DNA of 64,000 nt from Paracoccaceae bacterium (GTDB lineage Bacteria; Pseudomonadota; Alphaproteobacteria; Rhodobacterales; Rhodobacteraceae). A model generated the notes under the pieces. That model was not told the DNA's origin and did not search any database. It saw only the letters and a program-made list of their open reading frames with translations. Shown piece after piece: positions 1 to 64,000 of the stretch. Location of the stretch: positions 1 through 64,000 of the forward strand of contig SKIF01000014.1 of assembly GCA_007116575.1 (NCBI GenBank). The letters are read 5' to 3'. A program made the position numbers and the translations under genes. The stretch's first letter is position 1. Each line of letters opens with the position of its first letter.

Positions 1-1183
1 CAACATAGCCGACTTCCTCGAGCGAGGTGAACTCTTCGGCCACCAGAAGCTGCGCCATCATCTCATCGATATCCAGCTCGTCCATGAACAGCTTGGTGCG
101 CTCGGCAAATTCGGCCTGACGACGGGCCGATTCGTCGGTTTCGGTGAGGATGTCGATATCGAGACCCGTCAACTGGCTGGCCAGCCGCACATTCTGACCG
201 CGCCGCCCGATGGCAAGCGAAAGCTGCTCGTCGGGGACCACGACCTCGATCTTGCCGGCCTCGTCATCGATCACGACCTTGCTGACCTCGGCGGGTTGCA
301 GCGCATTGACCAGGAAGGTCGCCTGATCCTCGGTCCACGGAATGATGTCGATCTTCTCGCCCTGCAATTCATTGACCACAGCCTGCACGCGGCTGCCGCG
401 CATCCCCACACAGGCCCCGACCGGGTCGATGCTGCCATCATAGGAAATGACACCGATCTTGGCGCGCGAACCGGGGTCGCGGGCGACGGCCTTGATCTCG
501 ATGATGCCGTCGTAAATTTCGGGCACTTCCATCTTGAACAGCTCGGCCATGAACTCGGGTGCCGTGCGCGACAGGAAGATCTGCGGCCCGCGCGCCTCGC
601 GGCGCACATCCTTGACATAGCAACGGATACGGTCGCCATTGCGGTAGCTCTCGCGGCCGATCTTCTCGTTGCGGCGCAGTACGGCCTCACCCGCACCGAC
701 ATCGACGATGATATTGCCGTATTCCTCGCGCTTGACGACCCCGTTGATGATCGTGCCCGCGCGGTCCTTGAATTCCTCATACTGGCGGTCGCGCTCAGCC
801 TCGCGGACCTTCTGCAGGATCACCTGCTTGGCCGATTGCGCGGCGATCCGGCCCAGTTCCACCGGCGGCACGCGGTCCACGATCTCGTCGCCCACCTTGG
901 GATCGTCGAGATAGGGCTTTGCCTGCTCGACGGTCAGTTCGGCGTGGTGGTTTTCGAGTTCCTCATCGCTAACGACCGTGCGCACGCGAGTGAAGGTCGC
1001 CACGCCTGTCTTGCGGTCGATGCTGACACGGATATCCATCTCGGCCCCGTAGCGCGACTTGGCAGCGCGGGCGAGGCTGTCTTCCATCGCCTCGATCACC
1101 AGCTCTGGGTCGATCATCTTCTCGCGGGCCACGGCCTCGGCGGTTTGCAGCAGTTCAAGTTGATTGGCAGAGGTAATCGCCAT
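1..1183 (-). CDS. nusA: Transcription termination/antitermination factor NusA (partial, runs off left edge)
   Basis: Reverse-strand translation starts [46 protein letters not shown]...; typical NusA N-terminus, directly after rimP. Confidence 0.93.
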
Positions 1184-1186
1184 CTC

Positions 1187-1786
1187 TCACTCCTCGGAAT
1201 GGGGCCCGCCCGGCGCGCCCGCTTCGGTTTCAATCTCGTCAAACTCGGTTTCGTCAATCGCACCGCTGGCTTTGCGCGTGCGCAACATCTCGGCGATCAG
1301 GTCATCGGTCAGGATCAGCTTTGCATCCGACAGCCATTCGAACTGCAGCCCGATCGTGATGGGGCCGCCCTGCTCCTCGATCTCGATCAGGACTTCCTCG
1401 CCTTCGATGCCCATGAGCGTGCCCTTGAAGCGACGCCGTCCGTCGATCAACTCGGTCGTCTCGATCCGCGCCTCATAGCCTTCCCAGGCCCCGAAATCCT
1501 TGAGCCGCGTCAGGGGGCGGTCGATACCAGGGCTGGAGACTTCCAGTGTATAGGCGTCTTCCAGCGGGTCCTCGACATCGAGCACCGCCGACACGGCGGT
1601 CGAGATAGCGGCGCATTCCTCGACCTCGATCCCGCCATCGGGCCGGTCGGCCATGATTTGCAGCGTGCGCGTCTTGCCCGCCATCAGGCGCAGACGGACA
1701 AGCTCGAAGCCCAGCCCTTCGATGACCGGGGTCACAATCGCAGCGAGCCGCTGGTCCATGCTGGTCTTGGCAATCAGGTCTGACAT
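1187..1786 (-). CDS. rimP: Ribosome maturation factor RimP
   Basis: [35 protein letters not shown]...[10 protein letters not shown]; RimP family, upstream of nusA, GGAGG RBS. Confidence 0.93.
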
Positions 1787-1802
1787 GCGCCCTCCGTTGG
1801 GC

Positions 1803-1833
1803 AGAAACAAAAAAACGGGCCACGCGGCCCGTT
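1803..1833 (-). terminator. Intrinsic terminator/attenuator hairpin directly upstream of the rimP RBS
   Basis: Minus strand AACGGGCC-GCGT-GGCCCGTT followed by TTTTTT; 8-bp GC-rich stem plus T-run, ending about 17 nt before the rimP ATG. Confidence 0.8.
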
Positions 1834-1878
1834 GTGATTTCCGGTGGAGCCCGCTTGGCAGGCGCCGCTGTTACTGGG

Positions 1879-1907
1879 GATATAGGCGGGTTGGTACGCG
1901 CACGCAA
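1879..1907 (-). promoter_or_regulatory. Candidate promoter for rimP-nusA
   Basis: Minus strand TTGCGT-N17-TATATC, upstream of the 1803-1833 terminator. Confidence 0.45.
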
Positions 1908-1921
1908 GGGCTCTTTTCGCG

Positions 1922-2914
1922 CTAGAGCCCCAGACGGTGCGCGTCATGGCGCAGATGGTTCATGACGCGCAGCAACTCAGCGCTGATGCCCGGCTCGGAC
2001 AGAGCATGTCCCGCCACTGGAACCATTTCCAGCCGTGACCGGCCCCAGGCCGCGTGTAGTTCCCAAGCGGTATGCGGCGGGCAGATCATGTCATAGCGGC
2101 CCTGAACGATGGTGCCGGGAACCTCGCGCATCCGTTCAAGGCCCCGCATCAGCGCGCCATCCTCGCCCAGAAAGCAGCCGTTGTTAAAATAGTGATTCTC
2201 CAGCCGGGCGAAGGCGCGGGCATACTCGCTTGGAGAATCGCCCATGCCCAGCCCGCGCGTTTCGATCGAGGCCAGTGCGTTCTCCCAGCGCGCCCATGCC
2301 CGCGCGAAGCGGTTTTCTTCATGCGGGTCGCCGCTGAACAGGCGGCGCGCATAGGCGGAGATCAGGTCATGACGCTCGCCCTCGGGGATGGCGCGAGTGA
2401 ATTGCGCCCAGAGTTCGGGGAAGAACCGCGCCGCGCCCCCACCATAGAACCAGTCCAGTTCGGCCCGCGTGCCCAGAAACACCCCGCGCAGGATCAGGCA
2501 CGCCGCACGCTCGGGATGCGCCTGCGCATAGGCCAGCGCCAGCGTCGCCCCCCAGGAGCCGCCAAAGACCATCCAGCGGTTGATGCCCAGAGTCTCGCGG
2601 ATCAACTCGATATCGGCGATCAGATGCTGCGTCGTGTTGGCCGTGACCGAGGCCGAGGGCTTCGAGCGCCCGCAACCACGCTGATCGAAAAGCACCACAC
2701 GATAGCTTGACGGGTCGAAGAATCGCCGCATGGTAGGGCTGCATCCGCCACCCGGACCGCCATGCAGCACCACAACAGGCAGCCCGTCGGGATGACCGCA
2801 TTGCTCGACATAGACGCGATGGCCGTCGCCGACTTCGAGCATCCTCTGGTCGAAGGGCTCGGAGTTCGGGTAGAGACCCGTAGATGCGGTGTCATGTCCA
2901 CGCGACTTGTCCAT
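1922..2914 (-). CDS. pip: Prolyl aminopeptidase (proline iminopeptidase, alpha/beta hydrolase)
   Basis: LPVVVLHGGPGGGCSPTMRRFFDPSSYRVVLFDQRGCGRSKP and GGSWG nucleophile motif. Confidence 0.9.
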   Translation of the reverse strand: MDKSRGHDTASTGLYPNSEPFDQRMLEVGDGHRVYVEQCGHPDGLPVVVLHGGPGGGCSPTMRRFFDPSSYRVVLFDQRGCGRSKPSASVTANTTQHLIADIELIRETLGINRWMVFGGSWGATLALAYAQAHPERAACLILRGVFLGTRAELDWFYGGGAARFFPELWAQFTRAIPEGERHDLISAYARRLFSGDPHEENRFARAWARWENALASIETRGLGMGDSPSEYARAFARLENHYFNNGCFLGEDGALMRGLERMREVPGTIVQGRYDMICPPHTAWELHAAWGRSRLEMVPVAGHALSEPGISAELLRVMNHLRHDAHRLGL

Positions 2915-2981
2915 GGCACAGACTATATAGCGGAACAGAAGGCCCCGCCATGGGGCGCGAACCAAAAAGGCGTAAGCAAGG

Positions 2982-3731
2982 ATGACCGTATCGACCATTG
3001 ACCCCGGTGAGATTGCGAAATTCGAAGCCATGGCCGCCGAATGGTGGGACCCCAATGGCAAGTTCAAGCCGTTGCACATGCTTAACCCGTGCCGACTGGA
3101 TTACATCACCGCCCAGATCGCCGCCGAATTCGACCGGGATCTGACCCGGCCCGCGCCCTTCGCCGGGCTGCGGCTGTTGGATATCGGCTGCGGTGGCGGG
3201 CTTCTGGCAGAGCCGATGGCCCGGCTGGGGGCCGAGGTCGTGGGCGCGGATGCCGCCGCGCGCAACATTCCGGTGGCGCAGGTCCATGCGGCGCAGCAAG
3301 GGCTGGATATCGACTATCGCCACACCACGGCCGAGGAGATGGCCGCCGCTGGCGAGCAATTCGACGCCGTGCTGAATATGGAAGTGGTCGAGCATGTTGC
3401 CGACCCGCTGGCCTATCTGAGCGCCTGCCAGCAGCTTCTCAAACCCGGCGGGCTGATGATCTGCTCGACCATCAACCGCAATGCGAAAAGCTACGTCATG
3501 GCGATTGTCGGCGCGGAATATGTCATGCGCTGGCTGCCCAAGGGCACGCATGAATGGTCGAAATTCATCACCCCCGACGAGTTGTATGATTTGCTGCGCA
3601 AGGCCGGGCTCGAGCCGGTGGACCGCAAGGGCTTCGTGTTCGACAAGCTGCGCTGGTACTGGTCGATCTCGGAGCGGGATTTGTCGGTGAACTATGTCAC
3701 GGCGTCAGTGAAGCCGGAAGCCGGGGAATGA
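2982..3731 (+). CDS. ubiG: Bifunctional 2-polyprenyl-6-hydroxyphenol methylase / 3-demethylubiquinol 3-O-methyltransferase
   Basis: [29 protein letters not shown]... [26 protein letters not shown]; UbiG family. Confidence 0.93.
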
Positions 3732-3750
3732 GTATTTCTGGCAAGAAAAT
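3727..3750 (+). repeat. Copy 1 of intergenic motif (ATGAGTATTTC..GGCAAG)
   Basis: AATGAGTATTTCTGGCAAGAAAAT at the ubiG stop codon; similar to 14351, 39128 and 48676. Confidence 0.45.
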
Positions 3751-3755
3751 AAGGG

Positions 3756-4559
3756 TCACGTATAGGCAACGAAGAGCAGTACGGAGCCCAGCGCCAGACG
3801 GTAGATCACATAGGGCGTGAAGCTGACCGTGCGCAGCAGTTTCATCATGAAGACCAGCGCCGCCCAGGCCGCGAAGAAGGAAATCAGCGCGGCAATCGCT
3901 CCTTCACGCGCGGCCTGCCAGTCGGCGACGCGGACCACGTCAAACCCCATCAGCGTGCCCGAGGCGATGATGGTCGGGATCGACATCAGCATCGAGATCT
4001 TGGCCGCGTCATGGCGCGCATAGCCCAGCGCGCGCGCCCCCGAAATAACGATGCCCGAGCGCGACGTGCCGGGGATGAGCGCCACAGCCTGCCACAGCCC
4101 CAGATAAAGCGCGTGTTTCAGTGTCCAGCCCTCGGCGCGTTCGGTCTCGGCTCCGAAACGGTCGGTCAGGTAAAGCACGATGCCAAAGATGATCATTGCC
4201 CAGCCGATGACCGCGATGGAGCGCATCATCTCCATCACGCCGAAGAGCTTGAAGATAAGCCCGACGATCACAACCGGCATCGTGGCGACGACAAGGCAGA
4301 AAGCCAGAAACCCTGCGCGGGTCTCGATACGAAAGCGGAGCAGTTCGGGGATACCGCGCAGGGCCAGCGCAACATCAGCGCGGAAATACCAGCAGACGGC
4401 AAAGAGCGTGCCGACATGCACGGCGACATCGATCACCAGCCCCTGATCATCAAGCGACGTCAGGGCGGGCAGCAGGATCAGATGCCCCGAGGACGACACG
4501 GGCAGGAATTCGGTCACGCCCTGGATGATGGCGAGCAGGAAGAGATGGAACAGGGTCAT
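3756..4559 (-). CDS. uppP: Undecaprenyl-diphosphate phosphatase
   Basis: AIIQGVTEFLPVSSSGHLILLP and PGTSRSG motifs; BacA/UppP family. Confidence 0.93.
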   Translation of the reverse strand: MTLFHLFLLAIIQGVTEFLPVSSSGHLILLPALTSLDDQGLVIDVAVHVGTLFAVCWYFRADVALALRGIPELLRFRIETRAGFLAFCLVVATMPVVIVGLIFKLFGVMEMMRSIAVIGWAMIIFGIVLYLTDRFGAETERAEGWTLKHALYLGLWQAVALIPGTSRSGIVISGARALGYARHDAAKISMLMSIPTIIASGTLMGFDVVRVADWQAAREGAIAALISFFAAWAALVFMMKLLRTVSFTPYVIYRLALGSVLLFVAYT

Positions 4560-4625
4560 GATGCCTCAGGACTGATTTGCGCGCACCCTAACGGAAGCCC
4601 TGCAAGAGGCAAATCGAGTTTATAG

Positions 4626-4640
4626 GTCAATCTTATTGAC
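4626..4640. promoter_or_regulatory. Candidate operator (inverted repeat) in the AT-rich region upstream of gltD
   Basis: GTCAAT-CTT-ATTGAC inverted repeat within an AT-rich 210-bp intergenic region. Confidence 0.3.
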
Positions 4641-4769
4641 TCTTTTTTAGTGGGAAATACGCGATTCCGGATTGTGGGTGTAAAAATATTTCCATTTAGG
4701 TAAGTTGTTCTGACTTTTCTTCATCCGGGACTGGCTGTAAACGCTAGGTCTCAATTGGAGGATTCAGCC

Positions 4770-6212
4770 ATGAGCAAGCAGCAGATGCTTCGTTTCGTCA
4801 AGATCGGCAAAGAGATGCCCGAGAAACGCCCGCCCGATCTGCGCGCGGAGGATTTCGACGAGATCTATGGCGAGTATTCCGACGAAAAGGCCGCCGAACA
4901 GGCCGGGCGCTGCAGCCAGTGCGGCGTGCCCTATTGCCAGACGCATTGCCCGCTGCACAACAACATCCCCGACTGGCTGATGCTGACCGCGCAGGGGCGC
5001 TTGCAGGAAGCCTATGAGATCAGCCAGGCAACCAATACCTTTCCCGAAATCTGCGGCCGCATCTGCCCGCAAGACCGGCTGTGCGAAGGAAGCTGCGTCA
5101 TCGAACAGGCGGGGCATGGCACAGTGACCATCGGCTCGGTGGAAAAATACATCACCGATACCGCCTGGGAGAAGGGCTGGGTCGCGCCGATCGCGCCTGC
5201 GGCAGAGCGCCCCGAATCCGTGGGCATCGTCGGTGCTGGCCCCGGGGGACTGGCAGCCGCCGACATGCTGCGCCGCGCCGGTGTGCAGGTCACCGTCTAT
5301 GACCGATATGACCGCGCAGGCGGATTGCTGACCTATGGCATCCCCGGTTTCAAGCTGGAAAAACCTGTCGTCATGCGCCGGATCGAGCAGCTTGAAGCGG
5401 GCGGCGTGGAGTTCGTGCTGAATTGCACGGTCGGCGAGGATATCAGCTTCGACGCCATCCGCGGCAAGCATGATGCGGTTCTGATCGCCACCGGCGTCTA
5501 CAAATCGCGCGACATCGAGGCCCCCAATGCCAGCGCGCCGGGGGTCATCAGGGCGCTGGATTTCCTGACCGCCTCGAACCGCAAGAGCTTTGGCGACGAG
5601 GTGCCGGAGTTTGAATGCGGTGATCTGGACGCGCGCGGCAAGCGGGTGGTCGTGATCGGGGGCGGCGACACGGCGATGGATTGCGTGCGCACCGCCGTTC
5701 GGCAGGGGGCGAAATCGGTGCGCTGCCTGTATCGGCGCGACCGCGACAACATGCCCGGCTCGCGCCGCGAGACGCAGAATGCCGAGGAAGAGGGGGTCGA
5801 ATTCGTCTGGCTTACCGCGCCGTCGGGCTTTGTCACTGATGACAGCGGCGCGCTGACAGGGGTGCGGGTGCAGAAGATGCGGCTGGGCCAGGCCGATGCC
5901 ACGGGTCGCCGCGCGCCTGAAGTGATCGAAGGCGCGGATTACACGGAAGAGGCCGAGATGGCGATCATGGCGCTGGGATTCGAACCCGAGGATCTGCCCG
6001 CACTCTGGGATGTGCCGGAACTGACCGTGACCCGCTGGGGCACGATCAAGGCGCGGTTCAACACGCATGAGACAGACCTGCCCGGCGTCTGGGCCGTGGG
6101 CGACATCGTACGCGGGGCTTCGCTGGTTGTCTGGGCGATCCGCGACGGTCGCGAGGCGGCGGAGTCGATCCTGAAATACCTCAGCACGCCCGCGCGCGTC
6201 GCTGCAGAATGA
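4770..6212 (+). CDS. gltD: Glutamate synthase small subunit
   Basis: RCSQCGVPYCQTHCPLHNNIPDWL cysteine motif, GAGPGGLAAAD FAD motif, NAD-binding domain. Confidence 0.94.
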   Translation: MSKQQMLRFVKIGKEMPEKRPPDLRAEDFDEIYGEYSDEKAAEQAGRCSQCGVPYCQTHCPLHNNIPDWLMLTAQGRLQEAYEISQATNTFPEICGRICPQDRLCEGSCVIEQAGHGTVTIGSVEKYITDTAWEKGWVAPIAPAAERPESVGIVGAGPGGLAAADMLRRAGVQVTVYDRYDRAGGLLTYGIPGFKLEKPVVMRRIEQLEAGGVEFVLNCTVGEDISFDAIRGKHDAVLIATGVYKSRDIEAPNASAPGVIRALDFLTASNRKSFGDEVPEFECGDLDARGKRVVVIGGGDTAMDCVRTAVRQGAKSVRCLYRRDRDNMPGSRRETQNAEEEGVEFVWLTAPSGFVTDDSGALTGVRVQKMRLGQADATGRRAPEVIEGADYTEEAEMAIMALGFEPEDLPALWDVPELTVTRWGTIKARFNTHETDLPGVWAVGDIVRGASLVVWAIRDGREAAESILKYLSTPARVAAE

Positions 6213-6240
6213 TTGCTTCCTTGAAGATGGGAAAACCGAC

Positions 6241-9200
6241 ATGACGAATTATGACGACGCATGGGCCGCCCGCGAGGAAGCCAACCGCGCCTATATGGCC
6301 GAGCATGGGCTCTACAAGCCCGAGGATGAGCACTCCTCCTGTGGGGTCGGGCTTGTTGTCGCACTCGACGGCCAACCCTCGCGGCAGGTGGTGCAGAACG
6401 GCATCGACGCGCTCAAGGCCATCTGGCACCGCGGCGCAGTGGATGCGGATGGCAAGACCGGCGACGGGGCGGGCATTCATGTCCAGATCCCGGTGCAGTT
6501 CTTCTATGACAAGATCCGCCGCACCGGCCACGAGCCGCAAATGGATCAGCTCATGGCCGTGGGGCAGGTGTTTCTGCCGCGCACGGACTTCGCGGCACAG
6601 GAGCGCTCGCGCACGATTGTTGAAACCGAAGTGCTGCGCATGGGCTATGCGATCTATGGCTGGCGGCATGTGCCGGTGAATATCGAGGTGCTGGGCGAGA
6701 AAGCCAACGCCACCCGCCCCGAGATCGAACAGATCCTGATCCGCAACTCGAAAGGCACGGATGAAGAGACGTTCGAGCGCGAATTGTACGTCATCCGCCG
6801 CCGGATCGAGAAAGCGGTCATGGTCGCCGGAATCGCCGGCTTCTACATCTGTTCGCTGTCGTGCCGCTCGATCATCTACAAGGGCATGATGCTGGCCGAA
6901 CAAGTAGCCGAATTCTACCCCGACCTGAAGGATGAGCGCTTCGAGTCCGCCTTTGCGATCTATCACCAGCGCTATTCGACCAACACTTTCCCGCAATGGT
7001 GGCTGGCGCAGCCATTTCGGATGCTGGCCCATAACGGCGAGATCAACACGCTGAAAGGCAACCTGAACTGGCTGAAAAGCCACGAAATCCGCATGGCCTC
7101 GGGGGCGTTTGGCGAGATGGCGGAGGATATCAAGCCTATCGTGGCCTCGGGCGCATCGGATTCGGCGGCGCTGGATTCGGTATTCGAGGTTCTTGTGCGG
7201 GCAGGACGCAATGCGCCGATGGCAAAGACCATGCTGGTGCCCGAGGCGTGGTCCAAGCAGGCCGTCGAAATGCCACAGGCATGGCGCGACATGTATTCCT
7301 ATTGCAACTCGGTCATGGAACCATGGGACGGCCCCGCAGCACTTGCCATGACCGATGGTCGCTGGGTCTGCGCGGGGCTCGACCGCAATGGCTTGCGTCC
7401 CATGCGCTACGTCGTCACTGGCGACGGACTGCTGATCGCGGGGTCAGAGGCGGGCATGGTCGTCGTCGACGAACTGGCCGTGCGCGAAAAGGGCGCGCTG
7501 GGGCCGGGGCAGATGATTGCGGTCGATATGGCCGAGGGCAAGCTCTATCACGACACCGAAATCAAGGACAAGCTCGCCGCCTCGCAGCCTTTTGGCGACT
7601 GGACTGCCAAGATCGTCGATCTGAATGCGAAGCTGCGCGACGTGCCCGAAACGCAAGAGATGAGCGCCACGGAGCTGCGCCGACGTCAGGTCGCTGCCGG
7701 GTTCACGATCGAAGAGGTCGAACAGGTGCTCGCGCCGATGGCCGAGGATGGCAAGGAAATGATCGCCTCGATGGGCGATGACACGCCGGCGGCCGTGCTG
7801 TCAAAGATCTACCGCCCGCTGTCGCATTTCTTTCGCCAGAATTTCAGCCAGGTCACGAACCCGGCGATTGACTCGCTGCGCGAATACCGCGTGATGAGCC
7901 TGAAGACACGCTTCGGCAATCTCAAGAACGTGCTGGACGAGGATTCCTCGCAAACCGAGATTCTGGTGCTGGAGAGCCCCTTTGTCGCCAATGGTGAATT
8001 CGCAGAAATGGTGCGCGAGTTCGGCGATCAGGTGGCTTTCATCGACTGCACCTTCCCCGCCGTGGCGAATGAGGACGCCCTGCGCGCGGGTCTCGAGCGC
8101 ATCCGCGCCGAGGCCGAGGACGCAGTGCGCTCGGGCGCGGGGCATATCGTGCTTACCGACGAGCACCAGGGGCCAGACAAGGTTGCGATGCCGATGATCC
8201 TGGCGACCTCTGCCGTGCATGGCTGGCTGACGCGCAAGGGACTGCGCACATTCTGCTCGCTCAATGTCCGCTCGGCCGAATGTATCGACCCGCATTATTT
8301 CGCCGTGCTCATCGGCTGCGGCGCAACGACCGTCAACGCATATCTGGCGCAGGAAACCATTGCCGACCGGATCGACCGAGGGCTGATCGAGGGGTCGCTG
8401 ATCGATGCGATGCGCCGCTACCGCGAGGCGATCAATCTGGGCCTGCTCAAGATCATGTCCAAGATGGGCATCTCGGTGCTTTCCTCTTACCGGGGCGGGC
8501 TGAATTTCGAGGCCGTGGGCCTGTCGCGCGCGCTGGTCGCCGAGTATTTCCCCGGAATGCAGAGCCGCATTTCCGGCATCGGGCTGCATGGCATCCAGAT
8601 GAAGCTGGAAGAGGTGCATGAAAAAGGCTGGCGTCTGGGACAGGATGTGCTGCCCATCGGCGGCTTCTACAAGGCACGGCGGGCAGGCGAGAAACACGCC
8701 TGGGAAGCGACGACAATGCACCTGATGCAACAGGCCTGCAACCAGTCGAGCTATGCCCTGTGGAAGCAGTATTCCAGCGCGATGCAGGCCAATCCACCAA
8801 TCCATCTGCGCGACCTGCTGGATATCAAGCCACTGGGCAAACCCATCCCGATTGAAGAAGTGGAAAGCATCACGGCGATCCGCAAACGCTTCGTGACCCC
8901 CGGCATGAGCCTCGGCGCGCTCTCGCCCGAGGCGCATATGACGCTGAATATCGCGATGAACCGGATCGGCGCGAAGTCGGATTCCGGCGAGGGGGGCGAA
9001 GACCCGGCGCACGCGCATCCGCTGCCCAATGGCGACAATCCCTGTGCCAAGATCAAGCAGGTGGCCTCGGGGCGGTTCGGGGTGACGGCGGAATATCTCA
9101 ATGCCTGCGAGGAACTGGAAATCAAGGTGGCACAGGGTGCGAAACCGGGCGAAGGCGGCCAGCTTCCGGGCATGAAGGTCACGAAACTGATTGCCAAGCT

Positions 9201-10779
9201 GCGCCATTCGACCCCAGGCGTCACGCTGATCTCGCCGCCGCCGCATCACGATATCTATTCGATCGAGGATCTGGCGCAGCTCATCTATGACCTCAAGCAG
9301 ATCAACCCGCGCGTGAAAGTCTGCGTCAAGCTGGTGGCGCAATCGGGCGTGGGCACGATTGCCGCTGGCGTGGCCAAGGCCAAGGCCGATGTAATCCTGA
9401 TTTCGGGCCATAATGGCGGCACCGGGGCCAGCCCTGCGACCTCGATCAAATATGCGGGCCTGCCCTGGGAGATGGGCCTGAGCGAGGCACATCAAGTGCT
9501 GGCGATGAACAAGCTGCGCGAGCGGATCACGCTGCGCACCGATGGCGGGCTGCGCACCGGGCGCGACATTGTCATGGCCGCGATGCTTGGGGCCGAGGAA
9601 TACGGCATCGGCACAGCGGCCCTGATCGCGATGGGCTGTATCATGGTACGGCAATGCCAGTCCAATACCTGCCCGGTCGGCGTGTGCACGCAGGACGACG
9701 CGCTGCGCCAGAAGTTCACCGGCAATGCCGACAAGGTGGTGAACCTGATCACCTTTTACGCGCAGGAAGTCCGCGAGATCCTCGCCTCCATCGGCGCGCG
9801 TTCGCTGGACGAGGTGATCGGCCGCGCGGATCTGCTGGCACAGGTCAGCCGGGGGGCAGCGCATCTCGACGATCTGGACCTCAACCCGCTCTTGCTGACC
9901 GTCGATGGTGCGGCCTCGATCCGCTATGACCGCGACAAGCCGCGCAACGCCGTGCCCGATACGCTTGATGCCGAGATCATCCGCGACGCGGCCCGCTTCT
10001 TCGAGGATGGCGAGAAGATGCAGCTTTCCTACGCCGTCGAGAACACGCACCGCACAGTCGGCACGCGGGCCTCGTCCCATATCGTTCGGCGCTTCGGCAT
10101 GCGCAACGAGTTGCAACCCGACCACCTGACCGTGAAGCTCGCAGGCAGCGCGGGGCAGTCGCTTGGTGCCTTTGCTGCACCAGGGGTGAAGATCGAAGTT
10201 TACGGCGATGCCAATGACTATGTTGGCAAAGGGCTGTCCGGGGGGATGATCGTGGTGCGCCCGCGCATGTCTTCACCGCTTGTCGCACATGACAACACGA
10301 TCATCGGCAATACCGTTCTTTATGGCGCGACGGACGGCCATCTGTTCGCGGCAGGCCGCGCTGGCGAGCGTTTTGCCGTCCGCAACTCGGGCGCGAAAGT
10401 GGTCATCGAGGGCTGCGGCTCAAACGGCTGCGAATACATGACCGGGGGCGTCGCCGTCATCCTGGGCAATATCGGGGCCAATTTCGGGGCGGGTATGACC
10501 GGCGGCATGGCCTATCTCTATGACCCAGAGGGCGAGGCCGCGCCTCTGATCAACAAGGAAACGCTCGTCACATGCCCGGTCACGGTGGACCACTGGGAAG
10601 CCGAGTTGAAAGGGCTGATCGAAATGCACGCCTGTGAGACCGAATCCCAGCGCGCGCAGGACATCCTGCGCAACTGGGACCGCGAGCGGCAGCATTTCCT
10701 GCAGGTCTGCCCCAAGGAAATGCTGGTGCATTTGCCGGTGCCGATCAGCTTCGACTCCGAGGCGGTCCCGGCCGAGTGA
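6241..10779 (+). CDS. gltB: Glutamate synthase large subunit
   Basis: 1512 aa; CGVGLV N-terminal glutaminase, FMN/Fe-S central domain, GXGXG C-terminal domain. Confidence 0.95.
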   Translation: MTNYDDAWAAREEANRAYMAEHGLYKPEDEHSSCGVGLVVALDGQPSRQVVQNGIDALKAIWHRGAVDADGKTGDGAGIHVQIPVQFFYDKIRRTGHEPQMDQLMAVGQVFLPRTDFAAQERSRTIVETEVLRMGYAIYGWRHVPVNIEVLGEKANATRPEIEQILIRNSKGTDEETFERELYVIRRRIEKAVMVAGIAGFYICSLSCRSIIYKGMMLAEQVAEFYPDLKDERFESAFAIYHQRYSTNTFPQWWLAQPFRMLAHNGEINTLKGNLNWLKSHEIRMASGAFGEMAEDIKPIVASGASDSAALDSVFEVLVRAGRNAPMAKTMLVPEAWSKQAVEMPQAWRDMYSYCNSVMEPWDGPAALAMTDGRWVCAGLDRNGLRPMRYVVTGDGLLIAGSEAGMVVVDELAVREKGALGPGQMIAVDMAEGKLYHDTEIKDKLAASQPFGDWTAKIVDLNAKLRDVPETQEMSATELRRRQVAAGFTIEEVEQVLAPMAEDGKEMIASMGDDTPAAVLSKIYRPLSHFFRQNFSQVTNPAIDSLREYRVMSLKTRFGNLKNVLDEDSSQTEILVLESPFVANGEFAEMVREFGDQVAFIDCTFPAVANEDALRAGLERIRAEAEDAVRSGAGHIVLTDEHQGPDKVAMPMILATSAVHGWLTRKGLRTFCSLNVRSAECIDPHYFAVLIGCGATTVNAYLAQETIADRIDRGLIEGSLIDAMRRYREAINLGLLKIMSKMGISVLSSYRGGLNFEAVGLSRALVAEYFPGMQSRISGIGLHGIQMKLEEVHEKGWRLGQDVLPIGGFYKARRAGEKHAWEATTMHLMQQACNQSSYALWKQYSSAMQANPPIHLRDLLDIKPLGKPIPIEEVESITAIRKRFVTPGMSLGALSPEAHMTLNIAMNRIGAKSDSGEGGEDPAHAHPLPNGDNPCAKIKQVASGRFGVTAEYLNACEELEIKVAQGAKPGEGGQLPGMKVTKLIAKLRHSTPGVTLISPPPHHDIYSIEDLAQLIYDLKQINPRVKVCVKLVAQSGVGTIAAGVAKAKADVILISGHNGGTGASPATSIKYAGLPWEMGLSEAHQVLAMNKLRERITLRTDGGLRTGRDIVMAAMLGAEEYGIGTAALIAMGCIMVRQCQSNTCPVGVCTQDDALRQKFTGNADKVVNLITFYAQEVREILASIGARSLDEVIGRADLLAQVSRGAAHLDDLDLNPLLLTVDGAASIRYDRDKPRNAVPDTLDAEIIRDAARFFEDGEKMQLSYAVENTHRTVGTRASSHIVRRFGMRNELQPDHLTVKLAGSAGQSLGAFAAPGVKIEVYGDANDYVGKGLSGGMIVVRPRMSSPLVAHDNTIIGNTVLYGATDGHLFAAGRAGERFAVRNSGAKVVIEGCGSNGCEYMTGGVAVILGNIGANFGAGMTGGMAYLYDPEGEAAPLINKETLVTCPVTVDHWEAELKGLIEMHACETESQRAQDILRNWDRERQHFLQVCPKEMLVHLPVPISFDSEAVPAE

Positions 10780-10790
10780 CCGGCACAAGT

Positions 10791-10819
10791 CAGGCACGGG
10801 GGTATCACCCCCGTGCCTG
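10791..10819. terminator. Terminator-like hairpin between convergent gltB and pit
   Basis: CAGGCACGGGGG-TATCA-CCCCCGTGCCTG, 12-bp perfect stem; no T-run. Confidence 0.6.
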
Positions 10820-10840
10820 CCCGCGCAGTATCTTCCCTGC

Positions 10841-12307
10841 TCAGATCACAATCAGATTCATCAAATAGAACAATACCGCCGAAAGCAGTGCCGCCGAGGG
10901 TACTGTCACCACCCAGGCTGCGAGGATGGTCAGGAAATGCGCCCGGCGCACCACTTTCTTGCGTTTGCGGATCTCGATCGGGCTGGAAGTGTCAATCCGA
11001 ACCTCTTTCAAGACCCTCTCGTGGTACCACTCGCGGAAGAACCCGACCCCGAAAATGGCGCCGATGGCGATATGCGTGGAACTCACTGGAAGACCCAGCC
11101 AGGAAGCAAAAATCACCGTGATCGCCGCCGCCAGCGCCACGCAATAGGCGCGCATTGCGTTTAACCGCGTAATCTCGCTGCCAACGACGCGGATCAGCTT
11201 CGGCCCGAACAGCAAAAGCCCGACCGAGAGTCCTACCCCGCCGATCAGCATCACCCAAAGCGGGATTCCCACCCGGTCGGATGCCCCACCATCCTGAACG
11301 GCATGAACAATCGCGGCCACCGGACCAATGGCATTGGCCACGTCATTGGCCCCGTGCGCAAAAGACAACAGCGCCGCCGAAAAGATCAGCGGGATGTTGA
11401 ACAGGATCTTGAGAGATTTCTTGCGGTTCTCCATCCCTTCGCTCTGGCGGCGGATGACCGGACGCATGACAAAGGTCAGCACCAGCCCGACAACCAGCCC
11501 CAGCAGCAACGCATTTCCGAAACTGACCTTGTAGACCTTGTCCAGCCCCTTCAGCGCCAGATAGGTCGTGAAACACCCGCCCATGACCCCGATCAGGATC
11601 GGAACCCAATAGCGCGCAGCGGCGATCATGTCGGGGCGGTAGATGATCCGCGACTTGATGATGGCGAGGAAGAAGGCGGCGAAGAGACCGCCCAGAACGG
11701 GCGAGATCACCCAGCTGGCTGCAATCCGGCCCATGGTCGGCCAGTTGACCGCGGCGAAACCGGCCGCCGCAATTCCGGCCCCCATCACGCCACCGACGAT
11801 AGAATGTGTGGTCGAGACCGGCGCGCCGATCCAGGTAGCAAGATTGACCCAGAGCGCACCCGCCAACAGTGCCGCCATCATCGCCCAGATGAAGACCTGT
11901 GTCTCGGCAACCGATTCAGGCGCAATGATCCCACGCGAGACTGTGCCCACCACATCGCCACCCGCGATCAACGCGCCCGCCGTCTCGCAGATCGCCGCGA
12001 TGATCAGCGCCGTGCCGATGGTGAGCGCGCGGGCGCCAACCGCTGGCCCCATATTGTTGGCCACGTCATTGGCACCGATATTGATCGCCATATAGGCGCC
12101 GATGATCGCCGCCGCGACGACGATCAGCCCCAACGGATCGAACCCGATCACAACCACGGTAATCAGCCCGGTCAGCGCCATGAAGGCCAGGGCAATACCT
12201 GGTGCGACCAGCGGCCGCGCCGTATAGGCCATCGCCTGTTCAAGCGCGGAAATGCGTTCTAGGTCCTTGTTGAGCGTCTTCCAGGATTTCTCGCTATGCT
12301 CTGACAT
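10841..12307 (-). CDS. pit: Inorganic phosphate transporter (Pit family)
   Basis: GANDVANNMGPAVGARALTIG and SFAHGANDVANAIGP duplicated PiT signatures. Confidence 0.93.
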   Translation of the reverse strand: MSEHSEKSWKTLNKDLERISALEQAMAYTARPLVAPGIALAFMALTGLITVVVIGFDPLGLIVVAAAIIGAYMAINIGANDVANNMGPAVGARALTIGTALIIAAICETAGALIAGGDVVGTVSRGIIAPESVAETQVFIWAMMAALLAGALWVNLATWIGAPVSTTHSIVGGVMGAGIAAAGFAAVNWPTMGRIAASWVISPVLGGLFAAFFLAIIKSRIIYRPDMIAAARYWVPILIGVMGGCFTTYLALKGLDKVYKVSFGNALLLGLVVGLVLTFVMRPVIRRQSEGMENRKKSLKILFNIPLIFSAALLSFAHGANDVANAIGPVAAIVHAVQDGGASDRVGIPLWVMLIGGVGLSVGLLLFGPKLIRVVGSEITRLNAMRAYCVALAAAITVIFASWLGLPVSSTHIAIGAIFGVGFFREWYHERVLKEVRIDTSSPIEIRKRKKVVRRAHFLTILAAWVVTVPSAALLSAVLFYLMNLIVI

Positions 12308-12320
12308 GCTCGCAGCTTTT

Positions 12321-12338
12321 GTGACAGTAATGTGACAA
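12321..12338 (-). promoter_or_regulatory. Pho box candidate at pit
   Basis: Minus strand TTGTCAC-ATTA-CTGTCAC; two 7-mers at 11-nt spacing, 13 bp upstream of the pit ATG. Confidence 0.65.
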
Positions 12339-12402
12339 ACGCCGTATCAGGCGCACTTGGGAACCTCAATCGGGTTCCGCGCCCCATACGCTGCGAGTTG
12401 TT

Positions 12403-12858
12403 TCAGAATTGACGCAGCAGCGCCTTCAATTCCGGGTTATGTACCACCTCGATGGCCTCGGGCAGCGCGAACCACTGACGTCTGCGCTTTCCGGCCTCCG
12501 GGTAATCTTCTTCCAGCACCTCGACATCGATGCGATAGACCTGTGGGCGGCATTGTACCGGCAGGCCGCTTTTCTTGAGCTTGGTATAGGTAAAGGCCCC
12601 GATCGGCTCGGGGTGCAAACGACCGCGCACGCCCGCTTCCTCCCAGGCTTCCAGTTCTGCGGCCTCGGCCAGCGTCTTGTCCTTCATCGGCCAGCCCTTT
12701 GGCGTGATCCAGTGCTGTCGGCGAAAGGTTCGCACCAGAAGCACTTCAGGGCCCTGTTGACCTTCACGCAGACAAAGTGCCGCAGCCTGCACGAATGCAG
12801 GGCGCAGATATTCCAATGCTCTGGTCAGCATGCCATTTGACCTGATCGTCACATTCAT
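12403..12858 (-). CDS. NUDIX hydrolase (DIPP-like)
   Basis: WITPKGWPMKDKTLAEAAELEAWEEAGVRG Nudix box; RRRQWFALPEAIEVV C-terminal pattern. Confidence 0.85.
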   Translation of the reverse strand: MNVTIRSNGMLTRALEYLRPAFVQAAALCLREGQQGPEVLLVRTFRRQHWITPKGWPMKDKTLAEAAELEAWEEAGVRGRLHPEPIGAFTYTKLKKSGLPVQCRPQVYRIDVEVLEEDYPEAGKRRRQWFALPEAIEVVHNPELKALLRQF

Positions 12859-12898
12859 CTGCCTGTTTCCTTGTCTGCCTTTCGGCTGACATAGCCTT

Positions 12899-12916
12899 GT
12901 TACAATATCATGACAG
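12899..12916 (-). promoter_or_regulatory. Pho box candidate at the NUDIX gene
   Basis: Minus strand CTGTCAT-GATA-TTGTAAC, 41 bp upstream of the NUDIX ATG. Confidence 0.45.
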
Positions 12917-12921
12917 GTCTG

Positions 12922-13341
12922 TCATTCTTGCCTCGGCGGTGTTGCGCGCAGCGCCTTGACCCCTGCCCTATGCGCCTTTGCCTCCAGCCGCCGTCGTTTG
13001 CTCGCAAGCGTCGGGCGGGTCGCAATACGTGGCTTCGGCCGCTCACAGGCTTTCAGGACCAGTTCCGCAAGCCGTGCGCGCGCAATCTCGCGGTTGCGCG
13101 CCTGGCTGCGCGTCTCTTCCACACGCAAAACCAGCGCGCCGCCCTCGGTCCAGCGCCGCCCCGCCAGCCGCTTCAGCCGCGTCTTGACCGGTGCTGGCAG
13201 GCTGGGGCTGCGCTCGGCCTCGAAGCGCAATTCCACCGCCGTCGCGACCTTGTTGACATTTTGTCCCCCCGGCCCCGAGGCACGCGAGAAACTTTCGGTC
13301 AGTTCCCATTCCTGCAACGTGATCTGGTCGTTGATCCGCAT
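12922..13341 (-). CDS. arfB: Alternative ribosome-rescue factor / aminoacyl-tRNA hydrolase ArfB (YaeJ)
   Basis: SFSRASGPGGQNVNKVATAVELRF GGQ-containing RF domain with basic C-terminus, 139 aa. Confidence 0.9.
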   Translation of the reverse strand: MRINDQITLQEWELTESFSRASGPGGQNVNKVATAVELRFEAERSPSLPAPVKTRLKRLAGRRWTEGGALVLRVEETRSQARNREIARARLAELVLKACERPKPRIATRPTLASKRRRLEAKAHRAGVKALRATPPRQE

Positions 13342-13367
13342 AACTCTTAACCGCGCCGGGAATCGAA

Positions 13368-13392
13368 AGGGCCGCCAGTGAGGGGCGGCCCT
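13368..13392 (-). terminator. Terminator-like hairpin
   Basis: AGGGCCGCC-AGTGAGG-GGCGGCCCT, 9-bp stem; short TTTC on the minus strand. Confidence 0.5.
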
Positions 13393-13465
13393 AAACGAGC
13401 TTCAGGAGATGGACCCAAATTAGAGCCTTGGCCCAATCAGAAGAGTGTTCCCCTAAGGGCTGCCG

Positions 13466-13522
13466 TCAGGTTCTTGCTCCTCTGACTGTCTTTGCACCGC
13501 TCTCCAACATCACTCTAGACAC
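13466..13522 (-). CDS. Candidate 18-aa small protein (MSRVMLESGAKTVRGART) or conserved leader/ncRNA element
   Basis: GTG start 7 nt after AGGAGG within GAAAGGAGGTGGTCC; not in the supplied ORF track; hairpin downstream; TTGACA about 60 nt upstream. Confidence 0.35.
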   Translation of the reverse strand: MSRVMLESGAKTVRGART

Positions 13523-13592
13523 TGGACCACCTCCTTTCATTGAGTTTCTGATAGGACGATGGTGGCACAGATTTAGTGTTTGTCAAAAGAAA

Positions 13593-14216
13593 TCATGCGA
13601 CAGGTTGCGTCATTTTGGCAACGATCAGGCGAAATGGCGCCAAAGCAAGCAGGGCCAGGGCCAGTTTCACCCCCCAGTCGGCGACGGCAAGACTGACCCA
13701 GAGCGGAACCTCCGGACCAAAACCCAGCATTGGCAGGATTTCTCCGGCCCAGGAAACATCATTGCCGGGCTCGATAAAGGCCAGCGAGGCCGAGAAGGCG
13801 ATGCTGAAAAACAAGGCAGTATCGACTGCAGACCCGATCAGGGTAGAGCCCAGCGGCGCACGCCACCAGCGGCCTTCGCGCAGGCGGTCGAAGACGAACA
13901 CATTCAGCATCTGGGCCGTCAGGAAGGCGATCCCCGACCCCAGCGCAATGCGCAGTGTCACCAACGGGCCAAACTCGCCGATGATCTGCGTGCCGATCAG
14001 CGAACAGGCCACCCCGACGGCGAAACCGACCCAGACCACCCGGCGCGCGGCCTGCGGGCCATAGACCCGGTTCATTACATCATTGACCAGAAAGGCCAGC
14101 GGATAGGTAAAGGCGCCCCAGGTCAGCCAGTTTCCGAACAGGAACTGAACGAGGATATTGGAGGCCACGACAATGGCCGCCATGGCAAGAATGCCGGGCA
14201 GATAAGTGCGGGTCAT
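13593..14216 (-). CDS. Queuosine precursor transporter (YhhQ/VUT family)
   Basis: VVASNILVQFLFGNWLTWGAFTYPLAFLVNDVMNRVYGPQAARRVVW; YhhQ/DUF165-type membrane protein. Confidence 0.85.
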   Translation of the reverse strand: MTRTYLPGILAMAAIVVASNILVQFLFGNWLTWGAFTYPLAFLVNDVMNRVYGPQAARRVVWVGFAVGVACSLIGTQIIGEFGPLVTLRIALGSGIAFLTAQMLNVFVFDRLREGRWWRAPLGSTLIGSAVDTALFFSIAFSASLAFIEPGNDVSWAGEILPMLGFGPEVPLWVSLAVADWGVKLALALLALAPFRLIVAKMTQPVA

Positions 14217-14350
14217 GGATATCGGTTCCGTTTTGACAAGGTTGCGGAGACTTGTGCCCTTGCTTGGGCAAGGCGCAGTTAGCGCGCATTGACGCAGAAA
14301 TCAACTCCCGATACGCCTTGCTAACGCGCCCGCGCGCCTTGCGGTGGTGT

Positions 14351-14374
14351 CACCTTGCCGCGAATACTCATTCG
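14351..14374 (-). repeat. Copy 2 of intergenic motif
   Basis: Minus strand CGAATGAGTATTCGCGGCAAGGTG. Confidence 0.45.
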
Positions 14375-14436
14375 ACCCGAAGAATTGGGGCTGGCCGTCC
14401 ATGATGCCGCTGCCCGACCCGCGGGGTGGGCATGGC

Positions 14437-14463
14437 TGCGCGGGCGCTTCTCACGCCCGCGCA
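14437..14463 (-). terminator. Terminator-like hairpin after the 5'-nucleotidase gene
   Basis: TGCGCGGGCG-CTTCTCA-CGCCCGCGCA, 10-bp stem 11 nt after the stop codon. Confidence 0.5.
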
Positions 14464-14473
14464 CGACCTGAGC

Positions 14474-16135
14474 TTATTGCTGAATCCGCCCGTCGATCAC
14501 CGGCGCGAAGGGCTCATTGTCCGAGAGATAGCGCGCCAGAACCTCGGCCAGATCGATCGCTGTGTCATAGCCATTCATGCCACCCTCGCGCAGCATGGCA
14601 TAACCATCCCCGCCCCCGGCCATGAAATTGTTGGTCACGATCCCGTAGGTCGCGCCCGGATCGACCGGTTCCCAGCCATCCGCGCCCATCACCTCAACCT
14701 CCGAGACCCGCCCCTCGTTCGGAGCGACCGAGAGATCCAGCCGGAAACGCAGTCCCGCCACCTGCGGGAAACGGCCGGCACCCTCCTCGACCCCGTTCAC
14801 GCCATGCTCGAGCGCGGCCAGCAGTGTTTCGCCGCTCACCTCCAGCGTATAGAGCGTGTTCTGGAACGGCAAAACGGTCAGCACATCGCCCAGCGTGATC
14901 GTGCCCTCGCCCATCGAAGCACGCAGCCCACCGCCATTGGCCAGCGCGATGCGGATGCCCTGATGTGCCACCTCGGCGACCATCGCATCGGCCACTGTGT
15001 TGCCCATCTCACATTCCTGCGCACGGCAGGTCTCGCGGCTGCCGTCGATGCCAGCCGAAAGCTCGGCCACAGGGCGCCGGGTCAGTTCCTCGATCGGTCC
15101 GCGCAGCGGTTCGATCAGCGCCTCGATATCCTCGGCAGGCTCGAAACTCGCATCAAGCAGGGTCGTGTCGCCAGAGGCCGAGATCACTGCGCCATCCGCG
15201 CCGAATTCCAGCGCCACCTCGCCCATGAAGCGCGAAAAGGCAAACGCCTGCATGATCGGCACAGCGCGCCCCGAAGGGCTCTCGACAAGGCCCGCATATT
15301 GCACCGCACCGTCGACGCGGTTCGACATCAGCGTATGGCTGTGCCCGCCGATGATGGCCGAAACCCCGTCCACTTGCGCGGCGATCTGCTGGTCGCGGAC
15401 ATATCCGACATGGCTAAGCACAAGAATATTGTCCACGCCCTCGGCCTTGAGCCGCGCGACGGCCTCTTGCAGGTGCTCGATATCGTCCTGGAATGTCACA
15501 TCATCGCCGGGCGAGGACAGAAACACCGTGTCGGGCGTGGTGACGCCCAGAATGCCGATCCGCGCCCCGCCGCGCTCGAGGATCAGGTGGTCCCGGATCA
15601 GCCCGTCGAGCGCCGTGCCCTCGGCCACCTTGGTATTGCCCGAGACAATCGGGAACTCGGCCTCGCCCAGCATCCGCGCAAGGCTCTCGGGGCCGCGATT
15701 GAACTCGTGATTGCCCAGCGTCATTGCGTCAAAGCCGATGGCGTTCATCATCTGCACCTCGGCGCGCCCACCATAGGTGGTGTAATAGAGCGTGCCCTGT
15801 GACTGGTCGCCCGCATCGAGGGTGATATGCGGCATGTCGGCCGCGTCAAGCGCCTCACGGCGCGACCGGATCGCAGTGGCCAGGCGCGCGGCCCCGCCAA
15901 AGCAGTTGCCTTCTTCCGAATCCGCGGGCGAGCAGTTGCTGTTAAAGCGGCTGATCTCGTCCACGCGCGAATGCATGTCATTGATATGTAGTACCGTAAG
16001 CTTGAATCCGGTGCCCGCCTGCGCCGTGGTCAGGCTGAATTTTCCCGCCCCCGTGACGGCCAATGTGGCCCCTGCAAGCGTCAGAAAGCCCCGGCGGCTG
16101 AGTGCTGTGGTTGCGGCAAGATCGCGCTGTGTCAT
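14474..16135 (-). CDS. Bifunctional metallophosphatase/5'-nucleotidase, Tat-exported
   Basis: SRRGFLTLAGATLAVTGAGKFSL Tat signal; HINDMHSRVDEI, GNHEFNRG, GGHSH motifs. Confidence 0.88.
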   Translation of the reverse strand: MTQRDLAATTALSRRGFLTLAGATLAVTGAGKFSLTTAQAGTGFKLTVLHINDMHSRVDEISRFNSNCSPADSEEGNCFGGAARLATAIRSRREALDAADMPHITLDAGDQSQGTLYYTTYGGRAEVQMMNAIGFDAMTLGNHEFNRGPESLARMLGEAEFPIVSGNTKVAEGTALDGLIRDHLILERGGARIGILGVTTPDTVFLSSPGDDVTFQDDIEHLQEAVARLKAEGVDNILVLSHVGYVRDQQIAAQVDGVSAIIGGHSHTLMSNRVDGAVQYAGLVESPSGRAVPIMQAFAFSRFMGEVALEFGADGAVISASGDTTLLDASFEPAEDIEALIEPLRGPIEELTRRPVAELSAGIDGSRETCRAQECEMGNTVADAMVAEVAHQGIRIALANGGGLRASMGEGTITLGDVLTVLPFQNTLYTLEVSGETLLAALEHGVNGVEEGAGRFPQVAGLRFRLDLSVAPNEGRVSEVEVMGADGWEPVDPGATYGIVTNNFMAGGGDGYAMLREGGMNGYDTAIDLAEVLARYLSDNEPFAPVIDGRIQQ

Positions 16136-16197
16136 GACGTCCATCTCCCTGACTGATGGTGGTGGCGGCGGTTGCGCTGCCCTTATTGCCTGTCCGG

Positions 16198-16215
16198 GTG
16201 ACAGGCGCATGACAG
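16198..16215 (-). promoter_or_regulatory. Pho box at the 5'-nucleotidase gene
   Basis: Minus strand CTGTCAT-GCGC-CTGTCAC; both half-sites match CTGTCA(T/C), 62 bp upstream of the likely ATG. Confidence 0.75.
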
Positions 16216-16264
16216 GAATGCTGCGCCACTCCGCGACAGAACTCAAGCGATTCCGCCCGCGCCC

Positions 16265-17161
16265 TTACTGCGCGGCCAGAACACCCTGACATTGCGCAGG
16301 CAGGTCGGCCATGGTGAATTCGCGCGGATGGCGGCGACGGGGCGGCGCGGGTTCAGTGCGCTCGCGCCGAGGCGGGTTCAGAAAATCCGTGACCCACCAT
16401 TGCAGGGTATCGTCACAGCCATTACCGCCCTTGGATAATTCGGCGACTGTCGGGGTCTGGGTCACGCAATGCCGGTTCCCTTGCGGGCAGCGCAGCCGGA
16501 CATGGAAGTGGTAGTTGTGCCCGACCGCGGGGCGGATCTTCTGCAGCCATCGCGTATCGGCGCGCGTGGCGGTCCGGCACATCTCGATCTTGACGGCAGC
16601 GGCCACGAAGATCCGGTCCACGCGCGCGTCGAGCGCGGCCTGCTTGAGCAATTCATGATGCTGCGGCGTCCAGTTGGCGTTGACGCTGCGCTGATCTGCC
16701 GTGCGCACCGAGATCGAACTGATCGATTCGCGCTCGGCCCGGCTGAGGTTCAGCCGCTGCGGCGGCAGCATCCAGATGTCGATATCCAGCCCGATCTGGT
16801 GGCTCGCGTGGCCCGAGGTCATCGGGCCACCCCTAGGCTGGCTGATATCGCCGATATAGAGCCCGCGCCAGCCGATCTGCGTGGCAATGCGCGACAGGTT
16901 CTGCACATATTCAATCGCATCCGGGTGGCCCCAGTTGCGGTTGCGCGACAGCCGCATTGCCTGCCATGTCGGCCCCGTCTCGGGCAGGCGCACCAGCCCT
17001 GCCGCGCAGCCATTGGCATAAGAGCCAATGGCCTCGGGCGGCTGCAGCGAGGGCATCGCCTTGGCACCGAACAACTGGTTGGCCAATGCCTGCGCGTGAA
17101 CGGGCAGCCCCAGCAGCGACAGGATCAGGACGAGGGCGGGGAGGGAGTGGGGGACGCGCAT
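16265..17161 (-). CDS. mepA: Penicillin-insensitive murein endopeptidase
   Basis: LYIGDISQPRGGPMTSGHASHQIGLDIDIWM; MepA/LAS metallopeptidase motifs. Confidence 0.9.
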   Translation of the reverse strand: MRVPHSLPALVLILSLLGLPVHAQALANQLFGAKAMPSLQPPEAIGSYANGCAAGLVRLPETGPTWQAMRLSRNRNWGHPDAIEYVQNLSRIATQIGWRGLYIGDISQPRGGPMTSGHASHQIGLDIDIWMLPPQRLNLSRAERESISSISVRTADQRSVNANWTPQHHELLKQAALDARVDRIFVAAAVKIEMCRTATRADTRWLQKIRPAVGHNYHFHVRLRCPQGNRHCVTQTPTVAELSKGGNGCDDTLQWWVTDFLNPPRRERTEPAPPRRRHPREFTMADLPAQCQGVLAAQ

Positions 17162-18498
17162 TGGAACTCGGGCTCACCTTCGGCTTTGACCCAAAGTAGC
17201 AGCACCAGCCCCAGCACGAAAAGCCCTATTAGCGGTGTCACGCCCAGACGCTGACTGCCGGTGATGGTGGTCGCCAGGGCAATCAGACCGGGGGCAAGGA
17301 AGGACAGCACCTTGCCCGACAACGCATAGAGCCCGAACCCTTCCGTCATGCGCTCGGGATCGGCCTGCCGCACCATCATGGTGCGCGAGGCCGCCTGCAG
17401 ACTGCCGCCTCCGGCCCCGATCAGCGCGCCGCAGATGTAGAAGACAATATCCGGCAGGCTGGACTCCGCTTCAACCGGCATAAACAAGACCATGGTCCGG
17501 TCGGTGCTGACGATGATCACGCAGACCCCGATCAGAAGCAGGATCGCCCCCACGATCACCGGCTTCGGGCCAAGGCGCGAATCGAGTTTGCCGCCCAGCC
17601 AGCAGCCGAGTGCGCCCACTGCCGCCGCGAGGATGCCGAAGACCCCGATCTGGATGATCGACCAACCCAGCACACCCGCCGCATAGATACCGCCAAATGC
17701 ATAGATGCCGTTCAGCCCGTCGCGATAGATCATCGACGAGCCGAGATAGGCGAAAAGGCTGCGCCTCCCCGGAAGGGCGCGCAGGGTTTCTTTCAGCTCG
17801 GCCAGCCCGCGCTTGACCGCGCCTTTTGCCTTTTGCGGCGTCGGTGGCTCTTTCACCCACAGGAAGAATGGGATCACGAAAACAAGATACCACAGCGCCG
17901 AGAACGGTCCGACCGCTCGGGTGCCTTCGCGCATCTCCGGGTCCAGCCCCAGCAGTGGTGCGATGCCAAGCAGCGTGACGCCATCGTCATTCTCGGCCAG
18001 CAAAAACAGCATCAGCACCAGTGCGACGAGCCCGCCGATGTAGCCCAGCGCCCAGCCGGTGCCCGAGATGCGGCCCAACTCGTCACGCGTGCCCAGCGTG
18101 GGCAGGATGGCGTTGGTAAAGACGATTCCGTATTCGAGCCCGACCATGCCGATAGCAAAGGCCACAAGGATGAACAGGATCGTCGTCTGATCTGCCCCCG
18201 GTACGGCCCACCACAACGCCCAGGCGCCTGCCATGTAGAGCAACGACCAAAGCATGATCCAGGTCCGCTTGTGCCCGGAATTATCGGCAATGGCCCCGAG
18301 AATGGGCGCGAAGAGCGCGGTCAGCAGGCCGGAAATGGCCAGCATCCAGCCCCACATCGCCTGTCCGCTGACCGGATCGGGGGCGACGAAGGACGTGAAA
18401 TAAGGCGCGAAGATGAAGGTCAGCAGCAGGATGTTATAGGGCTGATTGGCCCAGTCGAACATCCACCAACCCCAGATACGCTTGTTCCGTTCGATCAT
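17125..18498 (-). CDS. MFS transporter, UMF1/Atg22-like family
   Basis: MIERNKRIWGWWMFDWANQPYNILLLTFIFAPYF; 12-TM hydrophobic pattern. Confidence 0.85.
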   Translation of the reverse strand: MIERNKRIWGWWMFDWANQPYNILLLTFIFAPYFTSFVAPDPVSGQAMWGWMLAISGLLTALFAPILGAIADNSGHKRTWIMLWSLLYMAGAWALWWAVPGADQTTILFILVAFAIGMVGLEYGIVFTNAILPTLGTRDELGRISGTGWALGYIGGLVALVLMLFLLAENDDGVTLLGIAPLLGLDPEMREGTRAVGPFSALWYLVFVIPFFLWVKEPPTPQKAKGAVKRGLAELKETLRALPGRRSLFAYLGSSMIYRDGLNGIYAFGGIYAAGVLGWSIIQIGVFGILAAAVGALGCWLGGKLDSRLGPKPVIVGAILLLIGVCVIIVSTDRTMVLFMPVEAESSLPDIVFYICGALIGAGGGSLQAASRTMMVRQADPERMTEGFGLYALSGKVLSFLAPGLIALATTITGSQRLGVTPLIGLFVLGLVLLLWVKAEGEPEFQCASPTPSPPSS

Positions 18499-18805
18499 GC
18501 GCCCAGCCCCTCCCGACGGCCTGTCGTTTCTTCCACTAAGCAGCAGAGTCGGACGACAGACAAGCGCCAATCCTGTCAGGGCGGGTCAGGTGGCCGCATC
18601 ATTACAGGCAGATGCGCTGGCAGTGGGCGCATCACGCAGCCTTCGTGGTACTGTGGCGGGGCACAATCATTCACGCTCGGCTCTGTGAAGACACATCCAG
18701 TCCCGCAAGACTCATTGCGGCTGATGGTAGCTGCGCAAAAGCCGTGGATCCGTGCAGCGTCGAAGACCACCTGCAGCGGCGGCGTTGTCTGACCTGCGAA
18801 GCACC

Positions 18806-19492
18806 TCAGTAGCTGCGGATCAACCCGACAAGCCGACCCTGCACCTGCACCTGATCATCGCGCAACAGCCGGGTCTCGTAGGCGGGGTTGGCGGCTTCCA
18901 GAGCAATCATGCCACTCTGGCGGCGGAACCGCTTGAGCGTGGCTTCATGCCCCTCCACCAGCGCGACGACGATATCACCATTATCGGCCGTGCCCTGTTC
19001 ACGGATGACGACGATATCACCGTCATTGATGCCCAGGTCGATCATCGAGTCGCCCTGTACCTCGAGCGCGTAATGATTGGCCCGACCGCGCAGCATGGAG
19101 CCGGGCACGGCAATATCGGTCACGACTTCGCTGATCGCCTCGATCGGCGTACCTGCTGCGATGCGTCCCATCACCGGCAGGTTGAGCGCCGCTGCCTCGA
19201 CCGGCATGGCGGCAGGCTGCGGCACTGCCTTTTGACTTGCGCCCCCCTCGATCACCCGAGCCTCGTGGCGGTTCAGCGCGTCGGGGAGTTTCAGCACTTC
19301 TATCGCGCGCGCCTTGTGCGGCAGGCGGCGGATGAAACCGCGCTCTTCCAGCGCCGTGATCAGCCGGTGAATACCCGATTTCGAGCGCAGGTCGAGCGCA
19401 TCCTTCATCTCGTCGAAAGAGGGCGCGACGCCTTCGCGTTCCATCCGTTCGTGGATGAGCCTGAGCAGATCGATCTGTTTGCGCGTCAACAT
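18806..19492 (-). CDS. lexA: SOS transcriptional repressor LexA
   Basis: [46 protein letters not shown]24 peptidase GDSM motif. Confidence 0.95.
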
Positions 19493-19537
19493 GGCATTGC
19501 CCCCTGTTCCGGCTTCAGCCCCACGTATTCACATTAT

Positions 19538-19552
19538 GTTCTAACTATGTTC
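19538..19552. promoter_or_regulatory. SOS box (LexA operator, alphaproteobacterial type)
   Basis: GTTC-TAACTAT-GTTC, i.e. GTTC-N7-GTTC, 46 bp upstream of lexA. Confidence 0.85.
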
Positions 19553-19571
19553 GCCTGTTGTGTCAACAGGG

Positions 19572-20744
19572 TCAAAGCGGGATATAGCGTGTCGCCTCAC
19601 CTGCCTTGCGCGCGGGGTCCTGTACCGGGCGGATCAGAAGCGCATCGGCAGCGCAGAGCACGCTCAGCAGGCTGCTATCCTGATCGGGCAGCGGGATGAT
19701 CGTGTGATCGGGGCCAAGCGTGGCGCGCATGAAGTGCATCCTTGGGCCATTTGCAGGCAGATCGACGGCCAGTGTCGCGCTCTGGCTGGGCAGCGGATAG
19801 GCCCCAAGCCCCTGCATTGCGCGCAGCACCGGGCGCAGGAACAGATGCCCGCAGACGATGGAGGAGACCGGATTGCCGGGCAGGCCCAGCAGCATGGAGG
19901 CACCCAGTCGTCCGGCCATCAGCGGCTTGCCCGGGCGCATGGCCACCTTGTAGAAGGCGCGGCTCGCCCCCATCGCCTCGGAGACCGGGCCGACAAGATC
20001 ATGATCGCCCACCGATGCGCCGCCGATGGTCACGATGATATCGGCCCCGGCAGCGAGATCGAACACGGCGCGCAGGCTGGCCTCGCTGTCCTTCGCAATG
20101 GGCAGCACCCGCGCCGTCGCCCCCTCGGCCTCGGCCAGGGCCTGAAGCGCGAAGGCGTTGGAGGCGATGATCTGGTCGCCGCGCGGGGTCTCGCCCGGCA
20201 TGACCAGTTCATCGCCCGTGGCGATAATGGCCACATCAGGGCGACGGCTGACCGTGACGCGCGCGCAGTTCATCGCGGCCAGCAAGGCCAGATCCGGCGC
20301 GCGCAGTCGGCGCGGCGCGCTGACCCGGTCGCCTGCGCGGAAATCCTTGCCCCGCGGGCGGATATGGCTGCCCTTTGCGGGCACCTCGTGCAGGATGATG
20401 ACATCGCCCTCGCGTGTCACATCTTCCTGAATCACGACCCGATCCGCCCCTTCAGGCAGCGGTGCCCCGGTGAAGATGCGCAGCGCCGCACCCGGATCGA
20501 TACGGCCCGCGAAGGCGCGCCCGGCCGGCGCCTCACCGATCACGCGCAGGCTGGCGCTGGGTGCGGCGCCTCCAGCCAGCGCGTAGCCATCCATTGCAGA
20601 TGACGCAAACGGCGGCTGGTCGCGTTCGGCCACGACCGGGGCGCGCAGCACCCGGCCTGCGGCCTGCCCCAACGCAAGCACTTCGGTATCGATCACCGGG
20701 GTCAGGGCAAAGACCCGCGCCAGCGCCTCCTCGAAAGGAATCAT
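19572..20744 (-). CDS. moeA: Molybdopterin molybdotransferase MoeA
   Basis: [44 protein letters not shown] motifs. Confidence 0.93.
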
Positions 20745-21214
20745 GCTTCAAAGCGGCCCGACTTGCCGCCCTCTTTCAGCACGACGCGGGTGGCAACAAT
20801 CTCCATCGATTTCTCGGCGGCCTTGAGCATGTCATAGACCGTTAGCGCTGCGACCGAGGCCGCTGTCAGCGCCTCCATCTCGACCCCGGTCTGGCCAGTG
20901 GTGCGCACCTCCGCGCGGATGCGCACGCCCGGCAGACCCTCGTCCGGGGTCAAGTCGAGCGAGACCTTGGTGATCGGCAGCGGATGGCAGAGCGGGATCA
21001 GATCGGCGCAGCGTTTCGCGCCCATGATCCCTGCCAGCCGCGCCACGCCCAGCACATCACCCTTCTTCGCCCGCCCCTCGGTAACAAGCGCCAGTGTCTC
21101 GGGGCGCATCCGTACCGCGCTTTCGGCAATGGCACGGCGGTCGGTATGGGATTTTTGCGACACATCGACCATATGTGCGTGGCCGTCAGCGTCGAAATGA
21201 GTCAGTTTTTCCAT
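20741..21214 (-). CDS. moaC: Cyclic pyranopterin monophosphate synthase MoaC
   Basis: [31 protein letters not shown]... [21 protein letters not shown]. Confidence 0.94.
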
Positions 21215-21215
21215 A

Positions 21216-22025
21216 TCAGGCCCTTTCCGGCAGGACCGGGTTCGCCAGCAGCGCGCGGGTCGCCTGCGCGACATCTTGCTGCCGCATCAGGCTTTCGCCG
21301 ATCAGGAAGGAGCGCGCGCCATGACCCGCCAGATCGGCCAGATCGGCGGGTGTGAAGATCCCGCTTTCGGCTACCAGAAGCTTGCCCTGGGGCACGCGCG
21401 TGGCAAGCGTGCGCGTGGTGTCGAGCGTCACCTCAAAGGTGTTGAGATTACGGTTATTGATACCCAACAGGGGCGAGCGCAGTGCCAGCGCACGGTCGAG
21501 TTCGGCTGCGTCATGCACCTCGACCAGCACATCCATGCCCCAGTCGAACGCCGCGGCCTCAAGCTCCTGCGCCTGCGCGTCCGAGACCGAGGCCATGATG
21601 ATCAGGATGCAGTCCGCGTGCAGCGCGCGCGCCTCGGCGACCTGATAGGTGTCATAAAGGAAATCCTTGCGCAGCGCGGGCAGGCTTGTCGCCGCGCGGG
21701 CCTCGGTCAGGAAATGGTCCGCACCCTGAAAGCTGGGCGCATCAGTCAGCACGCTCAGGCAGGTCGCGCCGCCGGCCTCATAGGCGCGGGCCAGTGCGGG
21801 CGGGTCGAAATCGGCGCGGATCAGCCCCTTGGAAGGGCTGGCCTTCTTGATCTCTGCAATCAGCCCGTAGCCCGTGGTCTGCGCGCGCGTGAGCGCGGCC
21901 AGAAATCCGCGCGGGGCGGGGGCGGCGCGGGCGGCGTCTTCGGCATCTGTAAGCGGTCGGGCGGCTTTGCGCGCGGCGACCTCGTCGAGCTTGTAAACCT
22001 TGATCCTGTCGAGAATGGTGGCCAT
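21216..22025 (-). CDS. trpC: Indole-3-glycerol phosphate synthase
   Basis: [41 protein letters not shown]. Confidence 0.94.
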
Positions 22026-22043
22026 TCCAGCCCCTCCTTGGTT

Positions 22044-23063
22044 CTAGCCGCGCAGCGGGCTGATCTGGGCCAGCCGCCGCACCGCCCGCATGGCTGCCCC
22101 CGAGGCGAGGCTCTCGCGCGCGATCTCCACCCCCTCTGGCAGACTGGCGGCACGGTCAGCCACGATCAGCGCCGCCGCCGCATTGAGCAGCACCGCATCG
22201 CGATAGGCCGGACGGCCCAGCCCTTCGAGCACGGCGCTGAGTTCATTGGCGTTCTCGGTAGGGCTGCCGCCGATCAGATCCTCGAACGGGTGCAGCGGCA
22301 GGCCCGCCTCTTCGGGATGCAGGGTGAAGTGGCGCAAGGCGCCTCCCTCCAGCGCGACCACTTCGCTCTCGGCGGCAATCGACAACTCATCCGTGCCATC
22401 GCCGCCATGCACGAGCCATGCCTTCTCGGCCCCCAGCGCCAGCAGCGTCTCGGCCATCGGGCGCAGCAGGTCGGGCGAAAACGCGCCGGTCAACTGTCGC
22501 TTGACGCCCGCCGGGTTGGTCAGCGGACCGAGGATGTTGAAAATCGTCCGTGTTCCAAGCTCCATGCGCACGGGGCCGACATGGCGCATGGCCGGGTGAT
22601 GCATCGGCGCCATCATGAAGCCGATCCCTGCCTCGGCGAGCGCGCGCTCCACCACCTCCGCCCCGGCCATGACCTCGATTCCCAGCGCGCCCAGCGCATC
22701 CGCCGCGCCCGATTTCGACGAGAGGTTGCGGTTGCCATGCTTGGCCACCGGCACGCCTGCGCCCGCCACGACAAAGGCCGTCGCGGTCGAGATATTGAGC
22801 GTGCCCTTGCCATCGCCCCCGGTGCCGACAATATCCATCGCCCCCCCGGGCGCGCGCACCTTCACGCATTTCGCGCGCATCACGGCGGCAGCGGCGGCAT
22901 ATTCCTCGACCGTCTCGCCCCGCGTGCGCAGCGCCATCAGGAAACCGCCCATCTGCGCGGGCGTGGCCTGCCCCTCGAAGAGCAGGTTGAAGGCAGCTTC
23001 AGCCTCGGGGCGGGTCAGCGGGCGGGTGGCGGCAAGGCCGATCAGGGGTTTGAGGTCGTCCAT
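22044..23063 (-). CDS. trpD: Anthranilate phosphoribosyltransferase
   Basis: [52 protein letters not shown]. Confidence 0.95.
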
Positions 23064-23644
23064 CAGGCAGGCACCGCGGCTTGGGTCAGGAAATTGCGCA
23101 GCAAGGCATGGCCATGCTCGGAACGGATGCTTTCGGGGTGGAACTGCACGCCCTCGACGGGCAAATCACGGTGACGCAGCCCCATGATCAGACCGTCTTC
23201 GAGCCAGCTTGTGATTTCGAGGCATTCGGGCAGGCTGTCGCGTTCGACAACAAGGCTGTGATACCGCGTGGCCATCAGCGGTGAGGGCAACCCGGCAAAG
23301 ACGCCCTGCCCGGCATGATGCATGGCGCCCAACTTGCCATGCACGATCTGCGGCGCACGCACGACCTTGCCGCCAAAGGCCTGCCCGATGCTCTGATGAC
23401 CCAGACAGACGCCCAAGAGCGGGACCCGCGCCTCGGCGGCGGCCAGCGTCAGGGGCAGGCAGATCCCGGCCTGATCCGGGTCGCATGGGCCGGGGGAAAG
23501 CACGATTGCGGAGGGATGCATAGCCATCGCCTGCTGCACATCCAACGCATCATTGCGCCGCACCACGACTTCGGCTCCCAGCTCACCGAGATAATGCACG
23601 AGGTTATAGGTAAAACTGTCATAGTTATCGATCAGCAGAAGCAT
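23063..23644 (-). CDS. trpG: Anthranilate synthase component II (glutamine amidotransferase)
   Basis: [47 protein letters not shown]. Confidence 0.94.
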
Positions 23645-23827
23645 GGCAGGGGCCGGGACAAGGAAAACCTGCGCGATACATGCCCGCGCCGCAGGGCCAA
23701 GGTCAAGGGCAAGGCGACCTGTGCGCGTGCAATCCGTTTGATCCGCGCCAGGAAATATGGGAAACTTCGGCATAGGCGCAGCCATAAGCGCATGGGTCAG
23801 TTGGGCAGAGTTTCAAGGAGCTTCGGC

Positions 23828-25288
23828 GTGAACAGCAGTCTTCTGGCAGGGCTTGGCGTGGGGACCGGGGTCGTGCTCGCGGCCGGGATCACGGCAAGTG
23901 TGATCTTTCCGCCCCCGACGGTGGACGCACCGCTCGCCCAACCCGCCGAGCGGGTCGAGGAGCCCGCCGCACCCGAACCCGCGCCCCTGGCCGAGGCCCC
24001 GCCGGCAGAAACTGCGGAGCCACCCGCGACAGAGGAGGCGCTTGCCGAAGAGCTTGCGCCCGAGGACGCCCTCACAGAGGACACGCGCGCCGAAGATGGC
24101 ACTGGTGAGGACGTCGTCGAGGAACCGGTTGCCGACGCCATGCCCGAGGATGAGATGCCCCCGGCACTGGCCGAGGCCGCTGAAGAGCCTTCAGTCGAGG
24201 AAGCCGACAGACTGGCCGAAACCCCGGCCAGCCCCGAAATCCGGCAGACAGAAGTCCGGGTGCCCGACGATCCCGAGACGCAGTCCGTGACCAATGGCGA
24301 TGCCGTACCCGTTGCGCCAAGCGAACAGGACCGCACTGAAGTCACGCGACTGCCCGCCGCCCCACGCGCCCCGGTGCAGCCCGACGACAGGCCCCCTTTG
24401 CCTCAGATTGCGCCACCACGCTTGCTGCCCGAGACGCAGGACACCCCGTCTGACGCACCAGAGGCCGCGCCCGATCTGGCCGAAATCGCGCAGCAGGAAC
24501 GCCAGACCATGCCCGGTCTGAGCGCCACTGGGCTGCCGCAGATCGGTGCGCCCGCTGACTTGCCGGAAACCTCGGACGAGTTGCCCGAAGCCGACACAAT
24601 CAGACCCGGCGCGCTGGCGCGCAATGCGCTCTATGACGGCAGCAGCCGCGAAGGGCCACGCATGGCGCTGGTGCTGGGTGATCCGGGCCTGCCGACACCG
24701 ATGCGCGTGGCGCTCGCGGCGCACGAGATTCCCTTTACCGTTGCGCTCAACCCGTTTGACAGCAGTGCCATGCAGGGGGCCGAGATCTACCGCGATGCGG
24801 GCAAGGAAGTGCTGATCCTCGCCACCAGCCTGCCCGACGGGGCCACGGCGTCGGATCTGGACGTGACATTTTCGGCCTATTTCGAGGCATTGCCGCAGGC
24901 TGTCGGCGTGATCGACCTGCCCGATAACGGGTTTTCCCGCAACAGCGGGATGCTGAACAACATCATCCCGCTTCTGGCGCAGGACGGGCACGGCTTGCTG
25001 ACATTTTCGGGCGGGCTGGCGCAGGCCGGACGAATCGCCCAAGCGGCGGACGTGGCCCATGCCGAGGTGTTTCGGGTGCTCGACCGCAGCGACGAGAGTC
25101 CCTTCACCATCCGGCGCTTTCTCGACCGTGCCATGTTCCAGGCCAGCCAGATAGGTGAGGTGATCGTGTTCGGCGATGCCTCGAATGACGCCACGATGGA
25201 AGCACTGGAAATGTGGCTCGACGATGGGCGCGCCGACCAGATCGCACTTGTCCCGATCTCGGCCATTCTGATGGCCAGTGATGAATGA
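23828..25288 (+). CDS. Divergent polysaccharide deacetylase family protein with acidic Pro/Ala/Glu-rich linker
   Basis: GTG start after AAGGAG; N-terminal TM segment, long PAEAPE-rich linker, C-terminal RMALVLGDPGLPTPMRVALAAHEIPFTVALNPF (YibQ-like domain). Confidence 0.8.
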   Translation: MNSSLLAGLGVGTGVVLAAGITASVIFPPPTVDAPLAQPAERVEEPAAPEPAPLAEAPPAETAEPPATEEALAEELAPEDALTEDTRAEDGTGEDVVEEPVADAMPEDEMPPALAEAAEEPSVEEADRLAETPASPEIRQTEVRVPDDPETQSVTNGDAVPVAPSEQDRTEVTRLPAAPRAPVQPDDRPPLPQIAPPRLLPETQDTPSDAPEAAPDLAEIAQQERQTMPGLSATGLPQIGAPADLPETSDELPEADTIRPGALARNALYDGSSREGPRMALVLGDPGLPTPMRVALAAHEIPFTVALNPFDSSAMQGAEIYRDAGKEVLILATSLPDGATASDLDVTFSAYFEALPQAVGVIDLPDNGFSRNSGMLNNIIPLLAQDGHGLLTFSGGLAQAGRIAQAADVAHAEVFRVLDRSDESPFTIRRFLDRAMFQASQIGEVIVFGDASNDATMEALEMWLDDGRADQIALVPISAILMASDE

Positions 25289-25338
25289 TCTCTGCGTCAG
25301 GCTTGCAGCCTGCCTTGCCCCGGTCTAGACGGTGGCAG

Positions 25339-25425
25339 GGCCGCTTGCTGGAACTGGTAGACAGACTAGACTTAAAATCTAAGGCCCGAATGGGCGTGCG
25401 GGTTCGAGTCCCGCAGCGGCCACCA
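25339..25425 (+). tRNA. tRNA-Leu (anticodon TAA), CCA encoded
   Basis: Acceptor GGCCGCT/AGCGGCC, anticodon loop CTTAAAA, long variable arm, T-arm GCGGGTTCGAGTCCCGC, terminal ACCA. Confidence 0.93.
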
Positions 25426-25501
25426 CCCATACCTTGCCTGCCCGGCACCGCAGTACAGAGCATCGGCGATCACCTGTCCGCCGCGACTGAAAACGCACAC
25501 C

Positions 25502-26002
25502 CTACGGGTTGATACGAATCGGAGTTCCGTCGCGGACCATAGCATAGATGTCTTCCATCTGCCGGTCGGTCACGGCGATGCAGCCATCGGTCCAGTCACC
25601 GCGCGCGCGCTTAAAGCGCGGGCCGCGCCCGTGGATGAAAATATCGCCCCCCGGCTTCCAGCCATTGGCCTCGGCCCTCGCGATATCCTCTTCATTCGGA
25701 TAGTCGATCCCGAGCGACAGGTGGAAGGCGCTGTTTGGGTTGCGGCGGTCGATGATGTAGTCCCCCTCGGGTGTGCGCTGGTCCCATTCACGCTGTTTGT
25801 GTCCGAAGGGGTTGCCGCCAAGCTGGATGCGAAAGCTGCGCAGACGTTGGTCATGGTGATAGAGGTGCATCCGCCGCGCCGCCTTGTGCACGACAACTTG
25901 CGTCACTTCGGGACCGTGATAGCTGCGGAATTTGCTGGGCGTGCCGCAGGCGGCCAGCAGACCAACCAGCGCCACGGCAAAAAGGGTACGAAACACACTC
26001 AT
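25502..26002 (-). CDS. L,D-transpeptidase (YkuD) family lipoprotein
   Basis: MSVFRTLFAVALVGLLAACG lipobox; IFIHGRGPRFKRARGDWTDGCIAVTDRQMEDIY catalytic HXn-SxGC-like motif. Confidence 0.85.
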   Translation of the reverse strand: MSVFRTLFAVALVGLLAACGTPSKFRSYHGPEVTQVVVHKAARRMHLYHHDQRLRSFRIQLGGNPFGHKQREWDQRTPEGDYIIDRRNPNSAFHLSLGIDYPNEEDIARAEANGWKPGGDIFIHGRGPRFKRARGDWTDGCIAVTDRQMEDIYAMVRDGTPIRINP

Positions 26003-26103
26003 GTCACTGCCTCGGGTCATTTTTTCCAAAGACCATGCCGCAGCCTCATGATTCTGCCAAGCACAAGCGTTCGCGCGCGCTTGCGGAGGCGCTCACAAAC
26101 GCG

Positions 26104-26901
26104 TCATTCTACGGACGTGCCGCGTTCCTTGTCACGCTCGGCCAGCTTTGCCTCGATCGCTTCCAGCCGCTTGAGCACCTCGACGCGGTAATCGCTTGTT
26201 GCCTGATTGCTTTCCTCGGCATGGGCGTCCTGCATCGAATTGACGATCAGACCGACCAGCAGGTTCACGACGGCAAAGGTCGTGACCATGATGAAGGGCA
26301 CGAAGAAAGCCCAGGCATAGGGGTAGATCTCCATCACTGGCCGCACGATCCCCATCGACCAGCTTTCCAGCGTCATGATCTGGAACAGCGAATAAGCCGA
26401 ATTACCCAGATCGCCAAACCAGTCAGGGAAGCTCTCCGAGAACAGTTTGGTCGCCATCACCGCGCCGATATAGAACAGCATCCCCATCAGCAGAAAGACC
26501 GAGCCCATTCCCGGCAGCGCCCGGATGAAGCCCTCGACCACGCGGCGCAGATTGGGGCTGACCGAGACCACACGCAAGAGCCGCAGGATGCGCAACGCCC
26601 GCAGCACCGAGAAGGTCTGCGCTCCGGGCATGAGCGAAATCCCCACGATCAGGAAGTCGAAGATATTCCAGCCCGAGCGCCAGAACTGTCCGCGCTGGGC
26701 GTGGAATTTCAGCGCCAGCTCGATCACGAAAATGGTCAGGCAGGCCGTGTCCAGCCCGATAATCAGCGGCCCTGCCGCTCCCATCAGCGTGGGCGAGGTT
26801 TCCATCCCCAACAACACCGCATTGAACAGGATCACCCCGATGATGCCGTTGCGCACCCAGCGCTGGTCTAGAAAGGCGGCGGTCTTTTCGCGGCTGAGCA
26901 T
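26104..26901 (-). CDS. Voltage-gated sodium channel, single 6-TM domain (BacNav type)
   Basis: S4 VLRALRILRLLRVVSVSPNLRRVV; pore FQIMTLESWSMGIVRPVM; C-terminal amphipathic helix. Confidence 0.88.
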   Translation of the reverse strand: MLSREKTAAFLDQRWVRNGIIGVILFNAVLLGMETSPTLMGAAGPLIIGLDTACLTIFVIELALKFHAQRGQFWRSGWNIFDFLIVGISLMPGAQTFSVLRALRILRLLRVVSVSPNLRRVVEGFIRALPGMGSVFLLMGMLFYIGAVMATKLFSESFPDWFGDLGNSAYSLFQIMTLESWSMGIVRPVMEIYPYAWAFFVPFIMVTTFAVVNLLVGLIVNSMQDAHAEESNQATSDYRVEVLKRLEAIEAKLAERDKERGTSVE

Positions 26902-26916
26902 GATCCCTCCGTGGCG

Positions 26917-28155
26917 TCACGATCCGTGGGGCGCGATATGCGCTCTCGAGAAGAGTGCTGCAAGCTCCACATGCGGGCTGAACCGGAATTGATCGATCAA
27001 TTGCACCCATTCAAGGCGAAAGCCGCCCTCAGAGAGGCGTTTTGCATCGCGCGCAAATGTGACCGGGTTGCACGAGAGCGCGGCAATGCGCGGAATGGCG
27101 CTTTGCGCCAAGGCCTCGGCCTGCGCCTCGGCCCCGGCACGGGGCGGGTCGATGATGGCGGCGTCGAAGCGGTTCAGCTCTTCCGGCAGAAGCGGGCGGC
27201 GGAACAGGTCGCGCGCTTCATGGGTAACACGCTTGAGCCCCGTGGCGTGCCGCCAGCCCTGATCGAGCGCGCGCAACATCGCTGCATCGCCCTCAACCGC
27301 GTGGACTTCGGCCGCTTCGGCCAGCGGCAGGGTGAAGGTGCCGCAACCCGCGAACAGATCGACGATCCGGGTGGCACCCATTGTGGCCGCGCTTGTGGCC
27401 GCCTGCATCGCGGCCTCGGCCTCGCGCGTGGCCTGCAGGAAGGCGGCGGGCGGCGGGGTCACGCGGGCGCGGCCCATCTGGTGCCAAGGTGGTACGGCCT
27501 GCGCAATCACTTCGCCCTCATAAGCCAGCCGGACAAGCTGCGCTTGCCCGGCCCAGCGCCCCAGAAGCGCCCGCAACGGCCCATCGAGCGGCTTGCCCCC
27601 TGCAATCGCCAGATCAAGCCCCGCCTCCGAGCGCGTCAGCGCGAGGCGCAGGCTGGTCTTGCGGCTGGCGCAATGGGCCGTCACCTCTTCCAGCAGCGGC
27701 AGCGCGGCTCTCAGGTCCGGATGCAGGATCAGGCAGTCGGGAACGGCCGTGATGACCTCGGACGCCTTGGCGTGAAACCCCACCAGCGCGCCGGATTTCA
27801 CGCGCCGTCCGGCGAATGTCGCCCGCCTGCGCGCGGCCAGCGGCGAGACATGGGGCGGAAGAAGCGGAGCCTCCAGACCCTGCGCATCAAGAGCCTGCGC
27901 GATGACGCCAGCTTTCCATTCCGTGACGTAATCCTCGCGCGCATGTTGCAGCGCGCAGCCCCCGCAGACGCGGTAATGGGGGCAAGGCGGGCGGATGCGT
28001 TCGGGCGCGGGGGTGAGAATACGGGGGGCCGCCATGCGACCCGCCTCGACCTCGCCCTCCACGACCTCGCCCGGCAGGGTGCGCGGCACGAACACGGGCC
28101 CCTCGGCCACGCCGTCGCCATGATGGCCCAGCCGGGTGATGGTAAGCTGCGTCAC
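26917..28155 (-). CDS. Class I SAM-dependent RNA (m5U) methyltransferase, TrmA/RlmD-like with Fe-S cysteines
   Basis: TRAM-like N-terminus, CPHYRVCGGCALQH, DLFAGCGTFTLPLA, IIDPPRAGAEAQ, LSCNP. Confidence 0.88.
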   Translation of the reverse strand: MTQLTITRLGHHGDGVAEGPVFVPRTLPGEVVEGEVEAGRMAAPRILTPAPERIRPPCPHYRVCGGCALQHAREDYVTEWKAGVIAQALDAQGLEAPLLPPHVSPLAARRRATFAGRRVKSGALVGFHAKASEVITAVPDCLILHPDLRAALPLLEEVTAHCASRKTSLRLALTRSEAGLDLAIAGGKPLDGPLRALLGRWAGQAQLVRLAYEGEVIAQAVPPWHQMGRARVTPPPAAFLQATREAEAAMQAATSAATMGATRIVDLFAGCGTFTLPLAEAAEVHAVEGDAAMLRALDQGWRHATGLKRVTHEARDLFRRPLLPEELNRFDAAIIDPPRAGAEAQAEALAQSAIPRIAALSCNPVTFARDAKRLSEGGFRLEWVQLIDQFRFSPHVELAALFSRAHIAPHGS

Positions 28156-28565
28156 AGCGCCCGCGCGGGCGAGAAGGCATAGCCTTCGGGCGACAGGATC
28201 GTCGCTTCACGCAGCCCATGGGGCTTGTCGGCGGGTGGTTCCAGCACGCTCTCGGGATCGGCACGCGCGACCACCTCTTCCGGGTCCAGCCCGAAGATAA
28301 AGAACTGCGTCCCGCCCCCGCGCGGCGGCATCTCGGGCACCAGACCCAGCAGCGGATGGGAATGATAGGTGCCGTCCGCGTGAAGCTGCATCAGCGCCTC
28401 GCCGTGGCGGATGATGGCGAAATCATCGCTCAGGCGGAACACTTCCAGCCCCAGCACATCGCGCAACCACGCGGCCATGGCGCGCACATCCCGGCACAAA
28501 AGATTCACCCCCACCCCGTGCAGCGATTTCCCGAAATCCGGCGGCGCGACCGTCTCGAAATCCAT
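28152..28565 (-). CDS. VOC/glyoxalase family protein
   Basis: LHGVGVNLLCRDVRAMAAWLRDVLGLEVFRLSDDFAIIRHGEALMQLHADGTY. Confidence 0.75.
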   Translation of the reverse strand: MDFETVAPPDFGKSLHGVGVNLLCRDVRAMAAWLRDVLGLEVFRLSDDFAIIRHGEALMQLHADGTYHSHPLLGLVPEMPPRGGGTQFFIFGLDPEEVVARADPESVLEPPADKPHGLREATILSPEGYAFSPARAL

Positions 28566-28566
28566 C

Positions 28567-30447
28567 TCAGACCTCTTCCACCTCGTCACAGCCCAGAAAC
28601 CCGCCCGATTGCCGCGCCCAGAAACGCGCATAGACCCCCTCGCGGGCGAGCAATTCGTCATGCGTGCCCTGCTCGATGATGCGCCCGTCGTCAAGCACGA
28701 TGATCCGGTCCAGCCGCGCGATGGTCGAGAGCCGGTGCGCGATGGCGAGCACGGTCTTGCCCTCCATCAGGGGCTCGAGCGCGTCCTGCACAGCGGCCTC
28801 GACCTCGGAATCGAGCGCCGACGTGGCCTCGTCCAGCACCAGAATCGGCGCGTTCTTCAGAAAGGCGCGGGCCAGCGCGATGCGCTGGCGCTGCCCGCCC
28901 GAGAGCCGCACGCCGCGCTCGCCCAGATGCGCCTCGTAGCCCCGCCGTCCGGCATGGTCCTGCAGCCCGAGGATGAAATCGTGCGCCTCGGCGGCACGGG
29001 CGGCGGCCTCGACGTCCTCACGCGTGGCATCCGGCCTTCCATAGCGGATATTCTCATAGGCCGAGCGGTTGAACATCGCGGTTTCCTGCGTGACCATGGC
29101 GATGTTACGCCGCAGGCTTTCCTGCGTGACGCCGCGTATATCCTGCCCGTCAATCGTGATCCGCCCGACCTCGACATCATAGAGCCTGAGCAGAAGCGCC
29201 ACGAGGGTCGATTTCCCCGCCCCCGAAGCCCCCACAATGCCGATCTTCTCGCCCGGTGCGATGGCCAGATCCAGCGCCTCGACCCCGCCCGACTGCCGCC
29301 CATAGGCAAAGCCCACATTGTCGAAATTCACCGCCCCCTGAACCCGGCCAAATTCCAGTGCGTCGGGAGCATCCTCCAGCGTGGGCGGGGGCGTGAGGGT
29401 TTTCATCCCGTCCTCGATCTCGCCGATATTGCCGTAGATCGCCATCAGCACGAAACTGACCCAGCCGGTCATCTGCGCAATCCGGATTGCCACCGCACCG
29501 GCGGCGGCGATATCGCCCGGGGTGGTCGCGCCCAGCGTCCAGAGCCAGAGCGTGCCGCCGATCAGCACCACCGGCAGCACACCCGCGATCACCATCAGCC
29601 AAAAGCGGAACAGGGCCTGAACCTCGCCGAATTCCACGGCGCGGTCGCGGAAGACGCCCATGGCGTTGAGCGCGGCGCGGTCTTCGTAATCGGCATGGGC
29701 GAAGAGTTTCACGGTCTTGATATTGGTGATCGTGTCCACCACCTGCCCACTGACCTGCGCGCGCGCGCCGGCACGCGCCCCCGAACGTGCCCGCACCTGC
29801 GGCAGGAAATGCCTGATCAAGGCAAGATAGGCCACCAGCCAGACGGCCAACGCCAGAGCGACGCGCACATCTATCGTCAGAAGCAGCACCACCGAGCCGA
29901 TGATTGAGGCCAGCGCAAAGGCCATGGTGTTGATCGTTTCATTCGCCACATCGGTCAGCGCACGCGCGGTCTGGACCTGCTTCTGCGCAATGCGGCCTGC
30001 GAAATCATTGTCGAAGAATGTCACCGGCTGGCCCAAAGTCCAGCGGTTCAAGCGCGACTGAACCAGCACATAGACATTGGGCTGCACCACCACCGCGTTG
30101 GCCAGCGACGATGCCCCAAAGGCCAGCGGGCGCAAGAGCACAAAGAACAGCACGAAGACCACCACAAGGCCCATGTGCTGCGCCCAGAACCCGCCCGGTT
30201 CCGAGGCCACGACCGCGTCGATGATCAGCCCCAGAAGCAGCGCCGAGAGCACCTCGGTTGTCCCCACCAGCGCCGAGATGGCGGCGGCGAGCAACAGCAC
30301 CGGCCAGGCTCCGCGCACCGACCACAATATGAAGGCCCAGAGGCTGCGCGGCGGCGCTGACCCTGCGGGCTCGAACGCATCAATCAGTGCGGCAAGCCGT
30401 TGGGCTGTGCCGGGTCTGGTCTCCTGCTCTGGTGATTTCTGCAGCAC
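28567..30447 (-). CDS. ABC transporter, fused permease/ATP-binding protein
   Basis: Walker A GASGAGKST, LSGGQRQRIALARAFLKNAPILVLDEATSALD, N-terminal TM domain. Confidence 0.92.
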   Translation of the reverse strand: MLQKSPEQETRPGTAQRLAALIDAFEPAGSAPPRSLWAFILWSVRGAWPVLLLAAAISALVGTTEVLSALLLGLIIDAVVASEPGGFWAQHMGLVVVFVLFFVLLRPLAFGASSLANAVVVQPNVYVLVQSRLNRWTLGQPVTFFDNDFAGRIAQKQVQTARALTDVANETINTMAFALASIIGSVVLLLTIDVRVALALAVWLVAYLALIRHFLPQVRARSGARAGARAQVSGQVVDTITNIKTVKLFAHADYEDRAALNAMGVFRDRAVEFGEVQALFRFWLMVIAGVLPVVLIGGTLWLWTLGATTPGDIAAAGAVAIRIAQMTGWVSFVLMAIYGNIGEIEDGMKTLTPPPTLEDAPDALEFGRVQGAVNFDNVGFAYGRQSGGVEALDLAIAPGEKIGIVGASGAGKSTLVALLLRLYDVEVGRITIDGQDIRGVTQESLRRNIAMVTQETAMFNRSAYENIRYGRPDATREDVEAAARAAEAHDFILGLQDHAGRRGYEAHLGERGVRLSGGQRQRIALARAFLKNAPILVLDEATSALDSEVEAAVQDALEPLMEGKTVLAIAHRLSTIARLDRIIVLDDGRIIEQGTHDELLAREGVYARFWARQSGGFLGCDEVEEV

Positions 30448-30490
30448 GGTGCCCCCTGTCTCTGCGCCCGATATAGGACGCAAGGCCGGG

Positions 30491-31618
30491 TCAGGCCAGC
30501 AACTCCTCGCGGCTCAGCCGAAAATCCGAGGCGATCCAGCGCTCTTCCAGCGCCTTCAGCGCGGCCCCAAGTGCAGGCCCATTCAAATGCGGCAGATCCC
30601 GCGCGCGCAGTGGAAACTGCGCGTCGGCCCCGCGCCGGACCGCCGCGTCCCAACCCTCGGGCAAGGCGGCTTCCAGCAATGCCGCGCGGGCGAGGATGAC
30701 ATTACGGGCAAGCTCTGCCCCCAGCCGATAGCCAAGCTCTGACGGTGTCGCGACCGCGCCCAGCGCTGCCCGCCCCTTGGCCAACGCATCTGCCTCGCGT
30801 CGCGTCAGCCGTAGCCGTGCCGGATCGCCACCCAGCGCCAGCAAGCGCCGCGAGGACTCGGGCGCGACCCTGTCTTCCAGATGCACCAGACGCGCCAATG
30901 CCGCGGCATCCGCCCCCGGCAGGACGCGCGCCAGCACCCCGGTCTGCGCCATCGCCGCGACCGCAGGCGCCGGGTCGGGAGCGGCCAGCAAGCGGCGCAT
31001 CTCGGCCCCGATCCGCTCGGCCGAAAGCGTATCAAGCCCATGCGCACCCTCGGCACAGGCCGCGAGCGCCTCGGCATCGACGCCGCCGAACGGGTCGCCA
31101 TATTGCGCGTGAAAGCGGAAGAACCGCAGGATGCGCAGGTAATCCTCGGCAATCCGCGCCCGCGCATCGCCGACGAAGCGCACCCGCCGCGCCGCCACAT
31201 CGGCCTGCCCGCCCAGCGGGTCGATCACTGCGCCATCGAGGTCAGCGTAAAGCGCATTGATAGTGAAATCGCGCCGCGCGGCGTCATCGGCGATATTTTC
31301 GGAAAAGGCGATGGTGGCGTGGCGGCCATGCGTCTCGACATCTCGGCGGAACGTCGTGACCTCATATCCCTGCCCGTCATGCACCAGCGTCACGGTGCCA
31401 TGCGGCAGCCCCGTGGGCACGGCGCGCAGCCCTCCGGCCTCGGCCAGCGCCATGACCTGCTCTGGGCGGGCATTGGTCGAGATGTCGACATCCGTCACCG
31501 GCACGCCCATCAGCGTATTGCGCACACAGCCACCGACGACCAGCGCCTGATACCCGCCGTCGCCCAGCAAGCGCAGAACCGGCTGCGCCTGCACCAGCCA
31601 TGCGCCCGCGACCTTCAT
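30491..31618 (-). CDS. CCA tRNA nucleotidyltransferase / polyA polymerase family
   Basis: YQALVVGGCVRNTLMGVPVTDVDISTNARPEQVM; RRDFTINALYADLDGAVIDPLGG. Confidence 0.92.
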   Translation of the reverse strand: MKVAGAWLVQAQPVLRLLGDGGYQALVVGGCVRNTLMGVPVTDVDISTNARPEQVMALAEAGGLRAVPTGLPHGTVTLVHDGQGYEVTTFRRDVETHGRHATIAFSENIADDAARRDFTINALYADLDGAVIDPLGGQADVAARRVRFVGDARARIAEDYLRILRFFRFHAQYGDPFGGVDAEALAACAEGAHGLDTLSAERIGAEMRRLLAAPDPAPAVAAMAQTGVLARVLPGADAAALARLVHLEDRVAPESSRRLLALGGDPARLRLTRREADALAKGRAALGAVATPSELGYRLGAELARNVILARAALLEAALPEGWDAAVRRGADAQFPLRARDLPHLNGPALGAALKALEERWIASDFRLSREELLA

Positions 31619-32214
31619 CCGCGCACCCGCTCGGCCAGCCCGCGCAGGATGCGCGCAGTCGCCCCCCAGACATAATAGGGCCCCCATGGCACAATGTAGT
31701 AATTCCGCCAGGTGCCGCGCCACATGCGCCGCTCGACACGAAACTGCGCCGGGTCGGTGAGATGCGCCAATGGCACGGCAAACACCTCCGCCACCTCGCC
31801 GGGTTCGGGAACATAGGCCACAGGGGTCGTGATCGCGCCCAGCACGGGCGTCACCTGATAGCCCGTGACCGTTTCATGCGCAGGCAGCGTGCCCATCACA
31901 TCGACCGCAGGCTCCGGTAGTCCGATCTCCTCGCGCGCCTCGCGCAGGGCGGTCGCCACCAGATCGCGGTCGCCGGCATCCTGCCGGCCGCCCGGGAACG
32001 CGATCTGGCCGGGATGATGACGCAGATGCGAGGCGCGCTTGGTCAGCACCACCTCTGCCCCGCACGCGCCCTCCTGCACGCCCACGAGCACCGCTGCAGG
32101 GCGCAGTTTGCGCCCCTCGGGCAGCACCACATCCGGATTGAGATCGAAATCGCTGGAGACAGGCCCCGACGCTGCCAGCGCCGCCCGAAGCGTCGCGGCA
32201 AGATCAGGTGCCAT
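31615..32214 (-). CDS. CoA pyrophosphatase-like NUDIX hydrolase
   Basis: LRHHPGQIAFPGGRQDAGDRDLVATALREAREEIGLP Nudix box with UPF0035-like upstream motif. Confidence 0.88.
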   Translation of the reverse strand: MAPDLAATLRAALAASGPVSSDFDLNPDVVLPEGRKLRPAAVLVGVQEGACGAEVVLTKRASHLRHHPGQIAFPGGRQDAGDRDLVATALREAREEIGLPEPAVDVMGTLPAHETVTGYQVTPVLGAITTPVAYVPEPGEVAEVFAVPLAHLTDPAQFRVERRMWRGTWRNYYIVPWGPYYVWGATARILRGLAERVRG

Positions 32215-33151
32215 CGTCGGGCGCCTCGAAGCCCAGCGTCGCCGGATCAAGCACATAATGCGCCCCGCAGAACTGGCAATCTGCCGTCACTGTGCCCTCG
32301 GGCGTGGTCATCGTGGCGATGTCCTTGGCGGAGTAGATCGACAGGCTCTGACGCACCTTGTCCTCAGAGCAGGAGCAGCCGAAATGCACCGCCTGCGGAT
32401 CAAAGACGCGCGGGGCTTCCTCGTGGAACAGCCGCAACAGCAATTCTGGCGGCTGCACATTGGGGCCGACCAGTTCCAGTTCTTCAACTGTGTCGAGCAG
32501 CAGATTGGCGCGCGTCCAGTCCTCCTGAATGCTATCGCGCTCGCGCGGGCTGGACCCGGCCGCCTGCGGCATGTGCTGCACCATCACACCGCCCGCGCGC
32601 CATTTCTCGGCCTCGCCCCGCAGCGAGGACCGCCCCAGCGACAATGCGAAGCGCGTCGGCAATTGCTCGGATTGTTCGAAATATGCCTCGGCGCAGTCGG
32701 ACAGGCGCGCGCCCGCAATCGGCGTGATCCCCTGATAGGGGGCCATGTCCGCGCCCTGATCGATCAGGATGGCGAAATAGCCCTTGCCGATCTGCGGGAA
32801 GCCCGGTGCGCGGGTGTCCAGCCGGTCGGCGTCGAAACTGGCATAGGCACGGATGCGCGCGGGTGCGCCTTCGGAGACCGGCGCGTAGTAATCGGTCGCG
32901 ATCAGCCGCAGCGGGCCATCACCGCGTATCTGCAGCGACAGTTTCCAGCGCAGCTTGATCGTCTGCCCGATCAACGCAGTCAGCAATGCGGCCTCGGCGA
33001 CCATCGCCTCGACCGGGGCGGGGTAGCGATGGCCCGCGAGCAGCCGCTCAAGCGCGGTGTCGAGGCGCGCCACCCGTCCACGAATGTCGCTGCGGTCAAG
33101 CTGAAAGGGCAGGATCGTATCATCCCAGGCGATTTGCGCGCCAAAACTCAT
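32204..33151 (-). CDS. hslO: Hsp33 family redox-regulated chaperone
   Basis: Hsp33 fold plus CSCSEDKVRQ...CQFCGAHY zinc-binding CXC/CXXC. Confidence 0.92.
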   Translation of the reverse strand: MSFGAQIAWDDTILPFQLDRSDIRGRVARLDTALERLLAGHRYPAPVEAMVAEAALLTALIGQTIKLRWKLSLQIRGDGPLRLIATDYYAPVSEGAPARIRAYASFDADRLDTRAPGFPQIGKGYFAILIDQGADMAPYQGITPIAGARLSDCAEAYFEQSEQLPTRFALSLGRSSLRGEAEKWRAGGVMVQHMPQAAGSSPRERDSIQEDWTRANLLLDTVEELELVGPNVQPPELLLRLFHEEAPRVFDPQAVHFGCSCSEDKVRQSLSIYSAKDIATMTTPEGTVTADCQFCGAHYVLDPATLGFEAPDDGT

Positions 33152-33694
33152 GCGGTCATCCTTGCTGTCAGGGCACACCGGCGGCCCTGCGTCCCGCCCC
33201 TCATATAGGAAGGATCGCCACAGCGCCAAGCCGCATCGCACTGCCAGCCATGATCTGCCCTTTCAAGTGCTCCGTCTGGAGTCGCCCACAGCCAGCCTCG
33301 CCGCTGTCCGGGTAACGGCGGGCAGGCAACAGCCAGCGTTGCCCCGCTTGCCGCGGGATACTGGTGGATGCGTTCCACCCCGATACCAACCCGCACGCAG
33401 CTCGGCGCACGCCCGTCAGCACCGTCCTGTTGTCACTGTTCCGCCCCGCAGGCACGATCCCGGCCCGATTGTCGCGCCTGCGTCGCAGGTGCATCGCGGC
33501 TTATATTGAAGCTCCGAAGTGCCCTTTCCACCGGTCGCCCTCTCGCAGCGCCAGGTCCTGCCTTGGCCTGCCGGGACGAATGCCCGGAGGCGACGACTGG
33601 CTGCGCCGATGCGATACCGACGTGACGCAAACATCTACTCCAACCGACATCGGCGGATCCCGCGGCACGCAAGCCGCTGGTGGTCCACGCGTTC

Positions 33695-33722
33695 TGCCTG
33701 ATGCGCCCTGTCGCATCAGGCA
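33695..33722. other. Perfect 11-bp hairpin in ORF-poor gap
   Basis: TGCCTGATGCG-CCCTGT-CGCATCAGGCA. Confidence 0.7.
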
Positions 33723-33810
33723 CGCTGTCCAAGCCACGTCGGACCGCGCAAGCAACCGGCGCAGCGCAGTTTTGTGCAAACGCCCTGTTGTGACCGGGCA
33801 TCGCGGCAAC

Positions 33811-33837
33811 GCGTTCCCGACTGTCAGTCAGGAACGC
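33811..33837. other. Hairpin downstream of the response regulator/phosphatase gene
   Basis: GCGTTCC-C-GACT-GTC-AGTC-A-GGAACGC; 11 pairs around one internal mismatch; no T-run. Confidence 0.55.
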
Positions 33838-33857
33838 CGCCACTTTTGTCCTGCCGC

Positions 33858-35573
33858 TCAGTCAACGGCTGGCCCACTCGTGGGAACCCTTTGATCAACC
33901 GTCACGAGTGGCGACGGATGGCGGAACTCGAACAACGCGCCCGAGACATCATCGCCGAATTCTTCCTTCCCGGCCCATGTGGTCAGCTCCCATTTCAGGG
34001 CGTCCAGAAGATCCGCCCCCTGCGACGTGGCGAGTCTGCGCAGCGTGGCCTCCAGCCCGGCCTCGCCAAACTCCTCGCCATCTCGGTTGGTGCATTCGGT
34101 AATCCCGTCGGTGTAGAGAAACAACCGGTCGCCGGGTTGGAGGGTCGCATTAACCGTCGTGTAACTTGCGGCGGGAACAAGGCCGATCGGCAGCCCGCCT
34201 TCGCCCAGGAGTTCGACCTGCCCGTTGCGGCGCTGGATCAGCGGGTGCGGATGGCCCGCCTGCACCAGCCGGACCCGCCCCGTCTGCAGGTCGATATCGG
34301 CATAGCCAATGGTCAGGTAGGAATCGGTATCGATCTCTTCGAGCATCAGGTCATTCATGCGCAACGCCACTTCATGCGGTGCGCAGGGCTGCATCTGGCC
34401 CGTAACCGGATCGCGCGACAACGCGATGTTCTGATTGTGCTCGCCTCCCGCAAACAGCCCGACGATCCGTGCCCCCAGCATCGCCGCAGCCACGCCATGG
34501 CCCGAGACATCGATCGAATAGATGCCGATGCGGGTGGGCGAGATGGTGAAGGTGCCGACCATGTCGCCACCGACATGGCCCGAGGATTGCAGGAGCAGCG
34601 ACAGATGCGCACCCTCGAAAGCGTGCTCGCGCTTGCGCAGCAGCGATTGCTGCAGGCGCCGGGCCTCCATCAGATCGCGGTCAAGCGCGTCATAGAGCCC
34701 CTGCAACTCGGCCAGCGCCGCGCGCAACTGTTCGTTCTGCCCCAGCGCGCGGGCCTCGGCGCGGCGCGCGCTCTCGCGGGCGCGGTGTAACTCGGTCACA
34801 TCCACCCGCAGCCCGACACGACCGCCATCGGCGGTCCTGCGCTCGACGATCTGCAGCACCCGGCCGTCGGGAAGGACCTGGCGCACGGGTTTGCCATTGT
34901 CATGCGCGACCAGCCGTTCGCGTAACCATGCCTCCTCGCGGCCGATGGCTTCGGGGAACTGCCCGCGGGCCAGCCCGATACGCAGTAGATCAGAGAAATG
35001 CGCGCCTTCGACCATGGCGTCAGCAGTGCGTGCATATATTTCGCGGTAGCGGTTATTGGCCAGCACCAGACGGTCCTCGGCATCGAAGAAGACAAACCCG
35101 TCTTCCAGCGCCTCGACCGCGGCCACAAGATGCCCGCGCGCGGTCCGGACCTCGCGTTCCTTGGCCAGCAGACGCTCACCCGCGTTGATGCGCGCGCGCA
35201 ATTCATGCGAGGAGACCGGCTTGGAGAGGAAGTCATCCGCCCCGACATCCAGCCCCTCGGCCACGGCGGATTTGTCATTCTTCGAAGTCAGCAGAATGAA
35301 ATAGCTGTAATCTTCACGCGCGAGAGAACGGAACGCCCGGCAGAACTCGACCCCGTTCATTTCCGGCATTACCCAATCCGACAGGATCAGATCGAAATGT
35401 ACCTGCCTGCAGATCTCGAGCGCCTGCAGGCCCGAATCGGCCTCGGTGGTGTGATACCCCCAAGCGCGCAGATGCCGCGCGAAGACCATCCGCTGGCTGC
35501 GGCTGTCATCCACGATCAAGGCACGCCGTGTCGTCCCCTGCGCTATGGCCATCTGAGTGTCTTGATGCTGCAC
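33858..35573 (-). CDS. Response regulator with PAS and C-terminal PP2C/SpoIIE-type phosphatase
   Basis: RRALIVDDSRSQRMVF, LILSDWVMPEMNG receiver; PAS segment; GHVGGDMVGTF...YSIDVSGHGVAAAML phosphatase motifs; GTG start. Confidence 0.9.
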   Translation of the reverse strand: MQHQDTQMAIAQGTTRRALIVDDSRSQRMVFARHLRAWGYHTTEADSGLQALEICRQVHFDLILSDWVMPEMNGVEFCRAFRSLAREDYSYFILLTSKNDKSAVAEGLDVGADDFLSKPVSSHELRARINAGERLLAKEREVRTARGHLVAAVEALEDGFVFFDAEDRLVLANNRYREIYARTADAMVEGAHFSDLLRIGLARGQFPEAIGREEAWLRERLVAHDNGKPVRQVLPDGRVLQIVERRTADGGRVGLRVDVTELHRARESARRAEARALGQNEQLRAALAELQGLYDALDRDLMEARRLQQSLLRKREHAFEGAHLSLLLQSSGHVGGDMVGTFTISPTRIGIYSIDVSGHGVAAAMLGARIVGLFAGGEHNQNIALSRDPVTGQMQPCAPHEVALRMNDLMLEEIDTDSYLTIGYADIDLQTGRVRLVQAGHPHPLIQRRNGQVELLGEGGLPIGLVPAASYTTVNATLQPGDRLFLYTDGITECTNRDGEEFGEAGLEATLRRLATSQGADLLDALKWELTTWAGKEEFGDDVSGALFEFRHPSPLVTVDQRVPTSGPAVD

Positions 35574-35738
35574 ACGCCCGCTACCCGTAAACCGAATTTT
35601 CTGAAATCCCGCCCTTCACCATGGCACAGCCGGATTAACCGCAGATGAAAACCGAAAATTGTATTCATTTTCAGCAATGTGATAAGCATTGGTTAATCTA
35701 CCCAGTATATGGTGTCTGCGAGGTGCGCAGGAGTCAGC

Positions 35739-36080
35739 ATGATCAACTGGGAACGGGTCGCGGAGTTGCGCGAGGATTTCGGCGAAGACGGGTTCGAAGA
35801 CGTGATCGAGGTCTTCCTCGACGAGGTTGAGACCGGGTTGCGGCGACTCGCTGCGGCCGGGTCGCCTGAAGAGCTGCGCGCGGAATTTCACTTCCTGAAA
35901 GGCGCCGCCATGAACATGGGGCTTGATGAGATCGCACAGCTTTGCACGAAGGGTGAGACCCTGTCCGAAAGCGGACAGGATGCCTCAAAAGAACGCAGCC
36001 AAATTCTGGTGCAGCTGCCGCAGGATTGCGCGGAATTCAGCCGTGACTGGCGCACGCGGCTTGGGATTGGCTCGCCATGA
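35739..36080 (+). CDS. Hpt domain (histidine phosphotransfer) protein
   Basis: AEFHFLKGAAMNMGLDEIAQLCTKGE Hpt motif, 113 aa. Confidence 0.85.
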   Translation: MINWERVAELREDFGEDGFEDVIEVFLDEVETGLRRLAAAGSPEELRAEFHFLKGAAMNMGLDEIAQLCTKGETLSESGQDASKERSQILVQLPQDCAEFSRDWRTRLGIGSP

Positions 36081-36091
36081 GCGTGTGATCC

Positions 36092-37339
36092 TCAGATGAC
36101 GAAGCCCGCAATCACCTCATCCTCTGTGATATCGGTGAAAGTGAACCCGCGCGCAGTTAGCCGCGCAAACAGACCTTCAAAACTGGCAGGGTCGCGGGTC
36201 TCGATCCCGATCAGCACAGTACCGAAATTGCGCGCCGTCTTCTTGAGGTACTCGAAGCGGGCGATGTCATCCTCGGGCCCCAGCAATTCGAGGAAATCGC
36301 GCAGCGCGCCAGGCCGCTGCGGAAGACGCAGCATCAGGTATTTCTTGGTGCCCTGATACCGCATCGCCCGTTCCTTCACCTCGGGCAGGCGCTCGAAATC
36401 GAAATTCCCGCCCGAAGTGACGCAGACAACAGTCTTGCCGCGGATCACATCCGCCAGTTCGGGCAGCACATCCACCGACAGCGCCCCGGCCGGTTCCAGC
36501 ACGATCCCCTCGACATTCAGCATCTCGAGGATCGTCACGCAAATCCGGTTCTCGGGCGCGACAAGAACATGCGCGGGCGTGATGCGGCGCAACTGCGAGA
36601 AGGTGCGCGCGCCGATTCGCGCGACCGAGGCACCATCGACGAAACTGTCCAGCTTCGGCAGCGTGACCGGTTCGCCTGCGGCCAGCGCCGCGCACAGGCT
36701 TGTGCCCCCTGCAGGCTCGACATAGCGCAGCGCAGTCGCGACCCCGGCCTCGGTCAGATACCGTGTGATCCCGGCACCAAGCCCCCCGCCGCCCACTGGC
36801 AGCACCACCATGTCGGGTGCGCGTTCAAGTTGCGCCAGCATTTCCACCGCAACGCTGGCCTGCCCCTCGATCACATCATCATCATCGAAGGGCGAGAGGA
36901 AATGCGCCCCAGCCTCGGCACAGAAGGCCTGCGCGGCGGCCAGCGACTGATCGAAAATATCCCCCACCAGCCGAATCTCGACCTGCCCGCCGCCGAAACT
37001 GCGCGTTTTCATAATCTTCTGCTGCGGCGTCGTCACCGGCATGAAAATCGTCCCCTGCACTCCGAAATGGCGGCAGGCAAAGGCCACACCCTGGGCATGG
37101 TTGCCCGCACTGGCGCAAACGAAATGGCGCTGATCGGGCGCGACCTCCAGCCGCTTGCGCATGGCCGTGAAGGCACCTCGAATCTTGTAGCTGCGCACCG
37201 GGCTCAGATCCTCGCGCTTGAGCCAGATATCTGCACCGAACCGTTCGGACAGGTGGTCATTGCGGATCAGGGGGGTGGGCGGAAACACTGCGCGCATGGC
37301 CACACAGGCGGCCTGCGCGGTGCGGGTAAACTCATGCAT
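36092..37339 (-). CDS. ilvA: Threonine ammonia-lyase
   Basis: LKREDLSPVRSYKIRGAFTAM PLP-lysine motif; SAGNHAQGVAFACR; C-terminal ACT-like domain. Confidence 0.93.
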   Translation of the reverse strand: MHEFTRTAQAACVAMRAVFPPTPLIRNDHLSERFGADIWLKREDLSPVRSYKIRGAFTAMRKRLEVAPDQRHFVCASAGNHAQGVAFACRHFGVQGTIFMPVTTPQQKIMKTRSFGGGQVEIRLVGDIFDQSLAAAQAFCAEAGAHFLSPFDDDDVIEGQASVAVEMLAQLERAPDMVVLPVGGGGLGAGITRYLTEAGVATALRYVEPAGGTSLCAALAAGEPVTLPKLDSFVDGASVARIGARTFSQLRRITPAHVLVAPENRICVTILEMLNVEGIVLEPAGALSVDVLPELADVIRGKTVVCVTSGGNFDFERLPEVKERAMRYQGTKKYLMLRLPQRPGALRDFLELLGPEDDIARFEYLKKTARNFGTVLIGIETRDPASFEGLFARLTARGFTFTDITEDEVIAGFVI

Positions 37340-37760
37340 CCGCAACCTGCCCGGCTTCGAGCTTCGCGCGCACAGCATCCGGCATCGCGGTGGCACTGCG
37401 CGCCTCGGGGTCGAAGAACACCTCGACCAGATCGCAGGTCGCGTGCAGATCGCCCGTATCGGCATTCAGCATCCGCAGATGAAAACTGCACGACTTCGTC
37501 CCGATACGCTCCACAGCACCGTCGATCACGATCAGATCGCCAGCGGTCAGCTCGCGCAGGAATCGTGTCTTTGCCTCCGCCGTGACCGTATGCACCCCGT
37601 GGCGGGCCTGCATCTCGCGAAAGCCCAGTCCCAGCCGGGTCCAGAGGTGATAGGCCGCATCATCGAAAAACGGCGCATAATGGCGCACATTCATATGCCC
37701 GAAATGGTCATGGTGCCACGGATGCACCACGCCCCGCAAAAGCTCCATCCGTTCGCTCAT
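37332..37760 (-). CDS. Acyl-CoA thioesterase (hotdog fold)
   Basis: VVHPWHHDHFGHMNVRHYAPFFDDAAYHLWTRLG. Confidence 0.82.
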   Translation of the reverse strand: MSERMELLRGVVHPWHHDHFGHMNVRHYAPFFDDAAYHLWTRLGLGFREMQARHGVHTVTAEAKTRFLRELTAGDLIVIDGAVERIGTKSCSFHLRMLNADTGDLHATCDLVEVFFDPEARSATAMPDAVRAKLEAGQVADA

Positions 37761-37879
37761 CTGCGACTCCCTCTGCCTTGCCTGTATTTCTGCACGGGGC
37801 TGCCAGCGGCGCAACCCTTGCAGGCGCGCGCGGATGCCAATAGACGAGAAGAAAACCACGCATCCGTATCGGAGAGAGC

Positions 37880-39118
37880 ATGTCCTCGAAGAAACTCAAT
37901 CCCCGCAAGGTCGTGCTGGCCTATTCCGGCGGGCTCGACACCTCGATCATCCTCAAATGGCTGAAGACCGAATATGACTGCGAGGTCGTGACCTTCACTG
38001 CCGATCTGGGTCAGGGCGAGGAGCTTGAGCCCGCGCGCGAGAAGGCCATCATGCTCGGCATCAAGCCCGAGAATATCTATATCGAGGATCTGCGCGAGGA
38101 ATTCGTGCGCGATTTCGTCTTTCCGATGTTCCGCGCCAATGCCGTCTATGAGGGGCTCTATCTGCTTGGCACCTCCATCGCGCGCCCGCTGATCTCCAAG
38201 CGGCTGGTCGAGATCGCACAAGAGACCGGGGCCGATGCAGTGGCCCATGGCGCGACCGGCAAGGGCAATGATCAGGTCCGCTTCGAGCTTTCCGCCTATG
38301 CGCTCAACCCCGAGATCAAGGTCATCGCGCCATGGCGCGAATGGGATCTCACCTCGCGCACGCGCCTTCTGGAATTCGCCGAGGCGCACCAGATCCCGAT
38401 CGCCAAGGACAAGCGCGGCGAGGCCCCGTTCTCGGTCGATGCGAACCTGCTGCACACCTCTTCGGAGGGCAAGGTGCTCGAAGACCCGGCCGAGGAAGCC
38501 CCCGATTACGTCTATCAGCGCAGCGTTCACCCCGAGGACGCGCCTGATACCCCCGAGGTGATCGAAATCAGCTTCGAGAAGGGCGATGCCGTCGCCATCA
38601 ATGGCGAGGCCCTTTCCCCCGCCACGATCCTTACACGCCTCAACGAGTATGGCCGCATACACGGAATCGGGCGGCTCGATTTTGTGGAGAACCGCTTCGT
38701 CGGCATGAAGTCGCGCGGCATCTACGAGACGCCCGGCGGCACGATCCTGCTGGAAGCCCATCGCGGCATCGAGCAGATCACGCTTGATTCCGGCGCGGGC
38801 CACCTGAAAGACAGCCTGATGCCGCGCTACGCCGAACTCATCTATAACGGTTTCTGGTTCTCGCCCGAACGCGAGATGCTGCAGGCCGCCATCGACAAGA
38901 GCCAGGAACATGTCACCGGCACGGTGCGGCTCAAGCTTTACAAGGGGCATGTGCGCACCATCGGGCGGTGGTCGGATCATTCGCTCTATTCCGAGGCCCA
39001 TGTGACCTTCGAAGAAGATGCCGGGGCCTATGACCAGACCGACGCTGCCGGCTTCATCCAGCTCAATGCGCTGCGCCTGAAACTGCTGGCCGCACGAAAT
39101 CGTCGGTTGAAATCCTGA
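37880..39118 (+). CDS. argG: Argininosuccinate synthase
   Basis: [39 protein letters not shown]. Confidence 0.96.
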
Positions 39119-39127
39119 CGCACAGGG

Positions 39128-39151
39128 TTTCATCTCGCCCCGAATACTCCC
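39128..39151 (-). repeat. Copy 3 of intergenic motif
   Basis: Minus strand GGGAGTATTCGGGGCGAGATGAAA. Confidence 0.45.
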
Positions 39152-39176
39152 GCCAGAGGCGCAGGCCGCCTCTGGC
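39152..39176. terminator. Terminator-like hairpin between argG and gpmI
   Basis: GCCAGAGGCG-CAGGC-CGCCTCTGGC, 10-bp perfect stem, no T-run. Confidence 0.5.
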
Positions 39177-39200
39177 ACCGCGCCCAAGGAGGGGCCCGCC

Positions 39201-40715
39201 ATGACCCGACCCGTCGTCCTGTGCATCCTCGATGGTTGGGGGCTGAACCCCGCCAGCGAGGGCAACGCTGTCGCGCAGGCCCACACGCCCCATTTCGACC
39301 GGGTGATGCACGATTGCCCCAGCGCCACGCTCGTCACCCATGGCCCCGATGCCGGTCTGCCCACTGGCCAGATGGGCAATTCCGAGGTGGGGCATACCAA
39401 TATCGGCGCCGGCCGCGTGGTGGCGATGGATCTGGGCCAGATCGACCTTGCCATCGAGAGTGGCGACTTCGATACGCGGCCTGCGCTTACGGATTTCATT
39501 TCAGCATTGCAGCAGACAGGTGGTGATGCGCATCTCTTCGCTGTCGTGTCGGATGGCGGGGTGCACGGACATATCGACCATCTGCGCCATGCGACCGGGG
39601 TGTTCACCAAAGCAGGTATCGAGGTCTTCATCCATGCGATCACCGACGGGCGCGATGTCGCCCCGAAATGCGCGGACCGGTTCCTGCACGATCTGGAGGC
39701 GGGATTGCCCGAGGGCGCGCGCATCGCCACTGTGATCGGGCGCTACTGGGCGATGGACCGGGACAACCGCTGGGACCGGGTGGAACGCGCCTACCGCGCC
39801 ATCATCGAGGGCCGCGGCGAAGAGGCGAACTGCGCCCCGACCGCCGTCGAGCAGGCTTACGCGCGCAGCGAGAGTGACGAGTTCATCGCCCCCACGATCA
39901 TCGAGGGGTATGCGGGCGCGCGCCCCGGCGACGGGTTCTTCTGCCTCAATTTCCGGGCCGACCGCGCGCGCGAGATTCTCGCAGCCATCGGTGCGGCCAG
40001 TTTCTCGGGCTTCGAGCGGGCCACGCCGCCCGCCTGGGCGGCACTTCTGGGCATGGTCGAATATTCCGAGGCGCATAATGCCTTCATGTCCACGGTCTTT
40101 CCCAAGCGCGAGCTCGTCAATACGCTGGGGGCCTGGGTCGCCGCCCACGGATTGCGCCAGTTCCGCCTTGCCGAGACCGAAAAATATCCGCATGTGACGT
40201 TTTTCCTCAATGGCGGCAAGGAAGAGGCCGAGACGGGCGAGGACCGCCACATGCCGCCCAGCCCCAAGGTCGCCACCTATGACCTGCAGCCCGAGATGGC
40301 CGCACCAGAGGTCAGCGCCGCGCTGGTGCAGGCGATCGGGCAGGGCTATGATCTGATCGTGGTCAATTTCGCCAATCCCGACATGGTCGGCCATACTGGC
40401 AGCCTTGAAGCGGCCAAGGCCGCTTGCGAAGCCGTGGACAAGGGGTTGGGTGCGGCGCTCGACGCGCTCGAAGCGGCAGGCGGGGCGATGCTGCTGACCG
40501 CCGATCACGGCAATTGCGAGACCATGATCGACCCGGAAACCGGCGGGCCACACACAGCGCACACACTCAACCCGGTGCCGGTGGTGCTGATCGGCGGGCC
40601 CGAGGGGGCGCGGCTGCGCGACGGACGGCTGGCCGATATCGCGCCCACGGTGCTGGCGCTGATGGGGCTGCCGCAGCCACCCGAAATGACCGGCGAAAGC
40701 CTGATCGCGCCATGA
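39201..40715 (+). CDS. gpmI: 2,3-bisphosphoglycerate-independent phosphoglycerate mutase
   Basis: RPVVLCILDGWGLNPASEGNAVAQA; MGNSEVGHTNIGAGR; TADHGNCE. Confidence 0.95.
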   Translation: MTRPVVLCILDGWGLNPASEGNAVAQAHTPHFDRVMHDCPSATLVTHGPDAGLPTGQMGNSEVGHTNIGAGRVVAMDLGQIDLAIESGDFDTRPALTDFISALQQTGGDAHLFAVVSDGGVHGHIDHLRHATGVFTKAGIEVFIHAITDGRDVAPKCADRFLHDLEAGLPEGARIATVIGRYWAMDRDNRWDRVERAYRAIIEGRGEEANCAPTAVEQAYARSESDEFIAPTIIEGYAGARPGDGFFCLNFRADRAREILAAIGAASFSGFERATPPAWAALLGMVEYSEAHNAFMSTVFPKRELVNTLGAWVAAHGLRQFRLAETEKYPHVTFFLNGGKEEAETGEDRHMPPSPKVATYDLQPEMAAPEVSAALVQAIGQGYDLIVVNFANPDMVGHTGSLEAAKAACEAVDKGLGAALDALEAAGGAMLLTADHGNCETMIDPETGGPHTAHTLNPVPVVLIGGPEGARLRDGRLADIAPTVLALMGLPQPPEMTGESLIAP

Positions 40716-41821
40716 TCCTGCGCGCGCTCGCCCCTGCCTTGCTGCTGCTTTGGGCGGGCGCAGCGGCTCAGGCCGACCCGGCCGGGCGCGCGCTTGCAGC
40801 GGCACGCGCGCTCGAACAGGCGACAGACGCGATGCAGCAGGCCAGCGCGCGTCGCGACCGGATCGCAGCGCTGAGCGGCACGATCCAGGCCTATGAGGAT
40901 GGCCTCGTCGCGCTGCGCGAGGGGCTGCGCGACGCACAATTGCGCGAGGCCGCACTGACCCGGCAGTTCGCCGCCGCCAGCACGGAACTCACCCGCCTTT
41001 TGAGCGTGCTGATGGCCACTGACCGGATCGACCCGAGCCTTGCACTGCTGCATCCAGACGGCGCGCTCGAGACCGCACGCGCGGCGATGCTGCTCGGCGA
41101 GGTTTCGCCCGTGCTTGCGCATGAAGTGGCCGCGCTGCGTGAGGATCTCGAGGATCTGCGCGCGCTGCGCCGGGCGCGGCAATTCGGACTTCTGGCGCTG
41201 GAACAGGGGCTCAAGGCCGCGCAGGAAGCGCGCATCGCGCTGGCGCAGGCGATTGCCGATCGCGGCCCGCTGCCGCAACGGCTGGTGGATTCGCCCGAAA
41301 GCCTTGCCGCATTGGCCCGTGACGCCGCGAGCCTGCAAGAATTCGCGGCCGAGTTGGGCCAGCGCAGCGCGCTGGGCGATGCCAGCCCGGTCGCTGCATT
41401 TCCGGCCGCACGCGGCACGCTGGACCTGCCTGTGCGCGCCACGCTGCTGCACCGTTTCGCCCAGCCCGACGCAGCCGGAGTGACGCGGCAGGGGCTGGTG
41501 CTGGCCACTGCCCCGGAGGCCCTGGTGACCGCGCCCTGGTCCGCAACCGTGCGCTATGCCGGCCCGTTGTCCGGTCACGGGCAGGTAATCATCCTTGAAC
41601 CTGCCGAGGGGATGCTGATGGTGTTGGCAGGGCTGGGCGAAACACTGGCGCAGACAGGCGAAATCATCCCGCAGGGCACGCCGCTGGGCAACATGCCCGC
41701 CGCGCGCGGGGCCACAACCGCCTCTGGCAGTCGCAGCGAAACACTCTATTTTGAAATGCGACAGGACGGGATGCCCATTGACCCGGAGCCCTGGTTCGCT
41801 TTCAGTGGGTCCCGAGAATAG
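40712..41821 (+). CDS. EnvC-like murein hydrolase activator (coiled coil plus degenerate M23 domain)
   Basis: Signal peptide, coiled-coil region, LysM/M23-like C-terminus GHGQVIILEPAEGMLMVLAGLGETL; ATGA overlap with gpmI; gpmI-envC-ctpA order. Confidence 0.82.
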   Translation: MILRALAPALLLLWAGAAAQADPAGRALAAARALEQATDAMQQASARRDRIAALSGTIQAYEDGLVALREGLRDAQLREAALTRQFAAASTELTRLLSVLMATDRIDPSLALLHPDGALETARAAMLLGEVSPVLAHEVAALREDLEDLRALRRARQFGLLALEQGLKAAQEARIALAQAIADRGPLPQRLVDSPESLAALARDAASLQEFAAELGQRSALGDASPVAAFPAARGTLDLPVRATLLHRFAQPDAAGVTRQGLVLATAPEALVTAPWSATVRYAGPLSGHGQVIILEPAEGMLMVLAGLGETLAQTGEIIPQGTPLGNMPAARGATTASGSRSETLYFEMRQDGMPIDPEPWFAFSGSRE

Positions 41822-41861
41822 GGTCTGGCACGCGCCGCGACGCGCGGGAGAGGACGAAGGA

Positions 41862-43196
41862 ATGAAGAAATTCGTGATAGCCGCACTGGGTGGCGTGCTT
41901 GGCGGGGCGCTTCTGGCGACACAGGTCGCAGCCCCCCTGCTGGCACAGGAGCGCGTGCGCGCAACTTCGGTCTATGAGCAACTCGACCTGTTCGGCGATG
42001 TGTTCGAGCGTATCCGCAACCAGTATGTCGACGAGCCCGACACAGCCAAGCTGATCGAGGCTGCCATCAATGGAATGCTGATGTCGCTTGATCCGCATTC
42101 GGGCTACATGCCGCCCGATGATTTCGACGACATGCGCACCCAGACGCGCGGTTCCTTCGGGGGGCTGGGCATCGAGGTGACGCAGGAAGAGGGCTTCATC
42201 AAGGTCGTAACCCCGATGGATGGCACGCCCGCCGACAGGGCGGGGGTCGAGCCGGGCGATCTGATCACCCATGTCGATGGCGAGTCGGTGATGGGGCTGA
42301 CGCTCTCGCAGGCCGTCGACATGATGCGCGGCCCGGTCGGGTCAGAGATCATCATCACCGTGGTGCGCGAGGGCGAGCCCGAGCCTTTTGACCTCTCTAT
42401 CATCCGTGACACGATCCGGCTGCAGGCGGTGCGCGTGCGCACCGAGGGTGATATCGTCATCCTGCGCGTGACCACCTTCAACGAACAGACATTCCCGAAC
42501 CTGCGCGATGGCCTGGAAGAGGCTATCGAAGAGCTGGGCGGGATCAACCAACTGGGCGGCGTCGTGCTCGACATGCGCAACAATCCCGGCGGGCTGCTGA
42601 ATCAGGCGATTCGCGTCTCGGATGCGTTTCTCGAACAGGGCGAGATCGTCTCGACCCGCGGACGCGACGAAAGCGCGGGCGAACGGTTCAATGCGCAGCC
42701 CGGCGACCTGATCGAGGGGCGCCCGCTGGTGGCGCTGATCAATGGTGGCTCGGCCTCGGCCTCCGAGATTGTTGCCGGTGCGCTGCAGGACCACCGCCGC
42801 GCCATTGTCGTCGGCACGCGCAGTTTCGGCAAGGGATCGGTCCAGACCGTGATGCCGCTGCGCGGGGATGGCGCGATCCGGCTGACCACGTCGCTTTACT
42901 ACACGCCTTCCGGCCGGTCGATCCAGGCGCTGGGTGTCTCGCCCGACATAGTGGTCGAACAGCCCCGTCGCCAGCCGATCTCAGAAGACGAGCCCGATGA
43001 TGCGCGCCCGCCGCGCTCCGAGGCCGATCTGCGCGGCAGGCTGGACAACCGTGACATGACCGAGGACGAGCGTCGCTTGATGGAAGAAGAACGCGAAAAG
43101 GCCGAAGCCGTGGCCCTTTTGCGGCAGGAAGATTACCAACTGGCCTATGCGCTCGACATCCTGCGCGGTCTCACGGCACTGAACGGGCGCCAATGA
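41862..43196 (+). CDS. ctpA: Carboxy-terminal processing protease (S41) with PDZ domain
   Basis: [64 protein letters not shown]. Confidence 0.93.
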
Positions 43197-43678
43197 ACCC
43201 CGACGCAGTTGCGGCACTACCCTATCGCCCCTGTGTGGGTGTGATGCTGATCAATCAGTCCGGGCTGGTCTTCGCGGCCCGGCGGATCGATACAGACCTG
43301 CCCGCGTGGCAAATGCCGCAGGGCGGTATCGACAAGGGCGAGAACCCGGGTCTGGCGGCCCTGCGCGAACTCGAAGAAGAAATCAGTGTCACTCCCGACC
43401 AGGTCGCACCGCTGGCCGAGACACAGGATTGGCTGGCCTATGACATCCCGACCGAGATGGTGCCCCGTATCTGGGGTGGCAAGTATCGCGGACAGAAGCA
43501 ACGCTGGTTCCTGATGCGTTTCACCGGGCGGGACAGCGATATCGATCTGGCCACGGCGCATCCTGAATTCAGCGACTGGCGCTGGATGCGCGCCGATGAG
43601 ATGCTGGAAAGCATCGTGCCCTTCAAACGCCCGATCTATGCGCAGGTGATTGCGGAATTCCGCGACTGGCTGGCATGA
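43193..43678 (+). CDS. rppH: RNA pyrophosphohydrolase
   Basis: [23 protein letters not shown]...[26 protein letters not shown]. Confidence 0.93.
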
Positions 43679-43825
43679 TCCGCGCGCCCATGACTGTTCA
43701 AGGGCGCTTGCCTGCGCTTGCGCAGGCCGCGCAGCTGCTTCGGGGTCGGCACCCAGTCGGATCGAGGAATTGAGCTTTTCCGGCAAGGCGACGTTGCGAT
43801 CCCGGCCTGAACGAGACGGAGGGGC

Positions 43826-44431
43826 TCACTCCCCCGGTCGTTTCAGCGAAAACACGTCGCGGACCACAGCATAATCGCGATAGCCGCAGCGCGCCAGCGG
43901 CTGGAAGCGGGTGATGTCGAACATGCCATCGACCATGCAATCATCGCGCAGATGCACGCCCACCACGACGCCGAAAACCACGAAATTGGCCTCGCCCTCA
44001 AGCGTGACGATCTGCGTTACCCGGCATTCCAGCGCCGCCGGAGCCCCAGCCACGCGCGAGGCCGGGATTATCCGGCACGCCTCGCGCGGTAGTCCGGCAT
44101 GGTCGAACTCGTCGACCGTGCGCGGCCAAGCGCCAGAGGTGGAATTCATCACATCGCGCGCGGCATATTCCACCACATTGACGCAAAACACACCCGTCTC
44201 ACGGATATTGGCGACTGAATCCTTGGTGCCGTCGCGGTCGGGCTTGGCGCTGGTCGATGCAAACATCACCTGTGGCGGGACATAGGCCACGGCATTGAAA
44301 AAGGAATAGGGCGCCAGATTGTCCTGACCATCAGCCCCTCGGGTCGAGATCCAGCCGATGGGGCGCGGGGTCACGATGGCATTGAAAGGGTTATGCGGCA
44401 GGCCGTGGCCATGCCGTGGTTCATAGAACAT
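43826..44431 (-). CDS. Flavin reductase family protein
   Basis: NAIVTPRPIGWISTRGADGQDNLAPYSFFNAVAYVPPQVMF. Confidence 0.87.
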   Translation of the reverse strand: MFYEPRHGHGLPHNPFNAIVTPRPIGWISTRGADGQDNLAPYSFFNAVAYVPPQVMFASTSAKPDRDGTKDSVANIRETGVFCVNVVEYAARDVMNSTSGAWPRTVDEFDHAGLPREACRIIPASRVAGAPAALECRVTQIVTLEGEANFVVFGVVVGVHLRDDCMVDGMFDITRFQPLARCGYRDYAVVRDVFSLKRPGE

Positions 44432-44501
44432 CAGGGACACTCCGATCTGTTTGCGCGCAACCTAGCGCCATGCTACGCCGCCTGCCAGCGCCGATTGCGG
44501 C

Positions 44502-45017
44502 ATGGGACGGGCGATGCAGCTACAGCAGGAAACAGCCGCCGACTGGTGGGAGGTCGAGGCGCTTTATGATCTCTGTTTCGCGCCCGGGCGCGAGGCACTC
44601 TCGTCCTATAGGTTGCGCGACGATGTTGCTCCCGTGGCCGAGTTGTGCCTGGTCCTGCGCGACGTGAACGGGCTGGCGGCCGCGATCCGATACTGGCCAG
44701 TCGTAGTAGGCCAAACGCCCGCGCTGCTGCTGGGGCCCATTGCCGTTCACCCGACCCATCAGGGCGAAGGGCTGGGCGGCTGGCTGATGCGAGAGAGCCT
44801 GGCGCGGGCGCGCGAGACCGGCTGGTCGCGGGTGCTGTTGGTCGGCGATGCACCCTATTACAGCCGCTTCGGCTTTGTGCGGCTGGCCAAGGTCGAGATG
44901 CCCCCGCCCACCAACCCGGCCCGCGTGCTGGGGCTGGCGCTGGTTCCGGGGGCATGGGACGGAATTGCCGGGCCAGTCGGCAGATGCGCCGCTCACTCGA
45001 CCAGTGACGAAACGTAA
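44502..45017 (+). CDS. GNAT family N-acetyltransferase
   Basis: GPIAVHPTHQGEGLGGWLMRESLARARETGWSRVLLVGDAPYYSRFGF. Confidence 0.85.
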   Translation: MGRAMQLQQETAADWWEVEALYDLCFAPGREALSSYRLRDDVAPVAELCLVLRDVNGLAAAIRYWPVVVGQTPALLLGPIAVHPTHQGEGLGGWLMRESLARARETGWSRVLLVGDAPYYSRFGFVRLAKVEMPPPTNPARVLGLALVPGAWDGIAGPVGRCAAHSTSDET

Positions 45018-47239
45018 TCCAGCAGCGCAGGCCGCGCGCTCTCCAACCCCCGCGCCTGCACCCGCGCGATGATCTCGGAGACCTCGTTGAGGTTCGAGCG
45101 CCGGATCAGCGACTTGACCGGACCGATCGAGGCCGGACGCATCGACAGCGCCGCAATTCCGATCCCGGCCAGCGCCAGCGCATCGACAGGGCGCCCGGCA
45201 TCCTCGCCGCAGAAGGAGAGCGATGTGCCAGCCTCGTGGCAGCGATCCACGATCAATTGCAAGAAGGTCAGGAACGATGTGCTGAGCGTATCGTAGCGTC
45301 GCCGCACCAGTTCATTTTCGCGATCTGCGGCGAAAAAGAACTGCTTGAGATCATTGCCGCCGATCGAGATGAAATCAGCCTCTTCGAAAAACGCTCTGGG
45401 CGCATAGGCAAGCGCGCAGCATTCCAGCATCGCACCGGTTTCGATCCGCTTGGGCAGCACATGTCCCAGCCTGCGCTCGCGCTCGATCTCGCGCAGGAAC
45501 ATGTCGCGCGCTCGGCTGAACTCGCTCGGCGCGGCGACCAGCGGAAACATCACGCTGAGCGGACGCCCCGCCGCAGCCCGGATCAGCGCCTGCAACTGCA
45601 TTCGCAGCACACCGGGTTTGTCGAGCCCCACCCGCAGCGCGCGCCAGCCCATCGCCGGGTTGGGCTCGTCGGGGCGCTTCATGTAGGGCATGACTTTGTC
45701 TGACCCGATATCGAGCGTGCGGAAATGGACAGTCTTGCCATTTGCCGCATCGAGAACGCGGGCATAATTGGCCACGAGCTCTGACCGCTTGGGCATCTTT
45801 TCGCGGGCCAGAAACTGCAACTCGGTGCGGAACAGCCCAACGGCCTCGGCCCCCGAGGTCGGCAGCGAGGGCAGATCCGCCATCAGCCCGGCATTCATCT
45901 TCAGCGTCACGCGCGTCCCGCAGCGCGCCAGCGCGGGCTTCTCGCGCAGGCTGGCATAGCGTTCCTGCGCCTTGGCCTGCATCGCCATCTTGTCACGAAA
46001 GGCCGCGCTGACACTGTCATCGGGCCGCAGGTGAACCACGCCTTCGGTCCCATCGACAAGGACATGATCACCATTCAGCGCCTCGGTCGTGATGCGCGGG
46101 ACACTGATCACAAGCGGAATCGCCAAGGCCCGCGCCACGATGGTCGCGTGGCTTCCGACCGCCCCCTCTTCCAGTACCACGCCGCGCAGGTTGCGACCGT
46201 AGTCAAGCAACTCTCCCGGTCCGATATTGCGTGCGACCAGAATCGGGCGTTCGGGCATCTCGGCACCGGTCTCGTTGCCCTGCCCGGTCAGAATACGCAG
46301 CAGCCGGTTCGACAGGTCATCCAGATCATGCAGCCGATCGCGCAGATAGGCATCCGGCACGGTGTCGAGCCGCGCACGGGCCGCCGACTGCTCTTTCTCC
46401 ACAGCCGCCTCCGCAGAGAGGCCCAGACGAATATCTTCTTCCATCCGCTTCAGCCAACCGCGCGAATGGGCGAACATGCGATAGGTCTGCAGAACCTCCC
46501 GGTGCTCTGAGTCGCGGCTGCCGGCACTGGCCAGCAACTCATCGACCGAGACACGCAGCTTCTGCACGGCCTCCTGCAGGCGGTCCAGCTCGGCACTGCT
46601 GTCATCATTGACCAGATTGGTGATCACCACGCGTGGCTGATGCAGCCAGACGTTGCCCTCGGCCTCACCTTCCTGCGCCGTGACCCCGCGCAGCATGACG
46701 GGGTTCTTATGCAGCGAGGCAAAGGCTGTCTCCTCGCCGACAAAGGCACCCAGTTCGGTCATTTCGGCAATGACCATGGCGACGACCTCAAGCCCGTAAA
46801 TCTCGTCATCGGTGTAGAAGCGGGGCTCCTTGGCCTGTACGATCAGCACACCCAACCGTTCACCCAATCGCTGGACCGGTACGCCCAGAAATGACGAATA
46901 GACCTCTTCTCCGGTCTCGGGCATGAAGCGGAAACCCGGCTCGCCGGGTGCATTGGCTGTGTTCACCGGCTTGGCATGTTTCGCAACCTTGCCCACCAGT
47001 CCCTCGCCCAGCCGTAACCTCGTCAGATGCACAGCCTCGGGACGCAATCCTTCGGTGGCACAGAGCTCCAACGTCTCGGGATCGCGGAACAGATAGACCG
47101 AACAGACCTCCACCCCCATCGATTCGGCAATGATGGTGGTGATCCGATCCAGCCGCTCCTGTCCGGGGCTGGCAAGCGACATCTCGTCGCGCAGGCGCCG
47201 CAGCAATTTGCGACTGTCAGTTTCTGTCCTATGGGGCAT
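44993..47239 (-). CDS. ptsP: Phosphoenolpyruvate-protein phosphotransferase PtsP (EI-Ntr, GAF plus EI)
   Basis: GAF N-terminus; GAVGSHATIVARALAIPLV phospho-His region; EI C-terminal barrel. Confidence 0.93.
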   Translation of the reverse strand: MPHRTETDSRKLLRRLRDEMSLASPGQERLDRITTIIAESMGVEVCSVYLFRDPETLELCATEGLRPEAVHLTRLRLGEGLVGKVAKHAKPVNTANAPGEPGFRFMPETGEEVYSSFLGVPVQRLGERLGVLIVQAKEPRFYTDDEIYGLEVVAMVIAEMTELGAFVGEETAFASLHKNPVMLRGVTAQEGEAEGNVWLHQPRVVITNLVNDDSSAELDRLQEAVQKLRVSVDELLASAGSRDSEHREVLQTYRMFAHSRGWLKRMEEDIRLGLSAEAAVEKEQSAARARLDTVPDAYLRDRLHDLDDLSNRLLRILTGQGNETGAEMPERPILVARNIGPGELLDYGRNLRGVVLEEGAVGSHATIVARALAIPLVISVPRITTEALNGDHVLVDGTEGVVHLRPDDSVSAAFRDKMAMQAKAQERYASLREKPALARCGTRVTLKMNAGLMADLPSLPTSGAEAVGLFRTELQFLAREKMPKRSELVANYARVLDAANGKTVHFRTLDIGSDKVMPYMKRPDEPNPAMGWRALRVGLDKPGVLRMQLQALIRAAAGRPLSVMFPLVAAPSEFSRARDMFLREIERERRLGHVLPKRIETGAMLECCALAYAPRAFFEEADFISIGGNDLKQFFFAADRENELVRRRYDTLSTSFLTFLQLIVDRCHEAGTSLSFCGEDAGRPVDALALAGIGIAALSMRPASIGPVKSLIRRSNLNEVSEIIARVQARGLESARPALLDYVSSLVE

Positions 47240-47271
47240 CGCCCCTCCAGGTTTGCCGACCGGGGCTGACC

Positions 47272-48531
47272 TCAGCCAGTCTTTTCCAGTTCAAACGCAT
47301 CATGGAGCGCCTGCACGGCCAGTTCCATATATTTTCGGTCAATCAGTACCGATATCTTGATTTCAGAGGTGGCAATGACCTTGATATTGACGCCTTCTTC
47401 AGCAAGTGCTCGGAACATGCGCGCGGCAACACCCGCATGGCTGCGCATCCCGATACCCACAACCGAGACCTTCGCCGCATCTTCGTCCACTTCGAGCGTC
47501 TCATAGCTGATCACATCCGCCGCGCGCGCTTCTTCCAGTGCGTTGCGTGCACGGGCCACCTGATCGACCGGGCAGGAAAAGGTCATGTCGGTCACAGGTT
47601 TTTCGTGCCCCTGATAGTTCTTTTCCGAAATATTCTGGACAATCATGTCCACATTGACCCCGGCTTCGGCCAACGGTCCGAAAATCGCCGCGGCGATGCC
47701 GGGGCGGTCCTCGACCGTAACAAGGGTCAGTTTCGCTTCCTCGCGGCTGAAGGCCAGACCCGAGACGATTCTCGATTCCATGATTTCATCCTCATCGCAG
47801 ACCAGGGTTCCCGAAGTCTCATCCGTCTCATCGAAAGATGACAGCACACGCAGCCGCACCTTGTAACGCATTGCCAGTTCCACCGAACGCGTCTGCAGCA
47901 CCTTCGCGCCAAGGCTCGCCAGTTCCAGCATCTCCTCGAAACTGATCCTGTCAAGCTTGCGCGCCTTCATGGTGATGCGCGGGTCAGTCGTGTATATGCC
48001 ATCGACATCCGTGTAGATATCGCAGCGTTCGGCCCCGAAGGCCGCCGCAAAGGCCACTGCCGTCGTGTCCGATCCCCCGCGTCCCAGCGTGGTGATCCGG
48101 CCCTCGGGGCTGACGCCCTGAAAACCCGCAACCACCGCGACTCTGAAGCCCTCGGCGAATTTGGCATCGATATTGGCGCGCGGGATTTCCACGAACCGCG
48201 CCGCGCCATGCTGGCTTGTGGTCTGGATCGGCACCTGCCAGCCCTGCCAGGACCGCGCGGGCACATCCATTTCCTGCAGCGTCAGCGCCATCAGCCCGGC
48301 GGTTACATTCTCGCCGGAACTGACCACGGCATCATATTCGCGCGCATCATAGAGCGGCGAGGTCTCGTTCACCCAGCCGACCAGTTCGTTGGTCTTGCCC
48401 GACATGGCCGATACGATGACGATCACATCATAGCCCCGCGCGACCTCGGCGCGCACTTTCTCGGCGGCATTGCGGATACGCGCCAGATCGGCGACCGAGG
48501 TGCCCCCGAATTTCATCACCAGCAGCGGCAT
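47272..48531 (-). CDS. lysC: Aspartate kinase
   Basis: LLVMKFGGTSVADLARIRNAAEKV; GRGGSDTTAVAFAAAFGAERCDIYTDVDG; tandem ACT domains. Confidence 0.95.
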   Translation of the reverse strand: MPLLVMKFGGTSVADLARIRNAAEKVRAEVARGYDVIVIVSAMSGKTNELVGWVNETSPLYDAREYDAVVSSGENVTAGLMALTLQEMDVPARSWQGWQVPIQTTSQHGAARFVEIPRANIDAKFAEGFRVAVVAGFQGVSPEGRITTLGRGGSDTTAVAFAAAFGAERCDIYTDVDGIYTTDPRITMKARKLDRISFEEMLELASLGAKVLQTRSVELAMRYKVRLRVLSSFDETDETSGTLVCDEDEIMESRIVSGLAFSREEAKLTLVTVEDRPGIAAAIFGPLAEAGVNVDMIVQNISEKNYQGHEKPVTDMTFSCPVDQVARARNALEEARAADVISYETLEVDEDAAKVSVVGIGMRSHAGVAARMFRALAEEGVNIKVIATSEIKISVLIDRKYMELAVQALHDAFELEKTG

Positions 48532-48675
48532 GGGCAGATTTTTCCTCCGTCGGATTGCGCGCTTCTTCTATGCGGCACGACCGGACTGCGCAAGGTGGTC
48601 CATGCAGGTCCGGAAGATCCACGGCACCCGCATCCGCCCTTTTCCACCGCGACGCTACAAGCTACCCGGCCCTGC

Positions 48676-48700
48676 TTCATCTTGCCCGAAACACTCATTG
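48676..48700 (-). repeat. Copy 4 of intergenic motif
   Basis: Minus strand CAATGAGTGTTTCGGGCAAGATGAA. Confidence 0.45.
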
Positions 48701-48831
48701 CCACGCCCGACGGGGTGGCCGCCACCCCCAGTAAAGCACATTTCCAACAGACAGGGCGGGCGGGGACCCCGAGCGGGCGCTTTTTTCGGCACCGCGCAAT
48801 GGCAGGGCGCGAGACCAGCACCCCGAAACGC

Positions 48832-49935
48832 TCAGAACGACCGCAGCAGCCCGACGCGGTCGCGGATTTCGGGGCGGACCGGACCCGCTCGCGCGGGGTC
48901 TTCGAGTGTCGTCCACCAATGAGCGGGCGGATTGCGTCCGGCGGCGCGACGTTTCCAGGTCAGGCCGCGCAGAACACCCTGCGCACTCTCGGGTAGCGCA
49001 TCGGAACAACTCCAGCCGTTCAGCGCGCCCCAGACCCGCGTCCAGAGCCGACCCACCGACCACGGGTTATACCCCCCGCCGCCCAGCACGATCAGTCGCG
49101 GCGCAAGCGCCATCAAGGCACGGACCACCCCCACATGCGCGTTGTTCGACAGCGCAAGCCGCGAAAGCGGATCCTCTTCCAGTGCGTCGGCCCCGCATTG
49201 CAGCACCACCGCCTGCGGATCGAAGCGCTCTAGCAACGGCAGGATCAACCGCTCGCGCACATACGCCATCTCGCTGTCATTGAACGCACGCGGCACCGGC
49301 AGGTTGACGGCCCGCCCGCCACCATCTTCCCCGATCCCGCCGGTAAAGGGCCAGCGGCGCTCTTCATGGACCGAGATCAGAAGCATGTCTTCAGCCGCGC
49401 CGAGCGCCGCCTCCACCCCGTCGGGGTGATGCGCGTCTATATCGACATAGGCAATGCGCGTCAGACCCAGAGCACGCAGCGCCAGCAGACACAGCACCGG
49501 GTCATTAAGATAACAGAACCCGCCCGCGCGGTCTGCCATCGCGTGATGCGTGCCACCACCGGGCACATGCACCACGCCACCCTCGCGCACCAGTTCCGCC
49601 GCCAGCATCACTCCGCCCGCGCCCGTGGCCGGACGGCGGAACATCTCGGGGAAGACCGGATTGGCCGTTGTGCCCAGCGCGTGACGGTCGCGGGTCGTTT
49701 CATCCACGACCTGCCGCGCCTCGGCCTGTTGCAAGGCGTCAACATATCGGGGCGTGTGAAAGCGCGCCAGCGCTGCGGGCTTTGCCCGCGGACTGGTCAG
49801 GTACTGCCCCTCGTGCATCCAGCCCAGCGCGCGGGTCAGATCCATCACGGTCGAGACGCGCGGGATATGCAGCGGGTGCCAGTCACCATAGCTGGAGCCG
49901 CGATAGATCTCGGAGCCGATGAAAAATGGCTTCAT
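48832..49935 (-). CDS. Histone deacetylase family (acetoin-utilisation-like) protein
   Basis: GGGTHHAMADRAGGFCYLNDPVL; YVDIDAHHPDGVEAAL; LQCGADALEEDPLSRLALSN; GGGGYNP. Confidence 0.9.
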   Translation of the reverse strand: MKPFFIGSEIYRGSSYGDWHPLHIPRVSTVMDLTRALGWMHEGQYLTSPRAKPAALARFHTPRYVDALQQAEARQVVDETTRDRHALGTTANPVFPEMFRRPATGAGGVMLAAELVREGGVVHVPGGGTHHAMADRAGGFCYLNDPVLCLLALRALGLTRIAYVDIDAHHPDGVEAALGAAEDMLLISVHEERRWPFTGGIGEDGGGRAVNLPVPRAFNDSEMAYVRERLILPLLERFDPQAVVLQCGADALEEDPLSRLALSNNAHVGVVRALMALAPRLIVLGGGGYNPWSVGRLWTRVWGALNGWSCSDALPESAQGVLRGLTWKRRAAGRNPPAHWWTTLEDPARAGPVRPEIRDRVGLLRSF

Positions 49936-50024
49936 AAGATGTGGACATCTCCGGCCAGCCGGGAAAAGACCCAATGGTTCATACGTCCTGCGCTGAAAGT
50001 CGATTTCATTTCAGAGCACCTCTG

Positions 50025-50534
50025 TCACGGCAGATGCGCCCGGATAGATCGGGTGATCGCGCGTGCCGTGGGGCGGGTGCCCGAGCCCCAGAAACCCAGC
50101 AATTCGCCCTCTGGCCCGAGCAGCGCCTTGTTGAAATTCCAGCTCGGCACATGCCCGTGCCGCTCGGCCAGCCAGCGATAGAACGGGTGCGCATCAGACC
50201 CGCGAATCGGGGTGATCCGGGTTATCGGGAAGGTCAGCCCGGTCTGGACGCGGCAGAATTCTGCCACCTCTTCATTGCTGGACAGTTCCTGCCGGAAATC
50301 GTCCGAGGGCACCGCCAACACGACCAGACCACGCGGCCCGTATCGCTCGTAAATGTCCTGCATGTCGCCATATTGCCGCGTAAACCCGCAAAGCGAGGCG
50401 GTATTGACCACCAGCACCGGACGCCCGCGCCAGTCTTCAAGGTCAATCCGCTCGCCATCGAGCGCGGTGAAGCTGAAAGCCCCGGCGGGCAGCGCCACAC
50501 TCAGGCAGAACAGACAGGCCAGTATCAATCGCAT
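50025..50534 (-). CDS. Glutathione peroxidase family protein with signal peptide
   Basis: RPVLVVNTASLCGFTRQYGDMQDIYERYGPRGLVVLAVPSDDF; WNFNKALLGPEG. Confidence 0.88.
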   Translation of the reverse strand: MRLILACLFCLSVALPAGAFSFTALDGERIDLEDWRGRPVLVVNTASLCGFTRQYGDMQDIYERYGPRGLVVLAVPSDDFRQELSSNEEVAEFCRVQTGLTFPITRITPIRGSDAHPFYRWLAERHGHVPSWNFNKALLGPEGELLGFWGSGTRPTARAITRSIRAHLP

Positions 50535-50650
50535 CGCACCTTCCTTTCGCCCCCGGCAGATAGCGGACAGGCGCCGCGGAGCAAGACTGTTCATCTTGAA
50601 TTTACCGCAATCTACTTTACTTGCGGCATGGTTTATGCAGTGACTCGACC

Positions 50651-51085
50651 ATGATCAAATTCGCGCTTCGCTGTGCCGAGGGGCACATTTTCGAAAGCTG
50701 GTTCCAGTCGGGATCGGCCTTCGAGAGCTTGCAGGCACGCGGGCTTGTCACATGCCCCGATTGCGGCAGCGCAAGGGTCGACAAGGCTCTTATGGCCCCG
50801 GTGGTCGCGAAAACCGCGCCAGCAACGCCCCCCGCACCCGAAAAGGAGCGCCCGGAGCCGTCTGCAGACCTCGCCGACAAACTGCGCCGCCTGCGCGCCG
50901 AGGTCGAGGCGCGGTCCGACTATGTCGGCGAGCGCTTCGCCACCGAGGCGCGGGCAATGTATCTCGGCGATATCCCCGACCGCCCGATCTATGGCGAGGC
51001 GCGCGCGGATGAGGCCAAGGCGCTGATCGAAGACGGCGTGCCGGTCATGCCGCTGCCCTTCATTCCCAGCCGCAAGAGCAACTGA
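50651..51085 (+). CDS. DUF1178 family zinc-ribbon protein
   Basis: MIKFALRCAEGHIFESWFQSGSAFESLQARGLVTCPDCGS. Confidence 0.85.
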   Translation: MIKFALRCAEGHIFESWFQSGSAFESLQARGLVTCPDCGSARVDKALMAPVVAKTAPATPPAPEKERPEPSADLADKLRRLRAEVEARSDYVGERFATEARAMYLGDIPDRPIYGEARADEAKALIEDGVPVMPLPFIPSRKSN

Positions 51086-51146
51086 CGCGTCTGGTTGGCG
51101 TGGAGTTCCGCGCGAGGTCCTGAAATATTCTGACGAAAGCCCTGCC

Positions 51147-51755
51147 ATGCTCGACCGCCATTTGCGCCCCTTGCTGGACCCGCCGCTTGACCGGATGGGA
51201 CAGGTCATGGCGCGCAGCGGGATTTCGGCCAACGCGGTCACGCTGACCGGGCTGGCGCTGGGACTGGCGGCAGCGGGGGCGGTTCTGGCCGGGGCCTTCA
51301 TGCTGGCGCTGCTGCTGATCCTTGCCTCGCGGCTGGCCGACGGGCTGGATGGAGCGGTCGCGCGGGTGAGGGGCGTGACGGATTTCGGCGGCTATCTGGA
51401 CATTACCTGCGACTATGTCTTCTACGCGGCCATCCCGCTGGCTTTTATCATGCTCGACCCTGCGGCAAACGGGGTGGCGGGCGGGTTCCTGCTGCTGAGT
51501 TTCTATGTCAATGCCGGTTCGTTTCTGGGGTTTTCGGTTCTGGCCGAAAAGCGCCAGATGCAGAGCAGCGCGCATGGCGTGAAATCGCTTTATTTCGCCG
51601 GCGGGCTCTTGGAAGGGACCGAGACGATCCTGTTCTTCCTGCTGCTGTGCCTCATGCCATTTTGGTTCGCCCCGCTCGCCTGGGGTTTTGGCCTGCTGTG
51701 CCTGATCACGGCCGCCGCGCGTGTCGTGCTGGCGGCACAGGTGTTTCGCGACTGA
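51147..51755 (+). CDS. CDP-alcohol phosphatidyltransferase family protein
   Basis: LADGLDGAVARVRGVTDFGGYLD, DG..AR..G..D motif. Confidence 0.87.
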   Translation: MLDRHLRPLLDPPLDRMGQVMARSGISANAVTLTGLALGLAAAGAVLAGAFMLALLLILASRLADGLDGAVARVRGVTDFGGYLDITCDYVFYAAIPLAFIMLDPAANGVAGGFLLLSFYVNAGSFLGFSVLAEKRQMQSSAHGVKSLYFAGGLLEGTETILFFLLLCLMPFWFAPLAWGFGLLCLITAAARVVLAAQVFRD

Positions 51756-51786
51756 TCCGCCGGTCGCCGGGGTGGCCGGTCCCGCG

Positions 51787-52104
51787 CTACGGCGCGCAGT
51801 TGCGGCAATAAGGCGTTTCGGGCAACAGATCGAGCCTTTCCTCGCTGATCGCGGTGCCGCAAGTGACGCAATGGCCATAGCTGCCCTCGTCAATGCGCGC
51901 CAGCGCAGCATTGAGCATCCGGATTTCCTTCTGCGCCGAGAGACCCAGCGCCTCGAGCGGTTCGTCCTGTTCATGTTCGGTTGCGCTGTCTTCCCAGTCG
52001 CGATTGACCTCGACCGACAATTCCTGATCCACATAAGTCATGCGCGCGAAAAGCTCGCGCTTGCGGGCGCGGAGTTGTTCGGCGCGCGCAGCGATATCGG
52101 TCAT
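51787..52104 (-). CDS. TraR/DksA-type C4 zinc-finger protein
   Basis: LNAALARIDEGSYGHCVTCGTAISEERLDLLPETPYCRNCA. Confidence 0.88.
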   Translation of the reverse strand: MTDIAARAEQLRARKRELFARMTYVDQELSVEVNRDWEDSATEHEQDEPLEALGLSAQKEIRMLNAALARIDEGSYGHCVTCGTAISEERLDLLPETPYCRNCAP

Positions 52105-52216
52105 GTCGGTTCTCCTTAGTCTGGTCGAGCCCCAGAATGCGCGGGCTGCGCGGGCGCGTCCTTGATCCGTGTCAAATGCCTCTTTTCGCGCGGCACGGCA
52201 GGGGCTAAGAGGGGCC

Positions 52217-52978
52217 ATGCTCAAGACCCGCATCATCCCCTGCCTGGACGTGGCCGATGGCCGTGTGGTCAAAGGCGTGAATTTCGTCGATCTGCGCGAT
52301 GCGGGCGACCCGGTCGAGGCGGCGAAAGCCTATGACGCTGCGGGGGCGGATGAGCTGTGCTTTCTCGACATCCACGCCACGCACGAAAATCGCGGGACCA
52401 TGTTCGATCTGGTCACGCGCACGGCAGAGAACTGCTTTATGCCGCTGACGGTTGGCGGGGGCGTGCGTACGGTCGAGGACGTGCGCGCACTGCTTCTGGC
52501 AGGGGCGGACAAGGTGTCGTTCAATTCCGCAGCAGTGGCCGACCCGGATGTGGTGGCGCGCGCGGCGGACCGTTTTGGCAGCCAGTGCATCGTCGTGGCC
52601 ATCGACGCCAAGACCGTTGCACCGGGGGAGTGGCAGATCTTCACCCATGGCGGGCGCAGGCCGACTGGGGTCGATGCCGTGGAATTCGCCCGCACGGTCG
52701 CGGCAAAGGGCGCAGGCGAGATCCTGCTGACCTCGATGGACCGCGACGGGACAAAGGCAGGGTTCAATCTGGACCTCACCCGCGCGATTGTCGATGCTGT
52801 GGGAATCCCGGTTATCGCCTCGGGCGGGGTCGGCAATCTTGATCATCTGGTCGAGGGAGTATCGGTCGCGGGGGCCTCGGCGGTGCTGGCGGCCTCGATC
52901 TTTCATTTCGGCGAATACACCATCGGCGAGGCCAAAGCGCATATGGCCGCCGCCGGCATCCCGGTGAGGCTGGCATGA
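52217..52978 (+). CDS. hisF: Imidazole glycerol phosphate synthase subunit HisF
   Basis: [52 protein letters not shown]. Confidence 0.96.
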
Positions 52979-53301
52979 GCGCGCCCGATCATCCCATTGC
53001 GCGTCTGGCCGCGACCATTGCCGCGCGGCAGGGCGCCGACCCAGAGGTAAGCTGGACCGCGAAACTCATGGCCAAAGGGCCCGAAAAATGCGCCGAGAAA
53101 TTCGGCGAAGAAGCCATCGAGGCGGTGATCGAGGCGATCAAGGGCGACCGTGCCCGCCTGAGCTCGGAAGCGGCGGATGTGATCTATCACCTGCTGGTCA
53201 TGTGTGCCGCGCGCGGGGTGACGCTGGCCGATATCGAGGCAGAACTGGCGCGTCGCGAGGGAACGTCTGGCGTGGCCGAGAAAGCGGCGCGCAGGTCCTA
53301 A
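52975..53301 (+). CDS. hisE: Phosphoribosyl-ATP diphosphatase
   Basis: [30 protein letters not shown]...[12 protein letters not shown]. Confidence 0.94.
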
Positions 53302-53365
53302 GCCGCCTTGCCCTGCCCCGGATCGGGGTATACAGAACACATGTTAAGCAACTCGCAGGCACGAC

Positions 53366-54268
53366 ATGAACGAGTGGCTGCTCTCACTGGTGGGCACCCC
53401 TGAAGGCGCAAGGCTGGCCACGGCTCTCGCACTGACCGCCGCGCTTGCGCATGCGGTCTTCGGCGCGCTGCAGAAGGGGATGCATGATCCGTGGCTGACG
53501 CGCGGGGCAATCGATTTCTGGCTGGTTATCATCGCCGGGCCGTTCGCGCTGTTCTATTTCGGCCCGCCTGCGCCCTTCATGTGGCCTGTGCTGGCCGGGG
53601 TGGTGGTGATCCATTTCCTCTACAAGCTGGCCATGGCGCTGGCCTATGAACGCGCGGCCTTTACCGTGGTCTACCCTGTGGTGCGCGGCACCGGGCCGCT
53701 GATCACGATCTTTGCCGCCATGGCGATCTTTGGCGAGCGATACACGGCTCTGCAATGGCTGGGCGTCGCCTGCCTGTCCGGGGGCATTTTGCTGCTCGCG
53801 CTGCGCAACCTGTCAGAAGAAAGGATCGACCCGCGCGCGCTCAAGATCGGCCTTGTCTGGGCGCTGATCGGCGGCGTGACCGTGGCGCTTTATACCACTT
53901 ATGACGCCTGGGCAATCCGGCTCTCGGGCGACCCGCTGGGCTTTGTGGCGTGGTTCTTTTTCCTGTCGTCTTTCGACTTCGCCATCCTCGCGGCTTGGCG
54001 CTACCGGCGCATGGCCGCCCCCCCTTCCCCGCGCCCACTGATGCTGCGGGGCTTTGCCGGGGCGGTGATCGGCTATGTCAGCTTCGGGTCGGTCATGGTC
54101 GCGACACTGGTCGGCAAGGTGGGCGAAGCCGCGATCCTGCGCGAGACCTCGACCGTCTTTGCCGCCCTGATCGGCTGGTTCATCCTGAAAGAGCGTGTCG
54201 GCCCGCGCAAGCTGGCGCTGATGGTGATGATCGCGCTGGGGGCGATGATCGTGGAATTCGGGCGCTAG
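53366..54268 (+). CDS. DMT/EamA family transporter
   Basis: Ten hydrophobic segments; AFTVVYPVVRGTGPLITIFAAMAIFGERYTALQWLGV. Confidence 0.85.
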   Translation: MNEWLLSLVGTPEGARLATALALTAALAHAVFGALQKGMHDPWLTRGAIDFWLVIIAGPFALFYFGPPAPFMWPVLAGVVVIHFLYKLAMALAYERAAFTVVYPVVRGTGPLITIFAAMAIFGERYTALQWLGVACLSGGILLLALRNLSEERIDPRALKIGLVWALIGGVTVALYTTYDAWAIRLSGDPLGFVAWFFFLSSFDFAILAAWRYRRMAAPPSPRPLMLRGFAGAVIGYVSFGSVMVATLVGKVGEAAILRETSTVFAALIGWFILKERVGPRKLALMVMIALGAMIVEFGR

Positions 54269-54735
54269 AGCCGCGACGAGATGATGCCCGTGTTGATCCC
54301 GCCCATGCGCAATTCGCCATAGAGGCGCTGATATTCCATCTTGGGGCAAAGGTTCTCGACCACCTCCACTCCGCGCGCGCGGGCCTTTGCGGCGGCCTCG
54401 GCGTGTTCGACGCCGATCTGCATCCAGACCGTGCGCAGCCCCGGCAGATGCTCCAGTGCCTCATCGACAATCGGCGGCACCGCCTCGGAGCGACGGAAGA
54501 TATCGACCATATCCACATCCGCGGGGCAGTCGGCGAGGCTGGCGCGCACGGTCTCGCCAAAAAGGGTCTCGCCGGCATGGCCGGGATTGACCGGGATCAC
54601 GCGAAACCCCTTCAGCTTGAGATAGCGCGCCACATAATAGCTGGGCCGGACCGGATTGGCCGAAACGCCGACCACGGCGATCAAACGGGTCCGGGTCAGG
54701 ATGCGGCGGAGGGTGGTGTCATCGGGGCGGGTCAT
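54265..54735 (-). CDS. CoA-binding protein (YccU-like)
   Basis: LIAVVGVSANPVRPSYYVARYLKLKGFRVIPVNP; ARARGVEVVENLCPKMEYQRL. Confidence 0.88.
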   Translation of the reverse strand: MTRPDDTTLRRILTRTRLIAVVGVSANPVRPSYYVARYLKLKGFRVIPVNPGHAGETLFGETVRASLADCPADVDMVDIFRRSEAVPPIVDEALEHLPGLRTVWMQIGVEHAEAAAKARARGVEVVENLCPKMEYQRLYGELRMGGINTGIISSRL

Positions 54736-54774
54736 GGCGCGATGGTGGCGCGGTCGGAGCCTCGGCGCAAGACG

Positions 54775-54801
54775 AAAAAACGCCCGGCGAGACGCCGGGC
54801 G
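54775..54801 (-). terminator. Intrinsic terminator
   Basis: Minus strand CGCCCGGCG-TCT-CGCCGGGCG-TTTTTT, 9-bp stem. Confidence 0.88.
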
Positions 54802-54853
54802 CAGGTGCGGAACGAGGGACAGTAACAATACAGACGCGGATGTTCCGGTCCTG
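54775..54853 (-). ncRNA. Candidate small RNA or uvrB 3' UTR-derived RNA
   Basis: Minus strand -10-like TATAGT at 54860-54865, then about 78 nt without a convincing ORF, ending in the strong terminator. Confidence 0.35.
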
Positions 54854-54919
54854 CGTCACACTATAGCAGATGGGGGCGCTTGGCGCGATTTCCAGTGACA
54901 CTCGCGCAACTGTGAGGGG

Positions 54920-57094
<2,175 letters not shown>

Positions 57095-57215
57095 GATGGC
57101 ATCCTTGGCAGCAGGTCCATACTTGGGCTTTCGCACGATGGCTTCAAGCGGGAAAGAGGCATGGACGCGCGCACGCGCCCTTGCCTCGCCGCGCCGTCCG
57201 ACGGAAAATGCTGTC

Positions 57216-59027
57216 ATGAAACGATATGCCCCTCTGTTGCAGCTTGGACTGATTCTCGGTCTGTTGCTGCTGGCTTTCTCGCTGAGCGGCGATTTTCAGG
57301 AAATCGCCGCCGGGGTCGCGCTGTTCCTTTTGGGCATGATGCTGCTGGAGGATGGGTTCAAAGCCATGGGTGGCGGGCTGCTGGAGCGGTTCCTGGCGGC
57401 CAGCACAGGCAGCCTGCCGCGCGCGATGGGCTTCGGCATGGCCGCCACGACCGTCACGCAATCCAGCTCGCTCGTCTCGGTGATCGCGATTTCCTTTCTC
57501 AGCGCGGGGCTGATCTCGCTGGCCGCCGGGGTCGGGATCATCTTCGGGGCCAATCTGGGCACCACGACCGGGGCCTGGCTGATCGCGGGGGTGGGCGTGC
57601 GGGTGGATATCGCGCGCTACGCCATGCCGATCCTTGCCTTCGGGGCGGTGCTGATGTTCCAGCGGGCGCGGGGGTTGCGCGGGGCGGGGCTGGTGCTCCT
57701 CGGGATCGGGCTGGTCTTCCTGGGCATTGCCTTTATCAAGGACGGGTTTGACGCCTTCAGCGCGGGGTTCGATCTGACACGGCTGGCGCTGACCGGCGTG
57801 CTGGGGCTGGTGGTCTATACGCTGATCGGCGCGGGCGCGACTGTGGTGATGCAGTCAAGCCATGCCACCATGCTCTTGGTGATCACGGCACTGGCCTCGG
57901 GGCAGATCAGCTATGAGAACGCGCTCGCGGTGGCCATCGGCGCCAATATCGGCACCACGGTCACGGCGCTGATCGGGGCGGCGCAGGCGAATTTTCAGGG
58001 CAAGCGACTGGCGCTGGGGCATCTGATCTTCAACATGGTCACGGCAGTCACCGCGCTGGTGCTGATCGTGCCGTTGCGGATGCTGGTGGACGGGATCAGC
58101 GACCTTGTCGGCATTGCGCCCGACGATTTCGCGCTGCGGCTGGCGGTCTTTCACACTCTGTTCAACCTCTTGGGCATTGTCTTGATGGTGCCGCAGATGC
58201 CGCGCCTGCTGGCCTATCTCGAACGCCGCATCGCCTCGCCCGCGCCCTCGATCAGCCAGCCGCGTTATATCAATGCCGATCTGGGCAGCTTCCCGGTCAC
58301 GCTGTTGACGGCGATGAAGAACGAATTGCGCCATCTGGCGCAGAATGCGGCGCATCTGATTGCCGGAGCGGTCAATCTGCGGCTTGATGACCTGTTGGCA
58401 TCAAAGGATCTGCGCCTGACCGTCGAACGCAGCCGCGAGGCCATCGGGCTGGATGTCGAGCGCCGCTATGAGGAGAAGATCAAGACCCTGCATTCGGCCA
58501 TCGTGGAGTTTGCCGCGCAGAAGACAGCGCTCAGCCTGCCTGCCGCGGCGGCGCTGCGCTTGCAGGAACTGCGCGACGGAGCCAATGCGCTGGTCCGCGC
58601 GGTCAAGGCCGTCAAGCACCTGCACGAAAACACGCGCCGCTATACCGAAGTGCCGCAGGGCGAGGTGACGGTTCTCTATGACCGGCTGCGCGAATCCATC
58701 GCGCAGATCCTTGTCGAGATTGAGGCGCTGGAGGCCGCTCCGCCCGAGAGCCGCTCGGCGCTCTGGATCGCCGAGGAACGCAGCGCCTTGCGCGACGAAT
58801 CGGCCAAGGTCAGCAAGTTGGTCGAGCGGTTGCTTCAGCGCCGCCAGATCGCTGCCACGAATGCCACCTCCTTCCTGAACGATGCGCGTTATGCTCAGGA
58901 AGCGATGGAAGCGCTGCTGGATGCAGCAGAACTCCTCTATCTTGACGACGATCAGGCCATGGCCGAGATCGAGCGGCTGCTGGCAATGGAAGCGGCCGAC
59001 GAGGGCGAGGAGCCGCTAGCGTCATGA
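57216..59027 (+). CDS. Na/Pi cotransporter family protein with PhoU-like C-terminus
   Basis: [46 protein letters not shown] repeated QSSS motifs; helical C-terminal region. Confidence 0.88.
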
Positions 59028-59078
59028 CAGTGACACATGACCGTGTTAGCCTTTGCCACCGGCCCGCGAGGTGCGCCG

Positions 59079-59360
59079 ATGGCTTTTGAAAAACTGACTG
59101 CGAAGCTCGACAAGTATTTTGGGCGACTCGGCGAAGGCGAGGCGCGCAAGATCAGGTCCGCCGATGTCGGAAAGATCATTGCCAAGCTGGAAAAGCGGCG
59201 CGCGGATCTGGCGCTTGAAGCACTCAAGAAGCCGCACAAGGGCGAACGATTGGCGCAAAAGATCGAGGCCGCCGACGCAATGCTGACGCGGGCGCGCTTC
59301 CTTCTGGACAAGGTGCAGACCGAAGGGCCTGAGGCAGATGGCCCGGATGGCAAGGATTGA
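59079..59360 (+). CDS. Conserved hypothetical protein (helical, 93 aa)
   Basis: MAFEKLTAKLDKYFGRLGEGEARKIRSADVGKIIAKLEKRRADLALEALKKPHKGERLAQKIEAADAML. Confidence 0.65.
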   Translation: MAFEKLTAKLDKYFGRLGEGEARKIRSADVGKIIAKLEKRRADLALEALKKPHKGERLAQKIEAADAMLTRARFLLDKVQTEGPEADGPDGKD

Positions 59361-59411
59361 CCCGCCCGCGCGGGACGGCTAGCCATGTCATGTTCGCACG
59401 GGGAGGGCAGC

Positions 59412-60602
59412 ATGGCAGGGTCAGGGCAGTCGGCGGAACTCGGGCGCTGCAAGGCCATTCTCGCCGATCTGGTGGCATTTCCGACTGTCTCATCCGACAG
59501 CAATCACGAAATCATCGACTATCTGGCCGATGCGCTGAAGACCGCTGGCGCACGCTTCTGGACCGAACCCGATCCGACAGGCACAAAAGCCAATCTCTTT
59601 GCCACCATCGGCCCGGACTGCGCGGGCGGCGTGGTGCTCTCGGGCCATACTGATGTCGTCCCGGTGGCCGATCAGCCTTGGAGCACCGACCCGTTCACTC
59701 TGGTCGAGCGCGAGGGGCGGCTTTACGGGCGCGGTACCTGCGACATGAAGGGCTTTGTCGCGGCCTGCGTCGCGATGGCACCGGTCTTTGCCCGCGCCGA
59801 TCTGAAAGTGCCAGTGCATTTCGCCCTGACCTATGACGAGGAGATCGGCTGTTTCGGCGCACAGGCGCTGGTGGAAAGCCTGCGCACGCGCGGGATTGCG
59901 CCCGCGGTGGCGATCATCGGCGAGCCCTCGATGATGCTGCCGGTGGACGGGCACAAGGGCTGCTATGAATACACGACATGGGTAACCGGGCTGGAAGGGC
60001 ATGGCTCGTCCCCGGACCGGGGCGTGAATGCCGTCGAACATGCCGCGCGGCTGGTGCTGGAACTGGTGCGGCTGCGCGAGGCGCTAAAGACGCGCGCGCC
60101 TGTCGATTGCCCGTTTGACCCGCCCCACAGCACGATAAATCCCGGCGTGCTGACCGGCGGACAGGCGCATAACATCATCCCCGGCAAGGCCCGCATCGAC
60201 TGGGAAATGCGCCCGGTTCAGGCCACTGATGCCGATTTCGTCAAGGCGTCTCTCGCGCGGATGATCGCGGAAGACCTGCTGCCCGCGATGCGCGCAACCT
60301 GTCCCGAGGCAAGCATCGAGACCGAAACCGTGGCCGAGGTCGCGGGGCTGGAACGCACGGCCCGGAACCCGGCGCGCGATCTGGTCATGGCGCTGACCGG
60401 GACCAACGCGCCGGGGTTGGTGCCCTTTGGCACCGAAGCGGGGCTGTTTCAGTCCATTGGCATTGCCTCGGTCATCTGCGGGCCGGGGGATATCGCGCAG
60501 GCGCACAAGCCCGATGAATTCGTCACGCTCGATCAGCTTTCCGCCTGTCTCGACCTGCTGGCGCGGCTGGCACACCGGATGGAGCAGGGGCCAGTGACCT
60601 GA
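59412..60602 (+). CDS. argE: Acetylornithine deacetylase (M20 family)
   Basis: VVLSGHTDVVPVADQPWSTDPFTLVEREGRLYGRGTCDMKGFVA; TYDEEIGCFGA. Confidence 0.9.
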   Translation: MAGSGQSAELGRCKAILADLVAFPTVSSDSNHEIIDYLADALKTAGARFWTEPDPTGTKANLFATIGPDCAGGVVLSGHTDVVPVADQPWSTDPFTLVEREGRLYGRGTCDMKGFVAACVAMAPVFARADLKVPVHFALTYDEEIGCFGAQALVESLRTRGIAPAVAIIGEPSMMLPVDGHKGCYEYTTWVTGLEGHGSSPDRGVNAVEHAARLVLELVRLREALKTRAPVDCPFDPPHSTINPGVLTGGQAHNIIPGKARIDWEMRPVQATDADFVKASLARMIAEDLLPAMRATCPEASIETETVAEVAGLERTARNPARDLVMALTGTNAPGLVPFGTEAGLFQSIGIASVICGPGDIAQAHKPDEFVTLDQLSACLDLLARLAHRMEQGPVT

Positions 60603-60615
60603 ACACGGCCCGCGT

Positions 60616-61464
60616 TCAGAGCTCTTCCATCCGGATCCGCAGCCCCAGAGCCTGACCAAGGCGGCGCGAGATGTCGCTGAACACGGTGTCAAAAGCACGG
60701 AACATGGCCTGATTGAAACCGACCGCTGCGGGCGTGGCGGCATACTCGACCAGAGCGCGCATTTCGTCATCCGAGAGCGGCTGATAGGCCATCAGAAAAT
60801 AGGATTCGATCCAATCCTCGGTATCGGCACGGATAGCGCGCTCCTGCTCCCAAACAAGACGCAACAGATCATCGTCCGAGAGACCGAACACGGCGTCCTC
60901 GTCCTGCATGCCCCGGTAATAGGCAAGGCTGGTGTTCAGCCCCAGAGAGACGTTCAACTCGGTCAGGTCATTGGCATAAATGCGGGCGCGTACAAGCGCC
61001 AGCCGCGCGGCCCTTGGGCTTGAGGCGGGCGCGGCCCTCGCGTCGTCCAACGCGATGCGCGCGGTCTCATCGACGGCATCATCCAGCAAAGCCTCTCGCG
61101 CGGTGATTTCAAGTCTCAGGACACGCTGGCCCAAATCGGTATCGGCAAAGGCGAGCGCTTCCTCGCGCCATGCCGGGCGGGGTTCCAGCTCGGCCTCCAA
61201 CTCAGCGAGAAAGGCAGAAAGCAACCGCTCAGAGTCGTAGATCGCATTCACATCGGACTCGAATCGCGCCAGCCGCCCGCCCTGCAGCGGAACCGCCCCT
61301 TCGGCCAATGCGGCGTGCCGCCCCTCCTCTGCCATGATCACGAACAGCTCCTCGAGCAGATAGGCGCGCGCAAGTTCACTGGCCTGCGCTGCGCGGGTCA
61401 GAACAGGAAGCGCGGCGAGAAGAGCCAACGAGACAAGGAAGATGCGAAGCAGCGGAGCGGGCAT
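60616..61464 (-). CDS. DUF2059-like secreted protein
   Basis: Signal peptide MPAPLLRIFLVSLALLAALPVLTRAAQA; YLLMAYQPLSDDEMRALVEYAATPAAVGFNQAMFRAF. Confidence 0.65.
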   Translation of the reverse strand: MPAPLLRIFLVSLALLAALPVLTRAAQASELARAYLLEELFVIMAEEGRHAALAEGAVPLQGGRLARFESDVNAIYDSERLLSAFLAELEAELEPRPAWREEALAFADTDLGQRVLRLEITAREALLDDAVDETARIALDDARAAPASSPRAARLALVRARIYANDLTELNVSLGLNTSLAYYRGMQDEDAVFGLSDDDLLRLVWEQERAIRADTEDWIESYFLMAYQPLSDDEMRALVEYAATPAAVGFNQAMFRAFDTVFSDISRRLGQALGLRIRMEEL

Positions 61465-61654
61465 GAGGGAATCCGGTATTGGTTTCGACCCGACTCTACG
61501 CAAAGCACCTGCGCGAGGCCACAGGTTTTCGCGCGCATCGGGCCGAGGGGCAAACGGGGTTGCCTTCGGGCGAGAGAGCGGTCAGCTTCGGGCCAGCGCG
61601 GCTCTGCACCCGCGCATTCCCGCGGGCAACAGAGGCCGACGCGGAGAGGACCAC

Positions 61655-62593
61655 ATGAGCGACAGAGTCGGAGGGCGCAAGATGAGTTTCGGACCCGGCA
61701 GCAAGGGCGTCTATGCCATCGCCCCCACACCATTTCTGCCCGATGGCGCGCTCGATACAGCCTCGGTTGCACAGATGACGGCGTATTACAGGCAGGTCGG
61801 GGTGCAGGGGCTGACGATTCTGGGTATCATGGGCGAGGCACCGAAGCTCGAACCGGAAGAGAGCCTGGCGGTCGTGCGCGGCGTGCTGGGGGCAGCAGAC
61901 GGGCTGCCCGTGGTTGTCGGCGTCTCGGCACCCGGTTTCGCCGCCATGCGCCGACTGGCGCAAGAGTCCATGGCCGCCGGTGCCGCAGGCGTGATGATCG
62001 CCCCGCCCGCCTCCATGCGCACGGATGAGCAAATCTGCGGATATTACCGGCAGGCCGTGGCCGCCATCGGTAGCGATATCCCATTCGTGCTGCAGGACCA
62101 CCCGACTGCGACCGGAGTGGTGATGTCGAACGCGGTGGTGCGGCGCATCATCGAAGAGAACCCCTCTTGCGTAATGCTCAAGCACGAGGACTGGCCGGGG
62201 CTCGAGAAGATCAGTGCATTGCGCCGCTGGCAGGCCGAGGACGGGCTGCGCGAGGTGTCAATCCTATGCGGCAATGGTGCGCTGTTTCTGGATTTCGAGA
62301 TGGAGCGCGGTGCCGATGGCGCGATGACCGGCTATGCCTTTCCCGAAATGCTGCTGGAGGTCGTGCGCGAGATGCGGGCAGGCAATCGCGACGCGGCGCA
62401 TGACGCCTTTGACCGGCACCTGCCCCTGCTGCGCTACGAGCATCAGCCGGGTGTCGGGCTGGCTGTGCGGAAATACGTGCTCGCGCGGCGCGGGATCATC
62501 GCGCATGACGCGCTGCGCGCGCCCTGTGCGCGGCTGAGCGCGGCAGCGCGGGCCGAGGTGGATTACCTGCTCGACCGGCTGGGGCCAGTGTGA
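61655..62593 (+). CDS. Dihydrodipicolinate synthase-family aldolase, divergent active site
   Basis: GVYAIAPTPFLPDGALDTASV...LTILGIMGEAPKL...VMLKHED Schiff-base lysine motif. Confidence 0.85.
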   Translation: MSDRVGGRKMSFGPGSKGVYAIAPTPFLPDGALDTASVAQMTAYYRQVGVQGLTILGIMGEAPKLEPEESLAVVRGVLGAADGLPVVVGVSAPGFAAMRRLAQESMAAGAAGVMIAPPASMRTDEQICGYYRQAVAAIGSDIPFVLQDHPTATGVVMSNAVVRRIIEENPSCVMLKHEDWPGLEKISALRRWQAEDGLREVSILCGNGALFLDFEMERGADGAMTGYAFPEMLLEVVREMRAGNRDAAHDAFDRHLPLLRYEHQPGVGLAVRKYVLARRGIIAHDALRAPCARLSAAARAEVDYLLDRLGPV

Positions 62594-62602
62594 GCGGGCG
62601 GA

Positions 62603-63628
62603 TCACGCCCAATCCAGCACAACCTTGCCCGATTGCCCGCTGCGCATGATCTCGAAACCCTGCGCGAAATCATCCACCGCGAAGCGATGGGTGATGACAG
62701 GGCGAATCTTCAGACCGTTTTCCAGCATCGCGATCATCTTGTACCAGGTCTCGAAAATCTCGCGCCCGTAAACCCCCTTGATCGTGATCGCCTTGAACAC
62801 GATGCGCGACCAGTCCACCGGGCTTTTCCCCGGCGGGATACCAAGAAGGGCGATGCGCCCGCCCATGACCAGATTTTCGACCATCTGGTCAAGCGCGACC
62901 TGATTGCCGGACATTTCAAGCCCGACATCGAAGCCCTCGCGCATTTTCAGACGCGATTTCACCTCAGCCAGATCTTCTTGTGCGACATTGACCGACATCA
63001 CATCGGCCACTTTTGCGGCCAGTTCCAGCCGCATCGGATTCACATCCGTGATCACCACATGACGCGCACCGACATGGCGGGCGACCGCCGCCGCCATGAT
63101 CCCGATCGGGCCAGCGCCAGTGATCAGCACATCCTCGCCCACCAGATCGAAGCTGAGCGCGGTGTGAACCGCATTGCCCAGCGGGTCGAGGATCGCACCT
63201 ATATCATCGTCAATCGCATCGGGCAGCGGCACGACATTGAAGGCCGGAAGCCGCAGGTATTCCGCGAAGGCCCCTGGTTCATTGACGCCGATGCCGCGCG
63301 TGGCGGGGTCGAGATGGAACTTGCCTGCGCGGCTCTGGCGGCTGTCGCGGCCGATCAGATGCCCCTCGCCCGAACAGCGCTGCCCGATCGCAAGCCCGGT
63401 CACATTGCGGCCCATCTCCACGATTTCGCCCGCGAATTCATGTCCCGTGATCAGCGGCACCGGCACAGTGCGCTGCGCCCAGTCATCCCAGTTCCAGATA
63501 TGAATATCGGTGCCGCAAATGCCTGTCTTGCGCACGCGGATCAGCACATCATCTGGGCCGATTTCGGGGACCGGGGCCTCGATCTGCCACAGCCCCGGCG
63601 CAGCGCGCGATTTCTCCAGCGCCTTCAT
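62603..63628 (-). CDS. tdh: L-threonine 3-dehydrogenase
   Basis: [52 protein letters not shown]. Confidence 0.95.
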
Positions 63629-64000
63629 GTCAGCACCCCCGTATCGCGGCCCGCCTGCGCAAATGCCGCCAAGGCCTCGTCCAGATCGGCGCGGGTCAGT
63701 GCGGCGTTCATCTGGGTGCGGATGCGCGCCTGCCCTTTCGGCACGACCGGGAAGAAGAAGCCCGACACATAGACCCCCAGCTCGAACAGCCGCGCCGCCA
63801 TGGCCTGCGCCTTATGCGCATCATACAGCATGACCGGGATGATCGGGTGCTCGCCCGGCAACAGGTCAAACCCCGCCTGCGCCAGTCCTGCCCGCCAATA
63901 GGCCGCGTTGTCGAAGAGTTGCGCGCGCAGATCGTCGGCCGCTTCGATCATGTCCAGCGCCGTGATTGCGGCCGCGACGATTGCAGGCGGCAGAGCATTG
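63625..64000 (-). CDS. kbl: Glycine C-acetyltransferase (2-amino-3-ketobutyrate CoA ligase), partial at right edge
   Basis: [22 protein letters not shown]...[54 protein letters not shown]; overlaps tdh. Confidence 0.93.

Follow-up and report, generated by a model that had tools for sequence, protein, structure and literature searches.

Judged by its sequence, the region between yhhQ and arfB in the window (the whole 64,000-nucleotide stretch of Paracoccaceae DNA analyzed here) is an autonomous small gene lying between two ordinary genes. It is related, at some distance, to the RNA family CC2171 (Rfam RF01867). We consider it fairly probable that what selection keeps in this gene is the translation of a short reading frame and not the peptide made from it, and that in Rhodobacteraceae the RNA would exist in a closed and a ribosome-opened form. 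The predicted transcript (~175–190 nt) extends from a promoter-type block of its own to a strong terminator ending at 13366, and its features are listed in Table 1.

Table 1. Features of the element and of its flanking genes, in window coordinates
Feature	Sequence	Positions	Strand	Remarks
yhhQ (vitamin/queuosine-precursor transporter family, PF02592)		13593..14216	minus	upstream context
Promoter block	TTTTGACAAACACTAAATCTGTGCCA	13563..13588	minus	-35 TTGACA at 13586-13581; sequence
Extended Shine-Dalgarno (SD) block	GAAAGGAGGTGGTCCAG	13538-13522	minus	complementary to last 17 nt of 16S rRNA, one G-U
Mini-ORF	MSRVMLESGAKTVRGART	13522..13466	minus	GTG 13522-13520, TGA 13468-13466, 18 codons
Start-codon hairpin	TCCAGTGTC / GATGTTGGA region	13503..13526	minus	pairs kept in 80-86 of 86 Rhodobacteraceae
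Central hairpin	ACAGTC...GATTG	13433..13489	minus	spans ORF end; compensatory changes
Internal anti-SD (16S-tail mimic)	TTGGGTCCATCTCC	13405..13418	minus	core CATCTCC 13411-13405, pairs with GGAGGTG
Intrinsic terminator	GGGCCGCC...GGCGGCCCTTT	13391-13366	minus	then CCCTTT; sequence
arfB (RF-1 domain ribosome rescue factor, PF00472)		12922..13341	minus	downstream context

The original prediction had noted a match to the 16S 3' end at 14 of 15 positions. This match is real, lies on the minus strand and is longer than first described, since it covers 17 nt with one G-U pair: GAAAGGAGGTGGTCCAG differs from the complement of the 16S tail (CTGGATCACCTCCTTTC) at one position, where A is changed to G and pairing is retained. 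The window's own assembly has no readable 16S copy, and the reference tail was taken from another genome of the same family (G045, two copies with 0 mismatches), because an RF00177 covariance search of seven genomes gave no 16S, seemingly having missed it. When up to three mismatches to the complement of the tail were allowed, one match was found in the window versus 0.16 expected, and a scan of the whole assembly detected no second site with fewer than three mismatches. In pattern searches and alignments the block was near-invariant across Alphaproteobacteria. A chance SD-like match was ruled out by the expected number, by the uniqueness of the site in the assembly and by the class-wide pattern matches. 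The GTG is located at normal SD spacing from the block.

Searches with 159 bases of the element (blastn) detected it in 202 of the 298 family genomes searched, nearly always as a single copy, which ruled out a single-strain artefact. Its core pattern was also found in many other families of Alphaproteobacteria. With one mismatch allowed, a 20-base pattern from the 5' block occurred in 51 of 86 alphaproteobacterial genomes and in none of 213 genomes from other classes of the phylum. An exact 27-base pattern gave at least 120 matches in public genomes, and those listed include Methylobacterium, Bosea, Microvirga, Brevundimonas, Acetobacteraceae, Rhodospirillales and others; the element reaches AT-rich alphaproteobacterial genomes of less than 2 Mb. 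Two loci from the first pattern search (L035 and L039) were set aside, as they resemble ordinary SDs of other genes. The original prediction, which had made its case depend on conservation outside close strains, survives strongly in this respect, the element being spread through Alphaproteobacteria. One copy (L112) was located on a contig of a metagenome-assembled genome labelled Ramlibacter, a betaproteobacterial genus, and is probably mis-binned alphaproteobacterial DNA.

The RF01867 model matched the window over its full length (model positions 1–159 of 159) with 29.4 bits and an E-value of about 1e-4; this score is below the gathering score of 75, and the element is not a formal member of the family. 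At E <= 0.001, matches were found in 61 of 289 genomes of the class, only 9 of which reached the gathering score, and scores over the class ran from 90.5 down to 27 bits without a clear break. It is on account of the full-length match below the cut-off and the unbroken range of scores that we treat the element as a divergent relative. With the cut-off at 75 bits most of the family goes unseen, lower scores forming a continuum. The element and CC2171 have in common the 5' block (GAAAGGAGGUGAUCCAGUGUCU, bar one A to G), the 3' intrinsic terminator stem and the status of a separate intergenic gene. However, the long-range CAUUGUC/GACAAUG helix of CC2171 could not be aligned in the window, where the SD:anti-SD pairing closes the structure instead, and Rfam treats CC2171 as non-coding, while the element has a conserved mini-ORF. 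Two or three RF01867-like matches were seen in some genomes (G309, G572 and G565; L239, L234), and in G309 the core pattern occurs twice, which suggests paralogues. Previous RNA-seq showed a product of ~215 nt at a CC2171-annotated locus of Mesorhizobium huakuii (PMC5596092). In the literature searched we found no description of an ORF or a function for CC2171, and the accessible portions of sRNA surveys in Ruegeria and Paracoccus provided no link to the element. An assignment to the Caulobacter sponge RNA was rejected, as that sponge is CrfA.

The TTGACA expected just after the yhhQ stop is present, seven bases past it. TTGAC was found in 80 of 92 Rhodobacteraceae loci versus 4 in shuffled upstream sequence, mostly 46–50 bases upstream of the SD block and with the Rhodobacteraceae consensus tTTTGACAaACaCaAaATcTGTGcCA. 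We infer that a TTGACA-type promoter is used; inspection of the promoter block in the window revealed no clear -10 box. Directly behind TTGACA, Rhodobacteraceae relatives have a CACA-N5-TGTG inverted repeat, possibly an operator. At the other end, the predicted 9-bp hairpin proved to be the intrinsic terminator, whose stem pairs are kept in 70–86 of 86 Rhodobacteraceae sequences with many compensatory changes.

Behind the SD block, the 18-codon GTG...TGA frame is present on the minus strand as described. To follow it among relatives we used three groups, namely 92 Rhodobacteraceae copies, 111 other alphaproteobacterial copies and 40 divergent copies, the last picked by RF01867 score and not by ORF. 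A stop is located exactly at codon 19 in 87 of the 92 Rhodobacteraceae copies (TGA 48, TAG 22, TAA 17), and TGG does not occur there (p = 2e-10 under independent columns, a figure that relatedness makes optimistic). Over codons 18–35, a frame-0 stop was found in 99%, 99% and 100% of the three groups, respectively, versus 17–32% of copies in the two other frames. In the 40 divergent loci the start codon keeps its position relative to the SD block (ATG 28, GTG 8, TTG 4). An in-frame ATG at 13540, which would give 24 codons, was discarded as the start because it occurs in just 8 of the 92 relatives, whereas the GTG is kept. Start codon, reading frame and stop are conserved beyond chance both in Rhodobacteraceae and in the other alphaproteobacterial groups and, on this comparison of sequences, the mini-ORF is probably translated. 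It should be noted that a Caulobacter ribosome profiling study reported intergenic ncRNAs as a group to be untranslated; CC2171 is not named in the accessible part of that report (PMC4117421), whose general statement counts against translation of the mini-ORF.

For the peptide, no selection beyond that of frame-shifted controls was detected. The pN/pS ratio in frame (0.65–0.85) resembled that of shifted frames (0.73–1.14), the ranges overlapping, and no third-position excess was found in the per-codon variation of Rhodobacteraceae copies; the codon-position bias that had been suggested as a check is thus not seen. In subsets of 21 and 24 codons, frame-0 pN/pS was lower than in shifted-frame controls, and for this reason there may be weak selection on the peptide. 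Beyond Met-Ser, the peptides of the different groups have nothing recognisable in common, with a loose consensus, MSHC(H/L)xPRSxxxxTWIxASxxxxxA, recurring within one large group. A known protein family was ruled out, as a Pfam and NCBIfam search of the mini-ORF peptides matched none. In some Bosea-type copies (L056, L062), the RNA run GACCTGGAC or GGCCTGGAC is conserved while the frame over it is shifted, and the total ORF length is still 25 codons. An apical motif like GGAGCAACCTC was seen near the ORF end in L245, L249, L261–L264, L268, L269 and L273; its form in Rhodobacteraceae is GGGCAGCCC, and it is read in different frames among copies. The best reading of these data is that selection would keep translation of the frame, with no detectable constraint on the peptide. 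Of the small protein of leaderless style that was once proposed here, the probable translation therefore stands, and the leaderless start and the selected peptide do not.

Pairing between GGAGGTG and CATCTCC (pairs 5–11) is kept in 82–86 of 86 Rhodobacteraceae sequences per pair. Like the counts for the hairpin and the terminator, these were obtained from an L-INS-i alignment of 86 Rhodobacteraceae elements, which was used for the SD:anti-SD pairs because another MAFFT alignment (A1) misplaces the CATCTCC strand in some rows. In that alignment the central hairpin and the terminator show many double changes. A separate alignment of 46 sequences had compensatory double changes at 17 of 32 predicted pairs. 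Overall, such changes are concentrated in these two elements, those in the SD helix being mostly one-sided. An upstream CCACC, earlier named as the partner of the SD, is unlikely to have this role, as it sits in the expected promoter and relatives conserve the downstream CATCTCC instead. In predicted Rhodobacteraceae folds the SD core is almost fully paired; in predicted folds from outside Rhodobacterales, its GGA is mostly paired and the rest of the core is largely open. Only in Rhodobacteraceae was the 3' half clearly more complementary to the SD than shuffled RNA. Thus, SD masking is a feature of this lineage, and class-wide masking was ruled out. The class-wide features are the SD block, the mini-ORF, a structured 3' part and the terminator.

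Of 91 Rhodobacteraceae loci, 85 have yhhQ as the upstream gene, in the same orientation. Downstream, behind the terminator, 66 of 89 loci have arfB, again in the same orientation, and the other 23 lack it. The distance from the terminator T-run to arfB is 24 bases in the window; in relatives with arfB, the gene starts mostly 7–100 bases, and often as few as 7–60 bases, past the terminator. As this gap leaves little room for a promoter, readthrough may matter locally. Between 13341 and 13366 of the window, arfB has no evident SD behind the strong terminator. Outside Rhodobacteraceae, tblastn linked neither yhhQ nor arfB to the element. In other orders the neighbors vary by lineage and the downstream gene is unrelated; among named loci with a downstream gene called, that gene runs opposite to the element in 71 cases and in the same direction in 37. 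Judged by eye, Microvirga loci (L072, L074 and others) have a divergent release-factor-3-like GTPase gene as neighbor, and Bosea loci (L056, L057 and others) an RNase R-like gene downstream. The survey of neighbors across the class showed no class-wide link to translation genes. Because conserved neighbors are limited to Rhodobacteraceae, the element is not basically an arfB leader, and a cis effect on arfB is at most a local addition. The idea of a regulatory leader for arfB, part of the original prediction, is thus consistent with the majority of Rhodobacteraceae loci, but not with those that have no arfB or with the other orders.

The most likely function, as far as it can be predicted from these features, is that of a ribosome-responsive RNA switch. 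We favor it because start and stop are kept without detectable selection on the peptide and because a stronger SD is hard to conceive of. The extended SD would capture 30S subunits, which would initiate on the mini-ORF (18 codons in the window, 18–35 elsewhere) and bring about translation that ends near the apical hairpin. As the Rhodobacteraceae RNA, when free, would cover its SD and start codon with the internal 16S-tail mimic, ribosome binding and RNA folding would be mutually exclusive and the RNA would be either closed or opened by the ribosome. Either the state itself or a 3' half that the ribosome has freed might then serve regulation tied to ribosome availability. Candidate outputs are action of the 3' half in trans, titration of initiation capacity and, in Rhodobacteraceae, readthrough into arfB. 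The SD that is predicted to be open in other groups would argue against a masking switch throughout the class. A broader version, in which ribosomes with an intact tail would open and translate a peptide-independent mini-ORF in all these bacteria, thereby reporting free 30S subunits or initiation capacity, and the opened RNA would act in trans on translation (by the freed anti-SD in Rhodobacteraceae), is conceivable but doubtful.

Several other explanations have to be weighed against the switch. If the RNA were simply the mRNA of a very short functional protein, with its fold controlling translation, then the optimal SD and the conserved start, frame and stop would be expected, and the loose consensus of one large group could reflect such a protein. 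However, the complete divergence of the groups past Met-Ser, a pN/pS resembling that of shifted frames, the GACCTGGAC-type runs that are kept as RNA while the frame shifts, and the lack of a Pfam or NCBIfam family make this quite improbable. A small chance of the same order is given to a non-coding decoy or sponge of the 16S tail, acting on 30S subunits or on C-rich anti-SD small RNAs, with the ORF incidental. The near-invariant 17-nt complementarity across the class, the partly open SD block in predicted folds outside Rhodobacterales and the filing of RF01867 as a non-coding sRNA are in line with it. Yet a decoy needs neither a start alternating between ATG, GTG and TTG nor a TGA, TAG or TAA stop at a fixed place, and the Rhodobacteraceae RNA masks its own block. 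What remains of the anti-SD decoy RNA initially suggested is a widespread, structured RNA that could bind the 16S tail; a pure decoy leaves the conserved start and stop unexplained.

Two further possibilities are unlikely, if less so. In Rhodobacteraceae, the element could serve arfB as a cis leader or attenuator, with translation of the mini-ORF setting terminator readthrough; this may coexist with the switch. The frequent same-strand arfB and the short gap before it fit this proposal; the Rhodobacteraceae loci that keep the element without arfB, the missing shared neighbor and mostly convergent next gene in other orders, and the fact that no anti-terminator pairing was identified do not. It is no more probable that we are dealing with a conventional trans-acting sRNA that base-pairs with mRNAs and whose short ORF serves mainly turnover. 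Such an RNA would be, as here, about 175 nt long, intergenic and structured, with its own promoter-like block and terminator, and the description as small coding RNAs has been given to other sRNAs of Alphaproteobacteria, Pos19 among them (PMC5036791). However, apart from the SD block, no conserved unpaired seed was recognised.

The ribosome-responsive switch favored here has partial parallels among known systems. Pos19 of Rhodobacter sphaeroides is likewise a small autonomous RNA with a short ORF (PMC5036791), and we claim no homology; what distinguishes the element from small coding RNAs of this type is its maximal 16S complementarity and class-wide spread. Unusually long pairing with the 16S tail likewise serves translation control in the extended SDs of rpsU in Flavobacteriales (PMC9976891) and of Staphylococcus aureus (PMC13009471), but these precede ordinary genes, whereas the present SD belongs to a stand-alone transcript with 18–35 codons and no conserved peptide. 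Leader peptides and attenuators also combine a short ORF of little peptide conservation with overlapping RNA folds and a terminator. Unlike them, the element has no conserved downstream gene, arfB being present in only part of one family.

The RNA family is already known by name, in Caulobacter and, by annotation, in Mesorhizobium. Within the literature searched, the class-wide spread of CC2171-type RNA appears to be new, as do the occurrence of a Rhodobacteraceae form that closes by a different fold and mimics the 16S tail and, in CC2171-type RNA, a mini-ORF that seems to be under selection. What has been listed as a non-coding sRNA of Caulobacter is a widespread alphaproteobacterial gene whose frame is apparently translated and whose peptide is seemingly irrelevant. 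Translation for its own sake is normally found in leaders with a downstream gene and is unusual in a stand-alone RNA. The annotation of RF01867, both its cut-off and its coding status, needs revising, and the element provides a ready test case for the question of whether bacteria monitor the state of their ribosomes through RNA.
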